DNA from: Moorella sp. E308F
GTDB lineage: Bacteria; Bacillota; DSM-521; Neomoorellales; Neomoorellaceae
Length of the DNA: 64,000 nt
Reading direction: 5' to 3'
Assembly: GCF_006538365.1 (NCBI RefSeq)
Contig: NZ_BJKN01000002.1
Location: 585,119 to 649,118 of the forward strand
Shown: positions 1-64,000 of the stretch, in pieces
Layout: the number at the start of each line of letters is the position of its first letter
Position numbering within the stretch: position 1 is the first letter of the stretch
Translations under genes and position numbers: made by a program
The notes under the pieces: model-generated
Seen by the model: only the letters and a program-made list of their open reading frames with translations
Databases searched by the model: none
What the model was told of the DNA's origin: nothing

Positions 1-1673
1 TCAATCTCCCCTTGTTTAGGTATGGGCTGGTTGGGCCCGGCATGGTTGATTTCATAAGAAGCCTTGGCGTCCAGCCAGCTGACAGCGCCGCACAGGCCTA
101 CCCGCTCGGGGGTGACAATACAGACATGATTGGGGGCAAAGGACTGGCACAGGACGCAGGAATAGAAAGTATCCACCGACTCGTCGGTCAGACCGCGCAT
201 ACGGTCGTCGCGCTCTTTATATTTCTCCCGGGCAATGGCCAGGTACTCTTTCACTTTTGCTTCATCGGTAAAGATGGTTACCTGGACGCGGTCAACAATG
301 GCCGGGAATTCTTCTTTCATTTTCGCCACCAGGATTTCTCCATAGTGCTTGAATCGGAACCCTTTGGCCACGGCATCTTTGCTCACCCGCAGCCAGTTGA
401 TGGCGCGCTGGCCGGTGTGCCACAGGCCTTCACCGTAGTTAATGAAGTCATGGATTCTCCGTTCCAGGACCCCTTCAAAATCGGCCTGCATTTTACGGCC
501 GTAAATATCCACCAGGATACCCAGGGGTAAAGTGCTGCCCTCCGGCACCTGGTCAATATCCGGGCCGACAAGCTCGATCTTACCGTCGGTAATCTCCGCC
601 TCGGAAACGGTACGTACCAGTTCAAAGGCCGGGCTCCGGTTGCCGCCCATTTCGACATACATATCGTTCTTACGGATACTCTCCCCTTCAAAGGCCGGGC
701 CGAAGTTGATGGGCAGGTCGAGCTTGATCTTGGTCAGCTTGATACCCCGGGTCTCCATAGCTATCTGGACTATTTTATCATAGTCTTCGACGCTGAAGAA
801 CCAGTCGGGAATCTGCTTGTCTTCCGGCAGGGGTTGGTCGGTAATCACCGGGAAGCCGGTGAAAATGGCCCCGAAGGCGGCGGCCGTTTTGACCATGTCG
901 TGTTCGCCCAGGTAAAGGACGAAAGCGCGGATGCGGCGCCGCTGGTAGTCGCGCTGCTCATCGCGCAGGCCCGGCGTTACGCCGCCGAACATCATCCCGG
1001 CCCGCAGGGCGTAGTTGGCGGCGTGGACGATCTGGGTGAAATTGCCCAAGGGGTAGGCGATGTAGTCGATACCCAGCTTGACGTTTTCCTCCAGCAGCTG
1101 TTCTACCGCCTCATCGCAGATGAAAAGCATAAAGCCCATACCCATGAGGTCCTTGACGATCTTCGCCAGAGCTTTGGAATCCCTGGCCCGGCCCATGATA
1201 ATGGCTTCTCCGGGAATGGTCCAGTCTACCATTTTAATACCAAAACGGCGGACGACCGGGTCGCCGATAAAGCCGGTCCAGGGCTCGGGCAAGAGCGGAT
1301 CTTCCGGTTTATATTTAAGATAACGCAGGGCTTCGATGATTTCAGCCGCGTACCAGGTGGCTTCTCCCGCCAGGCGGGCATTTTCAAAATTAAGCACCGG
1401 GCTTATTTGCGCCCGCTTGCGGTTGAGGATGGGCGGCAAGTCGCCGAGTTTCTTTACTTCTTCCCCGCTGTAGCAACGAATAACCGGTAAATAATAGGCG
1501 GTATCCGGATAACCGACGGGATGGTCGGGACCGTAGGTCCGGATGGCCTGGTTTAAAAGGATTTCCGCATAGCTGGTGGCTGTAATGGCGCCGTGATAAA
1601 CTTCGCGGAAAAGGGCTACAGGTTCTTTGCCTTCGGGAATGGCACCTTCAAAGATCTTGTCGAAATCAGTCAT
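1..1673 (-). CDS. acsB: CO dehydrogenase/acetyl-CoA synthase subunit alpha (ACS), 3' end outside window
   Basis: This is acetyl-CoA synthase, which joins a methyl group from the corrinoid protein, CO from the CODH subunit and CoA at the Ni-Fe A-cluster, in the cytoplasm. The ATG at 1673 follows an AAAGGGGGGG Shine-Dalgarno and gives MTDFDKIFEGAIPEG, the family N-terminus. About 557 codons are open to the window edge; the family has about 730, so roughly 170 residues lie outside. The A-cluster segment with SCVLCQS and a downstream LCGAVSWLD is visible near 100-180; the last cysteines of the cluster are outside. I checked the frame at several points and saw no disruption. It lies 16 bp after acsA and is surely cotranscribed with it. 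Confidence 0.96.
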   Translation of the reverse strand, partial: MTDFDKIFEGAIPEGKEPVALFREVYHGAITATSYAEILLNQAIRTYGPDHPVGYPDTAYYLPVIRCYSGEEVKKLGDLPPILNRKRAQISPVLNFENARLAGEATWYAAEIIEALRYLKYKPEDPLLPEPWTGFIGDPVVRRFGIKMVDWTIPGEAIIMGRARDSKALAKIVKDLMGMGFMLFICDEAVEQLLEENVKLGIDYIAYPLGNFTQIVHAANYALRAGMMFGGVTPGLRDEQRDYQRRRIRAFVLYLGEHDMVKTAAAFGAIFTGFPVITDQPLPEDKQIPDWFFSVEDYDKIVQIAMETRGIKLTKIKLDLPINFGPAFEGESIRKNDMYVEMGGNRSPAFELVRTVSEAEITDGKIELVGPDIDQVPEGSTLPLGILVDIYGRKMQADFEGVLERRIHDFINYGEGLWHTGQRAINWLRVSKDAVAKGFRFKHYGEILVAKMKEEFPAIVDRVQVTIFTDEAKVKEYLAIAREKYKERDDRMRGLTDESVDTFYSCVLCQSFAPNHVCIVTPERVGLCGAVSWLDAKASYEINHAGPNQPIPKQGEI

Positions 1674-1689
1674 GGCCTGACCCCCCCTT

Positions 1690-3713
1690 TTAGTAACCCT
1701 GGCAGAGTTTGGTTTCATAACGCTCAGCAACATTTTTGTGCACGCCCAGCTTCCAGGTGCGATATTCCAGGGCGTCGAGGATCTTCCGGGCAGCTACGTG
1801 GGGATCCATTTCAAACATAAAGTAACCGCCGTAAACGTCGCTGGCAATCTGGGTGAGGATACTGTAGATCAGGTCGCTGCCTTCCACCGGCGGCATGGTA
1901 CCGACGTGAGTCGGTACACCCAGGGATACCCACCAGGTGCCGATGGCTACCGCTTTGCCGCTCATGGCTTCCGGGGCCGAGGCTACGAAAGGAACTTTCG
2001 GCGTATCGACGCCAAGGTCGTTGGCCATGGCCATTAAGAGGTCGGCGGCCCGGGAGTTATCCACGCAGGAACCCATGTGGAAAACAGGCGGCAGGCCGAT
2101 TTCAATATTGGCTCCTTGGCTGAGGCGGTTGAGGAAAGCTCTTAGGCCATCGCCACAATAGGTTTCTACATTGGCCGGGTCCATTAAACCGGCTTTGGCC
2201 GCTCCCTGGGCCGAACACCCGGTAGCGATGACAAAGACGTTATTCTTCAATAACTCTTTCATAACTACCAGGTGCGAGTTATCCTGGAACCCTTTCAGGT
2301 TATTACAACCGCAGATAAGCGCCACCCCGGCCAGCTCGCCGTCAAGGATGGCTTTATTGAGCACGCGGATGGGATTTTCAGCATCTTGGGTAGCCAAAAG
2401 CTGCTTCAGGGCCTCTAGGCTCCAGCCGGCGACCACCCTGTTTTTGATTTGAGGGATAAAAACCGGCCGGTTGCTTTCTTTGCGCTCTTTGAAGGCTTCA
2501 ATGGCCATGCGGACAGCGGTTTTGGCATTATCCAGAGCCGTAGTCGTCTGGTAGTCGAGGTGATAGGCGCCCGGGATCTTGACGTTGTCGGCAGTGGTAA
2601 TGATCCGTGTATGATAACATTCAGCCACGGCGCTAATGGAAGGCATAATGCACTGGACGTCGACGCACATGGCGTCGATGGCACCGGTGCAGATTGCCAG
2701 TTCCTGGGACGCGAAGGAGGTGACCAAAGGTATACCCTGGCGCATCAGGACTTCATTGCCGGTGCAGCAAATGCCCACCAGGTTGATACCCTTGGCACCG
2801 GCAGCCCTGACCTCCCCTTCCAATTCCCGGGCGGCCTGGACGATAATTTCACTAAGTAAGGGGTTATGGCCGTGGAGGACAAAGTTAACCTGATCCGGGT
2901 CCAGGACGCCCATGTTGGCTTCGCTGACCACCGGCTGGGGGGTGCCGAAAAGGATATCGGAAAAATCAGTGGCAATATGTTCACCGGTATAATCGGCCAG
3001 GGCGACGCGGATAGCACTGAAGACCAGGTTCACGGGGTCGTTATCCATACCCATATGCGCCTGGTTGACCAGTTCGGAAATAGAGGCATGGATACCGTAG
3101 GGACAACGTTATGAGTGCGGAATTTTTCCCGGCGGCCTTCAGTTATAGTTGTCATCAGCCAGGTGGCCTCACCCTCGCCCTTCAGGCGGCGGAAGTCTTC
3201 CAGGGCTTTTTCCCCTACTTCCAGGGCCAGTTCCATCACGCTTTTGCCTTCTACTTCGATACCCACGCGCCGGCAGACTTCCCTTAACTTGGCTTCATCC
3301 TTGACGGTATAGTCCGGCGCTTTGCCTTTGGCCATTTCTACCAGGGCATGGGCAATATGATTGCCGTGCTCGCTGTGGGCGGCGGAACCCGTAAGGAGCA
3401 TTAAACCGACGTTACGGGCAACGATGGTCCAGGCTGAAGCGCCGCAAATGCCGCGGCTCCCGGGACCATCGGCGGCCTTGATGCGGCAGGGGCCAGCCAG
3501 GCAAAAACGGCAGCAAATACCTTCATACCCGATTTTACACTGGGGCTGCTGGGCAACAAAGCGATCAAAGGCGGTTATTACCTTGTCGTCCCTGCTTTTA
3601 GCCAGCATTTCCAGGGCCGCCGGATCGACCGTGCGGTCCCTGCTTTTGGGTTCCATAACCCGCGGGGCCCCTGAAGGCCTGGAAGTGTGGGTGAGATCGC
3701 GGAACCTGGGCAT
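1690..3713 (-). pseudogene. acsA: CO dehydrogenase subunit beta, interrupted by a 1-base frameshift
   Basis: This is the Ni-Fe CO dehydrogenase subunit that reduces CO2 to CO for acetyl-CoA synthase. The ATG at 3713 follows AAGGAGGT and starts MPRFRDLTHTSRPS. The N-terminal part carries the B/D-cluster cysteines (QCKIGYEGICCRFCLAGPC, then RGICGAS). After THNVVP the frame shifts: the expected continuation YGIHASISELVNQ is found one frame over. Restoring one C in the GTCCC run (plus-strand ggg at 3100-3102) would rejoin the halves into about 674 residues, the normal length. The C-terminal part (CCTGNEVLM, CGCNNLK, GSCVDNSRA, GTWWVSLGVPTHVG) is intact to the stop at 1690. No Shine-Dalgarno precedes the first internal ATG at 3054. 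In an acetogen this gene should be essential, so a sequence or assembly error in a homopolymer is a live alternative to a true mutation. Confidence 0.93.
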
Positions 3714-3800
3714 ATTACTTACCTCCTTGGCTTTATTCCATTTTTACAATATCTCTCCGGAGAACTCCGGTTCTCCTGCATATGCCCTGGCAACATCCAG

Positions 3801-4547
3801 TTAGTTAAGCAACCTGGTAGCCAGCTCAGCAATACCTGCTGCGGTAAAAGACTGCTCACCGGTAAAACCAGCAGCTTGATCTAAAATTTCTGCTTGGAAG
3901 GGTATCAGGCCGATGACATCGTCCGGCGGCAGGTGGCTGAGGATAAATTCCTTATCCCTGGGTTGACGCAATTTGTTGCCCACAAACTTTATTTGCTCAA
4001 TACCAAGTTCTGCGGCCAGTTTTTGGACGACCAGGGCGGTCCGGATGCTGACCAGGGTGGGCTCGGTAACAATCAGCATCAGATCTACCCCCCGGGCCGT
4101 ACCCCGGGTCAGGTGCTCAATGCCCGCCCCCATATCCAGGACCACCATTTCCCGGCGTTTTAGGATGAGGGAATTAACCATGGCATTTAAGACAGCATTT
4201 TCCCGGCAATAGCAGGTTGACCCCCCAGGTTTGATGGCTCCCATTTTTAAAAAAAGAATATTATTGCTTCTAATGGTGTAATCCTGCAGCAGGCTATCTA
4301 CTTCCGGGTTTAAAGAAAAGAAGGCACCGCTACCGCCGGTATATTCGGCAATTAGCTCTCGCATCTCCACAACGGGTTTAAGAGAACCGAGCCTTTCTCC
4401 GGGAAGTCCCAGGACCATCCCCAGGCTGGTATCGGGATCGGCATCGACGGCATATACCTGGTAACCCTGCCGGGCAAAATGCGTAATTAAACCGGCAGCG
4501 ATGGTGGTTTTGCCGACGCCACCTTTCCCGGAAATGGCCAGCTTCAC
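3801..4547 (-). CDS. cooC: CODH nickel-insertion ATPase CooC (MinD-type)
   Basis: CooC is a cytoplasmic P-loop ATPase that helps load nickel into the CODH C-cluster. The GTG at 4547 is chosen because AAAGGAGGTG sits 5 nt upstream; the in-frame ATG 33 bases earlier precedes that site. The 248-residue protein begins VKLAISGKGGVGKTT (deviant Walker A), has the DADP switch region and the CYC (Cys-X-Cys) motif in the middle, which in this family binds metal at the dimer interface, and the VVLDMGAG Walker B-like segment. It is the first gene of the acs transcript here, 87 bp upstream of acsA. Confidence 0.92.
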   Translation of the reverse strand: MKLAISGKGGVGKTTIAAGLITHFARQGYQVYAVDADPDTSLGMVLGLPGERLGSLKPVVEMRELIAEYTGGSGAFFSLNPEVDSLLQDYTIRSNNILFLKMGAIKPGGSTCYCRENAVLNAMVNSLILKRREMVVLDMGAGIEHLTRGTARGVDLMLIVTEPTLVSIRTALVVQKLAAELGIEQIKFVGNKLRQPRDKEFILSHLPPDDVIGLIPFQAEILDQAAGFTGEQSFTAAGIAELATRLLN

Positions 4548-4841
4548 TCGAACACCTCCTTTGTTCAAAAAAGTGAACATACATTTTTCCGGTTATATTA
4601 GTGAACTTCTACACAAAGTCCGTTTTTCCTGCCATCTTTTCCTTTAACTAGTTGTTAATTTTTGCTCTCTTCTCTACCCGGTCAACAAATCATTCAACTT
4701 TTTTTAACTGTCCTTTTTCCTTTCAATCCTATGTTTTATCCACTTGGCCAATATTATAGACTATTTAGCGCAAAAATGGAATAATTTTTGTCAATTAAGA
4801 ATGCGCTCACAATATAAAGCCTGCCATTACATATTGACTAA

Positions 4842-4870
4842 ATCATAACGGCAGAACTTATTTGTGTCAA
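4842..4870 (-). promoter_or_regulatory. Sigma-A promoter of the cooC-acsA-acsB operon
   Basis: On the minus strand TTGACA (4870-4865) and TATGAT (4847-4842) are separated by exactly 17 nt. Transcription would start near 4835, leaving about 290 nt of untranslated leader before the cooC GTG. A second -10-like TATAAT lies at 4758-4753 with only a poor -35. The rest of the roughly 530 bp between cooC and the next gene is AT-rich; I saw no further gene or known riboswitch in it. Confidence 0.6.
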
Positions 4871-5049
4871 TAGTTTGAGGCAATAACAATTCTTTACGCA
4901 AGCAGTTAATTTCCCTACTAAAAATTTCCTGGAGAAGGGTCTGCGGTTTTCAAGATATAACACCCAGGCCAGTAAAAAACTTAACGATGAGTGCCAGCTT
5001 ATTCCTTCCGGATTATTGTACTATATTCTGTCCGGGTTATATTTGGTGG

Positions 5050-5078
5050 GGTAATAAAAAAGCTCCTTAAAGGAGCTT
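5050..5078 (-). terminator. Rho-independent terminator of the mini-rubredoxin gene
   Basis: A perfect AAGCTCCTT/AAGGAGCTT hairpin is followed on the minus strand by TTTTTTATTAC. It overlaps the stop codon of the gene at 5077-5196. Confidence 0.8.
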
Positions 5079-5196
5079 AAGGGGTAGTGGCATCTTTTTT
5101 GGTAAAGGAATCTTTGGCACCACATTCGGGGCACTTGCGGGGTTTGCAACGGGCATCCTTTTCATAACCGCACTGGGTGCATTGCCAGACTGCCAT
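5077..5196 (-). CDS. RCKP-type rubredoxin-like small zinc/iron protein
   Basis: This 39-residue ORF starts MAVWQCTQCGYEKDARCKP and continues with RKCPECGAKDSF. Two CxxC knuckles (CTQC and CPEC) frame the RCKP tetrad that names the family. Such proteins bind one metal in a rubredoxin-like fold; their job is not known to me, with electron transfer or a structural metal as candidates. It is shorter than true rubredoxin (about 52 residues). A very good promoter lies upstream and a terminator directly at its end, so it is a monocistronic, probably well-expressed gene. Confidence 0.85.
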   Translation of the reverse strand: MAVWQCTQCGYEKDARCKPRKCPECGAKDSFTKKDATTP

Positions 5197-5234
5197 GGCT
5201 TGTACCTGCCTTTCTAATAATAGTAACTGATATG

Positions 5235-5263
5235 AGTATAAGCTATCCGGGGCTTCCTGTCAA
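5235..5263 (-). promoter_or_regulatory. Sigma-A promoter of the mini-rubredoxin gene
   Basis: On the minus strand TTGACA (5263-5258), a 17-nt spacer and TATACT (5240-5235) form a near-consensus promoter about 40 nt upstream of the ATG at 5196. Confidence 0.75.
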
Positions 5264-5281
5264 GGTTTAAGTTACCTTGAC

Positions 5282-5310
5282 TTGATACACCGGTTGTGAA
5301 AAAATATGAA
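5282..5310 (+). promoter_or_regulatory. Candidate promoter of the MFS transporter
   Basis: TTGATA (5282-5287), 17 nt, then TATGAA (5305-5310), followed after 11 nt by the AAGGAGG Shine-Dalgarno at 5322. Fair match only. Confidence 0.4.
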
Positions 5311-5336
5311 TATATGTAATCAAGGAGGCTCTTGCT

Positions 5337-6764
5337 TTGCCCCCCCAAAATAATACCCTTTTTGCTCCCCACCCCCGACGCTGGCTTATCCTTTTTGCTG
5401 TCATGACCGCCGGCATAATGGGGCCTATTGATGGCAGCGTAGTAAATGTCGCCCTGCCAACTATTAGCAGGGTGTTTAATGCCGATTTAAATACGGTAGG
5501 CTGGGTGGCCATGGCCTATCTTTTAGTTTTGGGAAGTTTGATTTTGACCTACGGCCGCCTTGGGGATATGTACGGTTTTCGCCGGGTGCTTTTAATGGGG
5601 ATTGCCATTTTTACAGTAGCTTCCGGAATTTGCGCCCTAGCCCCCAATATCTGGGTCTTGATTGCCTTCCGCGCCATCCAGGCCATTGGTGCCGGGATGT
5701 TCATGGCCATGGGCCCGGCCATTATAACCTCAGTTTTCCCTCCTTACGAACGCGGGCGCGCCCTGGGGACCAACGGCATGATTATTGCCACCGGCCTGGC
5801 CGTGGGACCAACCCTGGGCGGTTTGCTAGTAACGGTAGCCGGGTGGCAGGCCATTTTTACTATTAACATTCCCATTGGTATCCTCAGTTATATCTTATGC
5901 CGACAGGTAGTACCTGCCACGAAAGATTTGCAGCCGCAGCGGTTTGATTTAACCGGTGCGGCCCTTGGTTTTTCCTCTTTGAGCGCTTTCCTGCTGGCCG
6001 GTAGCTATGGTGAAGAATGGGGCTGGACATCACCGGTCACCTTATTGCTGGGTTTGGTATTTTTAGCGGGTACCTGGGCCTTTATCCGCTGGGAGAGGCG
6101 AGTTGAACAACCCATGCTGGATTTAACCCTGTTTCATAATAAGGTGTTTACAGCTGCCAACTTTGCGGCCCTAATGAATTTTATGTCCCAGTATGCAGTT
6201 ATTTTTTTAATTCCCTTTTACTTGCAGCAAGTATTGAACTACAGTCCCGGGCAGGCTGGTTTAATTTTAACGGCTTCTCCCCTGGTGACTCTTTTAATTG
6301 CGCCTGTTAGCGGGGCCTTATCGGACCGCGTGGGAACGCGCAGGTTGGCCTTTACAGGGCAGTCTATCGTCAGTATGACCCTCTTTCTGATGGCCGGTCT
6401 TAAAGTTACTTCCCAGGCCCTGGATATTATCTGGCGCTTATGCCTTTTTGGTTTGGGTACTGGTATCTTCCAATCCCCCAATAATAGCGCTGTAATGGGC
6501 AGTGTCCCCCGCCATCGGCTGGGGATTGGCTCTGGCGTCCTGGCTACGGTCCGCAATGTTGGTATGGTGCTGGGGATAGCCGTTAGCAGCGGCGTCTTTA
6601 CCTGGCAACGGGCGGCCAAATTGGCTGTCCTGGGACCCGCCGGGACCACCCAGGCTTTTATGGCCGGGCTAAAGACGGCCTTCATTGTTGGGGCATGCCT
6701 GTCTGCCGCCGGTGCTCTGGCCTCCCTGGTAAGGAGCGATAATTTGCCCTCAAGGGAGTGCTAA
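5337..6764 (+). CDS. MFS drug exporter, DHA2 (EmrB/QacA) family
   Basis: This 475-residue integral membrane protein is a proton-coupled exporter of the 14-helix DHA2 class. The TTG at 5337 lies 8 nt after AAGGAGG. Helix 1 carries MGPIDGSVVNVALPTI (the family D1 motif), followed by the motif A-like sequence GRLGDMYGFRRVL around residues 72-85 and the motif C-like GLAVGPTLGG near 150. Length and hydrophobicity fit a complete protein. The substrate cannot be read from sequence. It is transcribed divergently from the mini-rubredoxin gene and stands alone, ending just before the tRNA promoter. Confidence 0.88.
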   Translation: MPPQNNTLFAPHPRRWLILFAVMTAGIMGPIDGSVVNVALPTISRVFNADLNTVGWVAMAYLLVLGSLILTYGRLGDMYGFRRVLLMGIAIFTVASGICALAPNIWVLIAFRAIQAIGAGMFMAMGPAIITSVFPPYERGRALGTNGMIIATGLAVGPTLGGLLVTVAGWQAIFTINIPIGILSYILCRQVVPATKDLQPQRFDLTGAALGFSSLSAFLLAGSYGEEWGWTSPVTLLLGLVFLAGTWAFIRWERRVEQPMLDLTLFHNKVFTAANFAALMNFMSQYAVIFLIPFYLQQVLNYSPGQAGLILTASPLVTLLIAPVSGALSDRVGTRRLAFTGQSIVSMTLFLMAGLKVTSQALDIIWRLCLFGLGTGIFQSPNNSAVMGSVPRHRLGIGSGVLATVRNVGMVLGIAVSSGVFTWQRAAKLAVLGPAGTTQAFMAGLKTAFIVGACLSAAGALASLVRSDNLPSREC

Positions 6765-6768
6765 GGTA

Positions 6769-6797
6769 TTGCCTGCCGGTCACAAGCATGTTAAAAT
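6769..6797 (+). promoter_or_regulatory. Promoter of the tRNA-Pro/tRNA-Thr unit
   Basis: TTGCCT (6769-6774), 17 nt, TAAAAT (6792-6797), then 11 nt to the first base of tRNA-Pro. Confidence 0.55.
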
Positions 6798-6808
6798 ATG
6801 AATGCTGA

Positions 6809-6886
6809 CGGGATGTAGCTCAGTTTGGCTAGAGCACCTGCTTTGGGAGCAGGGGGTCGCAGGTTCAAATCCTGTCATCCCGACCA
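6809..6886 (+). tRNA. tRNA-Pro (anticodon TGG)
   Basis: The acceptor arms CGGGATG and CATCCCG pair. The anticodon stem CCTGC/GCAGG encloses TTTGGGA, giving anticodon TGG, and the T-arm is GCAGG-TTCAAAT-CCTGT. CCA is encoded (6884-6886). Confidence 0.97.
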
Positions 6887-6894
6887 GCTTTTAT

Positions 6895-6970
<76 letters not shown>

Positions 6971-6981
6971 GAAATTGTAAT

Positions 6982-7016
6982 GCCTCCGGAGTTTACCCGG
7001 AGGCTTTCTGTTTGTT
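6982..7016 (+). terminator. Terminator after the tRNA pair
   Basis: GCCTCCGG (6982-6989) pairs with CCGGAGGC (6997-7004), followed by TTTCTGTTTGTTT. It probably also serves as the end region for the converging methyltransferase. Confidence 0.75.
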
Positions 7017-8533
7017 TATGCTTGGGTTACTGTCGCAGTAGCAATAACCTCATTTCCGAAGACATCAATTACTTGCACGGCAATGGTCCTTGGAAGTTCA
7101 GGTTCCAGGATGGCCGTAGCCTGTACAGGCAGGTTTTGTTCATCCTTGCCGTAATCTCTCCAGGCCTGCCACTGGCTTTTAAAAATTTGACCGTCGTAAT
7201 TCCAGTCCACGGCCCAGTAATCGATAAGGAGAGCAAAGTTTTCTCTAGCTTTAGCCAATAAAGTCTCCCACTCGCCCTTTTTAATATATGCGTGGTTATC
7301 CTGGAGGCCGGGCAGGGCATAAGCCTTCAGGCCTACTGTTATCTGTACCTGACCACTGGCCAGTCTGGTTACCGCGGGTTTCCTTAAGCTCAGCTGGGGT
7401 CTGCTGTCTGATGCAGTTACGCCTGCAGTTCTGGTATGGGTCACGCATCGCGGCAGTTTGCTTTCGACCCGGTTGGACCTGATTGTTTCGATAAGAAAAG
7501 GACCGGCCCCTTCCGCCACCAGGCGCTTGCGCGTAACTTGGATTCCCACCTGGCCCAGTTCGCAGCCCAGCCAACGCCGGCCCAACTTTTCAGCCACTAC
7601 CAGGGTGGTACCGGAACCGCAAAAAAAATCAGCTACCAGATCCCCCGGGTTGGAGGAAGCCTTGATGATACGCCGGAGGAGGCTTTTATTTTTCTGGGTG
7701 GCAAAGCCGGTCTTTTCTCGGGAGAAACTCTTTATCTGGATAGAATCCAGGCTCTCTTCCCCTTTCAGTTGAAATTCTAAGGGATTAGCGTTCCATACAT
7801 CTTCCATAGGGTAGCCTTTCCCCGTCGTTTGCTGGTTGCCGCGGCGCCGGTAATCAGGAGGGTAGGGTAGGTATTCTTTGTTAAAAGTAAACTTTCCCGG
7901 GTTTTTGACATAGAAAAGCAGCGTGTCATGGTTGCGGACCCAGTTGCGTACAGCGCTCTTGTAGCCCGAAATCCAACCAATCCGCCAGATAATCTCCCGC
8001 TGGAAGGCGTCCGGGCCAAAGATCTCATCCATAATTACCTTTATATAATGACTGATGCTGGCATCCAGGTGGACATAGATACTGCCGTCCGGTGCCAGCA
8101 GCTTTTTCATGAGCTGGAGGCGGGGGTAGAGCATATCCAGGTAGGCATCCAAGCCTCCGGCCCAGGTATCCTGGTAGGCCGGGCGTTCGATAACCGGGAC
8201 CTCCTGACCGGTTGCCGCACCGGCAATGGGAACCCGGTGACTGTAATTGGCCTGGCTGAAAAAAGGAGGGTCGATGTAGATCAAGTTGATTTTACCCTCA
8301 TACCCCCCGGCCAGGAGGGCGAGCATGGCCTGGAGGTTGTCACCGTAAATTAGGCGGTTGATAACTGGATTTCCTGCGGCGATTTTTTGTTGAGGCACGT
8401 TTTCCCGGCCTGATTGCGGTATGACCAGTTCTTGCGCCTGGAAAATAAATTCACCCGCCCGTGGTTCCCCCGCCGGTTTTGTCTCCCAGACCAGCCGGGC
8501 AGAACTTTGTTGGGGCAGGCGCCTGTTAGCCAT
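7016..8533 (-). CDS. Solitary site-specific DNA methyltransferase (N6-adenine/N4-cytosine, beta class)
   Basis: The ATG at 8533 follows GGAGGT closely; an upstream in-frame TTG is part of that Shine-Dalgarno. The 505-residue protein has motif IV (NLIYIDPPFF, about residues 83-92) before the AdoMet motif I (DFFCGSGTT, in the second half of the catalytic domain). This is the beta-class order found in type III Mod subunits. Conserved ELG.RWLGCEL follows. A C-terminal extension of about 150 residues after the catalytic domain is not one I recognise. No restriction or translocase gene is adjacent, so it acts either as an orphan epigenetic enzyme or with a distant partner. It sits next to two tRNA genes, a common place for acquired DNA. 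Target sequence unknown. Confidence 0.88.
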   Translation of the reverse strand: MANRRLPQQSSARLVWETKPAGEPRAGEFIFQAQELVIPQSGRENVPQQKIAAGNPVINRLIYGDNLQAMLALLAGGYEGKINLIYIDPPFFSQANYSHRVPIAGAATGQEVPVIERPAYQDTWAGGLDAYLDMLYPRLQLMKKLLAPDGSIYVHLDASISHYIKVIMDEIFGPDAFQREIIWRIGWISGYKSAVRNWVRNHDTLLFYVKNPGKFTFNKEYLPYPPDYRRRGNQQTTGKGYPMEDVWNANPLEFQLKGEESLDSIQIKSFSREKTGFATQKNKSLLRRIIKASSNPGDLVADFFCGSGTTLVVAEKLGRRWLGCELGQVGIQVTRKRLVAEGAGPFLIETIRSNRVESKLPRCVTHTRTAGVTASDSRPQLSLRKPAVTRLASGQVQITVGLKAYALPGLQDNHAYIKKGEWETLLAKARENFALLIDYWAVDWNYDGQIFKSQWQAWRDYGKDEQNLPVQATAILEPELPRTIAVQVIDVFGNEVIATATVTQA

Positions 8534-8605
8534 GGTGACCTCCAACCTTATATTTTGGCTTTGTACCAGAGTGGCTCACAAGAGTAAATCCCTCACCGTG
8601 ACTTT

Positions 8606-9430
8606 TTAACCGCACCCGGCCGGCATCATGCTAGCTGCTTTCAGGCTCTCTTCCCGGATCTGCTCCAGGATGCGGGTCTTGAGTTCCAGGAAAACCCGGG
8701 AATTTTTGATTTCAATTGTCCGGGGCCGGGAAAGGGGAACGGGGATGCGCGCCTTGAGGCGGCCCGGACGGGCCGTCATGACATAAACAGTATCCCCTAA
8801 AAAGATAGCTTCTTCCACGTCATGGGTAACAAAAAGGATGGTCTTCCTGGTTTCTTCCCAGACCTTGAGAAGCAGTTCCTGCATGACCAGGCGGGTCTGG
8901 GCGTCCAGAGCGCCGAAAGGTTCGTCCATAAGGAGGATATCAGGATCGTTGGCCAGTGCCCGGGCAATGGCCACCCGCTGTTTCATACCGCCGGAGAGGC
9001 TTTTGGGAAAGGCATCGGCAAAGGCCGCCAGGCCGATTATATCCAGGTAGTGATCGACAATTTCCCGGCGCCGGTCAGCTTCTATCCCCTTCAGGGTAAG
9101 GCCAAACTCGATATTCTGGCGTACCGTCAGCCAGGGGAAGAGGGTATAGCTCTGGAAGACCATGCCCCGGTCCGGCCCCGGTCCCTGGATCAAACGTCCG
9201 TCTTTATATACCTGGCCGCTGCTGGCTTCTGCCAGGCCGGCAATAATGCGGAGCAGGGTGGATTTGCCGCATCCCGAAGGCCCCAGGATGGTAACGAACT
9301 CTCCTTCCTTTACCTCCAACGATATGCCTTCCAGAGCGGTAATCTTCTGGCGCTTAAAGTTAAATTCCCTGGTCAGGTTGACAACAGTTAGCTTGTTTCC
9401 GGATATCCCGGGTGCTGCGGCCAGTGCCAT
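8606..9430 (-). CDS. ABC transporter ATP-binding protein, nitrate/sulfonate/bicarbonate type
   Basis: This is the ATPase of an importer of the SsuB/TauB/NrtD class, acting at the inner face of the membrane. Visible motifs are GPSGCGKST (Walker A), a Q-loop VFQSYTLFPW, the signature LSGGMKQRVAIARAL and Walker B ILLMDEPFGALD, followed by FVTHDVEEA with the switch His. The start at 9430 has GGGAGG upstream. The gene follows the permease by 2 bp and ends the operon. The family transports small organic sulfonates, nitrate, or thiamine precursors; substrate is not resolved here. Confidence 0.93.
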   Translation of the reverse strand: MALAAAPGISGNKLTVVNLTREFNFKRQKITALEGISLEVKEGEFVTILGPSGCGKSTLLRIIAGLAEASSGQVYKDGRLIQGPGPDRGMVFQSYTLFPWLTVRQNIEFGLTLKGIEADRRREIVDHYLDIIGLAAFADAFPKSLSGGMKQRVAIARALANDPDILLMDEPFGALDAQTRLVMQELLLKVWEETRKTILFVTHDVEEAIFLGDTVYVMTARPGRLKARIPVPLSRPRTIEIKNSRVFLELKTRILEQIREESLKAASMMPAGCG

Positions 9431-9432
9431 GG

Positions 9433-10221
9433 TTATACCTCCCTCTCCATCCAGGGGAATAAAAGGCGATTGAGGGCCTTAAATGCCATATCGCAGATAA
9501 TCCCCAGGACGCCAATGGTTAAAATGCCCACGAACATATCAGGGGTACTCAGCTGCCGGCCGGCATTCATAATGAGGAAACCCAGGCCGGAATTGGCCGC
9601 CACCAGCTCGGCGACGATGACATAGGTCCAGGCCCACCCCAGGGTGACCCGCAGGGTATCCATTATCCCCGGCAGAGCTGCCGGCAATAAGACCCGCCGG
9701 AAGACCTCCAGCGGGCGCGCCCCCAGGGTATAGGCGGTATCAATCAGGTCCTGGGGAACGTTTTGGGTGACATCCATAATCATCAGGACAAGTTGGAAAA
9801 ATATCCCTATAAAGACTACACCTATCTTCTGGGCTTCAAAAATGCTCAACCAGATTATGGTAAGAGGGATAAAGGCCGAAGCCGGCATATAACGAAAAAA
9901 GGCCAGCAAGGGTTCAAAAAAAGCCTCGGCTACCTTTAGGCTACCCATAAGTATCCCCAGGGGGACGCCGACAGCCGCAGCCAGGAGAAATCCGGTAGTA
10001 ACCCGGAAAAAGCTGATGCCAATATCGCTAATTAAACCGTTGGCCGCCAGGTCGACGGCCGCCCTGGCTACAGCACCGGGCGGCGGCAGATGGGAAGGCG
10101 GTAGCTGCCCCACCGTTACTCCCAGCTGCCAGAATAACAGGAGGAGGGCAAAGGCAGCTACGCTCAGGCTGAAATATAGTTTTGCCGGAATGGGAGTGTT
10201 AAGTTTAAGATACTTGCGCAT
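9433..10221 (-). CDS. ABC transporter permease, SsuC/TauC type
   Basis: This 262-residue inner-membrane permease has a binding-protein-dependent transport domain with about six predicted membrane segments and the coupling-loop region LGARPLEVFRRVLLPAALPGI (EAA motif). It begins at the ATG at 10221, 24 bp after the binding-protein gene, and ends 2 bp before the ATPase. With its neighbours it forms a complete importer. Confidence 0.92.
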   Translation of the reverse strand: MRKYLKLNTPIPAKLYFSLSVAAFALLLLFWQLGVTVGQLPPSHLPPPGAVARAAVDLAANGLISDIGISFFRVTTGFLLAAAVGVPLGILMGSLKVAEAFFEPLLAFFRYMPASAFIPLTIIWLSIFEAQKIGVVFIGIFFQLVLMIMDVTQNVPQDLIDTAYTLGARPLEVFRRVLLPAALPGIMDTLRVTLGWAWTYVIVAELVAANSGLGFLIMNAGRQLSTPDMFVGILTIGVLGIICDMAFKALNRLLFPWMEREV

Positions 10222-10245
10222 TTAAACAACACCGTATCTCTGGTT

Positions 10246-11289
10246 TCAAATTTTGGCTTTGTTGACGAAGGTTGGGTCGAGCATGGCTTTAGCATCAGGT
10301 TTCGATTTAATTATCTTGTTGTTAAACCCGAAATCGATGGCCTGCTGCAGGGAGGTATAGAGGGTTCCCGGTTTGTCGGCTGTACCGAACATTTCCTTAT
10401 TCTGGGCCAGATTGAAGAGGCGCAGGGTTTCCAGATTGTTTTCAAACTCTTCCTGTTTAATTCCCAGCCCCTTGGCCATAATGGCGTTGGCCTCCGCCTT
10501 ATTGTTTTCCCAGTACTGCATAGCTTCAGCCAGGGCATCAACCATGGCCTGAAGCGCTTCGGGATGTTTATCGGCCCAATCGCTCCGCAGGGCGACTGTA
10601 TCCATAATCAGGCCAGGGGTCTCTTTGGAGGTTGCCAGGAGATTGCCTTTATTTTCCTTGACGGCCTTGCTAAGCCATGGTTCCCAGGTGACGGCGGCAT
10701 CCACTTTACCGGCTACGAAGGTCGCGCCGGCGTCGCTGGCGGACATCTGGATATGGTTGATGTCCTTTTCCGTCATACCGTTTTTAGCCAGGATGGCCAG
10801 CAGCAGGATATGGCTGGCGGTGCCAAAATCATAAGCCACATTTTTACCTTTGAGCTCTTTTATAGTCTTGATCTCCGGTTTGGCGAGGATGCCGTCGCCG
10901 CCGTAGGAATCATCCAGCGCCCAGATCTGTTTCAGGGGGATACCAGCGTCTACAATCTGGGTCACGATATCCAGAGTGGTAGCAATGCCGTCCACCTGCT
11001 TACCGGCCAGGGCCTGCTTGCGTTCGCCCAGACCCTGGATGACAATAAGCTGTACGTCCAGGCCATGTTTCTTGAAGAAGCCTTTATCCCGGGCCAGAAA
11101 AAGGGGTCCATAGCCCGACCAGGTGGTCATGGTGAGCTTGACTGTAGTAAGCTGTTGCTCCTCCCCGCCGCTGGCAGCCTGCTTATCAGTAGCCTGCTGC
11201 TTGCTGCCGCCTCCACATCCGGCTAACAACAGGCCGGTCAAAGCAACTACCAGGAATAGGATAATGATTCTGCTGAACTTATTTTTCAT
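10246..11289 (-). CDS. ABC transporter substrate-binding lipoprotein (SsuA/NMT1-like)
   Basis: The ATG at 11289 follows AAGGAGG and gives MKNKFSRIIILFLVVALTG; the earlier in-frame start has no such site. The signal peptide ends in the lipobox LLAGC, so the 347-residue protein is lipid-anchored outside the membrane. The mature part begins a type II periplasmic-binding fold (VKLTMTTWSGYGPLFLARDKG, then GKQVDGIATTLDIV), as in sulfonate and thiamine-precursor binding proteins. It is the first transporter gene of the operon, about 60 bp after an iron-type alcohol dehydrogenase. Confidence 0.92.
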   Translation of the reverse strand: MKNKFSRIIILFLVVALTGLLLAGCGGGSKQQATDKQAASGGEEQQLTTVKLTMTTWSGYGPLFLARDKGFFKKHGLDVQLIVIQGLGERKQALAGKQVDGIATTLDIVTQIVDAGIPLKQIWALDDSYGGDGILAKPEIKTIKELKGKNVAYDFGTASHILLLAILAKNGMTEKDINHIQMSASDAGATFVAGKVDAAVTWEPWLSKAVKENKGNLLATSKETPGLIMDTVALRSDWADKHPEALQAMVDALAEAMQYWENNKAEANAIMAKGLGIKQEEFENNLETLRLFNLAQNKEMFGTADKPGTLYTSLQQAIDFGFNNKIIKSKPDAKAMLDPTFVNKAKI

Positions 11290-11348
11290 GATAGGCCTCC
11301 TTATAAATAACTCTCTACGACTAAATTGTACTTCTTTCCTCACTCGCC

Positions 11349-12440
11349 TCAGGCTAGCTCCTGCCCCAGGCGGTCAGCTGCCAGGAGGGCTTCCTTGATC
11401 ATAGCTGCCGTTACTGGAAAGGGCATATTGGCCATATCAGGGCTCTCCGCTGCTGCCCGGCTGATCAGGTCCAAGGAAGGCTCATCCTCTGGAGATAACC
11501 CCACCTCTGCCAGGGTTATCGGCAGTCCGACCTGACGATTAAATGCGGCCAGGTGTTTGATGGCTTTGGTTTCCCTCCCTTCCAGGAACAGCTGGACCAG
11601 GTTGCCGAAGGCTACCAGTTCCCCATGGCAGCAACCCCGCGTCAGGGGTGAGGCAGTTAATCCTTCATAAATACCGTGGGCACCGGCTGTTCGCCCATCG
11701 TCGCCGCCCAGGCCGCTGACCAAACCACTGATGAGGATCACAGCGTCGATTACCCTTTCCAGGTCAGGGGTGACCACTTGATTTTCTACCGCCGCTCTGG
11801 CGCCCGGACCGGCGGCCAGGATGCTGTCATAGCAGAGGCGGGCTAAACCCAGGGCTCCTTCCAGGGCCAGGTGAGGGGAGACTGCTGTGCTGGTAGCCCG
11901 GAGCTCGATATATTTGGCCAGGGTGTCCCCCATACCGGCGGTCAGATAGCGCCAGGGGGCAGCGGCGATTATCTGGCTGTCTACCAGGACCAGGGAAGGG
12001 TTTGCGGCTTCATGGGATATGGCCAGGAAGTGCCCTTCCTGGTCATAGATAATAGCGATAGATGTAAAGGCGGCGCACGTAGCGGCGATAGTGGGTACCG
12101 TTACCAGGGGCACCCCTGCCTGCCAGGCAGCCCCCTTGGCGGTATCCAGGGCTTTGCCGCCGCCAACCCCCACCAGGAAGTCGGCGCCCTTTTCCTTAAT
12201 TGCAGCCGCTACCATGGCTATATTCTCCGGGCAGCATTCACCCCCGTACCACACCTGACCCACCGGCTCCACCCCGGCAGAAGCCATGGCCTCCCGCAGG
12301 GCCGGGGCTGCCGCCGCCAGGGCCCGGTGGCCTCCTACCAGGCAGGCCCTGGCGCCCAGGCTCCTCAAGGCCCGCCCGGACGCCCTGATCACACCGGCAC
12401 CCCGGCGGTAGCTCCCGGGGGCTATAATCCTTGCGAGCAT
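11349..12440 (-). CDS. Iron-type alcohol/glycerol dehydrogenase family protein (GldA-like)
   Basis: This 363-residue cytoplasmic oxidoreductase starts at an ATG preceded by GGAGGAA. It shows the nucleotide-binding GVGGGKALDTAKG stretch, the TVPTIAATCAAFT segment, and metal-ligand histidines in the second half (DDGRTAGAHGIYEGL and CCHGELVAFG). These are typical of the GldA branch, which oxidises polyols or reduces ketones with NAD(H). It lies just upstream of the ABC importer in the same direction, so the importer may bring in its substrate; this is inference only. Confidence 0.85.
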   Translation of the reverse strand: MLARIIAPGSYRRGAGVIRASGRALRSLGARACLVGGHRALAAAAPALREAMASAGVEPVGQVWYGGECCPENIAMVAAAIKEKGADFLVGVGGGKALDTAKGAAWQAGVPLVTVPTIAATCAAFTSIAIIYDQEGHFLAISHEAANPSLVLVDSQIIAAAPWRYLTAGMGDTLAKYIELRATSTAVSPHLALEGALGLARLCYDSILAAGPGARAAVENQVVTPDLERVIDAVILISGLVSGLGGDDGRTAGAHGIYEGLTASPLTRGCCHGELVAFGNLVQLFLEGRETKAIKHLAAFNRQVGLPITLAEVGLSPEDEPSLDLISRAAAESPDMANMPFPVTAAMIKEALLAADRLGQELA

Positions 12441-12572
12441 CCTGTTCCTCCTGTTGATTTTGTCGCCAATGACGGCTCCTCAATCAATGATTTCTCTACT
12501 CTGCCTCTCTATCACTTTACCATGAAAAAATAATATTCGCCGTTAAAAACGAGAATCCTGCTGGCAGGTAAG

Positions 12573-12618
12573 CACCGGTATTTGGGGGATGCAAATTGCC
12601 TCCCCAGGTTTATCGGTG
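12573..12618. repeat. Imperfect 46-bp inverted repeat upstream of the amidohydrolase
   Basis: CACCGGTA (12573-12580) pairs with TATCGGTG (12611-12618), with an inner TGGGG/CCCCA stem. A second hairpin, CTATCCT/AGGATAG, lies just downstream near 12633-12657. They sit between divergent genes and could be a leader RNA or protein-binding sites. I recognise no known class. Confidence 0.5.
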
Positions 12619-12677
12619 ACGGCCTTGCTTCCTATCCTTCTAAAGGTGTAGGATAGTTATTGTTTGGGGGGAGGTCT

Positions 12678-13883
12678 ATGAAGCTCGTCTACATTAACCC
12701 GGAGACAGACCTGGACCTTCTGGCCGGCAGCCTGTGGGACGGTCAGAGTGAGGAATGCCGGCAGCATGTAGTTATCAGCATCCGCCGGGGCCGTATCGCC
12801 GCTGTACAATCACAGGAAATGGCCGTTACAGAAAAAAATGTCCGGCAGCTCAACCTTCCCGGACTGATGGTTTTACCCGGTTTGATCGATGCCCACGTCC
12901 ATCTAGCCCTGGACGGCATCGATTTTCAGGCCTCACTGGCCCGCTGGCAGGACCCGCCGGCCCGGGAATCCGCCCTGGCCCGGGCCCTGCGGGCATCCCT
13001 GGAGCATGGATTGGTAGCTATAAGGGACGGCGGCGACCGGGAGTGTCTCAACCTCCAGGCGCGGGAATGGGTCCGGACAGGCAAATACCCGGGTCCCCGG
13101 GTGGTGGCCACCGGGATGGCCGTTACGAAAAAAGGAAAATACGGTTCTTTTCTTGGTCCCGGCATCACCGATCCGGCCTCCATTAGGGAGCTGATTGCCG
13201 GCCTGGTAAACCGCGACGTCGACCAGGTAAAAGTTGTGGTGTCAGGCCTGGTTACCTTCCGTCGTTACGGAGAGGTGGGCAGCCTGGAATTTGACGCAGC
13301 CGAACTGGTTACTGCCGTGAAGGAAGCCCACGCGTCCGGGCGGCCGGTGATGGCCCATGTCAACTCGGCCCCCGGCGTGGACCTGGCCCTGGCCGCCGGG
13401 GTGGACAGTATTGAACACGGCTATTTTCTTACAACGGCCCAACTGGAAACCATGGCGGCCAGGGGTACATACTGGGTACCGACTGTCGCCGCTATAGCCA
13501 ACCGGCTTTCTACCACCGTGAAAAAGTTCTACCCGGAGAGGGAAAAGGAAATTATACAGCGGACCCGGGAATCTCAGCAGCAGATGATTGCTAGAGCTTA
13601 CCAGCTCGGAGTGAAGCTGGTCGTAGGCACCGATGCCGGCGCACCCGGTGTCTACCACGGGGAATCTTATGTGGACGAACTGCTGTACTGGCACCAGGCC
13701 GGCGTCCCGGCGGCGGCTGTGCTGCGGGCGGCTACGGTTACAGCTGCGGCCGCCCTGGGCCTGGGCGGGGAACTGGGGCAGGTAAAACCAGGCTACCGAC
13801 CCTGCCTGATTGCCGTCCGGGGTAACCCCCTGGAGGATTTAAAGGTCCTTGCTCAACCGGAAATGGTTTTTATTGACTTCTAA
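12678..13883 (+). CDS. Metal-dependent amidohydrolase (prolidase/imidazolonepropionase-like)
   Basis: The ATG at 12678 follows GGGGGGAGG; the earlier TTG is rejected. The 401-residue protein has the amidohydrolase architecture. GLIDAHVHLALDG carries the HxH metal pair (around residue 80), VMAHVNSAPG and SIEHGYF supply the later histidines, and VGTDAGAPG supplies the catalytic aspartate. A small beta-sandwich is formed by the two ends (GYRPCLIAVRGNPLED). These enzymes cleave cyclic amides or Xaa-Pro-type dipeptides in the cytoplasm; substrate not predictable. The gene is alone, divergent from the dehydrogenase/ABC operon. Confidence 0.85.
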   Translation: MKLVYINPETDLDLLAGSLWDGQSEECRQHVVISIRRGRIAAVQSQEMAVTEKNVRQLNLPGLMVLPGLIDAHVHLALDGIDFQASLARWQDPPARESALARALRASLEHGLVAIRDGGDRECLNLQAREWVRTGKYPGPRVVATGMAVTKKGKYGSFLGPGITDPASIRELIAGLVNRDVDQVKVVVSGLVTFRRYGEVGSLEFDAAELVTAVKEAHASGRPVMAHVNSAPGVDLALAAGVDSIEHGYFLTTAQLETMAARGTYWVPTVAAIANRLSTTVKKFYPEREKEIIQRTRESQQQMIARAYQLGVKLVVGTDAGAPGVYHGESYVDELLYWHQAGVPAAAVLRAATVTAAAALGLGGELGQVKPGYRPCLIAVRGNPLEDLKVLAQPEMVFIDF

Positions 13884-13999
13884 CCTTTTGCCACCGCACC
13901 TTCTTAACAGGGGAACCTTTCCGCCCAACTATCAGTTGTTCTTTTCCAGGGCCTATGCTATCTTTAATTAATAAGATTTTTGCCAGGGAGGTCTTGGCT

Positions 14000-14281
14000 T
14001 TGTCCATTGTGCGGGCGCACTTCTGGGTGAAGGGCCTGGTCCAGGGGGTGGGTTTTCGTTATTTTGTCCTGCGGCAGGCTGCGGCTTTGCAACTTAACGG
14101 CTGGGTGCGCAATCGCTATAACGGCAGCGTTGAAGGGGTAGTTGAAGGACCGGCTGAGAGGGTGAAAGAATTCCTGGACTACTGCCGCCATGGGCCGGCC
14201 ATGGCAGATGTTCAGGAACTTAAGATCCAGTATGAAAAACCTCAAGGTGAAAACACCTTCAGGATCCGGGGGTCAATATGA
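14000..14281 (+). CDS. acyP: Acylphosphatase
   Basis: This small cytoplasmic enzyme hydrolyses acyl phosphates such as acetyl phosphate. The 93-residue form from the TTG at 14000 is chosen because AGGGAGG ends 8 nt upstream and the length matches the family; longer starts add an unrelated N-terminus. The catalytic arginine is in VQGVGFR and the catalytic asparagine in GWVRNRYNGSVEG. It is alone on the plus strand and converges with plsY. Confidence 0.9.
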   Translation: MSIVRAHFWVKGLVQGVGFRYFVLRQAAALQLNGWVRNRYNGSVEGVVEGPAERVKEFLDYCRHGPAMADVQELKIQYEKPQGENTFRIRGSI

Positions 14282-14361
14282 ACAGAATTTAATATAGCTC
14301 ATGATTACTTAGGAGGCCAAATTACTTCTTCTCCTTGATGGCAAATACAACCGATAAGCGC

Positions 14362-14928
14362 CTATGTCCTTCTCATGAATAAAGGTATGTGGCGCAGCCA
14401 GGCAATCACCGCCAGGCCCAGGCCGAGAATAAAATACCAGCCTGGTCCTTCGCGCAGCCAGAAATAAAAAGGCAGGCCGCTGAAAGTAATGACGGTCGCC
14501 AGGTCGCTGTTGCGGGTCAGGAATACCAGCACGCCAAGGGTAATGGCCGCCGGCGGGACTACCGGCGGATAAATGGCCAGGGCCACCCCCAGGCTGGTGG
14601 CCAGGCCCTTTCCACCTTGAAATTGCCAGTAGAGGGGCCAGTTGTGCCCGGCCACGGCTGCCAAAGACATCAGGACGGCAAGTTCGATTCCACCCCACTT
14701 CCACCCCAGGACCGCCAGCAGGTAACCTTTGGCCGTATCCCAGAGGAAAGTAGCTATTCCTGCCTTCAAGCCCAGGTTGCGGAGGACGTTCATGGTACCA
14801 GCGTTACCGCTGCCCACCCGACGCACATCCACCCGGTGCCAAAGGCGGGCGGCAATATGCCCCCCGGCCAGGGAACCGCCCAGGTAGGCTAGTATAGTGC
14901 CTGCCAAAACCGGCGACAAGGGCAACAA
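14362..14928 (-). CDS. plsY: Glycerol-3-phosphate acyltransferase PlsY-like membrane protein
   Basis: PlsY transfers an acyl group from acyl phosphate to glycerol-3-phosphate in the membrane, the first step of phospholipid synthesis. The 188-residue protein has the family motif RVGSGNAGTMNVLR, a later GHNWPLYWQFQGGKGLATSLG motif and five hydrophobic segments. The usual motif has GNPGATN, so this is a divergent member and may not be the only PlsY in the genome. The start is a TTG at 14928 with a weak Shine-Dalgarno. Confidence 0.82.
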   Translation of the reverse strand: MLPLSPVLAGTILAYLGGSLAGGHIAARLWHRVDVRRVGSGNAGTMNVLRNLGLKAGIATFLWDTAKGYLLAVLGWKWGGIELAVLMSLAAVAGHNWPLYWQFQGGKGLATSLGVALAIYPPVVPPAAITLGVLVFLTRNSDLATVITFSGLPFYFWLREGPGWYFILGLGLAVIAWLRHIPLFMRRT

Positions 14929-15102
14929 ATCTTATCCCCCTCGTATGGAGATCTTGTTCATTAGGTTGTGACTCTACTGCCAGTTTCCACCGGATCCTAA
15001 CTCATGATGGACACCCTTGCCTTTAGCTAACAGGCTGTTGCCGCCTTGCCCCCAGTAGACTTTTTTACCAAGTCAGTGCCATGCCGGGTACACAAACACT
15101 AT

Positions 15103-15131
15103 AGGCGGTCCCCTTGTTGCGAGAACCGCCT
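15103..15131 (-). terminator. Hairpin terminator after hsp20
   Basis: AGGCGGT (15103-15109) pairs with ACCGCCT (15125-15131), 14 bp past the hsp20 stop. The run after it on the minus strand is only weakly T-rich. The 170 bp beyond, up to plsY, hold nothing I recognise. Confidence 0.5.
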
Positions 15132-15144
15132 CTCTCAATAACCT

Positions 15145-15588
15145 CTATTCAACAGGAATATGTTTGCCGCGCTTTAATCCGGCCTCTTTCTTTGGCAATA
15201 TTACCGTTAACAGGCCGTTTTTATAACTGGCGGAAATTTTTTCTTCATCCACGCCTTCTAAATAAAACCTGCGTTCAATGCTGCCACTCCTCCGCTCTTT
15301 GCGGATGAAGTTTTCCCTGGTTTCGTCGATTATTGTATCCTGTTTGACAGAAATATTAAGCGCGCCATCGTCATAAGTAATTATAATATTCTCTTTTTCC
15401 ATTCCCGGCAATTCGGCTTCCACAATATACTCGCGTTCTGTTTCCTTTATATCTGCCTTAAAAGGTTGGCCGAATACAGGGACCCAAAACAGGTCTTCGT
15501 TGAATACCCGTTCAATGAAATTCTCGACATCGGAGAATATTGGCCTTAAGCCTTTTCTCCTGCTATAGAAAGGTATTAACCCAAACAT
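15145..15588 (-). CDS. hsp20: Small heat shock protein (Hsp20/alpha-crystallin family)
   Basis: This 147-residue ATP-independent holdase protects unfolding proteins in the cytoplasm. The alpha-crystallin domain runs from about residue 45 (ADIKETEREYIVEAELPGM) to the end, with the typical SIERRFYLEGVDEEKISASYKNGLLTV core. The C-terminal IXI-type anchor is weak (KHIPVE). Promoter and CtsR-like repeats upstream imply heat-shock control. The gene is monocistronic. Confidence 0.95.
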   Translation of the reverse strand: MFGLIPFYSRRKGLRPIFSDVENFIERVFNEDLFWVPVFGQPFKADIKETEREYIVEAELPGMEKENIIITYDDGALNISVKQDTIIDETRENFIRKERRSGSIERRFYLEGVDEEKISASYKNGLLTVILPKKEAGLKRGKHIPVE

Positions 15589-15627
15589 CGTACTATACCC
15601 CCCCTTTAAATTTTTTGTTTCGCTTTT

Positions 15628-15683
15628 ATTCTATAAAGATAGTCAAGGAAAGTCAATGTCAAACAAAGACAAACATGGTCAAA
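15628..15683 (-). promoter_or_regulatory. hsp20 promoter overlapped by a CtsR-like operator array
   Basis: On the minus strand TTGACT (15656-15651), 17 nt, TAGAAT (15633-15628) form the promoter. On the plus strand, heptads resembling the CtsR half-site GGTCAAA occur at 15641 (AGTCAAG), 15651 (AGTCAAT), 15657 (TGTCAAA), 15667 (AGACAAA) and 15677 (GGTCAAA). Each pair is spaced by 3 nt as in CtsR boxes, and they cover the -35. CtsR itself is not in this window. Confidence 0.65.
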
Positions 15684-15689
15684 AATTTA

Positions 15690-15984
15690 AGGTTATGGAT
15701 TTTTGGCGCCAAATTTATCAGCAATTAGCAAGCCAGGCTTATCCTAGCAGAACTTCACGGGGCGGAGCGGTAACTTGGGTTCTGAGACTTTGTCCGGGAG
15801 TTTACTTCTTCTAAACAAAGAAGTCTTCGCTGCTTCCCTGATCGCAAAGAATTACTTAGTTGGGATACATTGGATGGCTCACGAAGCCATAAACTCCGGT
15901 GGAGCAGCGGGGATCCCTTTTAGCATCCGGCCGGCACCATGCATAGGATATGATAAACGGCCGGGCTGAAGGAGGTGAATACAG
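15690..15984. other. Gene-free stretch with hairpins before the 146-residue membrane protein
   Basis: No gene is supported here. A CCGGCCG/CGGCCGG hairpin (15927-15933 with 15958-15964) sits just before the Shine-Dalgarno of the next gene. A second hairpin occurs around ACTTCTT/AAGAAGT near 15804-15824. This may be a structured leader; no known riboswitch was recognised. Confidence 0.35.
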
Positions 15985-16425
15985 TTGGAAGATCTCAGCC
16001 GCTTCTTTGCCGTTATCGGGGCGGTCTTTGCGGCGGCCAAAGGTATTACCGACCAGGTCAAGGCCCGCTGGCCCTGGCTGGGGGAGCCCAGGAATGATCC
16101 CCGGGAGGAAAAACAGCGGGAGCTATGGGTGATTTTATTTAACGCCGTTATTGCCGCCCTCCTGGCTGGCATGGCCGCGATTGATGTCTTTGCCCTGATG
16201 GGACTGAATGCTTTTGCCGGCCTGAAGGCTGCTTATCCTGGACTTTATTTATTCATTAATATGGTGGCCGTGGGCCTGATGTCTACCTTTGGCAGTCCCT
16301 TCCTCCATGAGATCCTGTCAATCCTGATTGAATTCAAGGAAAATATTCGCCTGCGCAACCAGATGGCCACCTTACAGCTCCTGCCGGCGAAAAAAGTCAA
16401 AACGCCCAGGGATGAAAATGACTGA
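15985..16425 (+). CDS. Unknown membrane protein, 146 residues
   Basis: The TTG at 15985 follows AAGGAGGTG. A short N-terminal helix (FFAVIGAVFAAAKGI) and a charged linker are followed by two or three membrane segments: LWVILFNAVIAALLAGMAAI, then YLFINMVAVGLMSTFGSPFLH. The tail is positively charged. It has no catalytic motif I recognise. It stands alone, converging with cbiO, and may be a small structural or channel-like protein; that is only a guess. Confidence 0.65.
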   Translation: MEDLSRFFAVIGAVFAAAKGITDQVKARWPWLGEPRNDPREEKQRELWVILFNAVIAALLAGMAAIDVFALMGLNAFAGLKAAYPGLYLFINMVAVGLMSTFGSPFLHEILSILIEFKENIRLRNQMATLQLLPAKKVKTPRDEND

Positions 16426-16466
16426 ACGCAACACTTCAAAATTACTGACCCGGGCTGTGGACCGAC

Positions 16467-17321
16467 TCAAATGGCCAGTTTGGACCTGGAACGATAAGGA
16501 ATGAAGCCCAGGAGCTCTTCTTTATTTTTCGGTACCGGCGCCGTTGCCGGCAGCCACCCTTTATTTTTCAGGTCTTCATAAACATCCAGTAGCCAGGGCC
16601 GGGCCAGATCAGCAGATTCCAGGAGGGTGGCATCGCTAAAGATTTCGGCCGGCGTCCCGGCGCCGATTACCTGGCCGCGGGCCAGGACGTAAATATAGTC
16701 GGCCCAGGTATAGGCTATGTCTACATCATGGGTGGATAAAATAATCGTCTTTCCCTGGCGGCTGATATCTGCCAGCAAGGCCATAACCTCCCGGGTTGAA
16801 CGCGGATCCAGGTAGGCCGTCGGCTCATCAAAGATGATGACCCTGGGTTCCATGGCCAGGACGCTGGCAATGGCCACCCGCTTTTTCTGGCCATAGCTTA
16901 AGAAATGAGTCGGCTTATCCTGGAGGCCGGTGATACCCGTTGCCGCCATGGCGGCTTCAACCCTTTGCCCTGCCTCTTCCCTGCTCAGGCCCAGGTTTAA
17001 CGGTCCGAAGGAGATCTCCTGGCGAACGCTGGCCGAAAAAAGCATGCTGTCGGGGTCTTGAAAGACGATGCCCACCTGCCGGCGTAATTCTGTTAAGGCT
17101 TTATGGCTGTAATTAATCCTGGCCCCGGCAAAGTAGATACAACCATCCTGGGGCCTTAAGATGCCGTTGAAATGAAGGAAAAGGGTCGATTTGCCGGCAC
17201 CATTGGGACCCAGGACGGCAATTTTCTTGCCTTCAGGTATGCTCAAGGTAACATGATGCAATGCCCGGGTACCGTCAGGGTAAGTAAAGGAAACCTTTTT
17301 TGCTTCTAATATGGCGGCCAA
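16467..17321 (-). CDS. cbiO: Cobalt ECF transporter ATP-binding protein CbiO
   Basis: This is the ATPase of the CbiMNQO cobalt uptake system that feeds B12 synthesis. The start is taken as TTG 17321, 8 nt after GGAGG; the GTG nine bases earlier lies within that site. Motifs are GPNGAGKST (Walker A), VFQDPDSMLFSASV (Q-loop typical for CbiO), LSYGQKKRVAIASVL (signature) and VIIFDEPTAYLD (Walker B). Last gene of the riboswitch-controlled operon, 284 residues. Confidence 0.94.
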   Translation of the reverse strand: MAAILEAKKVSFTYPDGTRALHHVTLSIPEGKKIAVLGPNGAGKSTLFLHFNGILRPQDGCIYFAGARINYSHKALTELRRQVGIVFQDPDSMLFSASVRQEISFGPLNLGLSREEAGQRVEAAMAATGITGLQDKPTHFLSYGQKKRVAIASVLAMEPRVIIFDEPTAYLDPRSTREVMALLADISRQGKTIILSTHDVDIAYTWADYIYVLARGQVIGAGTPAEIFSDATLLESADLARPWLLDVYEDLKNKGWLPATAPVPKNKEELLGFIPYRSRSKLAI

Positions 17322-17397
17322 AAAATCCACCTCCAGTAGTCGGCATAGACTGGGGCATAAAAGGCAAGTGGAGAAGCCGGTCTGAAGACAGCCGGCA

Positions 17398-18165
17398 TTA
17401 TGTAAGCAGCATTAAAATCACTAAAGCCAGGTCAAAGATGGCGGCCAGGCATAAAAAGGGCCACGAGAAAGGATAAGCAGCCTCCAGCACGCGCAGCTCT
17501 TCATGGTAGCCCCTGGCCGTCAGGGCGGTGAATAGTTCCTGGGAGCGGCGGTAAGTCTTAATAAAAAGGCTGGCCGCCAGCTGGCCCAGGGAATGATAGG
17601 AAGTGCGCAGGGAAGTATAGCCCAGGCGGGAAGCCTGGGCGGTATAAATATCGTTGACGGTCGCCAGCAGGACAAAGATAAAGCGGTAGGTCAGGCTGAT
17701 TAAATCCACCAGAAGGGCCGGGAAGCGCAATTGTCTGAGAACGGTAAGGATATCGACCATGGGTGTTGTTAGGGACAGAAAATAAAGGCAGGCAGCGGCC
17801 CCCAGGGACTTGAGAAAAATTTTGCCGGCCAGGTGCATGCCGGCTGGGGTAACACCAAAGGTCCACCCCAGGATGGTCACGCCCTTAAGACCGGTCTGAG
17901 GCTGGCCGGTAATGGTGAGGGCGATCATGATCACCCCTGCTAGTAAAAAAGAAAAGGGCACTAGCATAAGCTGCAGGTAAAAACGGGCCGGGATGCCGGC
18001 GAATCCAATGGTAGCTCCGGCCATCAGGGCAATAATAATGGCAGGAATTGAAGGCCGGGGCGCCACCAGGGCGATCAGGAGGGTTACCAGGGCAAAGGCT
18101 ATTTTTTCGCCCGGATGGACGTTCTTCAACCGGTTACTATAGGCATACTGATCAATGCTGAACAT
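17398..18165 (-). CDS. cbiQ: Cobalt ECF transporter transmembrane protein CbiQ
   Basis: This 255-residue coupling membrane protein of the cobalt transporter links CbiM to CbiO. It begins directly at the cbiN stop (TAA then ATG). It contains several hydrophobic segments and the cytoplasmic helices with an Ala-Arg-Gly-type motif (TALTARGYHEE) that dock on the ATPase. Confidence 0.93.
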   Translation of the reverse strand: MFSIDQYAYSNRLKNVHPGEKIAFALVTLLIALVAPRPSIPAIIIALMAGATIGFAGIPARFYLQLMLVPFSFLLAGVIMIALTITGQPQTGLKGVTILGWTFGVTPAGMHLAGKIFLKSLGAAACLYFLSLTTPMVDILTVLRQLRFPALLVDLISLTYRFIFVLLATVNDIYTAQASRLGYTSLRTSYHSLGQLAASLFIKTYRRSQELFTALTARGYHEELRVLEAAYPFSWPFLCLAAIFDLALVILMLLT

Positions 18166-18453
18166 TTACTGTTGCTCCCGCTGTTTCTTTCCTTTGCTGT
18201 AACCCAGAAAGTAGCAAACAATGCCGCTGCCGATGGCGGCCTGGGCGGCAAAGAGGAAGGATTCCACTTCCCCGCTGGGGGGTTCCCACACAGGTTTAAA
18301 CCAGGGTTCATAATCAGGCCGGATCTGGGTAATAGTATCTTCCGCCTGGTCGTCAGCACCAGCAAATTCAGCGCTGCGGTGAAGGAAAAAGGGTGCCGCT
18401 GCCAGGAGAATAACGATCAAGAGTAAAAAGATATTTTTCTGGGCGGTACTCAT
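18166..18453 (-). CDS. cbiN: Cobalt transporter accessory protein CbiN
   Basis: This 95-residue protein has two membrane helices with an extracytoplasmic loop bearing the family sequence FAGADDQAEDTI, DYEPWFKPVWEPPSGEVES. CbiN assists metal entry into CbiM. Its position between cbiM and cbiQ is the usual one. Confidence 0.95.
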   Translation of the reverse strand: MSTAQKNIFLLLIVILLAAAPFFLHRSAEFAGADDQAEDTITQIRPDYEPWFKPVWEPPSGEVESFLFAAQAAIGSGIVCYFLGYSKGKKQREQQ

Positions 18454-18518
18454 TACTTGTACACCTCCATGAACTGGATGTCAGTTACAATAGTTAATAA
18501 GTCCGTTTTAACCCTTTT

Positions 18519-19301
18519 TTACCGGATATGCTGCTGGTTGCGGCCTCCCACCACCAAGGCCTTATTATCATCTAAAATAGACAGCTCTAGCAATTCGTTT
18601 TTATTATAAGTGGCCAGCAAGTTAAAGACGATGACAGTTAAGATACCTTCGCTAATGGCCAGGGGTATCTGGGTAACGGCAAAAATGCCCATGAATTTCA
18701 GCATGGACGCCAGCACCCCGCCGGGCTGGGCCGGGAAGGCCAGGGCCAGCTGCAGGGAAGTGGTGATATAGGTCATCAGGTCCCCCAGGGTGGCGGCCAG
18801 GAAGACGGCTACGGGCATTGAGCCATTGAGCCTCCGTACCAGGCGGTAAAGGCCGTAGGACACAAAGGGTCCGACGACGGCCATGGAAAAGGTGTTGGCA
18901 CCCAGGGTGCTCAAGCCGCCGTGGGCCAGCAGGAGGGCCTGGAAGAGGAGGACAATACCTCCCAGGATGCTCATGGCAGAGGGGCCAAAGAGGATGGCGC
19001 CCAGTCCCACGCCGGTGGGATGGGAACAGCTACCGGTTACTGACGGGATTTTCAAGGCCGACAGGACAAAGGCATAGGCGCCTGCCAGGCCCAGGAGCAT
19101 TTTCAGCCCGGGGTTGCTTTTAACGGTCTGCTGGATGGACCGCAGGCCCCAGAACCAGAAGGGTAGGACGACGACAAACCAGAAGGCGGCCCAGTTGAAG
19201 GGCAGGAAGCCCTCGGCGATGTGCATGGCATAGGCCGGCTGGGGCAGGACGGCCATGGCCAGCACGATATACATACCCAGTATGGTTATACGGCGGAACA
19301 C
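18519..19301 (-). CDS. cbiM: Cobalt ECF transporter substrate-binding membrane protein CbiM
   Basis: CbiM binds Co2+ in the membrane. The 260-residue precursor starts at GTG 19301, one base after the cbiJ stop. It has a signal-like segment ending PAYA, so that processing would expose MHIAEGFLP. The Met-His N-terminus of mature CbiM is the metal site, with further His and Gly-rich segments ([13 protein letters not shown]). Its position after cbiJ and before cbiNQO fits. Confidence 0.95.
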
Positions 19302-19302
19302 G

Positions 19303-20103
19303 CTATATACCTCCCTCTGGAATTGAACTTGGAAATGCCGTTGCTATTTTTTTCAACAGGGCGATGGCTTCGGCAACTGTGTAAACTGGATAAAGGTACT
19401 GGATGGAAGGCCGCTTGATTACTACTACCGGGATCTTCAGCGCCAGGGCGGCGGCAATTTTGGACCCGGTACCGCCGGCCGGACCGGCGTCCCGGGTGAC
19501 GATAACACCGGCCCTATAGGCTTTAAACATGGCTTTATTTATTTCTTTGGAAAAAGGCCCTTGCATGGCGATAATGTCGCGGGGTGTCAAGCCCAGGTCC
19601 TGGCATTTTTTAATTACCCGGTGCTCCGGTAATACCCTGACCACAATGCGTTTACCTTTAAGCAGGGGGTTTTTGACGAACACTTCCAGGTTATTGGTAC
19701 CGGTAGTTAAAAAGATAGTCTCCCCCAACCCGGCGGCAGTACGGGCGGCTTCTTCCCAGGTTGCCACCTGGTAAATGAGGCGGTCGTCCGGCAACTTTGT
19801 TTCTGGTCGTAAAAAACGCAGGTAAGGTAAGCAGTGTTGCCGGCACCAGGCTTCCAGGGTCCTGGATAGCTGGTTGGGGTAAGGAAGGGTGGCGTCTATT
19901 ACTGCTTCCAACGCCCGGCCAACCTTCAGGGCGGCTAGATTACTTTCCGTTAAGGGATCTGTTAAAATTAACGTCGCCCCATCCTGCCGGGCCAGCTGTT
20001 CGCCATAGGTGCTGTCAGTCCAGGTGGCAACCTCGTAGCCTTCCTGCCGCAGGTTACGGATTAACTGCCTTCCCTCGCCGGTACTCCCTACCACTAAAAT
20101 CAA
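19303..20103 (-). CDS. cbiJ: Cobalt-precorrin-6A reductase
   Basis: CbiJ/CobK reduces (cobalt-)precorrin-6A in the corrin ring pathway, using NADPH. The 266-residue protein starts at TTG 20103 after GGGAGG and opens with [17 protein letters not shown], a nucleotide-binding loop. The family signatures [26 protein letters not shown] and [15 protein letters not shown] are present. It is the first gene after the cobalamin riboswitch, linking corrin synthesis to cobalt uptake. Confidence 0.92.
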
Positions 20104-20128
20104 AACGCGCCGTCCTCCCTGTAGAAAC

Positions 20129-20155
20129 TAAAAATCCCCGGCTGTTTTGCCGGGG
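20129..20155 (-). terminator. Second leader terminator, just before cbiJ
   Basis: GCCGGGG (20155-20149 in transcript order) and CCCCGGC (20142-20136) form a GC-rich hairpin followed by ATTTTTAG, 25 nt before the cbiJ start. It must be read through or opened for cbi expression. Confidence 0.6.
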
Positions 20156-20365
20156 AAACCGGTGGCGCCGCTAAAACAGGCATGCCTAACTAAACCACCT
20201 CCCCGGGTTGAGACCCTGGTGGCCTCAGAACAGGCTAGCCTGTTGGCCGGGCATCATCGGTTGCGGCAAGTTCCCGCTTCCAGGCGGTGATTTGCCCAAC
20301 CTCTCCCCTGCCGGCGGCTGAATTTAAGCCCGGTCTTCTCGAGACCGCGCACCCATACTGTATGC
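20156..20365 (-). other. Unexplained structured leader between the two cbi terminators
   Basis: About 210 nt of transcribed leader contain strong self-complementary stretches, including the perfect palindrome AACAGGCTAGCCTGTT, flanking GGCC/GGCC arms, and AGGCATGCCT. I found no convincing reading frame and no match to a riboswitch class I know. It may hold a second sensor or a processing site. Confidence 0.4.
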
Positions 20366-20400
20366 AATTTAAAACCCTCTGCTCCTACACAAGCAGAGGG
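20366..20400 (-). terminator. Riboswitch-linked terminator
   Basis: In transcript order CCCTCTGCT (20400-20392) pairs with AGCAGAGGG (20383-20375), followed by TTTTAAATT. It lies about 55 nt after the cobalamin aptamer and is the likely expression platform. Confidence 0.75.
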
Positions 20401-20456
20401 TATGCTTGCCATGGTTTTGGCCAACCACCCCCTATCCGGCGTAGGGGTAAAGGTTT

Positions 20457-20597
20457 CCAGGCAACCGGTATCCTGACTCGGGATCACTGCTCCGGCACCG
20501 CCTTCCCAGGTATTACCCAGTGGCTTGATGGTGCCTCGCTCCCCCTCACAGTGGCGGGACCGTGTCAGATTTGCACTGACTTCCCGTATTTGCCTGG
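20457..20597 (-). promoter_or_regulatory. Cobalamin riboswitch aptamer
   Basis: The outer stem is CCAGGCAA (20597-20590) with TTGCCTGG (20464-20457). Inside are the class hallmarks in order: GCCACTG, then GGGAAGGCGG, and the B12-box-like AGTCAGGATACC. The RNA binds adenosylcobalamin or another cobalamin and should shut off cbiJMNQO when B12 is plentiful, through the terminator at 20366-20400. Confidence 0.93.
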
Positions 20598-20703
20598 AAC
20601 ATATTCACTTTAATGTTATTCTAGCATAACCTGGATATGATGTCCAGGGGTTTTAACGTAGCTTGGTAAGTCCTTATTCCTGATGATTTTTTGCCAGGAG
20701 TTG

Positions 20704-22029
20704 TTATGCCAGCCCGGCTCGCCGGGCGACACGCAGGATGGCTTCACCGGCCTTTTTCCGGACTTCACCGGCATCAATGGTCTTCAATTGCCTTTCCTCC
20801 ATGACAATTTTGCCGTCGACCATGGTCAGGGTGACATCCGAGCCTCTGGCCTGGTAGACCAGCTGGGTGTAGACGTCGACGCAGCCCGCCGGCTGGGTAT
20901 GGAGGCCCGCCAGGGAAACCAAGGCCAGGTCGGCTTTCTTCCCTACTTCCAGGCTGCCGATTTCCTTTTCCATGCCCACGGCCCGGGCCCCGCCCAGGGT
21001 GGCCATTTCAAAGACCAGAGGCGCCGGCATAGCGGTGGGCCCATGGAGGGGTTTCTGGATCAAAGCTGCCACCCGCATTTCCATAAAGGCGTCCAGGTTG
21101 TTATTGCACGGCGCGCCGTCGGCGGCCAGGGAAATCACAGTACCCCGGCTCAGGAGATCCGGTACCGGGCAGATACCGGAAGCCATCTTTAAGTTAGACG
21201 AAGGACAGTGGACCACTTTCGTACCGGTGCGGGCCAGGATATCCTTCTCCTCTTCACTGAGCCAGATACAGTGGACCAGGATGAGGTCGGGACCGGTGAG
21301 GCCGAGATCGTCAAGGTAAATGACGTTGCGCCGGTTGTGGAGTTTTTCCACCAGGGCGCATTCACCCCGGTTTTCTGAAGCATGGGTGTGGATTTTAACG
21401 CCGTAATGGCGGGCGAGGTCCCGGACTTCTAATAATAATTCTTCGGTGCAAGAGACGACAAAACGGGGCGTAAAGGCGTACTGGATGCGGCCATTGGCGT
21501 GGCCGTGCCACTTCTCCAGCAGGTCGACGCTTTCTTTAAGGGAGGCCGCCGTTGTTTCTTTAAGGCTGTCCGGAACGTCCTCGCCAAAGTCCATCATTAC
21601 TTTGCCGGTAATGGCCCGGATGCCGCTTTTGGCAATAGCTTCAATGGCCGCATCGGTATGATGGACGGTCTCCATGTCGACGATGGTGGTGGTGCCGCTT
21701 AAGAAAAGTTCACCGATGCCCAGCAGGGCGGAGTAATAAAGGGACTCGGGGTCGTGGGCACCTTCCAGGGGCCAGATGCGCAGGCGCAGCCAGTCCAGGA
21801 GTTCCAGGTCGTCGGCGCGACCGCGGAAGAGGGACTGGCAGAGGTGAATATGGGGCTGGATGAGGCCGGGGATGACCAGCTGGCCCGTGGCGTCGATAAT
21901 CCGGTCGGCAGTGGCCGGTGTATTGCCGATGGCGGCGATGTGGTCGTCTTCAATATAGATATCCCCCTGGAAAACTTCCCTCCGGGGGTTCATGGTAACC
22001 AGGGTACCGTTCTTGATTAAAATACTCAT
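20704..22029 (-). CDS. Amidohydrolase, probable guanine (or related aminopurine) deaminase
   Basis: This 441-residue enzyme belongs to the SsnA/MtaD/TrzN branch of metal-dependent deaminases. Metal ligands are visible: PGLIQPHIHLCQ (HxH), KIHTHASENRGE, LVHCIWLSEEE and SLAADGAPCNNN (catalytic Asp region). Relatives deaminate guanine, S-adenosylhomocysteine, 5'-deoxyadenosine or triazines. Its ATG overlaps the end of the Mo-hydroxylase medium subunit, and the operon is led by a guanine-class riboswitch. I therefore infer guanine to xanthine, feeding the Mo enzyme. Sequence alone does not exclude a 5'-deoxyadenosine or SAH deaminase. Confidence 0.8.
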   Translation of the reverse strand: MSILIKNGTLVTMNPRREVFQGDIYIEDDHIAAIGNTPATADRIIDATGQLVIPGLIQPHIHLCQSLFRGRADDLELLDWLRLRIWPLEGAHDPESLYYSALLGIGELFLSGTTTIVDMETVHHTDAAIEAIAKSGIRAITGKVMMDFGEDVPDSLKETTAASLKESVDLLEKWHGHANGRIQYAFTPRFVVSCTEELLLEVRDLARHYGVKIHTHASENRGECALVEKLHNRRNVIYLDDLGLTGPDLILVHCIWLSEEEKDILARTGTKVVHCPSSNLKMASGICPVPDLLSRGTVISLAADGAPCNNNLDAFMEMRVAALIQKPLHGPTAMPAPLVFEMATLGGARAVGMEKEIGSLEVGKKADLALVSLAGLHTQPAGCVDVYTQLVYQARGSDVTLTMVDGKIVMEERQLKTIDAGEVRKKAGEAILRVARRAGLA

Positions 22030-23030
22030 TTCTTCTCTCCTTCTTTTTCCCGCAGGGCGGCCAGGATTTTCTCCGGTGTAACCGGCAATTCAGTAATGCG
22101 AACTCCCACGGCATTGTAAATAGCATTGATAATGGCCGGTACGGTGGGGATGGTAGCGGGTTCACCAACTCCTTTGGCGCCGTAGGGGCCGGTGGGCTCA
22201 TGGGTTTCCACAATCAGGGGCTGAATCTCGGGTATATCCAGGGCAGTAGGAATGAGATAGGTAGAAAAGGAATTATTAACGATCCGGCCCTGCTGCAGGT
22301 GAACCTTTTCCAGTAGGGCCATACCCAGGCCCTGGGCGACACCGCCTTCAATCTGGCCCTCTACCCCGAGGCGGTTTACGGCCCGGCCCACGTCATGGGC
22401 GGCTATGAGCTTTAAAACCCGCACTTCCCCTGTTTCCGTATCCACTTCCACCTCTGCAATCTGGGTACCGAAGGCGTAAGGCCAGTATGGTGCCCCCTGG
22501 CCGGTCTCCCGGTCAACGGCCGTGGTATGGGTGACGAAGGTTCCCTGCCCCACCAGGCGGTAGCCAGCCAGGCGGGCCCGGGCGGCTGCCTCGGGGTAGG
22601 ATATTTGTTTCTTGGAGTAACCCTTGACGTAAATTATTCCCTCCCTGGCTGCCAGGCCAGCAATGGTATTAACCCCTAAGAGGGTCCGGGTGTATTCAAA
22701 AAGGACTTCCCGGGCCTGGCGGCAGGCCATTTGCACGGCATTGCCGGAGGCATAGGTCTGGCGGGTGGCCGCCGTCGTGCCGGCATCGGGGGTGGTATCG
22801 GTGTCGGCGGTGATTACCGTTATCCATTCATAGGGTACCCCCAGCTCCTCGGCGGCAATTTGCGCCAGGATGGTAGTAGAACCCTGGCCGCAGTCCACAG
22901 CGCCGCTGCGCACGGTGGCCGTACCGTCATCGTGGATTTCTACCGTGGCCGTTGCGACATCGGGAAAACCATTACCGTAGCCGGTACCGTAGAAAAAGCA
23001 GGCCATACCAATACCGCGTTTTTTACTCAT
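22026..23030 (-). CDS. Xanthine-dehydrogenase-type molybdenum enzyme, C-terminal half subunit (NdhM-like)
   Basis: This 334-residue subunit corresponds to the second molybdopterin-binding domain of the xanthine dehydrogenase large chain. It shows VRSGAVDCGQGSTTILAQIAAEE, a QTYASGNAVQ segment, and the C-terminal YGAKGVGEPATIPTVPAI with the glutamate expected as general base. It starts at an ATG preceded by GGGAGGG and overlaps the previous stop (ATGAGTAA). This looks like normal translational coupling rather than a sequencing slip. Together the two pieces make 761 residues, the size of the single-chain homologue. Eubacterium barkeri nicotinate dehydrogenase is split in a similar way. Confidence 0.88.
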   Translation of the reverse strand: MSKKRGIGMACFFYGTGYGNGFPDVATATVEIHDDGTATVRSGAVDCGQGSTTILAQIAAEELGVPYEWITVITADTDTTPDAGTTAATRQTYASGNAVQMACRQAREVLFEYTRTLLGVNTIAGLAAREGIIYVKGYSKKQISYPEAAARARLAGYRLVGQGTFVTHTTAVDRETGQGAPYWPYAFGTQIAEVEVDTETGEVRVLKLIAAHDVGRAVNRLGVEGQIEGGVAQGLGMALLEKVHLQQGRIVNNSFSTYLIPTALDIPEIQPLIVETHEPTGPYGAKGVGEPATIPTVPAIINAIYNAVGVRITELPVTPEKILAALREKEGEKK

Positions 23031-24306
23031 CCTGCATCCCTCCCGGTATTAACTCTGCCAGCGACCAGCCGGCGGCCCGGGCCGCTTGCAGCATAGTCTC
23101 CGTCAGGCCGACGCTGCTTTCCAGGACCTGGCCCGTGGCGGTTACATCCCCCTGCCGGAAGGCATTGAGCCAGCGGATGGTAAAAGGATGGATCCCCAGG
23201 CGGCTGGCCAGCTCGTCCATCTGGCTTTCATAAGCCAGGGGCGGCTGGGTGGCGCCGAACCCGCGCATGGCGCCGGTAAAAGGATTATTGGTATAGACCG
23301 CGTAGGCATCAATCTTAACGTTGGGGATGACATAAGGACCGGTGGCATGGATGGCAGCTTTTCGCAGAACGTTAGGGGCCCAGGAAGAATAGGCGCCGCT
23401 GTCGCCGATGATTTCCGCTTCCAGGGCCGTTAACTTTCCATCCCTGGTGGCACCGGTCTTATAGCGCATGATCATGGGGTGGCGCTTGCTATGGGCCAGG
23501 AAGGATTCTTCCCGGGTAAGGACCATTTTCGCCGGCCGCCGGGTATGCACGGCCAGCAGCGCCACCAGGGTCTGCAGGGTCATATCTTCCCGGCCGCCGA
23601 AGGCACCGCCTACGGCCGGGGCCACGATGCGTATGCGGTCCTGGTTCCAGCCCAGCACCCTGGCTACTTCCACCCGGTCCCAGTGGACATACTGGGTGGC
23701 TACGTAAATTACCAGGTGGCCGCGTTCATCCACCAGGGCCACGGCAGCCTCTGGCTGGAGGAAGGCGTGGTCCAGAAGCTGGGTACGATAGGTATTTTCC
23801 ACAATCACGTCGGCCGCGGCAAACCCCGCTTCGATGTTTCCTTTACGGATGGGCAGGTGGTATATAATATTGTCCCGGTCGGGATGGACCCGAGGCGCCC
23901 CCGGTTGCATGGCCGCCACAGGATCTAAAAGGGCCGGCAGTTCTTCGTAGGTTATCTTTACTTTAGCCGCCCCAGTCCTGGCGGCGTCCGGGGTGGTAGC
24001 ACCTACCAGGGCGACGACGTCATTCACCGAACGCACCTCGTCCCGGGCCAGGACGGGCATGTCCTGGTAGACGACGCCATGGCCGTTATGGCCGGGGATG
24101 TCCCGGGCGGTCAGGACGCAGAGGACCCCCGGGACCTGCAGGGCGTCCGAGGTATCAATATTGACTATCCGGGCATGGGCGTAGGGGCTGCGGACGGCCT
24201 GGCCGTAAATCATCCCCGGAAAATTAAGATCAGCCGGGTAGATGGCCTGGCCGGTGACCTTAGCCCGGGCATCTACCCTGGGCGGGGAAGTACCGACAAC
24301 TGCCAA
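23023..24306 (-). CDS. Xanthine-dehydrogenase-type molybdenum enzyme, N-terminal half subunit (NdhL-like)
   Basis: This 427-residue subunit contains the a/b hammerhead domain (PRVDARAKVTGQAIYPADL, about residues 9-27) and the first molybdopterin domain (EPEAAVAL-like LQPEAAVALVDERGH, GGAFGGREDM, TGAMRGFGATQ). Starts at TTG 24306 after GAGGAG. The enzyme hydroxylates an N-heterocycle such as xanthine or hypoxanthine. The FAD and [2Fe-2S] partner subunits that such enzymes need are not in this window. The leader carries a guanine-class riboswitch, favouring a purine substrate. Confidence 0.9.
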   Translation of the reverse strand: MAVVGTSPPRVDARAKVTGQAIYPADLNFPGMIYGQAVRSPYAHARIVNIDTSDALQVPGVLCVLTARDIPGHNGHGVVYQDMPVLARDEVRSVNDVVALVGATTPDAARTGAAKVKITYEELPALLDPVAAMQPGAPRVHPDRDNIIYHLPIRKGNIEAGFAAADVIVENTYRTQLLDHAFLQPEAAVALVDERGHLVIYVATQYVHWDRVEVARVLGWNQDRIRIVAPAVGGAFGGREDMTLQTLVALLAVHTRRPAKMVLTREESFLAHSKRHPMIMRYKTGATRDGKLTALEAEIIGDSGAYSSWAPNVLRKAAIHATGPYVIPNVKIDAYAVYTNNPFTGAMRGFGATQPPLAYESQMDELASRLGIHPFTIRWLNAFRQGDVTATGQVLESSVGLTETMLQAARAAGWSLAELIPGGMQDE

Positions 24307-24331
24307 TACGAATCACTCCTCGCGTCGGTTA

Positions 24332-24399
24332 TAAAAAATAAGGCAACCGATGCACAGCAACGAAGGATTAACTTCGTAGCCGGGCAATTTGCGGTTGCC
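24332..24399 (-). terminator. Terminator that competes with the guanine aptamer
   Basis: In transcript order GGCAACCG (24399-24392) pairs with CGGTTGCC (24349-24342), followed by TTATTTTTT; an inner ACGAAG/CTTCGT stem extends it. The first arm is also the 5' side of aptamer helix P3 and part of loop L3. The ligand-bound aptamer and the terminator therefore cannot coexist. Confidence 0.75.
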
Positions 24400-24441
24400 T
24401 GGTAGAGACCCTCAGTCCATATTGCTGAGGATATACGAAGT
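24371..24441 (-). promoter_or_regulatory. Guanine-class purine riboswitch aptamer
   Basis: P1 is ACTTCGTA/TACGAAGT. P2 is CCTCAG/CTGAGG with loop CAATATGGA. J2/3 is GTCTCTACC, and P3 carries the loop CCGCAAA. These reproduce the purine aptamer core, including the L2 ATATGG and L3 CCG.AAA kissing loops. The specificity base before TA of P1 is C, as in guanine (not adenine) sensors. Two small departures from the usual core are T at the third J1/2 base and G just before the specificity C. It controls the split Mo hydroxylase and deaminase genes. Confidence 0.9.
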
Positions 24442-24582
24442 ATAATTATAATTCGACCTGTTACAGTTAAAATCCTGCTAAAGTTTTAAAAGATGGGGTT
24501 AGGGAACCTGAACCTAACCGGCGGCACGCAGGGCCAGGAGCCGCTAACATCTCCCTTATTATTTTGGCAAACAGGGCGATGA

Positions 24583-24798
24583 TGGGCATTATCACCAGCG
24601 TCGGCCTGGGGCCTATCAAGCTACTGGCCAAGATGGCGGCCGAGATGCAGAAGCCCGCCGGCCTGACGGTCCTCGATTAGCCGGACGTTCCTAAAAAGAT
24701 GTGGCCCCTGCGGGTGAAGAAGCTTTTCGGCGTAGGCGCCCCGGATGGAGGCGCATCTGGCCAAGCTCGGCATCCATACCATCGGCGACCTGGCCCGG
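24583..24798 (+). pseudogene. Fragment of a Y-family DNA polymerase gene (partial copy of 32.9-33.1 kb)
   Basis: About 215 bp match the polymerase gene at 32905-33118 with roughly 95% identity by eye (about 11 differences). The copy has an in-frame TAG where the intact gene has TAT, and an extra base in GGCGCCCC that shifts the frame. Neither the catalytic N-terminus nor the C-terminal domain is present. It is a dead partial duplication in the gap between the riboswitch and the permease cluster. Confidence 0.9.
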
Positions 24799-24865
24799 GT
24801 AACCAGGGTCGATGCCCCATGTTACCCGGAAAGTAGATACCGTGCCTTCTTTTATTGCGTCTGCT

Positions 24866-25150
24866 CTATGTTACCTCTCTGGTTTCGCTTTCTTGATGAT
24901 CATTACTTATGGTTAGCTCATGACTTCCCCTGGTGTAGAAGCTAAATAACCCGAATAGTACGCCGACAGCAGCTATTTTTATAGCGTAATCGAGGGATTT
25001 TTTACCAATCATGGCCATCTGGGTGGCCGCCGGACCGCCGATGAGAAATCCCGCACCAAATATGAAAGCCACCAGCGCACCAATGAGGACGGCAATCAAA
25101 ACAAAGATGCCAAAAAGGTTGTTAAACAGGTCTACCAATACTTTTTTCAT
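24866..25150 (-). CDS. Small two-helix membrane protein, possible transporter partner
   Basis: This 94-residue ORF has two strong hydrophobic stretches (FGIFVLIAVLIGALVAFIF and YAIKIAAVGVLFGLFSF) around a short polar loop and an acidic tail. It starts 22 bp after the DctM-like permease and is in the same operon. It occupies the place of a DctQ small permease but has only two evident helices instead of four. I do not recognise the family. Confidence 0.7.
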   Translation of the reverse strand: MKKVLVDLFNNLFGIFVLIAVLIGALVAFIFGAGFLIGGPAATQMAMIGKKSLDYAIKIAAVGVLFGLFSFYTRGSHELTISNDHQESETREVT

Positions 25151-25172
25151 TTCAATACCCCCAGCCAGATGC

Positions 25173-26552
25173 TTATTTTATAAATATCGGTAAGACTCCG
25201 ATAAGGAGTAAGAAGGTGACTATAAGGTGAGCAAATACCCAGACGTAAGTCAGTTTAGCCGTCTCCCAGAACTTGGACCGGGCAATCCCCATAGCCGTAT
25301 ACATGGCCAGGGCCAGGGGCGGGGTCATACCTTCCATTACGCCGGTAATGGCCGGCATAACGATGGCTACCAGGAAAGGATCGAGGCCTACCGCCGCACC
25401 AGTAGAGATAATGGCTGAACCCAGGATGGCTACCTGGGAAGATCCGGGTAAAACCATCCCCAGGAAAGCGGTAAAGACGACTATCAGTAAGGCCCAGCCT
25501 GCTTTACCCAGGCCGAAACTCAAGAACCAGGTCTTAATTGCTTCGCTCATTTCTACTTTCTGGAACACCAGGGCAATGGCATAGGCAAGGTAAATAGTAG
25601 CCGAAACCGGCACCACCCCTTTTAAGCTATCCCGGAACATGGCGAAAACGCTATTCAGGTTAAAGCCACCGGGAATCTCCTTGCGTCCGACAATAATGGC
25701 GTAGAAGGTACAGAACCCTGCCGCCATCAGGAGCACCGAAGCGGAAAAGGCCTTGGCTCCATCAGGACCGTAGCGGGCTATAAGGGTAGTCTTAAAAACT
25801 GAATCGATAATAATCGGACCCAGAATAAAAACCGGAATTAGCAGGGCGCTCCAGCCTTCTTTAAGGGCCTGGGCCAGGTTGGGCCGCTCCTCTTTAGGTA
25901 CGGGCTGTACCTTGTAATATTTGCAAAAGGCCAGCAGGGTGAGCCAGCGTTGTAAAATCAACCAGCCGAAAACAATATATAGCCCCAGCCAGAAAGTAGA
26001 AAGGGAATATTTATCGGGGTATAAAGTCGAGAGTATGGCAAAAGCTACCAGATTTAAACCGGGGCCGACCTGGTTACCCAGCATGCTGGCCGCCATTTCC
26101 ACTGTTGCTGCCAGGTGGCGGGGAAAACCGCTCCGGATCATGGCCGGGATGGTAAAAACACCGGTAGCCGCGACGTTGCCCGGTCCGGTACCGGTCATGG
26201 TGGCCAGGGCGCAACTGCCAAAAAGGGAGACATAACCGGCACCGCCTGGTAGACCGCCAATGAACGCTAAAATAATGTTAATTAACTTTTCTACTACTCT
26301 GGTTTGACCTAAAATATAGGCAAAGACCAGAAAGCCTACGATAATATAAAAGAGGCCGCTTGTGGTAGGGGCCAAGAGGCCCGGCCAGAAGAGATCGTAA
26401 CGTCCTGTCATGACAATAGTGAAGGCAAAAGCAATGGCCATGGCCTCATAAATAGGCCGTTTGAAGGCTATAAAGACCAAGGCGATAACTATAAGCAGCT
26501 CAATTAACCAGAATACCTGGATGGGGAAAGGCCCAACCGTTTGGACTGGCAC
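25173..26552 (-). CDS. TRAP-type large permease (DctM-like)
   Basis: This 459-residue membrane protein with about twelve hydrophobic segments starts at GTG 26552 after AAAGGAGGT. The stretch GTGPGNVAATGVFTIPAMIRSGFP followed by AATVEMAASMLGNQVGPG resembles the DctM substrate-path repeat of TRAP transporters, which is echoed in the second half (FLGMVLPGSSQVAIL, AITGVMEGMTPPLAL). No DctP binding protein is in the cluster. Likely imports a carboxylate driven by sodium. It lies downstream of the C26 hydrolase whose promoter carries GntR-type operators. Confidence 0.75.
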   Translation of the reverse strand: MPVQTVGPFPIQVFWLIELLIVIALVFIAFKRPIYEAMAIAFAFTIVMTGRYDLFWPGLLAPTTSGLFYIIVGFLVFAYILGQTRVVEKLINIILAFIGGLPGGAGYVSLFGSCALATMTGTGPGNVAATGVFTIPAMIRSGFPRHLAATVEMAASMLGNQVGPGLNLVAFAILSTLYPDKYSLSTFWLGLYIVFGWLILQRWLTLLAFCKYYKVQPVPKEERPNLAQALKEGWSALLIPVFILGPIIIDSVFKTTLIARYGPDGAKAFSASVLLMAAGFCTFYAIIVGRKEIPGGFNLNSVFAMFRDSLKGVVPVSATIYLAYAIALVFQKVEMSEAIKTWFLSFGLGKAGWALLIVVFTAFLGMVLPGSSQVAILGSAIISTGAAVGLDPFLVAIVMPAITGVMEGMTPPLALAMYTAMGIARSKFWETAKLTYVWVFAHLIVTFLLLIGVLPIFIK

Positions 26553-26626
26553 TTATAATAACCTCCTTTAGGTTAAATTCCACTTTTGATTATTTAAATT
26601 ATTTAATCCGTCTTTCCTGTTTGAGT

Positions 26627-27349
26627 CTACCTGGCACCTGCATTAACCAGCTCTCTAAAGAGTTCCAACCAGAACGACTCCTGTAAAACCTCCGGGTGAA
26701 ATTGCACCCCTAAAACAAAGTCGTGCTCAAGGCTAGCCATGGCTTCAACTATGCCGTCCGGCGCCCGGGCGACAACTGCAAATCTCGGCGGCGGTTCCAT
26801 GACTGCCTGGCGGTGAAAACTGTTGACCATAGCCTCTCTCTTCCCGGTAAGACGGGCCAGGATACCATCCATCTCTACTTTGTGAATAGTTTCTGCCGGC
26901 GGCCTGCTACCCTGCTGGTGGACAACGCCGCTATTCTCCGGCCGCATGTGGATATCATCCAGGTACATGGTCCCGCCGCAAACAACATTTAGAACCTGGT
27001 GCCCGCGGCAGATGCCAAGGATAGGCATGTTCCTTTCCAAGGCACCCAGCAGGTAGTCCCTTTCATTGGCAAAGCGTAGAGGGTTCTGGCTTTCTAAATC
27101 TTTAGCCTGGTCCCCGTTTAAAACATTGCGCTTGACACTGAGGACCTCGCCAGCGGCTATAAGGGCATCAATGTTGTTTAAAGTCTCCCGGCGAATTTCG
27201 GGGTCTTTGACTACCGGTAGCAATAAAGGAATACCACCAGCCTTCTCCACCGCTTCTACACAGGCCTTGACTGTGTAGATGAGGGACCAGCCCGGGACAA
27301 CATTGCCCTGCTCCCATCCGGTAGTAATACCGACACGAGTGGAACGCAT
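26627..27349 (-). CDS. Gamma-glutamyl-gamma-aminobutyrate hydrolase-like class I glutamine amidotransferase
   Basis: This 240-residue member of peptidase family C26 (PuuD-like) hydrolyses a gamma-glutamyl amide bond. The nucleophile is in PILGICRGHQVLNV, and the catalytic His-Glu pair is in GVQFHPEVL. An early Gly-containing segment (ITTGWEQGNV) and GGIPLLLPVV are as in PuuD. It is first in a three-gene unit with the DctM-like permease and the small membrane protein. Two GTTATAAC palindromes precede it, indicating control by the adjacent GntR-family regulator. Confidence 0.87.
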   Translation of the reverse strand: MRSTRVGITTGWEQGNVVPGWSLIYTVKACVEAVEKAGGIPLLLPVVKDPEIRRETLNNIDALIAAGEVLSVKRNVLNGDQAKDLESQNPLRFANERDYLLGALERNMPILGICRGHQVLNVVCGGTMYLDDIHMRPENSGVVHQQGSRPPAETIHKVEMDGILARLTGKREAMVNSFHRQAVMEPPPRFAVVARAPDGIVEAMASLEHDFVLGVQFHPEVLQESFWLELFRELVNAGAR

Positions 27350-27378
27350 CTAATTGTTATATCCCCCTTTCATTTTTT

Positions 27379-27396
27379 GTTATAACTTGTTATAAC
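27379..27396. promoter_or_regulatory. GntR/HutC operator pair before the C26 hydrolase
   Basis: Two perfect 8-bp palindromes GTTATAAC, at 27379-27386 and 27389-27396, are spaced one helical turn apart. The same arrangement recurs before the atuA-like gene at 28588. Confidence 0.7.
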
Positions 27397-27492
27397 TATA
27401 CGATACGCCACTCGATTTTCCTGCTGGTTTTAAAACTTTTATTTAATTTTTTTATAATCCCGAAACAGAGAAATACGTCATATACAAAGATA

Positions 27493-27527
27493 AAGCCCCC
27501 GGGGTGCTCGTAGCACTCCGGGGGCTT
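27493..27527 (-). terminator. Terminator after the GntR-family regulator
   Basis: AAGCCCCC (27493-27500) pairs with GGGGGCTT (27520-27527), extended by GGTGCT/AGCACT-type pairing. On the minus strand it is followed by TATCTTTG. It separates the regulator from the C26 hydrolase promoter. Confidence 0.7.
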
Positions 27528-27608
27528 CTTTGCCAGAATCAGGCTTCGTTGCCCAATCTTTTATTTACAATGATATTATACCATTATCGCCCCAATTGTC
27601 AATACCAG

Positions 27609-28409
27609 TTATAACCTTTTTCCCGGGTTAACCGGCCGGGTTATATAAAAGCTATATTTGTCGCCCCGGTAGGCGGCCTGCTTGTATTCTACCGGGCGGC
27701 CTTCGGCCGTATAAACCAGGGAAGTTACCAGGAGCAGAGGTTCCCCCTGTTTAACGCCCAATATTCTGGCCTGTTCCCTACTGGCGGCAATGGCCTCAAA
27801 GGATTGGGTCAGCATGGCAGGCGCAGGTATTCCTGCTTTTTCATACAAATCAAAAGTAGAAAAAGCAACCCTTTGCTGGGAAAGTTCGCGGGCCAGATCG
27901 CATAATTTTTGCCCCAGCTCGCTGGCGAAGTAGGAACGGTAATATACCATGGGTTCATTGTTTCCTAGGCCCAGGAGTTCCATCCGCATCACATCGGTGG
28001 AAATGGGAATTGCCAACACAGTGGCGAGGTGGTAGTCGGCCGGTAAAAAGCTGGCGCCTAAATATTTAGTGGAAGGTTCCAGTCCTTTGCTACGCAGGGT
28101 TTCCTCAAAAGGGGTCACCCTTACCAGTTCCTGCTGGATGCGGGGTCGGGCGACAAAGGTGCCTTTACCGTGACTGCGATAAATAAGCCCTTCCCTGGTG
28201 AGTTCCGCCAGGGCCTGGCGCACCGTAATCCGGCTGACATTATACATGGCGCAGAGTTCCTTTTCCGAAGGCAGGCGATCATCCGCCTTGAGGATGCCGT
28301 TTTTAATTTGACCTGCCAGGACCTCTTTTAATTGTTGATAAAGTGGTTTGGATTTTTCCGGTGATATTTCCCATTCCCCGGGTTCTAATGGAAATATATT
28401 TTCCGGCAT
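27609..28409 (-). CDS. GntR-family transcriptional regulator (HutC subfamily)
   Basis: The ATG at 28409 follows GGAGG by 8 nt; the longer in-frame start lies within that region. The 266-residue protein has an N-terminal winged helix (PLYQQLKEVLAGQIKNGIL, LPSEKELCAMYNVSRITVRQAL, about residues 20-75). A UTRA ligand-binding domain follows (ENGEP-like NNEPMVYYRSYFAS, GEPLLLVTSLVYTAEGRPVEYKQAAYRGDKY). It likely binds the GTTATAAC repeats flanking it and releases them on binding a pathway metabolite. It lies between the two operons it probably controls. Confidence 0.9.
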   Translation of the reverse strand: MPENIFPLEPGEWEISPEKSKPLYQQLKEVLAGQIKNGILKADDRLPSEKELCAMYNVSRITVRQALAELTREGLIYRSHGKGTFVARPRIQQELVRVTPFEETLRSKGLEPSTKYLGASFLPADYHLATVLAIPISTDVMRMELLGLGNNEPMVYYRSYFASELGQKLCDLARELSQQRVAFSTFDLYEKAGIPAPAMLTQSFEAIAASREQARILGVKQGEPLLLVTSLVYTAEGRPVEYKQAAYRGDKYSFYITRPVNPGKRL

Positions 28410-28436
28410 AGTTAGGTCCTCCAAGCTTGCAACATT

Positions 28437-28451
28437 GTTGTCATAACAAGA
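28437..28451. promoter_or_regulatory. Possible autoregulatory operator half-site of the GntR-family regulator
   Basis: GTCATAAC at 28440-28447, inside TTGTCATAACAA, lies upstream of the regulator start. A related TTGTCATAA recurs near 30435, before the symporter. Confidence 0.4.
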
Positions 28452-28587
28452 CTAGCACAATCCGGCGTTAAGATCAATATCAACGATGATTTATGAACGG
28501 CCCTTTAAACCTATCCCTCTAAAATTTAATTTTTTATTTTAACCAGAAGGAAAAAACGACATCCGTGTAGAATAGAGAAATTAATTC

Positions 28588-28605
28588 GTTATAACACGTA
28601 ATAAC
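28588..28605. promoter_or_regulatory. GntR/HutC operator pair before the atuA-like gene
   Basis: GTTATAAC (28588-28595), 2 nt, then GTAATAAC (28598-28605), with the same spacing as the pair at 27379. The Shine-Dalgarno GGAGGGA begins only about 5 nt later, so the site would block initiation or early elongation. Confidence 0.7.
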
Positions 28606-28623
28606 ATCCTGGAGGGAAGAGTT

Positions 28624-29991
28624 ATGGAAAGGAAACCGCTGCGTTTTCTCTGCCCCAACGGTCACCTGGGATTTGCCCCCATCAAGACGGATAGTTTTTA
28701 CCGGGGAGTTGCAACGAAGCCCGATTTCATCCTAGCTGACTCTGGTAGCGATGACATCGGCCCCGGGCCCCTGGGCGCTGATACATCCACCAGCCCGCTA
28801 GAATGGCAAAAACACGACCTGGAGCACATGTTGCTCGCCGCCCGCAAGCTGGGTGTACCGATGATCATCGGTTCCGCCGGCGACACTGGTGCCAACAGCC
28901 GTGTCGACCTCTACGTCAACATTATTAAGGAACTGGCCGAGAAACACAACCTTTCCAAATTTAAAATCGGTTACTTCTACTCCGAAGTAAGCAAGGACTA
29001 CCTGGCCCGCAAAATGGAAAAGGGCGAAGCCATCAAGGGCCTGGACGGCCGCCCCGACCTGACCAGGGAAGAGCTGGAAAAGACTGATCGCATCGTCGCT
29101 GTGGCTGGCGTCCACCCCTACATTAAACTCCTGGATATGGGTGCCGACGTCATCATCGGCGGCCGCTCCAGCGACTGTGTTATTTTTGCCGCCCCGGCCA
29201 TCCGCGCCGGTTTCCCGGAGGACCTGGCCTACTACTTGGGTAAAGTCCTGGAGTGTGCCTCTTTCTGTGCTGAACCCTACGGTGGTAAGGAGACGGTCAT
29301 CGGCACCATTACCGAAACGGAAGTCCTGGTCACGGCCATGCACCCGGACCAGCGCTGCACCGTGGCCTCGGTGGCCGGTCACGCCATGTATGAAAGATCC
29401 AATCCCTATTACGAGTACGTCCTGGGTGGTATGCTGGATATGAGCAACTGCCGCTATGAGCAGTATGACGAGAAGACCTGCCGCATTACCGGGCCTAAGT
29501 TTATTCCTTCAAAAGAATGGCGGGTGAAACTGGAGGGTTCCGGTAAGGTGGGCGAGCGCTATATCGGCATTGCCGGGATCCGCGACCCCTATACCATCCA
29601 GAACATCGACAAGGTCATTGAGTGGGCGAAGGCCCAGGCCCGGGAGCGTTTCGGCGATACGGATTATGAACTTCATTACCATGTTTTTGGCAGGAACGGA
29701 GTCATGGGTGACCTGGAACCGGTGAAAGAGATTCGCTCCCATGAACTCTGCGTCGTCGTCGAGGGTGTCGCCCCTACAAAAGCCATGGCTGAGGAAGTCG
29801 CCATGATCGGCACCCGACAGATGTTTTATGCCCGCCTGCCGGAGGTTAAAGGCACTGCCGGCGGCGTCGCCTTTGTCGTCGACGAAGTGCTGCCGGCGTC
29901 ACCCGCCTATATATGGACCATAAACCACACCGTCGCCCTGGATGACCCGTTAGAATTGTTCCCCACCTACCTGACGGAAGCAGGAAAGTAA
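28624..29991 (+). CDS. AtuA/DUF1446-family protein
   Basis: This 455-residue cytoplasmic protein belongs to the AtuA/DUF1446 family. It opens FLCPNGHLGFAP and has DSGSDDIGPGPLGAD, GSAGDTGANSRVD and DVIIGGRSSDC. The founding member is in Pseudomonas acyclic terpene degradation, but most members are in other pathways and the reaction is not established. An ATG after GGAGGGA is used. The next gene, DUF4387, is its usual partner. A GntR-type operator pair lies in its leader. Confidence 0.88.
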   Translation: MERKPLRFLCPNGHLGFAPIKTDSFYRGVATKPDFILADSGSDDIGPGPLGADTSTSPLEWQKHDLEHMLLAARKLGVPMIIGSAGDTGANSRVDLYVNIIKELAEKHNLSKFKIGYFYSEVSKDYLARKMEKGEAIKGLDGRPDLTREELEKTDRIVAVAGVHPYIKLLDMGADVIIGGRSSDCVIFAAPAIRAGFPEDLAYYLGKVLECASFCAEPYGGKETVIGTITETEVLVTAMHPDQRCTVASVAGHAMYERSNPYYEYVLGGMLDMSNCRYEQYDEKTCRITGPKFIPSKEWRVKLEGSGKVGERYIGIAGIRDPYTIQNIDKVIEWAKAQARERFGDTDYELHYHVFGRNGVMGDLEPVKEIRSHELCVVVEGVAPTKAMAEEVAMIGTRQMFYARLPEVKGTAGGVAFVVDEVLPASPAYIWTINHTVALDDPLELFPTYLTEAGK

Positions 29992-30004
29992 GGAGGTAAT
30001 ATCA

Positions 30005-30328
30005 ATGGCTACCGTAAAACTGATCAACCTGGCCAAAACCATCCGCAGCAAAAATGCCGGTACCGATAAAATTACCTTTGATATCATTTTCCGGGAAAAG
30101 GAAAGCTACGAGCTGGTCAAAAAAAGCGGGGTCCTGACCCCGGAAACCATCTGCAAACTTTATGCTATCAGCCCGGAAAGAATCGCTGATTTCGTTGAAT
30201 TTGACCCGGCTTATGCCATCAAGTTCACCATCTACCGGCAGCGGCCCAGTGGTAGTCCGGGAGATTCCGATGTATTTGGCTGCCAGCAGTATGCACCCCT
30301 TCTTGATATCGAAGTGCCGGTGGATTAA
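30005..30328 (+). CDS. DUF4387 protein, partner of the AtuA-like protein
   Basis: This 107-residue protein (MATVKLINLAKTIRSKNAG, ITFDIIFRE, FTIYRQRPSGSPGDSDVFGCQQYAPLLDIEV) starts 13 bp after the AtuA-like gene with AAGGAGG upstream. DUF4387 is almost always found with, or fused to, DUF1446, so the two probably form one enzyme. No catalytic residue can be named. Confidence 0.88.
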   Translation: MATVKLINLAKTIRSKNAGTDKITFDIIFREKESYELVKKSGVLTPETICKLYAISPERIADFVEFDPAYAIKFTIYRQRPSGSPGDSDVFGCQQYAPLLDIEVPVD

Positions 30329-30497
30329 CTCATCGCTATTCTTGACCCGGGAGGCATATATATGCCTCCCGGCACTCATAAATCTGGGGAACGTCCTGTT
30401 AATTAGAGGAACGGAAGCGGAGTAATTTCGTAATTGTCATAATTGAGTCCCTATCTCGGGCCTTGTTTATACACTATTACAGGAGGGCAACAACCCT

Positions 30498-31940
30498 ATG
30501 TCCTTGCAATTACTGATTATCCTAGCCTATTTTGCCCTGACCATCGCTATCGGCCTCTATGCCCGGAAAAAGACCAGCAGCGCCAGATCCTTCCACGGGG
30601 CCGGCCTGGGTGTCCTGATGGTGGTCGTCGTCGGGGTCGGTGAGTGGCTTGGCGGCACTTCGACTACCGGTATCTCGGAATACGGTTTTATTGCCGGCCT
30701 TTCCGGGGCCTGGTATACCATAGCTAACGGTATCGGCGTCATTGTCCTGGCTTTATTCTTTGCTAAATTATACCGTAGCCTGGATACTGTAACCATACCG
30801 GGAATTGTGGAAAAATTTCTCGGTGTAAACGCCCGCGTCGTTACCAGCGTTTTACTTATCTTCGTCATGATCGCCGTCGGTACCGCTCAGGTCATCGCCG
30901 CCGGCACCATGGGCGTCTCGGTCCTGGGCATCAGTTACGAGACAGCTGTTGTCATCCTGGGAATCGGTTTTATCGCCTACACCCTGGCTGGGGGGATGAC
31001 GGCCATCGGTTATACCAATCTAGTACACCTGAACGCCATGTACGGTGGCGCCGTCCTGGCCGTGATCTTTGTCTTGGCCGACATCGGTGGATTGGCCTCC
31101 CTCAAAAGTCACCTGCCCGCCCAGCCTTTCTTTAGCTGGACCGGCATAGGCTGGTCTCATATCTCTTCCTGGATTATCGCATCCGTCCTCGGCGCCTGCA
31201 CCGCCCAGGCCGGCATCCAGCCCATCCTGGCGGCAAAGGACGTCCGGGTAGCGCAAAAAGGGGCCTTTATTACCGCTTTTGTCGTCGCCCCCTTCGGTAT
31301 TCTCACCGCCCTACTGGGCATGGCCGCTAAAGTACGTTTCCCGGAGCTTGCCAATGCCAAGCTGGCTTTACCCACCCTAATGATGCACTTGAACCCGGCA
31401 GTCGGCGGCATTGTTCTGGCCTCTATAATGGCGGCTATCCTCTCGACTGTAGCGCCGATTATCCTGGCTGCCGGGACGATGTTTGCGAAAGACCTCTACC
31501 AGCGCCTCTGGTACCCGGAGGCCGATGAAAAGCAGTTATTACTGGTTTCCCGGATAAGCACCGGTGCTGCCGGGATCGCCTGCCTGCTCCTGGCCCTCTT
31601 AATGTACGGCAGTACTCGCATCCTGGATATGGTTTATTTCGCCTATACCATCCGGGGTTCCCTCTTTGTCATCCTCCTGTTTGCCATCTACTGGCGCAAA
31701 ACCTCGCCCCAAGGAGCCGTCTATGCGATGGTTATCACCGCCATGGCGGGATTCTTCTGGGTCTTTTATAAGGCCAAATATGGCCATTTCCCCGTCCATC
31801 CCGCCTTTACGGAAACCTATGCCGCCGTGGTAATGGCCGTGATCAGCACTGTTGTTTTGAGCCTTATCACCGGGAAAATTGAGGGGCAACATAACGCCGG
31901 TGTCGCAACTTTTAATACTGCTTCAGGAGAAGACCGCTAA
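30498..31940 (+). CDS. Sodium:solute symporter family permease
   Basis: This 480-residue membrane protein starts at ATG 30498 after AGGAGGG. It has the LeuT-fold SSS pattern: an early GLGVLMVVVVGVGEWLGG helix, the ITALAGGMxAxxxTD-like YTLAGGMTAIGYTNLVH segment, and about 13 helices. It follows DUF4387 after 170 bp that contain a GGGAGGC/GCCTCCC hairpin and a TTGTCATAA element resembling the regulator's site. It probably imports the carboxylate metabolised by the AtuA/DUF4387 pair. Confidence 0.87.
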   Translation: MSLQLLIILAYFALTIAIGLYARKKTSSARSFHGAGLGVLMVVVVGVGEWLGGTSTTGISEYGFIAGLSGAWYTIANGIGVIVLALFFAKLYRSLDTVTIPGIVEKFLGVNARVVTSVLLIFVMIAVGTAQVIAAGTMGVSVLGISYETAVVILGIGFIAYTLAGGMTAIGYTNLVHLNAMYGGAVLAVIFVLADIGGLASLKSHLPAQPFFSWTGIGWSHISSWIIASVLGACTAQAGIQPILAAKDVRVAQKGAFITAFVVAPFGILTALLGMAAKVRFPELANAKLALPTLMMHLNPAVGGIVLASIMAAILSTVAPIILAAGTMFAKDLYQRLWYPEADEKQLLLVSRISTGAAGIACLLLALLMYGSTRILDMVYFAYTIRGSLFVILLFAIYWRKTSPQGAVYAMVITAMAGFFWVFYKAKYGHFPVHPAFTETYAAVVMAVISTVVLSLITGKIEGQHNAGVATFNTASGEDR

Positions 31941-31957
31941 AGTGACCTGCGGGTGCA

Positions 31958-31990
31958 GGCCCCGGTAGTTACCACCGGGGCCCTTTACCA
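31958..31990 (+). terminator. Terminator after the symporter
   Basis: GGCCCCGGT (31958-31966) pairs with ACCGGGGCC (31974-31982), followed by CTTT. Confidence 0.65.
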
Positions 31991-32049
31991 GGCTTTATGT
32001 TTTCCAACTTTAGCCCGAACGAGTCTCAGTATGATCCTCTACTGCGTCC

Positions 32050-32361
32050 CGAGCCACTGGTTTGCGCTCCACTTCTACCGTCCACGGCCATTTAAGCCGC
32101 CTAGAGAAAAAGGGCTACATCCGCCGGGACCCAACTCGCTCCCGGGCCATCGAAATCGTTGAACCAGGCCCAACCACAACTGTCGCCGAAAACGGTGATA
32201 TCGTCGTTGCTCTGCTGGGCGAGAAAGCCACCGTCAAATATTTCTACCACTACGAAGACCATGTTGAACTGGTGCCGGCCAACAGCCAAATTCAGCCCAT
32301 AAAAGCCCGCGAAGTGACCATCCTGGGGAAAGTGATCGGCCTTTTAAGGCGCTTCGCTTAA
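32050..32361 (+). pseudogene. lexA: Remnant of the SOS repressor gene lexA
   Basis: The frame ending at 32361 reads ...GLRSTSTVHGHLSRLEKKGYIRR, the recognition-helix part of the LexA winged helix. It then jumps to ENGDIVVALLGEKATVKYF and HVELVPANSQIQPI, the LexA C-terminal end with its active-site lysine. The start of the DNA-binding domain is missing (a stop lies just upstream). The middle is deleted, including the Ala-Gly cleavage site and the catalytic serine. No Shine-Dalgarno precedes the first TTG. A functional LexA must be elsewhere, if present. Confidence 0.85.
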
Positions 32362-32426
32362 CGGGCAGAGTCCTATATGTATCCCCTGCCAGCAGAAATT
32401 TCCATCGCACATCTGTTCTTTTCCCC

Positions 32427-32475
32427 TTGCTTTCTCCCCGACGCCGGAGTTATAATATACCCAAACGTTTGTTCC
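32427..32475 (+). promoter_or_regulatory. Promoter with an SOS-like box before the Y-family polymerase
   Basis: TTGCTT (32427-32432), 18 nt, TATAAT (32451-32456), then CCAAACGTTTGTTCC at 32461-32475. Read on the other strand this contains GAACAAACGTTT, one mismatch from the Gram-positive LexA core GAAC-N4-GTTC. It covers the transcription start, as SOS boxes do. Confidence 0.5.
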
Positions 32476-32489
32476 GGCGGTGAGCTTAA

Positions 32490-33689
32490 GTGTCTTCCTC
32501 CTGCACCATCCTCCTCTGTGACGCCAACAGCTTCTTCGCCTCCGTTCACCAGGCCCTTGACCCAAGTTTACACGGGCGGCCGGTCATCGTCGCCGGCCGG
32601 GAAAGCACTCGCCACGGCATCGTCCTGGCGGCCAGCTATGAAGCCAAAAGGGGTTACGGTATTAAAACCGGGATGACCGTCCGGGAGGCAAAGAGTCTTT
32701 GCCCGGATGGCATTTTCATCCCTCCCCACCATGACCTGTACATCGAATTTTCCACCCGTATTTTGCGCATCATGCGGGACTTTACTCCCCTGGTCGAACC
32801 TTTTTCCATTGACGAAGCCTGGCTGGATGTGCGGGGCTGCTGGGAACTTTACGGCTCACCTTTAACCATCGCCCGGCGGCTGAAGGAAAGGATTAAAAAC
32901 GAGGTGGGCATCACCACCAGCGTCGGCCTGGGGCCTACAAAGCTATTGGCCAAGATGGCGGCCGAGATGCAGAAGCCCGACGGCCTGACGGTCCTCGATT
33001 ATCCGGACGTTCCTAAAAAGATGTGGCCCCTGCCGGTGAAGGAGCTTTTCGGCGTAGGTCCCCGGATGGAGGCGCATCTGGCCAAGCTCGGCATCTATAC
33101 CATCGGCGACCTGGCCCGTTTTCCCGTCGAGGTACTGGTCAGGCGCTTCGGTGTCGTGGGGCAGGTTTTACACCAGTGCGCTCACGGCATCGACTACAGC
33201 CCGGTGGACCCCCACTCCCTGGATAGAGTCAAATCCGTCGGCCACCAGATCACCCTCCCCCGGGATTACTACAGCCACGAAGATATTGAGGTGGTTTTAC
33301 TGGAGCTTTCCGAGCTGGTGGCCCGGCGGGCGCGCCTGGGAAATTACCTGGGCCGCACGGTGAGCATCAGCCTTAAAGACGCCGAGTTTAACTGGGTAGG
33401 GCGGTCTTACACTCTGCCCTATTATACCGATACGGCTGCCGATATTTACGCCGCGGCCCGGCAGCTCCTCCACCGCCACTGGCCGCCCGGCAGGCCGGTG
33501 CGGCTGGTGGGAGTGAACCTGGCCGGGCTGGTACCGTCAGCGGCACGCCAGGAAGACCTTTTTGGCCGGGTGGAAAAACAGGCCCGCCTGGACCGGGCCT
33601 GCGATCGGTTGAAGAACCGCTACGGGGAAAGGGTCATCTACCGGGCGGCATCCCTAACTCAGGCAGGTGTCCTCTATGCGCGGGGCTAA
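32490..33689 (+). CDS. Y-family translesion DNA polymerase (DinB/UmuC type)
   Basis: This 399-residue enzyme copies past damaged bases. It starts at GTG 32490. Catalytic acidic residues are in LLCDANSFFASVH (D11) and SIDEAWLDV (near residue 110). SVGLGPTKLLAKMAAEMQKPDG and PVKELFGVGPRMEAHLAKLGI (helix-hairpin-helix) mark the thumb, followed by the little-finger domain. The CDANSFF start is closer to the UvrX/YqjW branch than to classical Pol IV. An SOS-like box precedes it and a small Cys-rich gene overlaps its end. Confidence 0.92.
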   Translation: MSSSCTILLCDANSFFASVHQALDPSLHGRPVIVAGRESTRHGIVLAASYEAKRGYGIKTGMTVREAKSLCPDGIFIPPHHDLYIEFSTRILRIMRDFTPLVEPFSIDEAWLDVRGCWELYGSPLTIARRLKERIKNEVGITTSVGLGPTKLLAKMAAEMQKPDGLTVLDYPDVPKKMWPLPVKELFGVGPRMEAHLAKLGIYTIGDLARFPVEVLVRRFGVVGQVLHQCAHGIDYSPVDPHSLDRVKSVGHQITLPRDYYSHEDIEVVLLELSELVARRARLGNYLGRTVSISLKDAEFNWVGRSYTLPYYTDTAADIYAAARQLLHRHWPPGRPVRLVGVNLAGLVPSAARQEDLFGRVEKQARLDRACDRLKNRYGERVIYRAASLTQAGVLYARG

Positions 33690-33972
33690 TGCTTTGTATG
33701 AAGGCCACCGGTTGATGCTGCCGGGGCTCAAAGATCGGGCCACGGCTACCTGCCGGGGCTGTCGCTACTATGCCCTGATCCTGGGCCGGGAGGAAAATAA
33801 GCCGGCCTGCCTGGCCACCCTGGATCTTTATCTTTCCGGGGAACGCCGGGTGCCGGGGGAACTCCAGGCCCGGGACTTTATCTGGCTGGCCGGCAAAGAA
33901 GCCCTGGTCAAGGCTGTGGCGAAGGTCCGGCCGGAAAGGCAGGCCTGCGGCTTTTACTGCCCGCGGGAGTAA
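33676..33972 (+). CDS. Small Cys-rich protein coupled to the Y-family polymerase
   Basis: This 98-residue ORF overlaps the last 14 bases of the polymerase gene; the ATG at 33676 has AGGCAGGTG upstream. Cysteine pairs CRGC (about residue 26), an isolated C (ACLATL) and CGFYC at the end suggest a metal site. I do not recognise the family. The overlap implies coexpression and perhaps a partner role in translesion synthesis. Confidence 0.72.
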   Translation: MRGANALYEGHRLMLPGLKDRATATCRGCRYYALILGREENKPACLATLDLYLSGERRVPGELQARDFIWLAGKEALVKAVAKVRPERQACGFYCPRE

Positions 33973-33978
33973 CATGGA

Positions 33979-35220
33979 TTATCGTGTTGCCCTCCACCTT
34001 TCTGCATTCTGGATTCTTTCCAGAGGTGAGGGGTGAGATGCGGTGAGCCATGCGATAAAGGGCGGCGGGGCTATGTCGCCCAGGTTCTTCCGGGCCAGGT
34101 CCACCTGCAACCTGATCATGGCCCCGGGATTACCGGTAAGCTCCAGGGCCACCCGGTCGGCTTCGGTTTCATAACGGCGGGAGATGGCGTTCGGCACCGG
34201 TTGGCCCAAAAAGGACATCAGCTGGAGGAAAAGGAGCATGGCAACCAGGAGGTGGGGAGGGTATGGCCCCGGCCGGGCTATTTCGTAGGTAAAGGTTAGT
34301 TTCAGGACAGCATATAACAATCCCAGAAGCAAGAAATTAGCCAGGATACCCCACAGCAATCCCCGGAGAATATGGCCGCGCTGCCAGTGGGCCATTTCGT
34401 GGGCGATTACGGCTTCTACTTCATCAAGGGGATAATCGGCCAGCAAGGTATCATAAAGAACAATGCGTTTGGTAGTTCCCAGGCCGGTGAAATAGGCATT
34501 GGCCTTGGTGGTCCGGCTGCTGGCATCCATTACTAACACTTCCTTAACTTTCAACCCAGCGCGGCCGGCCAGTTGTGTCACCATAGTTTTAACCGGACCT
34601 TCTGGGATGGGCTGGAAACGGTTAAAAAGCGGGGCGACCAGAAGCGGCCAGAGGAAGGCTGAGATAAAGAGCCAGCCGGACAGGAAGAGGCCGGCGGGGG
34701 CCCACCAGGTATGGGGCCAGCGCCCGGTAGCCCAGAAAAGGAGGAGCACCCCGGTTCCGGAAAGGATTAGATCGAGGACGCCACCCTTGAGGTAATCCAG
34801 CCACCAGGAAGTCAGGGTTTGGGTAGAGAAACCCCACTGGTGCTGGACGATAAAGCTGCTGTAAAAATTAAAGGGTAAAGCGACTGCCTTCACCAGTAAC
34901 CAGATAAGGACGAAATAGATTACCAGGGCCGGATAATAGCGCCCGCCGGTGATGCGTAAAGCTCCATCCGACCAGGCGGCTGCCCGGGTACTGGCGACCA
35001 GCCAAACCAGGAAGGTTATCTGGGCCAGGAAGGCCAGGATACTTACCAGGCGCATGGTCTGCTGGTAATGCCGCGCCCTTTCCACCTCGGCCGGGGTGAA
35101 ATACTGCCAGGCGGCAGCCGGCACTTTACCCGGAAAAAGGGTGAAAAAGATAAAGGCGAGGCTTAAAACGCCTGCCAGTATTAAAAGGATGGTCCAAACT
35201 ATGCCGGCTTTAGCCGTCAT
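33979..35220 (-). CDS. M48-family membrane zinc endopeptidase (Ste24/CAAX protease-like)
   Basis: The 413-residue protein from ATG 35220 (GAGGGGGG upstream) has five or six membrane segments and the zinc motif HEMAHWQRGH, with the third ligand in SRRYETEADRVAL. The fold is that of Ste24, an intramembrane-chamber metalloprotease. In bacteria these act in membrane protein quality control. It is last in a run with the arginase-fold gene, queT and pfp on the same strand. Confidence 0.9.
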   Translation of the reverse strand: MTAKAGIVWTILLILAGVLSLAFIFFTLFPGKVPAAAWQYFTPAEVERARHYQQTMRLVSILAFLAQITFLVWLVASTRAAAWSDGALRITGGRYYPALVIYFVLIWLLVKAVALPFNFYSSFIVQHQWGFSTQTLTSWWLDYLKGGVLDLILSGTGVLLLFWATGRWPHTWWAPAGLFLSGWLFISAFLWPLLVAPLFNRFQPIPEGPVKTMVTQLAGRAGLKVKEVLVMDASSRTTKANAYFTGLGTTKRIVLYDTLLADYPLDEVEAVIAHEMAHWQRGHILRGLLWGILANFLLLGLLYAVLKLTFTYEIARPGPYPPHLLVAMLLFLQLMSFLGQPVPNAISRRYETEADRVALELTGNPGAMIRLQVDLARKNLGDIAPPPFIAWLTASHPSPLERIQNAERWRATR

Positions 35221-35367
35221 TAAATTGCCCCCCTCTACCACCTGCCCTCGATGCTATTTTATTCGTCGCGGGCGGCTCTATTCTCCCGCTTAAATTTTTA
35301 GTAAAGGGAGCCGGATTACCTCTGGCCCCTGAGGCTACAGGGTTGCATATCAACAGTGGCCGGCCTT

Positions 35368-36138
35368 TCAAGACGCCTTTTTATAGCTGTGGGCTGACAA
35401 CAGGGTCTGCAGGATCATAATATTGGCGCGGGCGTTTTTGCGGATGGCTTCCTGGCCGGCAGGACGCAAATAGTCTAGGGGGTGCAGGCAGGGTTCGCCA
35501 CAGACGTCGGCCCCGGCCACATTTTTCTGCCGTGTAATTTCCCGCAGGGCAGGTAAAAGCTCCCCAAGGGTCATTGACCCCTGTTCCCAGTTGGTGATTG
35601 CCTCCTGCGGGCTTAACACATCTTTATCGATGCTGATATAAACAGTCCCGGCGGTTTTCTTTAATGCCTGACGGATCATGGATAACCGGGCGCCGGGGAG
35701 GTAAACCAACTTGGCCAGGTAATGGGGAGCAATGCCCTGCAGGCTTACCGTCCGGGGGCCGATAATAACGGCTTTTTGCAAAGTTGGCAGTTCCAGAGCC
35801 CTGGCGAGCCAGGAACCGCAGGAAATAGCCACCCCCTGGGGGGCCTGGTACAGGTCGATATGGTAATCAAAAAGGATTAACGTAAAGGGGCAGGCTATGG
35901 ACGCCGCGAGAAGATAAGATACATAGTGGAAATCCCCGCTACCGATAAAGGTAATGCCCCTCTTTCCCTTCCCCAGCCTGGCGGCGATCTGGTCTAGGGC
36001 CTCCTGGCCGCAATACAGCCTGGTACCCTTGATGTCCCGCATATCGATTAATTCATAGGGAAAACGCCGCAATTCTTCCTGTCGGGTTAAAGTATCATCG
36101 AAATTCAGCAAGGTAATAACCTTAGATCCTGTAAACAT
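35368..36138 (-). CDS. Arginase/agmatinase-fold protein of unknown substrate
   Basis: The 256-residue protein keeps the metal motifs of ureohydrolases in altered form: GSGDFHYVS for the usual GGDHS, FDYHIDLY for DAHxD, and SIDKDVLSP for SxDxDxxDP. The binuclear metal site is thus probably present. The substrate region differs from arginase, agmatinase and formiminoglutamase, and it is shorter than most (about 300). Start ATG 36138. It follows queT by 46 bp. Confidence 0.75.
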   Translation of the reverse strand: MFTGSKVITLLNFDDTLTRQEELRRFPYELIDMRDIKGTRLYCGQEALDQIAARLGKGKRGITFIGSGDFHYVSYLLAASIACPFTLILFDYHIDLYQAPQGVAISCGSWLARALELPTLQKAVIIGPRTVSLQGIAPHYLAKLVYLPGARLSMIRQALKKTAGTVYISIDKDVLSPQEAITNWEQGSMTLGELLPALREITRQKNVAGADVCGEPCLHPLDYLRPAGQEAIRKNARANIMILQTLLSAHSYKKAS

Positions 36139-36183
36139 AAAAAGGTTATCACCTCGGCTTTTTATTGTACTTGGGGCCTAAAG

Positions 36184-36636
36184 TTATTGTGGATTTAATT
36201 TCCGCAGCTGCTTTACCAGGGGAATGCCGAGAAGCAGGACGGCGATGGCTTCCCCTAAGGCGACGGTAGTTACGGCAAGGTAAATATTAACATGTAGCAA
36301 ATATGACAGGTAAGCCCCAACTATGAGGCCATTCAAGATGATGGGCGGTAGGTAAGCGAGGCGGCTCTGCCGCCAGATATAGGTCAACCAGGCAGCTGCC
36401 AGGGTGGTCAGGCTGCCCAGGACGATGTCTATGGGGCCAAGGCCGCCGTAAATATTGCTTATCAGGCAACCGAGAAAGAGCCCCGGGATTGCTTCGGGGT
36501 AAAGGATCGGTAAAAGGGTTAAAGCTTCGGCTACCCGTACCTGAAGATAACCGAAACTAATGGGCTTGAGTATAATCGTTACTACCGCGTAGAGAGCAGC
36601 AATAATGGCTCCGCGGGCGATCCTCCTGGCAGTCAC
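36184..36636 (-). CDS. queT: QueT-type queuosine precursor transporter
   Basis: This 150-residue S-component of an ECF transporter, with about five membrane segments, imports a queuosine precursor. It opens ARRIARGAIIAALYAVVTIIL and contains SFGYLQVRVAEALTLLPIL, the family signature. Starts at GTG 36636 after GGAGGAT, 30 bp after pfp. No preQ1 riboswitch is visible in the short gap, so it is probably transcribed with pfp. Confidence 0.9.
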   Translation of the reverse strand: MTARRIARGAIIAALYAVVTIILKPISFGYLQVRVAEALTLLPILYPEAIPGLFLGCLISNIYGGLGPIDIVLGSLTTLAAAWLTYIWRQSRLAYLPPIILNGLIVGAYLSYLLHVNIYLAVTTVALGEAIAVLLLGIPLVKQLRKLNPQ

Positions 36637-36665
36637 TTTTGTATCCTCCTCAACTTAGTATTTTT

Positions 36666-37892
36666 TTACTTGCTAAAGACTGGATATTGGGCCAGGTTTA
36701 CATAAGCAGGCAGTCCGTTATGGTAAGGTATATTAACTTCACCCTGAATCAAAGGCCGGGCGTAGTTGATAAAGTCCATAGTGACGTCGTTTCCTGCCTC
36801 ATTTATCCAGGCCCTCGGCACCTTTTTCTCCCGGTTGGCCACCTCATCCAGTTTTACCAGTTCATACGTACACCGGTACTCTTCCCCTTTCAGGCGCTTG
36901 ATGGCCACCATATGGCCGCTGGCTCCCCGCAGAGCCTCCTCAACAGCTACGCGGCCTACGTTATAGGCTTCTTCGGCATCGGTCCGGGAGGCCAGGTGCA
37001 TGGCACTGCGCTGGCTGGTGGCCGGGAGGATGACGCGGCCTTTGATTTTCAGTTCAGCTTCAATTTTATTAAGAAGGAACTGACCCACTCCTCCCAGGCG
37101 CTGGTGGCCGAAAACATCTACAGTAGCGGTGTCATTAAATATATAGTTCCCATTTTTGTCAACCAGGCCTTCGGAAACAACTACCAGGACCGTGCCGTAT
37201 TGGCGGTAGGCTTTTTCCACATCGGTCATAAAAGTCTCAAGGTCAAAGGCTACCTCCGGCAGGTAGATTAAATGGGGAGCTTCTCCTGGTGCACGCCGGG
37301 CCAGGGCCGTAGCTGCCGCCAGCCAGCCGGTATTGCGGCCCATGGCTTCTACAATAGCTACTTTGGTAGAGGTGACGATGCTTTTAATGTCGATCCCCAT
37401 CTCCAGGACAATGGTAGCCAGGTATTTGGCGGCGCTACCATAACCTGGACAGTGATCCGTGAGGGGCAAGTCGTTGTCGATGGTTTTGGGGATGCCAATT
37501 ACCCGGAGTTCATACCCTTTTTCCTGCGCCAGCTGGTTGACTTTATGGGCTGTATCCATAGAGTCATTGCCGCCGATGTAGAAAAAGTACCGGATATTAA
37601 ATTTACGGAAGACAGCCAGGAGCTTATTATAGTCTTCCTTCTTCTTTAACTGATACCGGCAGGAGCCCAGGGCTGCTCCAGGGGTGAAACGCAGGCCTTG
37701 AATGGTAGACGCATCTTCCCGGCGTAAATCAATAAAATTCTCTGCTAAAATACCCATGATGCCGTTACGGGCACCATAAATTTCGCCGATGGCTTCACTG
37801 CGATAAGCTGCTTCGATGGCTCCGGCCAGGCTGTTATTGATCACAGCCGTAGGGCCACCCGACTGAGCTATGACACAGTTCCCTTTAAACAA
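36666..37892 (-). CDS. pfp: Pyrophosphate-dependent 6-phosphofructokinase
   Basis: It phosphorylates fructose 6-phosphate, using pyrophosphate. The 408-residue protein starts at TTG 37892 after GAGAGGAGG. The donor loop reads GGNDSMDTAHK and the next motif PKTIDNDLP; the Asp in the GGxDS loop and the Lys in PKTIDND mark PPi-type rather than ATP-type enzymes. Further motifs are EAMGRNTGWLAA and LGGVGQFL. It heads a run with queT, the arginase-fold gene and the M48 protease. Confidence 0.92.
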   Translation of the reverse strand: MFKGNCVIAQSGGPTAVINNSLAGAIEAAYRSEAIGEIYGARNGIMGILAENFIDLRREDASTIQGLRFTPGAALGSCRYQLKKKEDYNKLLAVFRKFNIRYFFYIGGNDSMDTAHKVNQLAQEKGYELRVIGIPKTIDNDLPLTDHCPGYGSAAKYLATIVLEMGIDIKSIVTSTKVAIVEAMGRNTGWLAAATALARRAPGEAPHLIYLPEVAFDLETFMTDVEKAYRQYGTVLVVVSEGLVDKNGNYIFNDTATVDVFGHQRLGGVGQFLLNKIEAELKIKGRVILPATSQRSAMHLASRTDAEEAYNVGRVAVEEALRGASGHMVAIKRLKGEEYRCTYELVKLDEVANREKKVPRAWINEAGNDVTMDFINYARPLIQGEVNIPYHNGLPAYVNLAQYPVFSK

Positions 37893-38031
37893 AGGGATTT
37901 TCCTCCTCTCCCGAATAAGGGTTACTTTTTATATTATAATCCTGGCCTTCTATCCTGGCTATAGGGAGTGACATCTTGAGGTCCTGCGGAATAAGCTAAA
38001 TTAGACTACAAGGTATTTGGAGGTGTAACCA

Positions 38032-38169
38032 ATGGCTGAAGAAGGCGGCAGCTTATTTGGACCGAAGAAAAGCGCACAGGATGGTAGCCTGGGATTTAAT
38101 TTCCCCGGTGGAAGTTTTGCCTTTATCCTGTTCCTGATCTTGATCCTTCTCTTCTTTGGAGATAATTAG
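38032..38169 (+). CDS. Small hydrophobic peptide resembling YjcZ-type spore proteins
   Basis: This 45-residue ORF with TTGGAGGTG upstream encodes a polar Gly-rich head and a C-terminal helix, GGSFAFILFLILILLFFG, ending GDN. Short sporulation peptides of the YjcZ type have this layout. It is divergent from pfp and closed by a terminator. Assignment to the family is by pattern only. Confidence 0.7.
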   Translation: MAEEGGSLFGPKKSAQDGSLGFNFPGGSFAFILFLILILLFFGDN

Positions 38170-38182
38170 GGTTTAAAGGTAA

Positions 38183-38206
38183 CCCCGCTGTCCGCGGGGC
38201 TTTTTT
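38183..38206. terminator. Terminator between the small peptide and the radical SAM gene
   Basis: CCCCGC (38183-38188) and GCGGGG (38194-38199) form a hairpin, then CTTTTTTATAA. It ends the plus-strand peptide gene and lies at the end of the converging radical SAM gene. Confidence 0.8.
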
Positions 38207-38210
38207 ATAA

Positions 38211-39590
38211 CTAATTGCCTACCAGCTCTACCGGCACACCGGTAGCAGCCACCAGGTCAAGGTAATGTTGACCCGTCAAATCGAAGCCCCGGTAGTCAAA
38301 AGCGATGGCAGGCAAGATAATAAGATCAACGGGGTTGTCATTCTTATTAGACCACTCCTGCCAGGCTATCTTAAAATCCCCTAAGGTTAATAAGCCGGCA
38401 CAGGCGATAGTGCCGCCAAAAAATTGGCTAGGAGTAGTTATTACCTCCAGCTCCCAGGGTAGCCAGGCCACAGCTTCCTTTATTACGTTACCGGCCAGTT
38501 CAGAGGTCATAACAAGCACCCGCCGGGCATGGTGACGATGGCAGGCTTGCTCAACTTCCTTAAGAATAGCAGGGTCAAAATCCCAGCTAAAGGTAAGGCC
38601 GCTCCCGTCCTCTGTCACCAGCAAGTTAAGGGAACACCTTTGTTTATTACACCCGGTAGAGGAGGTATATGGACCGGAACCGGTATTTTCTTGCCGTTGG
38701 ACCACTAAGTGCCGTTTTCCGGGTTTGGCAATGAGGCGATAGGCTTCTACCCGGGAACGCGGTTTTCGCCCGTCAACTGCCAGGATAATATCGCCCCTTT
38801 TGAGGCCGGCCCGGTCAGCCGGGGTACCAGGGATAACCCCCTCTACTACCGGCATTAGATTATCTAAGCATGGTGGTTCTAACAGCAAAGGGACGTCCGT
38901 TTGCTTACGGAGAACCTCCAATTCTGCTTCTATTTGTTGCCGTAAATTTTCTGGGAAACGCAACTCCGGTGGCGCCAGCCGGGTGTAGCCGGGCAAAAAG
39001 ATGCGAATGGTCCTGGCACCGGAACGAGCCAGGTAAAGGATTGTCTCCCGGACATCCGGCCAGCCGGTAATCCAGGGAAGGGCCACCAGGCTACCGTGGT
39101 AGGTAATGCCGGCTTGCTTTAAGGTTAAAGGAGCCTCTAGGGCCGCAGTTGGTTTTTTGTCACCCATGAGCTTGAGCCGGCCTGCCGGGCTGGCGCTATT
39201 GAGAGAAAGGTTTATTTCCAGGGGCCCCAGATCAACCAGGATCCTGACCAGTTCTCGGGTTAAAAAAGTTCCATTCGTAGTAATTTCTACGACAGTTGCA
39301 GGAAAACGCCGCCGCACTCTGGCCAGGATCGCAAGGAAATCGGGATGGGTCATGGGTTCCCCTTCGATAAGGCGGGTGGCCGATTCGCCAATCACTATTT
39401 TGCGGCTACCGTCCAGAAAGTCCAGGAGGGTGTCAACCTGCTCCGGTTTTAGAGGAGGCAGGTACCGCGTTTCCACTCCTGGAGGATTCTGGCGGTGGCT
39501 GCAGAAGAGGCAGCGTAAATTGCAACTGGAAGTCAGCGGCAGGATATTATACCGCGCGGCCGTCATAACGGCCAGCTGAAAGCTATCCAT
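38211..39590 (-). CDS. Radical SAM protein with internal PDZ domain
   Basis: The 459-residue protein has the iron-sulfur motif CNLRCLFC (C23, C27, C30) in an N-terminal radical SAM barrel, a PDZ-like domain (GVIPGTPADRAGLKRGDIIL, about residues 250-270), and a C-terminal part (ELEVITTPSQFFGGTIACAGLLTLGDF). The C-terminal part resembles the DUF512 end of COG1625 Fe-S oxidoreductases, but there the PDZ domain comes first. No Shine-Dalgarno is close to ATG 39590; GGAGAG lies 8 nt before an in-frame CTG five codons upstream. It follows the chromate-type transporter by 30 bp. Substrate unknown. Confidence 0.8.
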   Translation of the reverse strand: MDSFQLAVMTAARYNILPLTSSCNLRCLFCSHRQNPPGVETRYLPPLKPEQVDTLLDFLDGSRKIVIGESATRLIEGEPMTHPDFLAILARVRRRFPATVVEITTNGTFLTRELVRILVDLGPLEINLSLNSASPAGRLKLMGDKKPTAALEAPLTLKQAGITYHGSLVALPWITGWPDVRETILYLARSGARTIRIFLPGYTRLAPPELRFPENLRQQIEAELEVLRKQTDVPLLLEPPCLDNLMPVVEGVIPGTPADRAGLKRGDIILAVDGRKPRSRVEAYRLIAKPGKRHLVVQRQENTGSGPYTSSTGCNKQRCSLNLLVTEDGSGLTFSWDFDPAILKEVEQACHRHHARRVLVMTSELAGNVIKEAVAWLPWELEVITTPSQFFGGTIACAGLLTLGDFKIAWQEWSNKNDNPVDLIILPAIAFDYRGFDLTGQHYLDLVAATGVPVELVGN

Positions 39591-39620
39591 GGATGACCGG
39601 TGCAGTTATAAATCTCTCCT

Positions 39621-40169
39621 TCATCGCAGGAAAATCCCGCCGAGAATCAAGGAAGCAACTACCCCTAAAAGGGGGCTCAAATTTAAATAATGGACCAGGA
39701 AAAAATAAGCGGCTGCAATGCCAAAGGGGAGCCAGTTAAAGGGGCCCGTGCTTTTTGCCACAAAGGCATATTTGGCAAAGTCCCAAGCCAGCATGGCCAG
39801 CATTACGAAAACTACAGGTCGGATACCGGCAACCATGCCTTTGATGAAGGGGCTATCCTTGAATTTCTCCAGAAAGGCGAAGAAACCAATCAAGATTATA
39901 AATACAGGGATGGTTACGGCGATCAGAGCAACAGCAGCACCCATCCAGCCGGCTACTTTGTAACCAATGTACATGGTTAGCTTTGTGGCAATGGGTCCCG
40001 GAAGAGCGTTGCTGAAAGCCAGCGCCTTGCCGAACTCTTCCTGGGTTACCCAGTGGTATACGTCAACCGCCTCGTGTTCATAAAGGGGTACAATGGCCGG
40101 TCCGCCACCATAGCCTAGCAAGGTCGCCCGGCCAAAGCCTATAAAAAGGTCCAGCAACGTCTTTAGCAT
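39621..40169 (-). CDS. Chromate transporter-family membrane protein (single domain)
   Basis: This 182-residue membrane protein is of the short ChrA type. It shows FIGFGRATLLGYGGGPAIVPLYEHEAV and EFGKALAFSNALPGPIATKLTMYIGYKVAG, the family motifs. Short ChrA proteins usually work as pairs encoded by adjacent genes; only one is present here. It may export or exchange an oxyanion. Palindromic repeats lie in its leader. Cotranscribed with the radical SAM gene. Confidence 0.88.
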   Translation of the reverse strand: MLKTLLDLFIGFGRATLLGYGGGPAIVPLYEHEAVDVYHWVTQEEFGKALAFSNALPGPIATKLTMYIGYKVAGWMGAAVALIAVTIPVFIILIGFFAFLEKFKDSPFIKGMVAGIRPVVFVMLAMLAWDFAKYAFVAKSTGPFNWLPFGIAAAYFFLVHYLNLSPLLGVVASLILGGIFLR

Positions 40170-40204
40170 TTAGGTTCTCCTTCATCCTTTCATTGATTAA
40201 AGTG

Positions 40205-40236
40205 TCGATCTAGATCGAAATCGAATCGATCTAGAT
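40205..40236. promoter_or_regulatory. Operator-like tandem palindromes before the chromate-type transporter
   Basis: TCGATCTAGAT occurs at 40205-40215 and again at 40226-40236, exactly 21 bp apart (two helical turns). The first copy is part of the perfect palindrome TCGATCTAGATCGA. A TATAAT-like -10 (plus-strand attata at 40243-40248) lies just upstream in the minus-strand direction, so the repeats cover the start of the transcript. Confidence 0.55.
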
Positions 40237-40304
40237 GTCCAAATTATACTATATCTCGACATTTGTGCACAGAGGTATTGTTGCTTCATAACCGTTTTGA
40301 CAAA

Positions 40305-40347
40305 GAAGGCCGGTTGGTAGCAGACTCATTGCTATCAACCGGCCTTC
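40305..40347. terminator. Long perfect hairpin, terminator-like
   Basis: GAAGGCCGGTTG (40305-40316) and CAACCGGCCTTC (40336-40347) pair, continued by GTAGCA/TGCTAT. It is followed on the minus strand by TTTGTC. No minus-strand gene directly precedes it, so it may mark the edge of an inserted segment. Confidence 0.5.
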
Positions 40348-40417
40348 GTTCATATGCCCACTAAACTTTCTTCCCCGGGTATTCGCAGCGCCCGTAAAAT
40401 TTGCTACCATAAATAGT

Positions 40418-40560
40418 GTGCGACGGTGCAAGAATGCCGTGCCAACCCCGGCTTTAGCCGTGGAGAGGTTCAGTGAACGAGCCTTACGGTAGCCGGCGAT
40501 TTGGCTTGAAGGCCGGTGCTGCCTGGCGGTCTTTGTCCCAACTACGGGAGGGAGCAAATA
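40418..40560 (+). other. Structured non-coding stretch, possibly a group II intron or IS end fragment
   Basis: The stretch starts GTGCGAC, as the 5' ends of bacterial group II introns do (GUGYG). Hairpins follow: CGG/CCG, CCCCGGCT/AGCCGTGG, and a GCCGG-rich set. No reverse transcriptase or domain V was found. An alternative is the end of an IS200/IS605-type element, which often carries a similar CCCCGGCTTTAGCC hairpin. Confidence 0.3.
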
Positions 40561-40563
40561 CAG

Positions 40564-41265
40564 ATGGTAGTCTTCTCGAAGGTAAGGCTTGTTGAAGGTG
40601 CCTGCAACTGCTTGGCAGACAGCAGGTTTAAATATAACTATCGTAATAAGTGCGACGGTAGGGACCTCCTGGGAGCCATCTATGATAATTCCGTTCCCTG
40701 CGTTTTTTTTGACCCCCAGTATCGGGGTGTTTTGGACAAGCTTGCATACGGCAACGAAGGTGTCAGTAGAGGGATGCAAAGATCCATGCTTCCGCAGATG
40801 AAGGAAGATATAATAAAAGAGTTCATTGCCGAAATAAGTCGCATTCTCATCCCCAGCGGCCATTTATTCCTGTGGGTGGACAAATTTCACCTCTGCGAGG
40901 GTGTATCCAGCTGGTTACCAGCAAACCTCAAAATTGTTGATATGGTCGTCTGGAACAAGCAGAAAATGGGTATGGGATATCGAACGCGCAGGCAGTGCGA
41001 ATACCTGCTTGTCGTGCAGAAGCGACCGCTTCGCGCCAAGGGCGTATGGGCCGTACATGATATCCCCGATGTCTGGGAGGAGAAAGTGAGTGGAGACCAC
41101 CCCCACTCCAAACCAGTTCTTCTGCAAGCACGTCTCATCGAAGCAGTAACAAATCAGGGCGATGTGGTAGTCGATCCGGCGGCAGGCAGTTATTCTATCC
41201 TGACGGCTTGCCAAAAAACGGGGCGGACTTTCCTGGGAGGCGATCTGGTTTATGGCGCTGATTAG
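40564..41265 (+). CDS. Small DNA methyltransferase
   Basis: The ATG at 40564 follows GGGAGGGAG and is preferred to longer starts that run through structured DNA. The 233-residue protein has FFDPQYRG as motif IV (DPQY instead of DPPY), EISRILIPSGHLFLWVDKF, and VVDPAAGSYSILTAC as motif I, placing it with beta-class N6-adenine/N4-cytosine methyltransferases. No restriction gene is beside it. Codon use and the flanking hairpins suggest a transferred unit. Confidence 0.82.
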   Translation: MVVFSKVRLVEGACNCLADSRFKYNYRNKCDGRDLLGAIYDNSVPCVFFDPQYRGVLDKLAYGNEGVSRGMQRSMLPQMKEDIIKEFIAEISRILIPSGHLFLWVDKFHLCEGVSSWLPANLKIVDMVVWNKQKMGMGYRTRRQCEYLLVVQKRPLRAKGVWAVHDIPDVWEEKVSGDHPHSKPVLLQARLIEAVTNQGDVVVDPAAGSYSILTACQKTGRTFLGGDLVYGAD

Positions 41266-41381
41266 AAACGCAAAGGGACGTGACGATGGAGAATATACCA
41301 ACCTTCCTGTTACGGCCAGGTCGAGAGGTCCGAATCTAAGGTTGAGCGGGTCGATGCAGCGTTATTAAATTCCCCTAATGA

Positions 41382-41427
41382 ACACAGCAGGCTGGTATCT
41401 ATTACCAGCCTGCTGTGTCTTGATTTT
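41382..41427 (+). terminator. Terminator after the small methyltransferase
   Basis: ACACAGCAGGCTGGTA (41382-41397) pairs perfectly with TACCAGCCTGCTGTGT (41403-41418), followed by CTTGATTTT. Confidence 0.8.
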
Positions 41428-41433
41428 GCTTAT

Positions 41434-41521
41434 TGGTGCGGCAGAAGGGATTTGAACCCCCACCCTGTAGACCAGGACTAGAACCTGAATCTAGCGCGTC
41501 TGCCAATTCCGCCACTGCCGC
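41434..41521 (-). tRNA. tRNA-Leu (anticodon CAG)
   Basis: The acceptor arms GCGGCAG and CTGCCGC pair. The anticodon stem CTAGA/TCTAG encloses TTCAGGT, giving CAG. A long variable arm of class II and an encoded CCA are present (88 nt). Confidence 0.97.
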
Positions 41522-41576
41522 TCGCAATCGCTCCCTCAAGGAGCAAGTCTAATTATAGCAGCCTGCCAGCTACCTG

Positions 41577-43523
41577 TCAAGGGTCCCAACGTAAAGTAAC
41601 CTGGTCTCCTGCGGCCAGAGGAGTAGTAAATTCGGCTGGATGGCCGTTAACCTCCATCACGAGCCTTTTCCGGCCCGGTGGCGGTGTTAAGGGGAAATCC
41701 AGGTAGTTAAAAATATCGGTAAATAACACATCGGTTGCCTGGACTTTGAGGGTGACCGGGCGGCCATTTAAGATGATAGTTATAACCTTGCCGGCAGCTT
41801 CAACTCCTGTTACTAAGTTGTCGCCATCTTTGATTGGAGCTTCAGGCCGGACGGGCTGACCGTTTAAAAGAATGGTGCCTTTCAGGGGTTCCCCCAACCT
41901 GACCAGTACCTGAGCTACCGTATCTAAAGGTTCATAGGTAATGCGGGCTTGATCTTCTATCGGGGTATTGTAATCCACCTGGTTACCGTTCATTGTAATC
42001 AGAGGTTCCAGGGTGACCTGGCGCCCGTTAAAGGTAATGGTTATGGGAGCGAGTTCCGGTACCAGGTCGCCTACGGTTCCGCAGGCGTCAGCACCATCAC
42101 GGCCCGGAATCACCTGGATTTCATCTCCGGGGCTTACGGTAGCATCCAGGGTGGCAGGAGAATTATTTACCAGGATAGTTCCCGGCTGCCCGGGTTGACC
42201 CCGGAGAAAGGTTAGACGCCCGTTGACCTCCACCCCCAGGCCCCTACCCGGTCGGCCATAAAGGGTTCGCGCCGGAATGCCGGCCGCGAGCAGGGCCTGG
42301 GTGACAGTCACCTGCTGCCCGGCCAGGAAATGCACCGGCCGGCCGTTGACAATTACCCGGGCCAAGCCCAGGCTTTCCTGCTTTAAGGCTGTAATGGCAA
42401 TCCCTATCGGAGTAATTGCCTGGGGCCCCTGCAAATTTTTAGCCCCGCTAATGTCATTTAAAACTTCCCGGCCGCGCACGGCCACCCTGTCCGGCGGTAT
42501 TTCCAGCTGGCCGGCCAGGGCCTCAGGGAGTCCCGGGGTAAGGCTACCGCCCCCTACCAGCAGGACGGCCTGGGGAGCGCGGCCGTTGAGCAGGATAATC
42601 TGGTTGGCAATCTGCCGGGCCAGCTCAGCTACCGCAGGTTTAATTACCTCTGTAATAGCAGCTGCCGGCAGGGTGCGTTTTTGCCCGACAATATCGGTAA
42701 ACGTTATACTGGCATTTTTTAATAACTGGCGCTTGACTGCTTCAGCTGTATGAAAGTCCAAAAGGAGGGCCTCTGCCAGGGCTTCGGTGATTTCATCCCC
42801 GGCTGAGGGTACCATAGCATAACCTGTAATGGTACCCTGGCCGGTAATGGCTATGTCGGAAGTGCCAGCGCCGATATCTACCAGGACCAGGTTTAATCCC
42901 CGCATGGCTGCCGGTACGGCTACGGCGCTGGCAGCAATGGGTTCCAGGGTAAGGGAAGCCATGGTGAGGCCAGCCCTTTGCAGGGACGCTACCAGGGAAT
43001 CCACCACTACCCTGGGCAAAAAAGTGGCTATAACTTCTGTGCCCATGTGCCGGCCACGCTGGCCAACCAGGTTGCCGATGGGATGGCCGTCGAGGCTGTA
43101 GCCTACCACACTGTAACCAACACAGTGGTAAGCCGCCTGGTTTTCGCCTGCCGTCAGGAGCCGTTTTTCAGCTTCCTGGACGGCTGCGGCCTCCAGGGCC
43201 AGCACATCCTGGCTGCTGATTTCCGTAGCCGGCGATATTTCTTCCCCGGCGGTGGCCCGCTGGGTTTTTAAAGCCCGGCCGGCAGCGGCTACCGCTGCTT
43301 CTTTTAAAGGCATATGTAACTTTTTTTCCAGTTGTTCTTTAACCGCCTGGATGGCCAGGGCTACCTGGGGAATATCATGGATCTGGCCGTCCAGCATGGC
43401 GCGCTGCTGGTGTTCAACTATTGCTGCCGCCCGGATGTGGTAACCCTTTTTCCCGGGAACCAGCACCAGGCCGGCGACTTTACGGGTCCCCACGTCCAGG
43501 GCAAAAACCGGACTTTCAGCCAT
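41577..43523 (-). CDS. FtsA-like actin-fold protein with repeated C-terminal modules
   Basis: The ATG at 43523 follows GGAGGTG. The first 350 or so residues form an actin-type ATPase related to FtsA/PilM: FALDVGTRKVAGLV (phosphate 1), LVLVDIGAGTSDIAI (phosphate 2), and AVLLVGGGSLTPGLPEAL (adenosine loop). The last 300 residues contain at least five copies of a short module with cores VNGRPVHF, NGRQVTLEP, LNGQPVRPEAP, LNGRPVTLKV and VNGHPAEFTTPLAAGDQV. They look like beta-grasp or similar small domains. It is 648 residues; classical FtsA has about 420. No ftsZ is nearby. The role may be cytoskeletal or in reactivating an enzyme. Confidence 0.8.
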   Translation of the reverse strand: MAESPVFALDVGTRKVAGLVLVPGKKGYHIRAAAIVEHQQRAMLDGQIHDIPQVALAIQAVKEQLEKKLHMPLKEAAVAAAGRALKTQRATAGEEISPATEISSQDVLALEAAAVQEAEKRLLTAGENQAAYHCVGYSVVGYSLDGHPIGNLVGQRGRHMGTEVIATFLPRVVVDSLVASLQRAGLTMASLTLEPIAASAVAVPAAMRGLNLVLVDIGAGTSDIAITGQGTITGYAMVPSAGDEITEALAEALLLDFHTAEAVKRQLLKNASITFTDIVGQKRTLPAAAITEVIKPAVAELARQIANQIILLNGRAPQAVLLVGGGSLTPGLPEALAGQLEIPPDRVAVRGREVLNDISGAKNLQGPQAITPIGIAITALKQESLGLARVIVNGRPVHFLAGQQVTVTQALLAAGIPARTLYGRPGRGLGVEVNGRLTFLRGQPGQPGTILVNNSPATLDATVSPGDEIQVIPGRDGADACGTVGDLVPELAPITITFNGRQVTLEPLITMNGNQVDYNTPIEDQARITYEPLDTVAQVLVRLGEPLKGTILLNGQPVRPEAPIKDGDNLVTGVEAAGKVITIILNGRPVTLKVQATDVLFTDIFNYLDFPLTPPPGRKRLVMEVNGHPAEFTTPLAAGDQVTLRWDP

Positions 43524-43650
43524 GGCAGCACCTCCTCCCAAAAAATTCGCCCTATCCAGGTAAAATCCTGCTTCCCTCTAACTTGGAATTAGCCATGCAG
43601 GATGCAGTAAAAATTTACCCGGATGTTTAAACCCGGGTCACTGTCACTCT

Positions 43651-43881
43651 CTATTTATTTCCTTCCTCGGCAAAGCCGCTATAGGGGTCAGAATAGCCTG
43701 GCGTACTGCCGTACATCTGTAGTATCTTTTTGATATCATCCATTTCTTTCTTTTCTCGCTCCAGCATACTGTTAATTATTTGCTTGACTCCCTCCGGGGC
43801 TGTAGAGGCAATTTCCGGCCAGAGGGTCAGCTCTTCCTCATCGAGGCGCAGGACCTGGCGCAGTTTATCCAGCCAGTGCAT
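43651..43881 (-). CDS. Unknown small protein, 76 residues
   Basis: ATG 43881 follows AAAGGAG. The protein is helical and charged (LDKLRQVLRLDEEEL, MLEREKKEMDDIKKILQMYG) with a Gly/Ser/Pro/Tyr-rich end. It follows another small gene by 15 bp in the same operon. Not recognised. Confidence 0.7.
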   Translation of the reverse strand: MHWLDKLRQVLRLDEEELTLWPEIASTAPEGVKQIINSMLEREKKEMDDIKKILQMYGSTPGYSDPYSGFAEEGNK

Positions 43882-43896
43882 AGTACTTTCTCCTTT

Positions 43897-44190
43897 CTAT
43901 TTCTTGTCTTCCGCAGGTTTTTCACTGTAAGGGACAGGGTCATCAAAGTAAGGCGGCCGGGGCGGTTTATAGGGTGGCGGGTAAGGCGGTTGATAGGGGG
44001 GTTCGTAGGCCATGACATGGGCCAGGTGATGGTTCCAGAACATGGCTTCTTCTACTTCACCCAGGATGTGGTTTAACAGGGTATGCCGGATACCAAAGGA
44101 AGGTGCTGAGGCCGCTGCTTCAGCCAGCAGCCTGATTTCTTCTAGGTCGATTTCCAAGGCTCTCCTGGTTTTATGATGAGAACCGTTCAT
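43897..44190 (-). CDS. Unknown small protein with Pro-Pro-Tyr repeats
   Basis: ATG 44190 follows AAGGAGT. A helical N-terminal part (residues 10-60, with NHILGEVEEAMFWNHHLAH) is followed by a tail of YEPPYQPPYPPPYKPP-type repeats. Such tails occur in spore coat and surface proteins. The helical part could bind a ferritin-like or coat partner, but nothing firm can be said. Coupled to the 76-residue gene downstream. Confidence 0.7.
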   Translation of the reverse strand: MNGSHHKTRRALEIDLEEIRLLAEAAASAPSFGIRHTLLNHILGEVEEAMFWNHHLAHVMAYEPPYQPPYPPPYKPPRPPYFDDPVPYSEKPAEDKK

Positions 44191-44326
44191 GATATTACTC
44201 CTTCCATAAAAAGTATTTTCTATAATAAATTATGCTAACGTTTACCAGGATGTTATTGGCAGCAGGTTTTCTAATTGCACCAGCGGGGGAAGTGTTATAA
44301 AATCATTGCGGAGAGGAGATTTATTG

Positions 44327-45061
44327 ATGCAACCTCAAGATGAAGTTTTTCGTAGCCAAGCCGCTGTTCCTGTACCTGTTTCCTCCCTTTTGTGGCAGGG
44401 CGTCCGGGCGGCCCTGCCCATCGTCCTCGGCTATTTACCCCTCGGCTTTGCCTACGGTGTCCTGGCCCGGGAGGCGGGCTTTAACCTCTGGGAAACAGTA
44501 CTCATGTCGGTGCTGCTCTATGCCGGCTCCGGCCAGTTTATTGCCGTCAGCATGTTTGGCAGCGGCGTGGCAGCGGCCGCCATTATTTTCACCGTCTTCC
44601 TGGTAAACTTACGCCACCTGCTTTTCAGCGCCTCCCTGGTACCTCATTTGCGGCGTTTTCGGCCGGGGGCCCTGGCCCTGCTGGCAGCGGAAATCACCGA
44701 TGAGACCTTTGCCGTGGCCATCAATCACTACAGCAACCACGAGGCCCATCTTCCCTATCATTTCGGCCTCAACCTGGCGGCCCATTTTTCCTGGGTGCTG
44801 GCTTCGCTGCTGGGCGGGCTGGCGGGTAATTTGATGGGGGACCCGGCCCGCTTCGGCTTCAATTTTGCCCTGCCGGCCATGTTCATCATCCTGCTTGTCA
44901 TGCAGTTAAAGGATAAGAAGACCATCATAGTTGCTACCCTGGCGGCCTTATTTTCGGTAGTTTTTGCCCTCCTCTGGCCCGGCAGCTGGAACATCATCCT
45001 GGCAACGGTCATAGCCGCCACCCTGGGAGTGATCTTAGAGCCATGGACAGGCAAATTTTAA
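44327..45061 (+). CDS. azlC: Branched-chain amino acid exporter large subunit AzlC
   Basis: This 244-residue membrane protein starts at ATG 44327 after GGAGAGGAG. AzlC with AzlD exports branched-chain amino acids. Family features are GYLPLGFAYGVLAREAGF, LLYAGSGQFIAV and the VNLRHLLFSASLVPHL motif. It overlaps azlD by 19 bases. Confidence 0.93.
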   Translation: MQPQDEVFRSQAAVPVPVSSLLWQGVRAALPIVLGYLPLGFAYGVLAREAGFNLWETVLMSVLLYAGSGQFIAVSMFGSGVAAAAIIFTVFLVNLRHLLFSASLVPHLRRFRPGALALLAAEITDETFAVAINHYSNHEAHLPYHFGLNLAAHFSWVLASLLGGLAGNLMGDPARFGFNFALPAMFIILLVMQLKDKKTIIVATLAALFSVVFALLWPGSWNIILATVIAATLGVILEPWTGKF

Positions 45062-45354
45062 TTATTATCCTCGGCACCGCCGTGGTAACCTACTTGCCCC
45101 GGATGCTTCCCCTGGTAGTCTTAAGCCGGGTCCGGTTACCGGAGGTTTTTTTACGCTGGTTGAGTTATGTTCCGGCGGCGGTCCTGGCTGCCCTGCTGGT
45201 GCCGGGACTACTGTTACCTGATGGCAAGTTATCGTTAGCCGCCAACCCCTACCTGCTGGCGGCTATCCCCACAGGTATCGTAGCCCTGAAGACCCGCAGC
45301 ATGGCTCTGACCATTTTAACCGGTATGGTAGCAATGGTTCTGATCCAGCAATGA
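45043..45354 (+). CDS. azlD: Branched-chain amino acid exporter small subunit AzlD
   Basis: This 103-residue membrane protein has three or four helices and the TYLPRMLPLVVLSRVRLPE N-terminal motif of AzlD. Its ATG lies inside the end of azlC, so the two are translationally coupled. Confidence 0.93.
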   Translation: MDRQILIIILGTAVVTYLPRMLPLVVLSRVRLPEVFLRWLSYVPAAVLAALLVPGLLLPDGKLSLAANPYLLAAIPTGIVALKTRSMALTILTGMVAMVLIQQ

Positions 45355-45370
45355 AAGGAAGATTTTAATT

Positions 45371-47359
45371 ATGGCCACCTATCGTTCCGTCTGTCCCCTC
45401 GACTGCCCCGATGCCTGCGGCTTGCTCATTGAAGTTAATGAAGGCCGGGCGACTAAAGTCAGCGGCGACCCGGAGCACCCTTACACGAGGGGATATACTT
45501 GCGCCAAAATGCGCTATTACCCGGAGCTTATTCACTCTCCGGAACGGGTCCTGACACCTTTAAAGCGGAGCGGCCCTAAGGGAAGCGGCCTTTTTACGCC
45601 CATTTCCTGGGCGGAAGCCCTGGAAACTATCGCCAGGCGCTGGCAGGAAATTATAGCTACCTATGGTGCCAAAGCCATTCTCCCTTATTCCTATGCCGGC
45701 GTCATGGGGTTGCTTCAGCGCAATGCCGGCCATGCCTTTTTCCACCGTCTGGGAGCTTCCGAACTCCAGCGGACTATCTGCTCACCAGCCGCCGAGGCCG
45801 GCTGGCAGCAGGTTCTAGGCCACACCTGGGGTAGCGATCCGGAGACGGTTGTTAACGCGGACCTGGTAATCATTTGGGGCATGAATCCGGCCTCTACCAG
45901 CATCCATTTCCTCTCCTTGGTGCAGCAGGCCCGGCAGAAGGGCGCCCGGTTGATTGTTATCGATGCTTACCGTACCCGGACGGCTGCCGTGGCCGATGAG
46001 GTCATCCTGGTTCGACCTGGCAGCGATGCCGCCCTGGCTCTGGGCGTCATGCACGTGCTGGTGGCGGAAGGACTGGTCGATAGCGGCTTTATATCCGCCC
46101 ACGTTTCCGGCTATGAGGAACTTCGCGCTAAAGTCCTGCCCGATTATCCTCCGGAAAAGGTGGCCGCTATCACCGGTGTACCGGCTGCAACGATTATTAA
46201 CCTGGCCCGGGCCTACGGCCGGGCCAGGGCGCCCTTTATCCGCATCGGCTACGGCTTTTCCCGTCACCGCCAGGGCGGTATGGCCGTCCGGTTCATTGCC
46301 TCCCTGCCGGCCCTGGTAGGAGCCTATGCTAAGCCTGGGGGCGGTGCCTTGCAGAGTTCCGGGACCGGCAGCGCTGTCAAGCTGGATGTCCTGACCCGGC
46401 CTGACCTGCGGCAGCGGCCGGTGCGGGCTATAAATATGGTCCGGCTGGGCCGGGCTTTAACAGAGGCGCTGGAACCACCGGTGATGAGCCTTTACGTTTA
46501 TCACGGCAATCCAGCCACAGTGGCTCCCGACCAGAACCGCGTCCTGGCGGGTTTAAGGCGGGAGGATCTCTTTACCGTGGTCCACGAGCGCTTCCTGACA
46601 GATACGGCCCTCTACGCCGACATCATCCTGCCGGCCACCTTTTCTATAGAACAGGAAGATCTCTACCGCAGCTACGGCCACTATTACCTCCAGCGCAGCC
46701 CGGCGATACTACCACCCCCGGGTGAGGCGAAGAGCAACTGGCAGACCTTTTGCCTCCTGGCCCAAGCCCTGGGCTTTAACGAAGATATTTTCCGGCGCTC
46801 CGAGAGGGAAATGGTCGAGCTTTTAATCCAGGAGATTCCCTTGGAACAGGAAGACAGGAAAGCCCTGTTTGCCGGCAGGGCTGTTAAACTAAAGCCGGCG
46901 CGGGGATTTGCCACCCCTTCAGGTAAAATCGAACTTATGGCTGCCGGGGCCAAACTACCCGGATACGAGCCGCCGGGCGATCATGAGCTGAACAGACTTT
47001 ATCCTTTCCATCTCCTCACGGCCCCGGCCCATTTTGCCCTCAACTCCAATTTCGGGCAGCTACCTTCCCTGCGGGAACGGGAAGGGGGCCCTCAGGTCCT
47101 CGTCAACCCTGATGACTGCCGTAAAAAAGGCCTGGTGGATGGCACCCTGGCTGAGGTTTATAACCAGCGCGGCTCCTGTCTCCTTAAGGTGCGGGCCAGC
47201 AGCGACGTTCCTCCGGGTGTCGCCGTGGCTCCCGGAGTCTGGTGGTGCCGGCATTCCCCCGGCGGACGCAACATTAACAGCGTTATTGGCGACGATTTAA
47301 CCGACCTGGGTGAAGGCAGCACCTTTTACGACCACCGGGTCGATATCCGGCCGTTATAA
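45371..47359 (+). CDS. Molybdopterin oxidoreductase (DMSO reductase superfamily)
   Basis: This 662-residue enzyme carries an N-terminal [4Fe-4S] motif, CPLDCPDACGL...YTCAKM (Cys 8, 12, 16 and about 44). Molybdopterin-binding segments follow (IWGMNPASTSIHFL, VVHERFLTDTALYADIILPA) and a C-terminal dinucleotide-binding domain from about residue 540. No twin-arginine signal is present, so it is cytoplasmic. Substrate cannot be told; relatives act as formate dehydrogenases, polysulfide-type or dehydrated-hydroxyl enzymes. It follows azlD by 16 bp, perhaps in one transcript. Confidence 0.88.
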   Translation: MATYRSVCPLDCPDACGLLIEVNEGRATKVSGDPEHPYTRGYTCAKMRYYPELIHSPERVLTPLKRSGPKGSGLFTPISWAEALETIARRWQEIIATYGAKAILPYSYAGVMGLLQRNAGHAFFHRLGASELQRTICSPAAEAGWQQVLGHTWGSDPETVVNADLVIIWGMNPASTSIHFLSLVQQARQKGARLIVIDAYRTRTAAVADEVILVRPGSDAALALGVMHVLVAEGLVDSGFISAHVSGYEELRAKVLPDYPPEKVAAITGVPAATIINLARAYGRARAPFIRIGYGFSRHRQGGMAVRFIASLPALVGAYAKPGGGALQSSGTGSAVKLDVLTRPDLRQRPVRAINMVRLGRALTEALEPPVMSLYVYHGNPATVAPDQNRVLAGLRREDLFTVVHERFLTDTALYADIILPATFSIEQEDLYRSYGHYYLQRSPAILPPPGEAKSNWQTFCLLAQALGFNEDIFRRSEREMVELLIQEIPLEQEDRKALFAGRAVKLKPARGFATPSGKIELMAAGAKLPGYEPPGDHELNRLYPFHLLTAPAHFALNSNFGQLPSLREREGGPQVLVNPDDCRKKGLVDGTLAEVYNQRGSCLLKVRASSDVPPGVAVAPGVWWCRHSPGGRNINSVIGDDLTDLGEGSTFYDHRVDIRPL

Positions 47360-47386
47360 CTGGTAACCGGTGACAACCCCGAAAAA

Positions 47387-47426
47387 CCGGCAGGGCCTTG
47401 AACGTCGTTGCTCAAGGCCCTGCCGG
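47387..47426 (+). terminator. Long hairpin after the molybdopterin oxidoreductase
   Basis: CCGGCAGGGCCTTGA (47387-47401) pairs with TCAAGGCCCTGCCGG (47412-47426). It lacks a clear T-run but lies right after the stop. Confidence 0.55.
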
Positions 47427-47559
47427 CTCAAGGAGGTCTTTGAAGAAGTGAGTGTGTATTCCTATTATAACCTTCCAGGCTAATAATATACATGGTTACC
47501 AAAAATTTTGAGGATGTTCTGGCGTCACCATGGAAAGTTAAAGGTTTATAATCCCATTT

Positions 47560-48858
47560 TTAGGCCGCGATCTCCCGGAAGGCTTCCCGGGCGGCTTCTA
47601 TGGTCCGGTCAATATCGGCCTCCGTGTGGGCCAGGGACATGAAGGCGGCTTCAAACTGGGACGGCGCCAGGTAAATCCCCCGGCGTAGCATGGCCTGGAA
47701 GTAGGCGGCGAAGGTCTTTGTGTCGCTGGCCGTGGCCGTAGTATAATCGATCACCGGGCCGGGGGTAAAGAAGGCGGTGAACATGGCTCCCACCCGGTTA
47801 AAGGTAACGGGTACGCCGGCCTCACCGGCAGCTTCCTTGAGGCCCTTTTCCAGGCGGGCCGAGAGGCTTTCCAGGCGCTCATAGACCCCGGGTTCCTTGA
47901 GGACCTTCAAAGTTGTCAGGCCGGCGCTGACGGCCAGGGGGTTGCCGGACAGGGTCCCGGCCTGGTAGACCGGCCCCACCGGAGCCACCATGGCCATAAT
48001 CTCCCGTCGGCCGCCGTAGGCTCCCACCGGCAGGCCGCCGCCGATGATTTTACCCAGGCAGGTAAGGTCAGGCCGGACGCCAAAGCGGCTCTGGGCACCG
48101 CCGTAGGCTACCCGGAAACCGGTCATGACTTCATCAAAAATTAACAGGCTTCCATAGTGTTTTGTTATGGCCCGCAGGCCCTCCAGGAACCCCGGTTGCG
48201 GCGGGACACAGCCCATATTGCCGGCCACAGGTTCGACAATGACGGCGGCAATCTCTTCACCAGCCTGCTTAAAGACAGCCTCCACGGCATCCAGATTGTT
48301 ATAAGGGGCAACGATGGTATTGGCGGCTGTGGCGGCCGGGACGCCGGGGCTGTCGGGGACGCCGAAGGTCAGGGCCCCGGACCCGGCCTGGATCAAAAAG
48401 TAATCGGCATGGCCGTGGTAACAACCGGCAAATTTAACGACTTTCTCCCGGCCGGTATAACCGCGGGCCAGGCGGATGGCGCTCATGGTCGCCTCCGTAC
48501 CCGAATTGACCAGGCGCACCATCTCAATGGAAGGAACGGCGGCGGTGATTTCCCGGGCCAGTTCATTTTCCAGTTCGGTAGGAGCGCCAAAGCTGGTGCC
48601 CATGTCATGCAGGGTGTTTTCCAGGGCGGCCATAACCTCCGGGTGGCGGTGACCCAGGATGAGGGGGCCCCAGGAGGCGACATAGTCGATATACCGGTTA
48701 CCGTCAATGTCATAGATATAGGCTCCTTCGCCTCGCTGGATAAAGGGCGGCGTCAGGCCGACGGCTTTAAAGGCCCGAACGGGGCTGTTCACCCCGCCGG
48801 GCATGAGTTTAACAGCCTCGGCGTAGGCAGCTGCTGATCTGGGCCAGGCTTCGATCAC
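47560..48858 (-). CDS. hemL: Glutamate-1-semialdehyde 2,1-aminomutase
   Basis: This PLP enzyme makes 5-aminolevulinate, the second step of the C5 pathway. The 432-residue protein starts at GTG 48858 after AGGAGGAA. It shows [50 protein letters not shown] and the PLP lysine in [19 protein letters not shown]. It is the last gene of the heme operon. Confidence 0.96.
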
Positions 48859-48877
48859 CGGGTACTTCCTCCTTTTT

Positions 48878-49378
48878 CTATTCCCGACACTCGGGGGGTT
48901 CCTGAATAAAATACTGCATGCTCTCTTTTTTCAGCTCGGCCGTGCTGAAAATAAGGCGGTAATTATTATGGCCGATGGCCGCCGCCAGGCGGGCCGCCAG
49001 TTTCTCGCAGGCCTCCCTGGTGCGGCAGTGAATGACAGCATACAGGTTATAGGGCCATTCGGGATGTTGCCGGCGCTGGTAACAGTGGGTTACTTCCGGG
49101 AAAGTGGCCAGTTTTTCCCCTGCCCTTTTTAATTCTTCCGGCGGCAGCTGCCAGACGACCATGGCGTTGGCAGTTATACCGGCTTCCCGGTGGCGCAGGG
49201 CGGCACCGAAGCGGCGGATTATACCCTCGGCCTGAAGGCGGCGGATGTGCCCCAGGACTTCAGCTTCGCTGAGGCCCAGCCTTTGAGCCACCGGTAAAAA
49301 AGGACGGGAAATTAGGGGGATATCGCCCTGAAGCAGGCGCACCAGTTCCTTTTCCAGGTCGGTTAAAGGACGTGGCAA
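48878..49378 (-). CDS. ahbB: Siroheme decarboxylase subunit AhbB
   Basis: This Lrp/AsnC-like protein, with AhbA, decarboxylates siroheme to 12,18-didecarboxysiroheme. The 166-residue chain starts at TTG 49378, 2 bp after ahbA. It has an HTH-like N-terminal domain ([26 protein letters not shown]) and the [12 protein letters not shown] strand typical of AhbB. The His-containing [11 protein letters not shown] segment matches the expected substrate-binding site. Confidence 0.93.
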
Positions 49379-49380
49379 TT

Positions 49381-49839
49381 TTACGGGCTCCCTTCTTCCA
49401 GGTTAAAGTTTACCCGGATCTTGTAAGATTTTTCTGCCGGGAGCTCCAGCACCGGCAGGCCGGTCCTGGCTTCTATACTGGCCATGACCTTTTCCAGCTG
49501 GCGGCGGCAGGGGCTGATAAGGGTAAACCACATGTTATAAGCATCTTCCCGCAGGTAATTGTGGGTAACTCCTGGAAAGCTATTAACTACTGCCGCTACT
49601 TCCGCCAGGCGCTCTTCAGGGACCTGCATGGCGCAGAGGGTGCTGGTATAACCCAGTCGCCGCAGGTCAAAGACGGCGCCGATGCGGCGAATGATCCCTT
49701 CTTCTTTTAATTTAGCCAGGCGTTCCAGGACTTCCTTTTCCGTGAGACCCAAACGCCGGCCCAGTTCGGCGTAGGGCTCTTCCGTCAGGGGGAAATTTTC
49801 CTGGATCATATTTAATAAACGGCGGTCAAGGTTATCCAA
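49381..49839 (-). CDS. ahbA: Siroheme decarboxylase subunit AhbA
   Basis: The 152-residue partner of AhbB begins at TTG 49839, which overlaps the ahbD stop by 8 bases; longer starts run back through ahbD in the wrong frame. The HTH-like domain is LGLTEKEVLERLAKLKEEGIIRRIGAV, and the HNYLREDAYNMWFTLI stretch is the AhbA/NirD-type signature. The Shine-Dalgarno GGAGG is unusually close to the TTG, so initiation probably depends on coupling to ahbD. Confidence 0.9.
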   Translation of the reverse strand: MDNLDRRLLNMIQENFPLTEEPYAELGRRLGLTEKEVLERLAKLKEEGIIRRIGAVFDLRRLGYTSTLCAMQVPEERLAEVAAVVNSFPGVTHNYLREDAYNMWFTLISPCRRQLEKVMASIEARTGLPVLELPAEKSYKIRVNFNLEEGSP

Positions 49840-50833
49840 CCTCCATCCCCTTCCGGCCCTGGTAGAGACACCAGGGCTCTTCAGCCATATAGTCGCCGTG
49901 GTAATACCAGGCCCGCGCGCGGCAACCGCCGCAGATCTTCTTGTAGCCGCAGCGGCCGCAGCTACCGCCGTAGCTTTCCGTGCGTAAAGTACGGAAAACC
50001 TCACTCTCCTGCCAGAGACGGCTAAAGGGCGTTTCCCGGACATTGCCCACGGGCAGATTCAGGTAGGCACAGGGCTGGACGTCTCCCCGGGGACTGACGA
50101 TGCAGTAGGCAATGCCGGCCAGGCAGCCGCGGCTGTAGCGGACGGGAATTCCCATTTCCCTGGCAATGCGCATAAACTGGGGCGCGCAGGTGGGTTTTAA
50201 TTCAATATTTACCTGCTGCTGCTTTTGTAAGATGCGCTTTAAGGTTCTCTCATATGCCTCGGCCCGTAAGGATTCCGCTTCGATGCTCGCCGCCCGGCCG
50301 GTAGGCACCAGGAAAAAGAAATGGTGAGCCCTCGCGCCAAGATCCACCGCCAGGTCAGTCAGTTTTTCCAGCTCGTCCTGGTTCCAGTCAAAGACGGTGG
50401 TATGCACCTGGAAGGACAAACCCGCCTCCCGGCAGGCCGCCATACCGGCCAGGGCTTCCTGCCAGGCCCCATCCTTTTGCCGCAGGCGGTCATGGCGGGC
50501 GGGGTCGCAGCTATCCAGGGAAATGCCTATGGCCAGCGCCCCGGCCTTTTTCAATTCCCGGGCCAGGTCAGGGGTGAGCAGGGTGCCGTTGCTCCCCAGG
50601 ACCGGCCTTAAGCCGCGCGCCGCAGCATAAGCTATCAATTCCAGCAAGTCGGGCCTTAACAGGGGTTCGCCGCCGCTGAAGATCATAATCCGGAAACCGG
50701 CTTTAACGGCTTCATCGATTAGATTTTTTGCTTCCGCCGTACTTAATTCATCTTCCGCTTTAGCGCCGGCGTCCCGGTAGCAGTGGTCGCAGTAAAGGTT
50801 GCACTGGTTGGTGGTGTTCCATGATAAGAGCAT
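49832..50833 (-). CDS. ahbD: Radical SAM heme synthase AhbD (NirJ2 type)
   Basis: AhbD converts Fe-coproporphyrin III to heme by oxidative decarboxylation of two propionates. The 333-residue protein carries CNLYCDHC (radical SAM cluster near residues 11-18), FSGGEPLLRPD, and a SPASM-like C-terminal set of cysteines (GRCGYKKICGGCRARA). Its ATG overlaps the hemB stop (TAATG). Confidence 0.9.
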   Translation of the reverse strand: MLLSWNTTNQCNLYCDHCYRDAGAKAEDELSTAEAKNLIDEAVKAGFRIMIFSGGEPLLRPDLLELIAYAAARGLRPVLGSNGTLLTPDLARELKKAGALAIGISLDSCDPARHDRLRQKDGAWQEALAGMAACREAGLSFQVHTTVFDWNQDELEKLTDLAVDLGARAHHFFFLVPTGRAASIEAESLRAEAYERTLKRILQKQQQVNIELKPTCAPQFMRIAREMGIPVRYSRGCLAGIAYCIVSPRGDVQPCAYLNLPVGNVRETPFSRLWQESEVFRTLRTESYGGSCGRCGYKKICGGCRARAWYYHGDYMAEEPWCLYQGRKGMEVG

Positions 50834-51807
50834 TATTTAAGCCACCTTGCTACATCCAGAGCATAATAGGTGATAATGAGATCGGCACCGGCCCTCTTGA
50901 TGGCCGTCAGGCTTTCCAGCACGGTTCTTTCCTCGTCCAACCAGCCATTGGCAGCGGCGGCTTTGAGCATGGCATACTCGCCGCTGACCTGGTAGGCTAC
51001 CAGGGGGGTGTTGAAGGTGTCTTTAACCCGGCGGATGATATCCAGGTACGGGAGGGCCGGTTTGACCATGATCATATCGGCGCCTTCCTGGAGGTCCAGT
51101 TCCACTTCCCGCAGGGCTTCGTCGCTGTTGGCCGGGTCCATCTGGTAGCTGCGGCGGTCGCCGAACCGGGGCGCCGAAGCGGCGGCTTCCCGGAAAGGAC
51201 CGTAGAAAGCCGAAGCGAACTTGGCCGCGTAGGCCAGGATAGGTGTGTGGGTAAAGCCTTCTTTATCCAGAAGGCGGCGGATGGCCCCCACCCGACCGTC
51301 CATCATATCCGAGGGAGCTACGATATCGGCCCCGGCCTCCACATGGGAGAGAGCTGTTTTGGCGATAAGCTCTAAGGTAGGATCGTTTAAAACCTGGCCG
51401 TCATCCACCAGGCCGCAGTGGCCGTGGCTGGTATACTCGCACAGGCAGACGTCGGTAATGACCAGGAGTTCCGGATAAGCGCCCTTTAAGGCCCGCACGG
51501 CTTCCTGGACAATACCCCGGGGGTCATAAGCCCCGGAGCCCATCTCATCTTTTACCGCCGGGATGCCAAAGAGGAGGACGGCCGGGATACCGGCAGCGAC
51601 TACGCCAGCGGCTTCTTTGACCAGGTTGTCGATGGAAAGCTGGTAAACGCCGGGCATAGAAGGAACCGGGTTTTTTATCCCCTGGCCGTGGATGACGAAA
51701 AAGGGATAAATGAGGTCGTTGATGTTAATTTCCGTTTCCCGGACCATGGCCCGCAAGGTTTCATTCTGCCGCAGGCGTCGCGGCCGGCGCACGGGAAAAC
51801 CGGACAT
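50833..51807 (-). CDS. hemB: Porphobilinogen synthase
   Basis: The enzyme condenses two 5-aminolevulinates. The 324-residue protein has the zinc-site cysteines in [14 protein letters not shown] and the Schiff-base lysines in [16 protein letters not shown] and [11 protein letters not shown]. Starts at ATG 51807 after GGAGGTG and ends by overlap with ahbD. Confidence 0.97.
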
Positions 51808-51881
51808 GGCAACTCACCTCCGAAGTGTCAGTAGTATGATCTAGCCTCACTGCCCAGGAGAGGTCCAGTTATAGTTAACTA

Positions 51882-53054
51882 TTATCCTGAGATTTCCGCA
51901 TCAGTCAAATAGCAGGCAGGGTCGGATTCCCAGAAGTCGCCGGTCAGGCTCTCCGCCCGGGCACGGCAGTTGCCGTTACAGAGGTCCAGCCAGGCGCAAG
52001 TTGAACAGCGGCCTTTGAGCAGGGGCTTGCGGTCCCGCAGGGCCTTCAAAAGGGGATGGCTTACATCCGTCCAGATTTCACCAAAGGGCCGTTCCCGGAC
52101 ATTCCCCAGGGTGTGGTGCGTGGTAAACTGGTCGGGGTGGACGTTACCGGCCCAGTCGACGGCACCGATGGCGATGCCGCTGCGGTTACCCCCGTTCAGG
52201 CGCAATAACTCAAGGACGGCCGCCGCCCGCTCCGGGTCCTGGCGCCGCAGTTTTAAATAAAGGTAAACGCCGTCGGCATGGTTATCGACGGTTAAGATTT
52301 CTACTTCCCGGCCCTGTTCCTTCAGGCGCTGGGTTGCTTCGATAAGCAAATCCATGGCAGCGCGGCTTTCTTCGTGGCTCAGGTCTTCCCCGGCAAGCTC
52401 ACTGCCCCGGCCGCTGTAAACCAGGTGATAAAAACAGGCCCGGGGAATGTTCTCTTCCCGGATGAGGTAAAATATTTCTTCCAGCTGGTCAACGTTGAGC
52501 CGGCTGATGGTAAAGCGCAGGCCCACCCGCTGGTCGACAGCCAGGCAATTACGGATACCTTCCAGGGCCGCCGCAAAGGCTCCTTTTTGCCCCCGGAAGG
52601 CATCATGCCTCTCCTCCACGCCGTCCAGGCTGATTCCTACATAGCTGATACCGATCTTCTTCAACTCCCTGGCGGTGCTGCGGTCAATGAGGGTACCGTT
52701 GGTGGACAGGGTAACCCGCAGGCCTTTCTTAACAGCAGCGGCCATGAGATCAAAGATATCCTGCCGCACCAGGGGTTCACCTCCGGACAGGAGAAGGACA
52801 GGCACGCGGAAGGCCGCCAGCTGCTCCAAAAAATCCCGGGCGGCCAGGGTATCCATCTCCTCCCCGCCCGCGACAGGTCCGGCTGCGGCATAGCAATGGC
52901 GGCACTTCAGGTTGCAGGCCCGGGTGCAGTTCCAGACCACTACCGGCCCGCTGTCCCGGCGCGCCCCTGCTGCCGCTCCAAAGGCGGCCTGGCTGTAGCG
53001 CAACGTATCACCGAAATAACTATCGTTAAAAAGCAGTTTGGTAAGGCTGATCAG
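51882..53054 (-). CDS. ahbC: Radical SAM Fe-coproporphyrin III synthase AhbC (NirJ1 type), probable CTG start
   Basis: AhbC removes two acetate side chains of 12,18-didecarboxysiroheme to give Fe-coproporphyrin III. Motifs are VVVWNCTRACNLKCRHCYA, LLSGGEPLVRQD and the C-terminal CSTCAWLDLCNGNCRARAE. The first ordinary start is TTG 53003, but it has no Shine-Dalgarno and cuts off the in-frame N-terminus ISLTKLLFNDSYFGDTLRYS. That stretch resembles the N-terminus of AhbC proteins. A CTG at 53054 overlaps the preceding TGA and follows GGTGAGGAG, giving 390 residues. I therefore place the start there; ATC 53051 is a second possibility. Confidence 0.85.
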   Translation of the reverse strand: MISLTKLLFNDSYFGDTLRYSQAAFGAAAGARRDSGPVVVWNCTRACNLKCRHCYAAAGPVAGGEEMDTLAARDFLEQLAAFRVPVLLLSGGEPLVRQDIFDLMAAAVKKGLRVTLSTNGTLIDRSTARELKKIGISYVGISLDGVEERHDAFRGQKGAFAAALEGIRNCLAVDQRVGLRFTISRLNVDQLEEIFYLIREENIPRACFYHLVYSGRGSELAGEDLSHEESRAAMDLLIEATQRLKEQGREVEILTVDNHADGVYLYLKLRRQDPERAAAVLELLRLNGGNRSGIAIGAVDWAGNVHPDQFTTHHTLGNVRERPFGEIWTDVSHPLLKALRDRKPLLKGRCSTCAWLDLCNGNCRARAESLTGDFWESDPACYLTDAEISG

Positions 53055-54592
53055 TTCTCCTCACCTGCCTTCCGGCCGGCGTAATAGTCCACCATGGCCT
53101 GGATCAGGCCTGCTTCCGTATATTCCCCGGCCGTAGCTGTTACCGATAGCCCCGCTTCCCTGGCTGTAGCCGCTGTAATGGGCCCGAGGCAAAAAACGTC
53201 GACGCCCTCCATCAAGACGTTAGCTTTATCCCCCAGTAGTTCAAGGAAAGATTTAACTGTTGAGGAACTGGTAAAAGTAACGGCCGCTACTTTCCCGGCA
53301 GCCAGCAGTTCCCGCAAAATGTCAGCTTCGCTCGCCATTTTAACCGTACGGTAAATAGCTACCTCCGTCACTTCTGCCCCCTGACGGCGGAGATCTTCAG
53401 CCAGGAAGGGACGGGCAATATCGGCTCGCGGCAGGAGCACGCGCCGGCCGTTAAGTAATGGTCCCAGCCCGGCAGCCACCGCTTCGGCCACATATTCCCC
53501 CGGCTGCCAGTCGGGGTTTAAACCCCGCTCTTGCAGGGTCCTGGCCGTCGCCGGGCCGATGGCGGCGATTTTTATCCCGGCCAGGATGCGGATGTCAAGC
53601 TGCCTTTCCTGCAAACGCCGGCAAAAATAACGAACTCCGTTGGCACTGGTAAAGATTATCCACTCGAAATCTTTAATCCTGGCCAGGGCGGCATCTACAG
53701 GACCCCAGTCGATTGGCGGCCGGATTTCAATGGCCGGGAAGACCAGTACTTCGGCCCCCAGTTCGGCCAGCCGCCGGGCCATTGCTTCTGCCTGGGCCCG
53801 GGGACGGGTAATTACTACTCGCCGGCCGAAGAGGGGTTTACCTTCCAGCCAGGCCAGGGTAGAGCGCAAGGTGACCACCTGGCCGACGACGATAATGGCC
53901 GGGTTGCTGAAGCCGGCCTCCTGGGCTCTGGCCTCAATATCGGCCAGGGTACCGGTCAGGGTCTCCTGCTCGGCCCTGGTTCCCCAGCGGATGAGGGCCA
54001 CCGGGGTGGATGGATCACGGCCACATGCCAGCAGCCGGCTGACAATGGTGGCCAGGTTGGCCATGCCCATGAGGAATACCAGAGTATCGACGGCCCCGGC
54101 CAGTCCTTCCCAGTTTATGGCATGACTTTCTTTTCCCGGGTCCTCATTGCCGGTAATGAAGGCCACCGTTGAAGCCAAGCCGCGGTGGGTCACCGGGATG
54201 CCGGCGTAGGCCGGTACGGCGATGGCCGCCGTGACGCCGGGTACGACTTCAAAGGGTATGCCGGCGGCCTTGAGGGCCAGGGCTTCTTCCCCGCCGCGGC
54301 CAAAGACAAAGGGATCACCCCCTTTTAAGCGCACCACCTGCTTACCCTGCCGGGCAAGATCTACCAGGAGTTCGTTGATTTCTTGCTGAGGCAGGGCATG
54401 GCGGTGGGGGGCTTTGCCGACGTAGATTTTTTCGGTGCCTTCCGGTGCATAATCCAGGAGGCCCGGGTTGATCAGGCGGTCATAGACCACCACGTCGGCC
54501 CGGGCCAGGCATTCCTGCCCCTTGATAGTTAATAAACCGGCGTCACCGGGGCCGGCACCGACCAGATATACCTTACCTGTGGGAATTGCCAC
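53051..54592 (-). CDS. cobA-hemD: Fused uroporphyrinogen-III methyltransferase/uroporphyrinogen-III synthase
   Basis: This 513-residue fusion joins SUMT (residues about 1-250: VYLVGAGPGDAGLLT, RLKGGDPFVFGRGGEE, PGVTAAIAVPAYAGIPVTHRG) to HemD (about 255-500: RVVITRPRAQAEAMARRL, FTSANGVRYFCRRL, AAIGPATARTL). It closes the linear tetrapyrrole to uroporphyrinogen III and methylates it to precorrin-2, the branch to siroheme and B12. GTG 54592 overlaps hemC by 20 bases. Confidence 0.96.
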   Translation of the reverse strand: MAIPTGKVYLVGAGPGDAGLLTIKGQECLARADVVVYDRLINPGLLDYAPEGTEKIYVGKAPHRHALPQQEINELLVDLARQGKQVVRLKGGDPFVFGRGGEEALALKAAGIPFEVVPGVTAAIAVPAYAGIPVTHRGLASTVAFITGNEDPGKESHAINWEGLAGAVDTLVFLMGMANLATIVSRLLACGRDPSTPVALIRWGTRAEQETLTGTLADIEARAQEAGFSNPAIIVVGQVVTLRSTLAWLEGKPLFGRRVVITRPRAQAEAMARRLAELGAEVLVFPAIEIRPPIDWGPVDAALARIKDFEWIIFTSANGVRYFCRRLQERQLDIRILAGIKIAAIGPATARTLQERGLNPDWQPGEYVAEAVAAGLGPLLNGRRVLLPRADIARPFLAEDLRRQGAEVTEVAIYRTVKMASEADILRELLAAGKVAAVTFTSSSTVKSFLELLGDKANVLMEGVDVFCLGPITAATAREAGLSVTATAGEYTEAGLIQAMVDYYAGRKAGEEN

Positions 54593-55514
54593 TCTTCAGT
54601 CTTACCTCCTGTAAAATGGCCCCCGCGCCCCGGGCCAGTAATTTCCGGGCCAGTTCCTGCCCGGCGGCCTCCGGGTTGGCCGTGCTCCCGGAAGTAAAAT
54701 CCCTTAACACCTGTCTGCCGTCCAGGCTGGCCACCATACCCCTGAGGACCAGGGCTTCCCCTTCCACGATAGCCAGGGCGCCTATGGGAACCTGGCAGCC
54801 TCCTTCCAGGGCGCGTAAATATGCCCTTTCGGCTCGCACGGCCGCTGCCGTGGGCGGATGGTTGATGGCGGCCACCAGCTGCGCGATTTGCTCATCCTCG
54901 GCCCGGATCTCGACGGCGATGGCCCCCTGCCCTACAGCCGGCAGGCAGATGTTATAGGGGATGGGTTCCCCCAGCAGGCGACCATGGTTTAACCTTTTCA
55001 CCCCAGCGGCGGCCAGGACGATGGCCTCCAGCCCTTCCCGTTCCATTTTTGCCAGGCGGGTAGGGACATTCCCCCGCAGGTCCACCAGTTCCAGGTCGGG
55101 GCGGACATGGGCCAGCTGGGCCTTGCGCCTCAGGCTACTCGTTCCCACCCGGGCCCTGACCGGTAGAGTCGCCAGGGTATAGCCCGCCGGGGAGATGAGG
55201 ACATCAGCCGGGTCTTCCCGTGGCCCCACGGCGCCGATAATCAGGCCTTCCGGCAAGCTGGTCGGCATATCCTTCATGCTGTGGACGGCCATATCGATAG
55301 CCCCGTCCAGAAGGGCCAGTTCCAGTTCCTTGGTAAAAAGGCCCTTATCGCCAATCCGCGCCAGGGCCACATCGAGGATCTTATCGCCCCTGGTTTTAAA
55401 GGTAACCAGGCGGCAGGTCAGATCCGGCCAGGCTTTTTCCAGGGCCTCAATGATCCAGCGAGCCTGCCAGCGGGCCAGTTCACTGTCCCTGGAGCCCACC
55501 TTTACTTCCCGCAT
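54573..55514 (-). CDS. hemC: Hydroxymethylbilane synthase
   Basis: The enzyme polymerises four porphobilinogens. The 313-residue protein has RDSELARWQARWI, the RVGTSSLRRKAQL substrate-binding loop and EGGCQVPIGA with the cysteine that holds the dipyrromethane cofactor. One base separates it from hemA. Confidence 0.97.
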   Translation of the reverse strand: MREVKVGSRDSELARWQARWIIEALEKAWPDLTCRLVTFKTRGDKILDVALARIGDKGLFTKELELALLDGAIDMAVHSMKDMPTSLPEGLIIGAVGPREDPADVLISPAGYTLATLPVRARVGTSSLRRKAQLAHVRPDLELVDLRGNVPTRLAKMEREGLEAIVLAAAGVKRLNHGRLLGEPIPYNICLPAVGQGAIAVEIRAEDEQIAQLVAAINHPPTAAAVRAERAYLRALEGGCQVPIGALAIVEGEALVLRGMVASLDGRQVLRDFTSGSTANPEAAGQELARKLLARGAGAILQEVRLKSGNSHR

Positions 55515-55515
55515 T

Positions 55516-56841
55516 TTATTTACTTCCTCCTTCTACTACCGCCGTTTCTTTCCGGGACCTGGCCTCTTCCACAGGCAGGTTAAAAAGTTCGTGCAGGGCT
55601 TCGGCATATAAATGGCCCCGCGGTGTAAGGGCGGCCTTTTTTAAGTTTACGACAGCGTCGTGAAGGAGCTGGTTGACTATGGTGTTGGCCAGGGAGCCAA
55701 TTATTTTTTTCTGCCTTGGTGTCAATTCTCCCAGCCGGTTGCAGGCCCGCTCCAATTCCTCCTTTTTAATGGCTTCCGCTTTTTCCTTTAAAGCAATAAT
55801 GGTCGGCACCACATACAGGGAGCCCAGCCAGCGGAAAAAAGCATCGATTTCCTCAGTAATGATACCTTCCGCCTGCCGGGCGGCATGCTGCCGTTCCTCC
55901 AGATTGGCCAGGACCACCTGTTGCAGGTCGTCGATATCATACAGTTTCACCCCTGGCAGATCGCCGGCAGAGGGCTCAATATCCCGGGGCACGGCAATGT
56001 CAATGAGCATCAGGGGACTGTCCGGCCGCGCCGCCCGCGCCCGGGCCCGGGCTATCTGTTCCCGGTGAAGAATATAGTGGCTGGCCGCCGTACAGCTGAT
56101 TACGATATCGGCCCGGGATAAGTAATCCTCCAGGGCGTCCAGGCGCACCGCCCGGCCGCCAATTTTAGCGGCCAGCTCTAAGGCCCGGTCATATGAACGA
56201 TTGGAAACCAAGACTGTGGTCACGCCTTTATCTTTCAGGTAACGGGCGGCCAGGGTACTCATTTTACCTGCCCCGATTACCAGAACGGTCCGCCCCCGGA
56301 GGTTACCGTGAAAGACCTGGCGGGCCAGTTCTACAGCAGCGTAGCTGATGGATACCGTATTGCGGTCGATGCGTGTTTCCGTTCTTACCCTCTTGCCGAC
56401 GGTAATGGCCTGCTGCCACAGGGTGTTGAGGATGTTATTAGTTGTTCCTGTTCCCCGGGCGATCTCGTAAGCTTCGGCCACCTGGGCCAAAACCTGGTCT
56501 TCGCCGAGAATCATGGAATCCAGCCCGCCAGCCACCCGAAACAGGTGGCGGACGGTATGGCGCGTATTCAGGGTGTAAAGATAGCCTTCTAGTTTTTTCA
56601 GGTCCATCCGCCAGGACTGGCCAAGGAAATTTTTACCTGCCCTGATCCCGGTTTCCTCCTGCTGGCAGGCCACATATATTTCCGTCCGGTTGCAGGTACT
56701 TAAAATCACGCAACCCTCAACGCCGGCCTCGGCTCGTAGCTGTTTCAGAGCCCCCGGCAAACTGTGGCGGGCAAAAGCAAGTTGTTCCCGGATTTCTACC
56801 GGCGCCGTGCGATGATTTAAACCGACGGCAACGACAAACAC
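55516..56841 (-). CDS. hemA: Glutamyl-tRNA reductase
   Basis: This enzyme reduces Glu-tRNA to glutamate semialdehyde, the committed step of the C5 pathway. The 441-residue protein starts at GTG 56841 inside the end of met8. It has GLNHRTAPVEIRE, the catalytic cysteine in ILSTCNRTEIY, and the NADPH fold VLVIGAGKMSTLAARYL. Confidence 0.97.
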   Translation of the reverse strand: MFVVAVGLNHRTAPVEIREQLAFARHSLPGALKQLRAEAGVEGCVILSTCNRTEIYVACQQEETGIRAGKNFLGQSWRMDLKKLEGYLYTLNTRHTVRHLFRVAGGLDSMILGEDQVLAQVAEAYEIARGTGTTNNILNTLWQQAITVGKRVRTETRIDRNTVSISYAAVELARQVFHGNLRGRTVLVIGAGKMSTLAARYLKDKGVTTVLVSNRSYDRALELAAKIGGRAVRLDALEDYLSRADIVISCTAASHYILHREQIARARARAARPDSPLMLIDIAVPRDIEPSAGDLPGVKLYDIDDLQQVVLANLEERQHAARQAEGIITEEIDAFFRWLGSLYVVPTIIALKEKAEAIKKEELERACNRLGELTPRQKKIIGSLANTIVNQLLHDAVVNLKKAALTPRGHLYAEALHELFNLPVEEARSRKETAVVEGGSK

Positions 56842-57461
56842 TGCTTCACCCGCTCCTTTGCTAAATCTTCTTTGCCCCGGGCTACCAGGCGAAATAATAT
56901 CTCATCCCCGGCCAGCCGCCGCATAACTTCTTCCCGGCGTTTCTGGTCATGGGGCCAGGCCTTTTTAAGAAAAGGACGCAATTCTCCTAAAAAATTCAAC
57001 CAGGGGCCGTATTCCGGTCCAATTTCAGCCTCCAGCTGTTTACGTAACTGGCTGGCCAGGGCCGGGCTTTTCCCTGCGGTAGTGATGGCTATTTGTAGAT
57101 CCCCGCGCCTGACGATCGAAGGTACTATAAAGGTACACTTTTCCGGCGCATCGGCGACATTAACCCAGATACCGGCCTGCTGGCAGTCGGCAGCCACGCG
57201 GGCATTAAGTCCGGCGTCACCGGTGACGGCAAAAACCAGAGTCATCCCCCTGATATCGCCGGGCTGGTACTCACGCCGCCACCATACCAGCTGCCTGGCC
57301 AGGGCCAGGTCAGCCAGGACGCGCGTGACCTCTGGGCTTACAAGGGTAACCCTGGCACCTGCTTCCAGCAAATTTAAAATCTTACGCTCACCGACCTGCC
57401 CGCCGCCGACTACCAGGCAGGGACGGTTCGTTAACTCTACAGCAATAGAATAAAAGCCCAT
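56817..57461 (-). CDS. Precorrin-2 dehydrogenase (Met8/SirC-type, possibly also ferrochelatase)
   Basis: This 214-residue protein oxidises precorrin-2 to sirohydrochlorin with NAD. It has CLVVGGGQVGERKILNLLEAGARVTLVS, the Rossmann loop, and AITTAGKSPALASQLRKQLE. Iron insertion might be done by this protein or by a separate chelatase. It overlaps hemA by 25 bases and its start overlaps the stop of the polyprenyl synthase gene. Confidence 0.93.
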   Translation of the reverse strand: MGFYSIAVELTNRPCLVVGGGQVGERKILNLLEAGARVTLVSPEVTRVLADLALARQLVWWRREYQPGDIRGMTLVFAVTGDAGLNARVAADCQQAGIWVNVADAPEKCTFIVPSIVRRGDLQIAITTAGKSPALASQLRKQLEAEIGPEYGPWLNFLGELRPFLKKAWPHDQKRREEVMRRLAGDEILFRLVARGKEDLAKERVKQCLSLPSV

Positions 57462-58429
57462 TATATACCACGCGTCCTTACAAAGTGCGTCAGGCCCATT
57501 AAAGTCTCCCGCGCCCGCCCTTCCGGCAGGAAAAGGGCGTGCTGCCTGGCCCGGGCCAGGTACCGCTCGGCCAGCCCCAGGGCATAATCAATACCACCAC
57601 AATTTTTAATGAGGTCAATGACTTCTTGAATTTCCATAGCAGTTTTATCCCTTTTGGCCAGCAGGCAAACTAACTTTTGCTTTTTGGGAGAGAAGCGTAT
57701 AGCATAGATGGCCGGCAGAGTAATAACTCCCTGGCGCAAATCGCTTCCTATAGGCTTACCCAGGCGTTCCGGGTCGGCCACCATATCCAAGACGTCATCG
57801 GTGATCTGGAAGGCCATCCCCAGGTTGCGGCCATAATGGTACAGGTGGCGGATAAAATCCTCCCTGGCCCCGGCAGCTATGGCCCCCAGCTGGCAGCTGG
57901 CGGCAATAAGCAAGGCCGTCTTGCGGTAAATACGTCTCAGGTAGTCACGCAAGGTAACCTCCAGGTCAAAGGCGCCGGCCAGCTGGTGCAGTTCCCCCTG
58001 GACCATCTTGACGCTGGTGGAAGCCAGGATCGAAGGGATACGGGGATCGTCATAGGTGGCCACCAGGAGCAGGGACCGGGCAAAAAGGTAATCCCCCGTA
58101 TGCAAAGAAAGCTCCTGGCCCCAGCGGGCCCACACCGTCGGCCGCCCCCGCCGGATTGGCGAGGCATCGATAACATCGTCATGAACCAGGGTGGCCATAT
58201 GAATCATTTCCAGGGCCACGGCCAGGGGCAGGACCCGTTCCAGGGGGGCACCGCAGCATTTGGCTGCCAGGATGGCAAAGGCTGGGCGCAATCTTTTTCC
58301 CCCCGCCTGGACCAGGTGCCGGGCTGCCTGGCTTAAAACCGGGTCGGGAGCATCCACCTGGCGCAATAATTCAGCCTCTACCTCTTGTAAATCAGCTTGT
58401 ACCTCCTGCCAGAGGGGTAACTCTTTCAT
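57461..58429 (-). CDS. Polyprenyl diphosphate synthase
   Basis: This 322-residue prenyltransferase makes the long isoprenoid tail of a quinone. It has LVHDDVIDASPIRRGRPTVW (first Asp-rich motif) and GMAFQITDDVLDMVADPERLGK (second Asp-rich motif). Chain length is not predictable here; heptaprenyl for menaquinone is likely. It is the first gene of the heme operon, and its ATG may be the first base of the transcript. Confidence 0.92.
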   Translation of the reverse strand: MKELPLWQEVQADLQEVEAELLRQVDAPDPVLSQAARHLVQAGGKRLRPAFAILAAKCCGAPLERVLPLAVALEMIHMATLVHDDVIDASPIRRGRPTVWARWGQELSLHTGDYLFARSLLLVATYDDPRIPSILASTSVKMVQGELHQLAGAFDLEVTLRDYLRRIYRKTALLIAASCQLGAIAAGAREDFIRHLYHYGRNLGMAFQITDDVLDMVADPERLGKPIGSDLRQGVITLPAIYAIRFSPKKQKLVCLLAKRDKTAMEIQEVIDLIKNCGGIDYALGLAERYLARARQHALFLPEGRARETLMGLTHFVRTRGI

Positions 58430-58435
58430 AATTAC

Positions 58436-58464
58436 ATTATACCACCTGTAACTTTTCTTGCCGA
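58436..58464 (-). promoter_or_regulatory. Candidate promoter of the heme operon, giving a leaderless mRNA
   Basis: On the minus strand TCGGCA (58464-58459), 17 nt, TATAAT (58441-58436). Seven bases below the -10 is the ATG at 58429, and no Shine-Dalgarno is at normal distance (AGGTGG lies 13 nt away). Confidence 0.45.
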
Positions 58465-58510
58465 GTATTTTTCCTCCATACCAGATACTTACCCTTTAGA
58501 ATATATCGTC

Positions 58511-61027
58511 CTATTTGGCAAGAACCGGCAGGTTTTTAAACTGGTCGAATTGTTTAGCCAGGCCGGCATTGGCCTTCTCTACCTGAGCCAGGAGCTGGTT
58601 GGCCCGGCCGGTATCTCCCTGGTGATAGGCGAGTATTGCCTGCCAGAGCTGGGCTTCAGCCTTTATTTTTGCATCTTTGGCTGCGGCGTTAAGATTGGTT
58701 GCTGCTTCCCTTTCCTGGCCCAAGAAATACTGGCCAATGGCTGCCCGGAGCTGGATGGCCGGGGTCAAAGCTACCCCGCCGTGCTGGTGCAGGTCTTTGA
58801 ATTCTCCCAGGCTATCCACTTTTTCCTTCACGGCTGCCGGTAGGGCCGCTGCCTGCTGGAACATCAGCCGCGCCTTATCCTGCTGGCCGGCCCGAAGATA
58901 ATTAATGCCAGCAGCAGTATAAGCTTGCCCCAGATTTTCCCAGCTGGCGCCCACCCAGGGAGCAACCTGCCGGGCGCGTTCCATGACCGCCAGGGCCTGC
59001 TCTACCTCACCATTCTGCCAGTAGACTTCGGCCAGGCGGTTTAAGACCGCCAGGTTATAGGGCTCTTTATTGCTGGCAGCCAGGGCCAGGGCCAGGGCTT
59101 CCTTAGTTTTCCCTTCCTTCAGGTAAATACCGGCAAGGTCACTGTTGTAGGCCGCCGTAAAGGGGTCATAACGGCTGGCTTCTTCCAGGTAAGCGGCCGT
59201 AGCCCGGAGGTTGTTGCGCTGCAGGGCAGTAGCCGCCTGGCGGGCGCTGGATACCCCGGCCAGGTAAGAAACGCTGAAAAGGACGATGACCAGGGTTGCC
59301 AGAGCCGCTCCTGTAACGCAGGCCCCCTGCTTATTTTTAAATACTGCCGCGGTCAGGGCCGGCTCCGGTCCCAGGCGCTGTCCTTCTATCCCCCTGGTCA
59401 GGCCGAAGCAGGCCCAGAGCATCATGGATACGGCTCCCAGGGCCAGGTCGAAATCAATGGCAGCATGCAGGCCGAGGTTCAAGGCAGCCATACCTATAGC
59501 CAGGGCCTGGAGGCGTTCTGTACCGCGGTAAGAACGGTAGTTACCCAGGGCAGTCAGCAGGAAAAACAGCCATACAATACCCAGTACAGCGATGCCCACC
59601 AGCCCGGTTTCTACGGCTACCTGGGCGTAATCGTTGTGCACCTGAGTGGAATTATAAAAGTAACTCTGGTACTGGCGGTAGGCTGCTTCCCAGCCACCAC
59701 CGCCAAAGCCGAGGATGGGGCGTTCCCGGACCATCTTTAGCGCATCCTTCGTCCAGATCAGCCGTTCCCGGCTGCTCTTGGTCTCCAGGTTGATGTCCTG
59801 GAGGCGGGCCATAACCTGGGGCGGCAGGATGCGGGCCAGGAGACTGGCTGGTTGCCTGCCCCCTGCTACCGGAGTCACCGCCAGCTGGTGCTGGACCAGG
59901 AAAATACCGCCGCCAATGAGAAGGACCAGGGCGGCCACCACGGCTGCCATGCGCGCCCTGGGGGTCCGCAGGCTCCAGCCGGCTCCCTGGATAATTAGCT
60001 GGCCGGCAAGGGCCACCAGTAAGCCCAGGGCAAACCAGCTCCAGGCCGGGCCATAGGCTTTGGCTACAGCCAGGGGAATAAACCGGGCATTGCCTACCAG
60101 GGCGGCGGCGCCGCTGGTCACCAGGTGGGCCAGGGTATTCAGGCGGTAGCCTTTTGGCGCCAGCAGCCAGTAGAGGAAGATAACCAGGGGGAAAACGAGG
60201 TAAGCGCCCCGGGAGCCTGTCCCCAGGAAAACCATGAGCAACAGGTAGTTGGCCGCTGCGTATAAATACCGCTGGCGACTGCCGGATTGGGCCCAGAGGT
60301 AAAAACCGATGATACTACCGGCACCGACGTAACTGGCCAGGGCATTGGGGTACTGTAAAGTGGAGTAGAAACGCCCGCCCACGAAACCATCTTTAATATA
60401 AACAAGCTCCGTAGCCGTAAGCAAAGCCGCCAGAGCGGCTCCAACTGCGGCCAGGTAAAGGGCATGGAGCAGATAGAGGGTACGGCGCTGGCCGCCAAGG
60501 CGGGAAGTCAGCCAGAAGGTTAAAAAGTAAAGGAGGACCTTAGCTACTTCAGCTACGGCCAGGCTGCGACTGGCCGGCTTGATGGCGGCCAGGATATAAA
60601 CTACTACCAGGGCCGCGGCTGCAAAATCCAGGGGCCGGTTAAGGAAGGATACTTCCCGGCGGGACAACTTCCACAGGTAAGTAAGGAAAAACAGGACGGC
60701 GGCAAACAGTAAGGTCCAGCGCTGCTCTACCGGGAAAAAGAGGCCACGAAAAAAAGGCGGGTAAAAGAGGAGCAACAACAGGCCGGCAAAGGCCAGAAGA
60801 AATAAAGTCTGGTTGCCCCCGGCCGGCCAGAAGGGCTCCCCGCTGCTGTTTTTTTCCCTGGCGCGGCGCCATGGGGTTACTCGCGTATTAGTATCAGGGT
60901 TATTTTCAGCGTTATTTACCGTTTGATTTTTTCCGCCTTTAATGGCACTTGTTAAGGGGATTACTTTGCCTTTTCTATGTGCTTTTTTTATATATGCTGC
61001 CCCTGTCTTTCTTTTACTCCGTGCCAT
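58511..61027 (-). CDS. O-antigen-ligase family membrane protein with TPR repeats
   Basis: This 838-residue protein has a positively charged, Lys-rich N-terminal tail of about 75 residues, then 11-13 membrane segments with a Wzy_C-type loop (RERLIWTKDALKMVRERPILGFGGGGWEAAYRQYQSYF, ending in NSTQVHNDYAQVAVETGLVG). From about residue 600 it has a TPR region (EEASRYDPFTAAYNSDLAGIYLKEGKTKEALALA and following). Such proteins join glycans in the envelope. No glycan cluster is adjacent. Confidence 0.88.
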   Translation of the reverse strand: MARSKRKTGAAYIKKAHRKGKVIPLTSAIKGGKNQTVNNAENNPDTNTRVTPWRRAREKNSSGEPFWPAGGNQTLFLLAFAGLLLLLFYPPFFRGLFFPVEQRWTLLFAAVLFFLTYLWKLSRREVSFLNRPLDFAAAALVVVYILAAIKPASRSLAVAEVAKVLLYFLTFWLTSRLGGQRRTLYLLHALYLAAVGAALAALLTATELVYIKDGFVGGRFYSTLQYPNALASYVGAGSIIGFYLWAQSGSRQRYLYAAANYLLLMVFLGTGSRGAYLVFPLVIFLYWLLAPKGYRLNTLAHLVTSGAAALVGNARFIPLAVAKAYGPAWSWFALGLLVALAGQLIIQGAGWSLRTPRARMAAVVAALVLLIGGGIFLVQHQLAVTPVAGGRQPASLLARILPPQVMARLQDINLETKSSRERLIWTKDALKMVRERPILGFGGGGWEAAYRQYQSYFYNSTQVHNDYAQVAVETGLVGIAVLGIVWLFFLLTALGNYRSYRGTERLQALAIGMAALNLGLHAAIDFDLALGAVSMMLWACFGLTRGIEGQRLGPEPALTAAVFKNKQGACVTGAALATLVIVLFSVSYLAGVSSARQAATALQRNNLRATAAYLEEASRYDPFTAAYNSDLAGIYLKEGKTKEALALALAASNKEPYNLAVLNRLAEVYWQNGEVEQALAVMERARQVAPWVGASWENLGQAYTAAGINYLRAGQQDKARLMFQQAAALPAAVKEKVDSLGEFKDLHQHGGVALTPAIQLRAAIGQYFLGQEREAATNLNAAAKDAKIKAEAQLWQAILAYHQGDTGRANQLLAQVEKANAGLAKQFDQFKNLPVLAK

Positions 61028-61236
61028 GGCCAGACCCCTTTCAAGTCATGTCTACCTAAATTCATTCGCCGCTTCCCTATCCTTTTCCTGCTAAAATAAA
61101 AAGATAGCCGCGCAAGCGAAAATGCCGGGTATCGTAACTCTATCACAAGGCTTTGGCGCGATCTTTTTGACGATAAGGTCTTAAGGTGTTATCCTAAAGA
61201 AGGAATGGTAAACATGGAAGACTTTTCGAACAGCGA

Positions 61237-62301
61237 GTGATTATAATGATAGCAACCATCAGCATCCTGGCATTTTTAACTGCCGTTCTCCGCGCGGTTG
61301 GTACCGGGTGGCTTGCTTTGCGCCGGGCCGGGAAAAAGGCCAAACGCCTGGCCATCTATGCCGTCCTCGCTTTTACCCTCTCCTTGGCTACTGCCTGTGG
61401 TAACCTTACCGGAGAACAGCCCCCTTCTCCGGCCAACCAGTCGCGGCCGCCGGTAGCGCAAACAGCTTCCCCTGCACCAGGAGAAGCGCCTGGTACCTCA
61501 ACATCTCAAGAAAAGCCTCCGGACTCCTCAACCCCACCGGCTGAAACCGGCAAGCTACGCGTCCATTACCTGGATGTCGGCCAGGGGGATGCCATCCTGG
61601 TGCAGTTGCCTGATGGCAAGAACATTTTAATCGACGGTGGCACCGGTGAAGCCGGGCCGGGGGTGGTCCGGGAATTGAAGCAGTACAGCGTTAAGAAACT
61701 GGATTTTGTAATAGGCACCCATCCCCATGAAGACCATATCGGCGGCCTGGATATGGTAATAAATAGTTTCCAGGTAGGCAAGGTTTACCTACCCCGGGCG
61801 ACCCATAATACCGACGCCTACAGGGATCTCTTGCTAGCTATAAAAAATAAGGGCCTCAAGGCCACGGAGGCAAAAGCCGGTGTTGCACTGCCCATGGAAG
61901 GGGGCCTCCAGGCCCTTTTTGTCAGCCCGGCGAAAAGTAATTATGAGGATCTAAACGATTATAGCGCCGTCCTGCACCTTACCTACGGGCAAACGGCTTT
62001 TCTCTTTACCGGTGACGCCGGTAATACCGCCGAGGAGGAAATGCTGGCCGGCGGCAGGTCTCTTAAGGCTGATGTACTCAAAGTCGCCCACCACGGTTCC
62101 CGTTATTCTACCAGCACTGCTTTTCTCAAAGCTGTGGCTCCCAGGTATGCTGTTATCTCTGTGGGTAAAGGTAATGACTATGGCCATCCCCATGCCCAGA
62201 CCCTGCAACGCCTACAAAAAGCCGGGGTTAAAATCTACCGCACCGACCGGGATGGTACCATAACGGCCGTCTCCGACGGTCAGAAGGTGACTATACACTA
62301 G
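61237..62301 (+). CDS. ComEC/Rec2-type metallo-beta-lactamase-fold hydrolase, probable lipoprotein
   Basis: The beta-lactamase-fold metal motif is GTHPHEDHIGG, with DVGQGDAILVQLPDGKNILIDGG before it and LFTGDAGNTAEEEML and VLKVAHHGSRYSTS after it, as in the hydrolase domain of ComEC. An N-terminal helix ends LSLATAC, a lipobox-like site, followed by a Pro/Ser-rich linker, so it is probably anchored outside the membrane. Several starts are possible (ATG 61246, TTG 61318); the first is kept. DUF3006 follows, as is usual. Confidence 0.85.
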   Translation: MIIMIATISILAFLTAVLRAVGTGWLALRRAGKKAKRLAIYAVLAFTLSLATACGNLTGEQPPSPANQSRPPVAQTASPAPGEAPGTSTSQEKPPDSSTPPAETGKLRVHYLDVGQGDAILVQLPDGKNILIDGGTGEAGPGVVRELKQYSVKKLDFVIGTHPHEDHIGGLDMVINSFQVGKVYLPRATHNTDAYRDLLLAIKNKGLKATEAKAGVALPMEGGLQALFVSPAKSNYEDLNDYSAVLHLTYGQTAFLFTGDAGNTAEEEMLAGGRSLKADVLKVAHHGSRYSTSTAFLKAVAPRYAVISVGKGNDYGHPHAQTLQRLQKAGVKIYRTDRDGTITAVSDGQKVTIH

Positions 62302-62378
62302 CATTGTACGGCCAGGCCGAAGGCATTCCTGTTGTCTATACCTACCTGATGCAAAGTAAAAGTGAAAGGAGTAGAATA

Positions 62379-62594
62379 ATGCCCCGCCGGGAATTGCTGG
62401 TCATTGATCGCTTTGAAGAAGACATGGCTGTAATTGAATACGGCCGCCGCACCTTTACCCTGCCCCGCTCCCTCCTGCCCCGGTCTGCCAAAGAGGGTGA
62501 CGTGATTAAACTCGCCGTCGTCCTGGATCCGGAAGCCACTGCCCGGCGCAAAAAAGAAGTCCGCTCCCTGGCGGACGATGTGTTTGAGGGATAG
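62379..62594 (+). CDS. DUF3006 protein
   Basis: ATG 62379 follows AAAGGAG; the earlier ORF start is rejected. The 71-residue protein (RRELLVIDRFEEDMAVIEYG, LPRSLLPRSAKEGDVIKL) is a DUF3006 member, a small beta-barrel usually encoded next to ComEC-type hydrolases. Function unknown. Confidence 0.88.
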   Translation: MPRRELLVIDRFEEDMAVIEYGRRTFTLPRSLLPRSAKEGDVIKLAVVLDPEATARRKKEVRSLADDVFEG

Positions 62595-62605
62595 AGGCTT
62601 ACTGA

Positions 62606-62998
62606 TCACCGGGCTGCATCCACAATGGCCCTGATTTTAGCGTCCACCTGTGAGGCTATTTCTTCCAGGCCGGTTTCGGGATAAAACTTGGCCAGCATGG
62701 TGGGCCGCAGGGCGCTGATGTAAGTCTTGCCGTCGCGGGTGTAGACATTTATTTTACAGGGCATCATCAAGCTGATAAGGACGTCTTTTGCCAGGACTTC
62801 GTGGGCGTAGCGGGCATTGCAGATTTCAATAATTTTCAGTGGTTCAGAATCATAGCCTTTGCTTTTCAGGGTGGCCTGGACATCATGGATATGCTGGACC
62901 TTCATGCCTTGCGCGGCAGTAGCTTCTTCCACGGCAGTCACGGCGGCGTCAAAATTTTTTTCAGTTGTCACGGTGTAGCTGATGTCTTGGTAATCCAT
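62606..62998 (-). CDS. DUF302 protein
   Basis: ATG 62998 follows AAGGAGG. The 130-residue protein (YTVTTEKNFDAAVTAVEEATA, IIEICNARYAHEVLAKDVLISLMMPCKINVY) is a DUF302 member. The family dimerises and is sometimes linked to stress or metal response; the two conserved cysteines are CNA and PCK. A near-consensus promoter is upstream. Confidence 0.9.
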   Translation of the reverse strand: MDYQDISYTVTTEKNFDAAVTAVEEATAAQGMKVQHIHDVQATLKSKGYDSEPLKIIEICNARYAHEVLAKDVLISLMMPCKINVYTRDGKTYISALRPTMLAKFYPETGLEEIASQVDAKIRAIVDAAR

Positions 62999-63079
62999 GC
63001 CAAATGCCTCCTTCACTTGTTGGCCTGTAGTAAGTCTGGCTTTCATTGTTGAGTTTTATAAATGCTTTTCGACTTTTTT

Positions 63080-63108
63080 ATAATACTACTATCATAATTC
63101 GCTGTCAA
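63080..63108 (-). promoter_or_regulatory. Promoter of the DUF302 gene
   Basis: On the minus strand TTGACA (63108-63103), 17 nt, TATTAT (63085-63080). Confidence 0.7.
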
Positions 63109-63185
63109 TATATATGGCGAATAATAACCCGATGAACCCTTAATTTACTCCGTTTTCGGAACGCCGGGAAAACCCTGTCCCGGTA

Positions 63186-63998
63186 TTAGCTGCTTTTTGC
63201 CAGGGCAATGAGGCTCCTTGCTGCCTGGTAGGCTTCCAGGTAATCGGCTCCCGTGTAAGTTACGGTAACGGCATCGAGGAACCGGCTGCGGGGCAAGATG
63301 GCTGCTGCCGCCGCCCGGGCCGGGTCGTTAAATTTAATCGTTACCGTTGCCGGGGCCGGTGCCGCAAGGGGTTGAAAGCTTTTCCTGCTGAGGGCCCGGA
63401 CCAGTCCCTGGCGGATTTTTTCCCTGGCCAGCCGGGGCGGGAGCGACCTGGCGGCGTGGAAATTAACTGCTTCTTTAACAATAACGGCTTCTACTCCTTC
63501 AAGGATTTGCCTTGCTTCACCGGCCAGGACCTGGTCGCCGCTCACCAGGACCACCGTGACACCGAAATAACCGGCCAGCAGGGCATTCAGGCCCAGTTCC
63601 CCCATTTCCTGTCCATTAACCTCCAGGCGGTGGACTACGTCGCTGTAGGTGTGGGCCAGGACGCCCGGGCTGCCGGCCCGGGCATGATAACCTATGAAAC
63701 AGGCTACAGCAAAGCCCCTGTCTATCCCCTCCATCATGCCCAGTTTTTTCGGTGCGCCGCTGATAAGCTGGACCCCGGGGTGCAGGTCTTCCGGCGGGAT
63801 GTTACGCATCCTGCCGTGGGCGTCATTGACGGTTACGCTGGCAGCCCCGGCTTCAAGGGCGCCACGGATGGCGGCATTGACTTCAGCCGTCATTAGTCTC
63901 TGGGAGCGTGCGTATTCCACCCCTCCTATGGTTTCCACCTGTTCCCAGGCAGTTATCCCGGCCACGCCCTCCATATCGGCGGATATGTAAACCCGCAT
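63186..63998 (-). CDS. dppA: D-aminopeptidase DppA-type (M55) zinc peptidase
   Basis: This 270-residue decameric metallopeptidase cleaves N-terminal D-amino acids from peptides. The family motifs are YISADMEGVAGI (first metal ligands), VNDAHGRMRN, CFIGYHARAG and GLNALLAGYFGVTVVLVSGD. The ATG at 63998 is 2 bases from the window edge, so its Shine-Dalgarno cannot be seen, but the N-terminus matches the family. Confidence 0.93.
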   Translation of the reverse strand: MRVYISADMEGVAGITAWEQVETIGGVEYARSQRLMTAEVNAAIRGALEAGAASVTVNDAHGRMRNIPPEDLHPGVQLISGAPKKLGMMEGIDRGFAVACFIGYHARAGSPGVLAHTYSDVVHRLEVNGQEMGELGLNALLAGYFGVTVVLVSGDQVLAGEARQILEGVEAVIVKEAVNFHAARSLPPRLAREKIRQGLVRALSRKSFQPLAAPAPATVTIKFNDPARAAAAAILPRSRFLDAVTVTYTGADYLEAYQAARSLIALAKSS

Positions 63999-64000
63999 CC

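Follow-up and report, generated by a model that had tools for sequence, protein, structure and literature searches.

We found that the minus strand of a 64,000-nucleotide stretch of the Moorella sp. E308F genome (NZ_BJKN01000002.1, positions 585,119 to 649,118; hereafter the window) carries what is probably a transcriptional riboswitch, in which a class-I guanine aptamer is joined to an ON expression platform for a purine-breakdown operon; judging from the sequences we put the probability of this reading at about 0.85. The leader holds the aptamer and has two mutually exclusive folds, and the pairing contested between them is conserved with compensatory changes across relatives. Transcription would terminate in one of the folds, and binding of a ligand, presumably guanine, would prevent it. 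The elements of the leader and the genes of the operon are the following, in window coordinates and in the order of transcription.

24434 to 24441, minus strand: P1 5' strand (ACUUCGUA), from the covariance match and folding
24431 to 24433, minus strand: J1/2 (U22 A23 U24), of which U24 is the last base and lies in the P2 tune box (tune box as in PMC7707468)
24410 to 24430, minus strand: P2-L2-P2' hairpin (CCUCAG ... CUGAGG), with the conserved GG in L2
24402 to 24409, minus strand: J2/3 (GUCUCUAC), with the guanine-pocket bases U47, C50 and U51 and without insertion
24381 to 24401, minus strand: P3-L3-P3' hairpin (CAGGCAA CCGCAAA UUGCCCG)
24392 to 24399, minus strand: the contested segment GGCAACCG, which is the P3 5' strand with the start of L3 and also the terminator 5' arm
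24379 to 24380, minus strand: J3/1, with G73 and the specificity base C74
24371 to 24378, minus strand: P1 3' strand (UACGAAGU), of which ACGAAG (24377-24372) is also in the terminator inner stem
24360 to 24365, minus strand: CUUCGU, the invading strand, predicted by folding to pair with the 3' strand of P1 and thereby start the terminator fold
24342 to 24349, minus strand: terminator 3' arm CGGTTGCC, as RNA the pairing partner CGGUUGCC
24333 to 24341, minus strand: U-tract (UUAUUUUUU), with one interruption
24316 to 24321, minus strand: ribosome-binding site GAGGAG, from the sequence
23023 to 24306, minus strand: N-terminal half of a molybdenum-hydroxylase large subunit, NdhL-like, 427 aa
22026 to 23030, minus strand: C-terminal half of the molybdenum-hydroxylase large subunit, NdhM-like, 334 aa
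20704 to 22029, minus strand: amidohydrolase of the 5'-deoxyadenosine-deaminase type, 441 aa

The Rfam Purine model (RF00167) matches positions 24458-24357 of the minus strand with 82.5 bits (cmscan; E 2.6e-13), well above the gathering score of 37, and the element thereby passes the covariance check that the first-pass annotation had proposed for it; it is the one purine aptamer that cmscan detects on the minus strand of the window. The span given in that annotation, 24332-24441, proved exact, with P1 starting at 24441 and the U-tract occupying 24341-24333, and the bases it had named are all in place, namely C74 at the specificity position, U51, U24 in J1/2 and G73. The aptamer has U22, U47, U51 and C74 together with the L2 GG / L3 CC loop contact of the guanine-I class, and its junctions measure 8 nt (J2-3) and 2 nt (J3-1). 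A promoter scan of the window returned no minus-strand site for the aptamer leader; TATAAT stands directly 5' of P1.

As a first guess from the pocket, guanine is the likely ligand. An earlier suggestion that U24 and G73 might shift the ligand found no support, since every pocket position is of the guanine type, as in the purE leaders with the guanine-PRPP tandem in these genomes, G73 is common elsewhere, and U24 belongs to the P2 tune box, a region that influences the kinetics of binding and the state of the junction without ligand (PMC7707468). Among 31 split-hydroxylase leaders the base at position 73 is G, A or U, and of 40 aptamers outside the catabolic/uptake set, most of them biosynthetic, 19 likewise have G73, so that this position is uninformative on the ligand. 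The alternative that survives best retains the same ON switch and makes xanthine or hypoxanthine its natural ligand, matching the breakdown enzymes. Xanthine or hypoxanthine is the substrate of enzymes of the type encoded in the operon, the discrimination of class-I aptamers against xanthine is no more than about 10-fold (PMC9295807), and a xanthine-specific riboswitch of guanine type has been reported from C. difficile (PMC11477304), but we consider such a ligand unlikely here, as the pocket agrees throughout with that of the purE leaders and the aptamer has neither the U51G change nor the J2-3 and J3-1 insertions of the xanthine-II variant (PMC9295807).

Several aptamers of other kinds were observed in the related genomes. 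Three Desulfosporosinus genomes (L250:3014-3090, minus strand; L252:88-164, plus strand; L263) have a U51G aptamer without the J2-3 insertion (GUUUCGAC), whose terminator arm complements P3 and which precedes the gene for an undivided xanthine-dehydrogenase molybdenum subunit (observed in two of these genomes); these are candidates for a variant that senses xanthine or another ligand and falls outside the published xanthine-II consensus. In two Desulfosporosinus-family genomes (L226:3000-3070, L228:86-156) there are U74, adenine-type aptamers with unusually short P2 and P3, and in a Desulfosporosinus MAG the intact aptamer and terminator are preceded, at a distance of about 350 nt, by a second, degenerate copy (L141:3191-3261, 22 bits), possibly a former tandem.

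Next, we investigated how the leader could terminate transcription. Within the 3.1-kb locus (L001), read on the transcript strand, the terminator arm CGGTTGCC (24349-24342) has a single perfect complement, GGCAACCG (24399-24392), the other match being the arm itself, which bears out the claim of the first-pass annotation that the only complement of this arm is the 5' side of P3 with part of L3. The folding energy of the 108-nt leader is -42.3 kcal/mol, and shuffles give -23.2 ± 3.4 kcal/mol (z -5.6). Upon stepwise folding, the aptamer is the minimum-energy fold up to about 12 nt beyond P1, and at the U-tract the terminator fold beats any fold that keeps the aptamer by 13.7 kcal/mol. In the terminator fold, AGGCAACCG (P3 5' strand and L3) pairs with CGGUUGCCU, which adjoins the U's, and the inner stem is formed by ACGAAG of the P1 3' strand with CUUCGU. 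The advantage of this fold has a median of 15.7 kcal/mol in 31 relatives, compared to 2.4 kcal/mol in the remaining leaders that have a U-tract close by. When scanned for, short-loop terminators were absent beside the aptamer, and an independent terminator of this kind was rejected. Because the sole terminator uses strands of the aptamer's P1 and P3, the bound aptamer and the terminator are mutually exclusive, and with no other terminator near, the bound aptamer should therefore prevent termination. The terminator is strongly favoured at equilibrium, and the switch must therefore act kinetically, beyond what folding energies prove.

We propose that the three-way-junction aptamer would fold first during transcription, and that CUUCGU, once transcribed, would pair with the P1 3' strand and open P1. 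The opened P1 would let CGGUUGCC capture the P3 5' strand and L3, and at the resulting long hairpin followed by U's transcription would stop. A bound guanine-type purine would lock P1 and the junction, strand exchange would stall, and the polymerase would read through into the purine-breakdown operon.

In the window by itself, the match between the arms is only moderately unlikely, as shuffles reach the same level 65 times in 5000 (1.3%), and it is the cross-genome comparison that lifts it above chance. We used three samples, comprising 83 purine aptamers from 61 related genomes, the best 80 loci encoding relatives of the split hydroxylase subunit, for which upstream aptamers were found with aptamer model R1, and 42 further aptamers from the Desulfosporosinus class. 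Among the best 80 split-hydroxylase loci, 25 have an aptamer upstream, and these belong to Moorella, Thermanaeromonas, Desulfosporosinus, Acididesulfobacillus, Paradesulfitobacterium and other Bacillota. Across the 31 split-hydroxylase leaders U22, U47, U51 and C74 are invariant (31/31), and between the P3 5' strand with L3 and the arm preceding the U's the letters vary while the pairing is kept (GGCAACCG/CGGUUGCC, GGUGACCG/CGGUCACC, GGAUAACCG/CGGUUAUCC; further covarying pairs are GGAUGACC/GGUCAUCC, GGUAACCG/CGGUUACU and AAGCAACCU/AGGUUGCUU).

Covariation was counted on the 23 distinct arm pairs of these 31 leaders; in alignment A4 the arm of locus L134 was set by hand beside its U-tract, the automatic choice having fallen at another place. 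Between the P3 5' strand and the terminator arm 92.6% of cells are paired, with seven of ten pairs changed on both sides, and pairing falls to about 40% when the partner is shifted by one base. Both-side changes amount to 42 cells against 16.6 expected, and the score of 0.530 (against 0.296) is reached by none of 500 shuffles, a count that overstates independence because the loci are related by descent. When arms were exchanged between loci, with equal placement freedom for every pairing, the own duplex stood at -16.9 kcal/mol versus -12.8 ± 0.55 kcal/mol for the exchanged ones (0 of 20000 permutations as good), and with one representative per arm class the result was again 0 of 20000. Covariation extends over four or more P3 sequence classes from different lineages, and the P3 complement is weak in 2 of the 31 leaders. 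These results also bear on whether the aptamer is a relic or acts on translation, the downstream hairpin being no working terminator: the U-tract UUAUUUUUU is interrupted once and the ribosome-binding site follows only some 12 nt beyond it, but the hairpin and U-tract are present in 31/31 leaders, their arms covary, and the ribosome-binding site (24321-24316) lies outside both folds, making this reading improbable.

In textbooks, class-I guanine riboswitches turn purine synthesis and uptake OFF. We examined the relation between platform and gene role with a single rule, a P3 complement of -10 kcal/mol or lower directly 5' of the U-tract (P3 rule). Such a complement is found in 29/31 split-hydroxylase leaders, in 9/11 other xdh (FeS) or deaminase leaders and in 8/11 nucleoside-ABC-transporter leaders, and in 0/23 purine-biosynthesis (pur/gua) leaders at the same threshold. 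Similar results were obtained for the Desulfosporosinus-class sample, with 11/11 leaders before xdh FAD-FeS genes against 1/9 purE leaders. The covariation of P3 and terminator arm in the 31 loci, and the lack of this pairing in the biosynthesis leaders, argue for the ON-switch wiring that was first proposed from the window alone. An ordinary guanine OFF switch, whose ligand would stabilise the terminator as in xpt or purE, is the least probable reading: most class-I guanine riboswitches are indeed OFF switches (PMC9295807) and folding programs cannot model kinetics, but here the only terminator consumes the aptamer's P1 and P3, no separate antiterminator or independent terminator was found at the leader, and the arrangement is conserved with compensatory changes.

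NCS2 permease leaders follow the P3 rule in only 2 of 7 cases, and in most of them the terminator pairs with the P3 and P1 3' strands. At L040:6205-6280 and L036:3487-3562 the terminator consists mainly of the P3 and P1 3' strands (CGGCUACGAAG ... CUUCGUAGCCG UUUUUU), and the L040 leader has an extra P3-5' complement with a U-tract further 3'. These permease leaders look ON, and may represent a second route to an ON platform from the same aptamer. In the Moorella purE leader a ykkC-type aptamer, which scores 61.5 bits with the guanidine-I model (cut-off 63), stands 3' of the guanine aptamer; this is the known guanine-PRPP tandem, in which guanine opposes expression (PMC9481103; PMC5912903). 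Several purine-breakdown and uptake operons of Moorella, a thermophilic acetogen, appear to have ON-type switches, with purE keeping the guanine-PRPP tandem, and since both kinds of leader occur together, one genome would use guanine aptamers with both signs.

Upon examining the operon genes, we found that the xanthine-dehydrogenase-type subunits of the first-pass annotation are more exactly a split pair, most similar to nicotinate dehydrogenase L/M. Among solved structures, the halves have 3hrd_A (E 3e-114, L) and 3hrd_B (E 1.5e-89, M) as nearest homologues, and the chains are divided as in NdhL/NdhM (about 425 and 330 aa). A frameshift was rejected as the origin of the split, which is identical in all relatives examined; the NdhL-like gene has a TTG start at 24306, and in relatives ATG stands at the same place. 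Glu240 in the protein of the window is shared by nine relatives without exception and is Leu in nicotinate dehydrogenase 3hrd. We take it to stand where xanthine oxidase has its purine-binding Glu (bovine E802), and a purine is therefore more likely to be the substrate than nicotinate. The third gene had been called a probable guanine deaminase, which is not supported, as it scores 240.6 against a curated cut-off of 375.4; it passes the curated 5'-deoxyadenosine deaminase cut-off (721.7 against 522), and its product appears to be of the 5'-deoxyadenosine-deaminase type and is not clearly a guanine deaminase. An ordinary cobalamin riboswitch (99 bits, 20446-20646, minus strand) stands before an operon for cobalt-precorrin-6A reductase and a cobalt transporter.

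The same genome has a second ON-type guanine leader, at C1:154743, with the following feature.

C1:136500 to 155500 (L266, own genome): purine-degradation cluster under the second ON-type leader

This leader lies ahead of XdhC-XdhA-XdhB (XdhA 1300 against a cut-off of 916), after which come a second FeS subunit, SsnA (706 against 455), a second FAD subunit and a BmpA-type ABC transporter, and onward in the cluster YgfK (1578 against 835), carbamate kinase and serine dehydratase. Genome-wide, Fer2_2 is found in three places, FAD_binding_5 in two and MoCoBD_2 in three, and the second FeS/FAD pair is without a molybdenum subunit beside it; in Desulfosporosinus the FAD, FeS, L and M subunits are in one operon. 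The second FeS/FAD pair may complete the enzyme of the window's L and M halves, in which case two distant ON switches would serve one enzyme.

When comparing the aptamers by gene role, we observe that 52/52 distinct catabolic/uptake aptamers either lack A at base 24 or have a shortened L2, versus 6/34 others. U24 itself occurs in 30/52 versus 4/34 (Fisher p 1.6e-5, kinship ignored) and a shortened L3 in 26/52 versus 2/34 (kinship likewise ignored), and within Moorella the contrast involves only four distinct purE aptamers. Chimeras made in the laboratory ran the pbuE ON platform with the xpt guanine aptamer only after tune-box changes and a weakened L2-L3 contact (PMC7707468). We give an even chance to a wider reading, in which Moorellia and the Desulfosporosinus class have a purine-breakdown regulon of ON-rewired class-I guanine aptamers, where the base-24 change or shortened L2, often with a shortened L3, loosens the unliganded junction for terminator invasion as a natural counterpart of the laboratory tune-box and loop changes, and where the two Moorella switches coordinate the subunits of one two-locus enzyme.

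Among known systems, the closest in platform is the adenine switch pbuE (ydhL) of Bacillus subtilis, which is turned ON by terminator disruption, its invading strand passing P1, J3/1 and P3 unless ligand locks the junction (PMC7707468). The window terminator is likewise made of P1 and P3 strands and is incompatible with the aptamer; unlike pbuE, the window has C74 rather than the adenine-type U74, and it would govern purine breakdown and uptake whereas pbuE is an efflux pump. With guanine-I (RF00167; xpt, purE) it shares the aptamer fold and the ligand-contacting bases, but the predicted control sign is the reverse of that in xpt and purE, the expression platform is another and the tune box and loops differ. 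The guanine-PRPP tandem of purE leaders has the same kind of aptamer in the same genomes, but guanine opposes expression there and no P3-terminator complement is found. Guanine-II of Paenibacillus (Hamal Dhakal 2022) also has a guanine-type pocket and is predicted to be ON, but its one-nucleotide J2-3 insertion and its phosphoribosyltransferase genes are absent here (PMC9295807); besides the insertion, guanine-II shares most of the other changes of xanthine-II, and membership of it was rejected, the window aptamer having no J2-3 insertion. Xanthine-II is similarly predicted to be ON at purine-degradation genes including xanthine dehydrogenase (PMC9295807), and membership was rejected as U51 is kept and the junctions are without insertions. 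NMT1 (xanthine-I) is also tied to purine oxidation genes, but has an unrelated fold and is an OFF switch (PMC7373994).

A 2007 survey listed glycine, adenine and lysine, and not guanine, as ON switches of the terminator type (PMC2258182), and according to a 2020 paper no then-known riboswitch class mainly regulated purine-degradation enzymes (PMC7373994). ON control was already predicted for guanine-II, and for xanthine-II at xanthine dehydrogenase; what appears new here is the class-I guanine aptamer wired ON for purine breakdown, of which we found no description in the open-licence literature. Xanthine-II joined the regulators of purine degradation in 2022, and switches of the window type, if true, would add guanine-I to them. 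The large conserved ON set would mean that one aptamer serves both control signs within a genome, with gene role setting the sign. The purE and xdh leaders of one genome would thus be natural pairs for testing which aptamer features are compatible with an invading terminator, a compatibility so far studied with designed chimeras.
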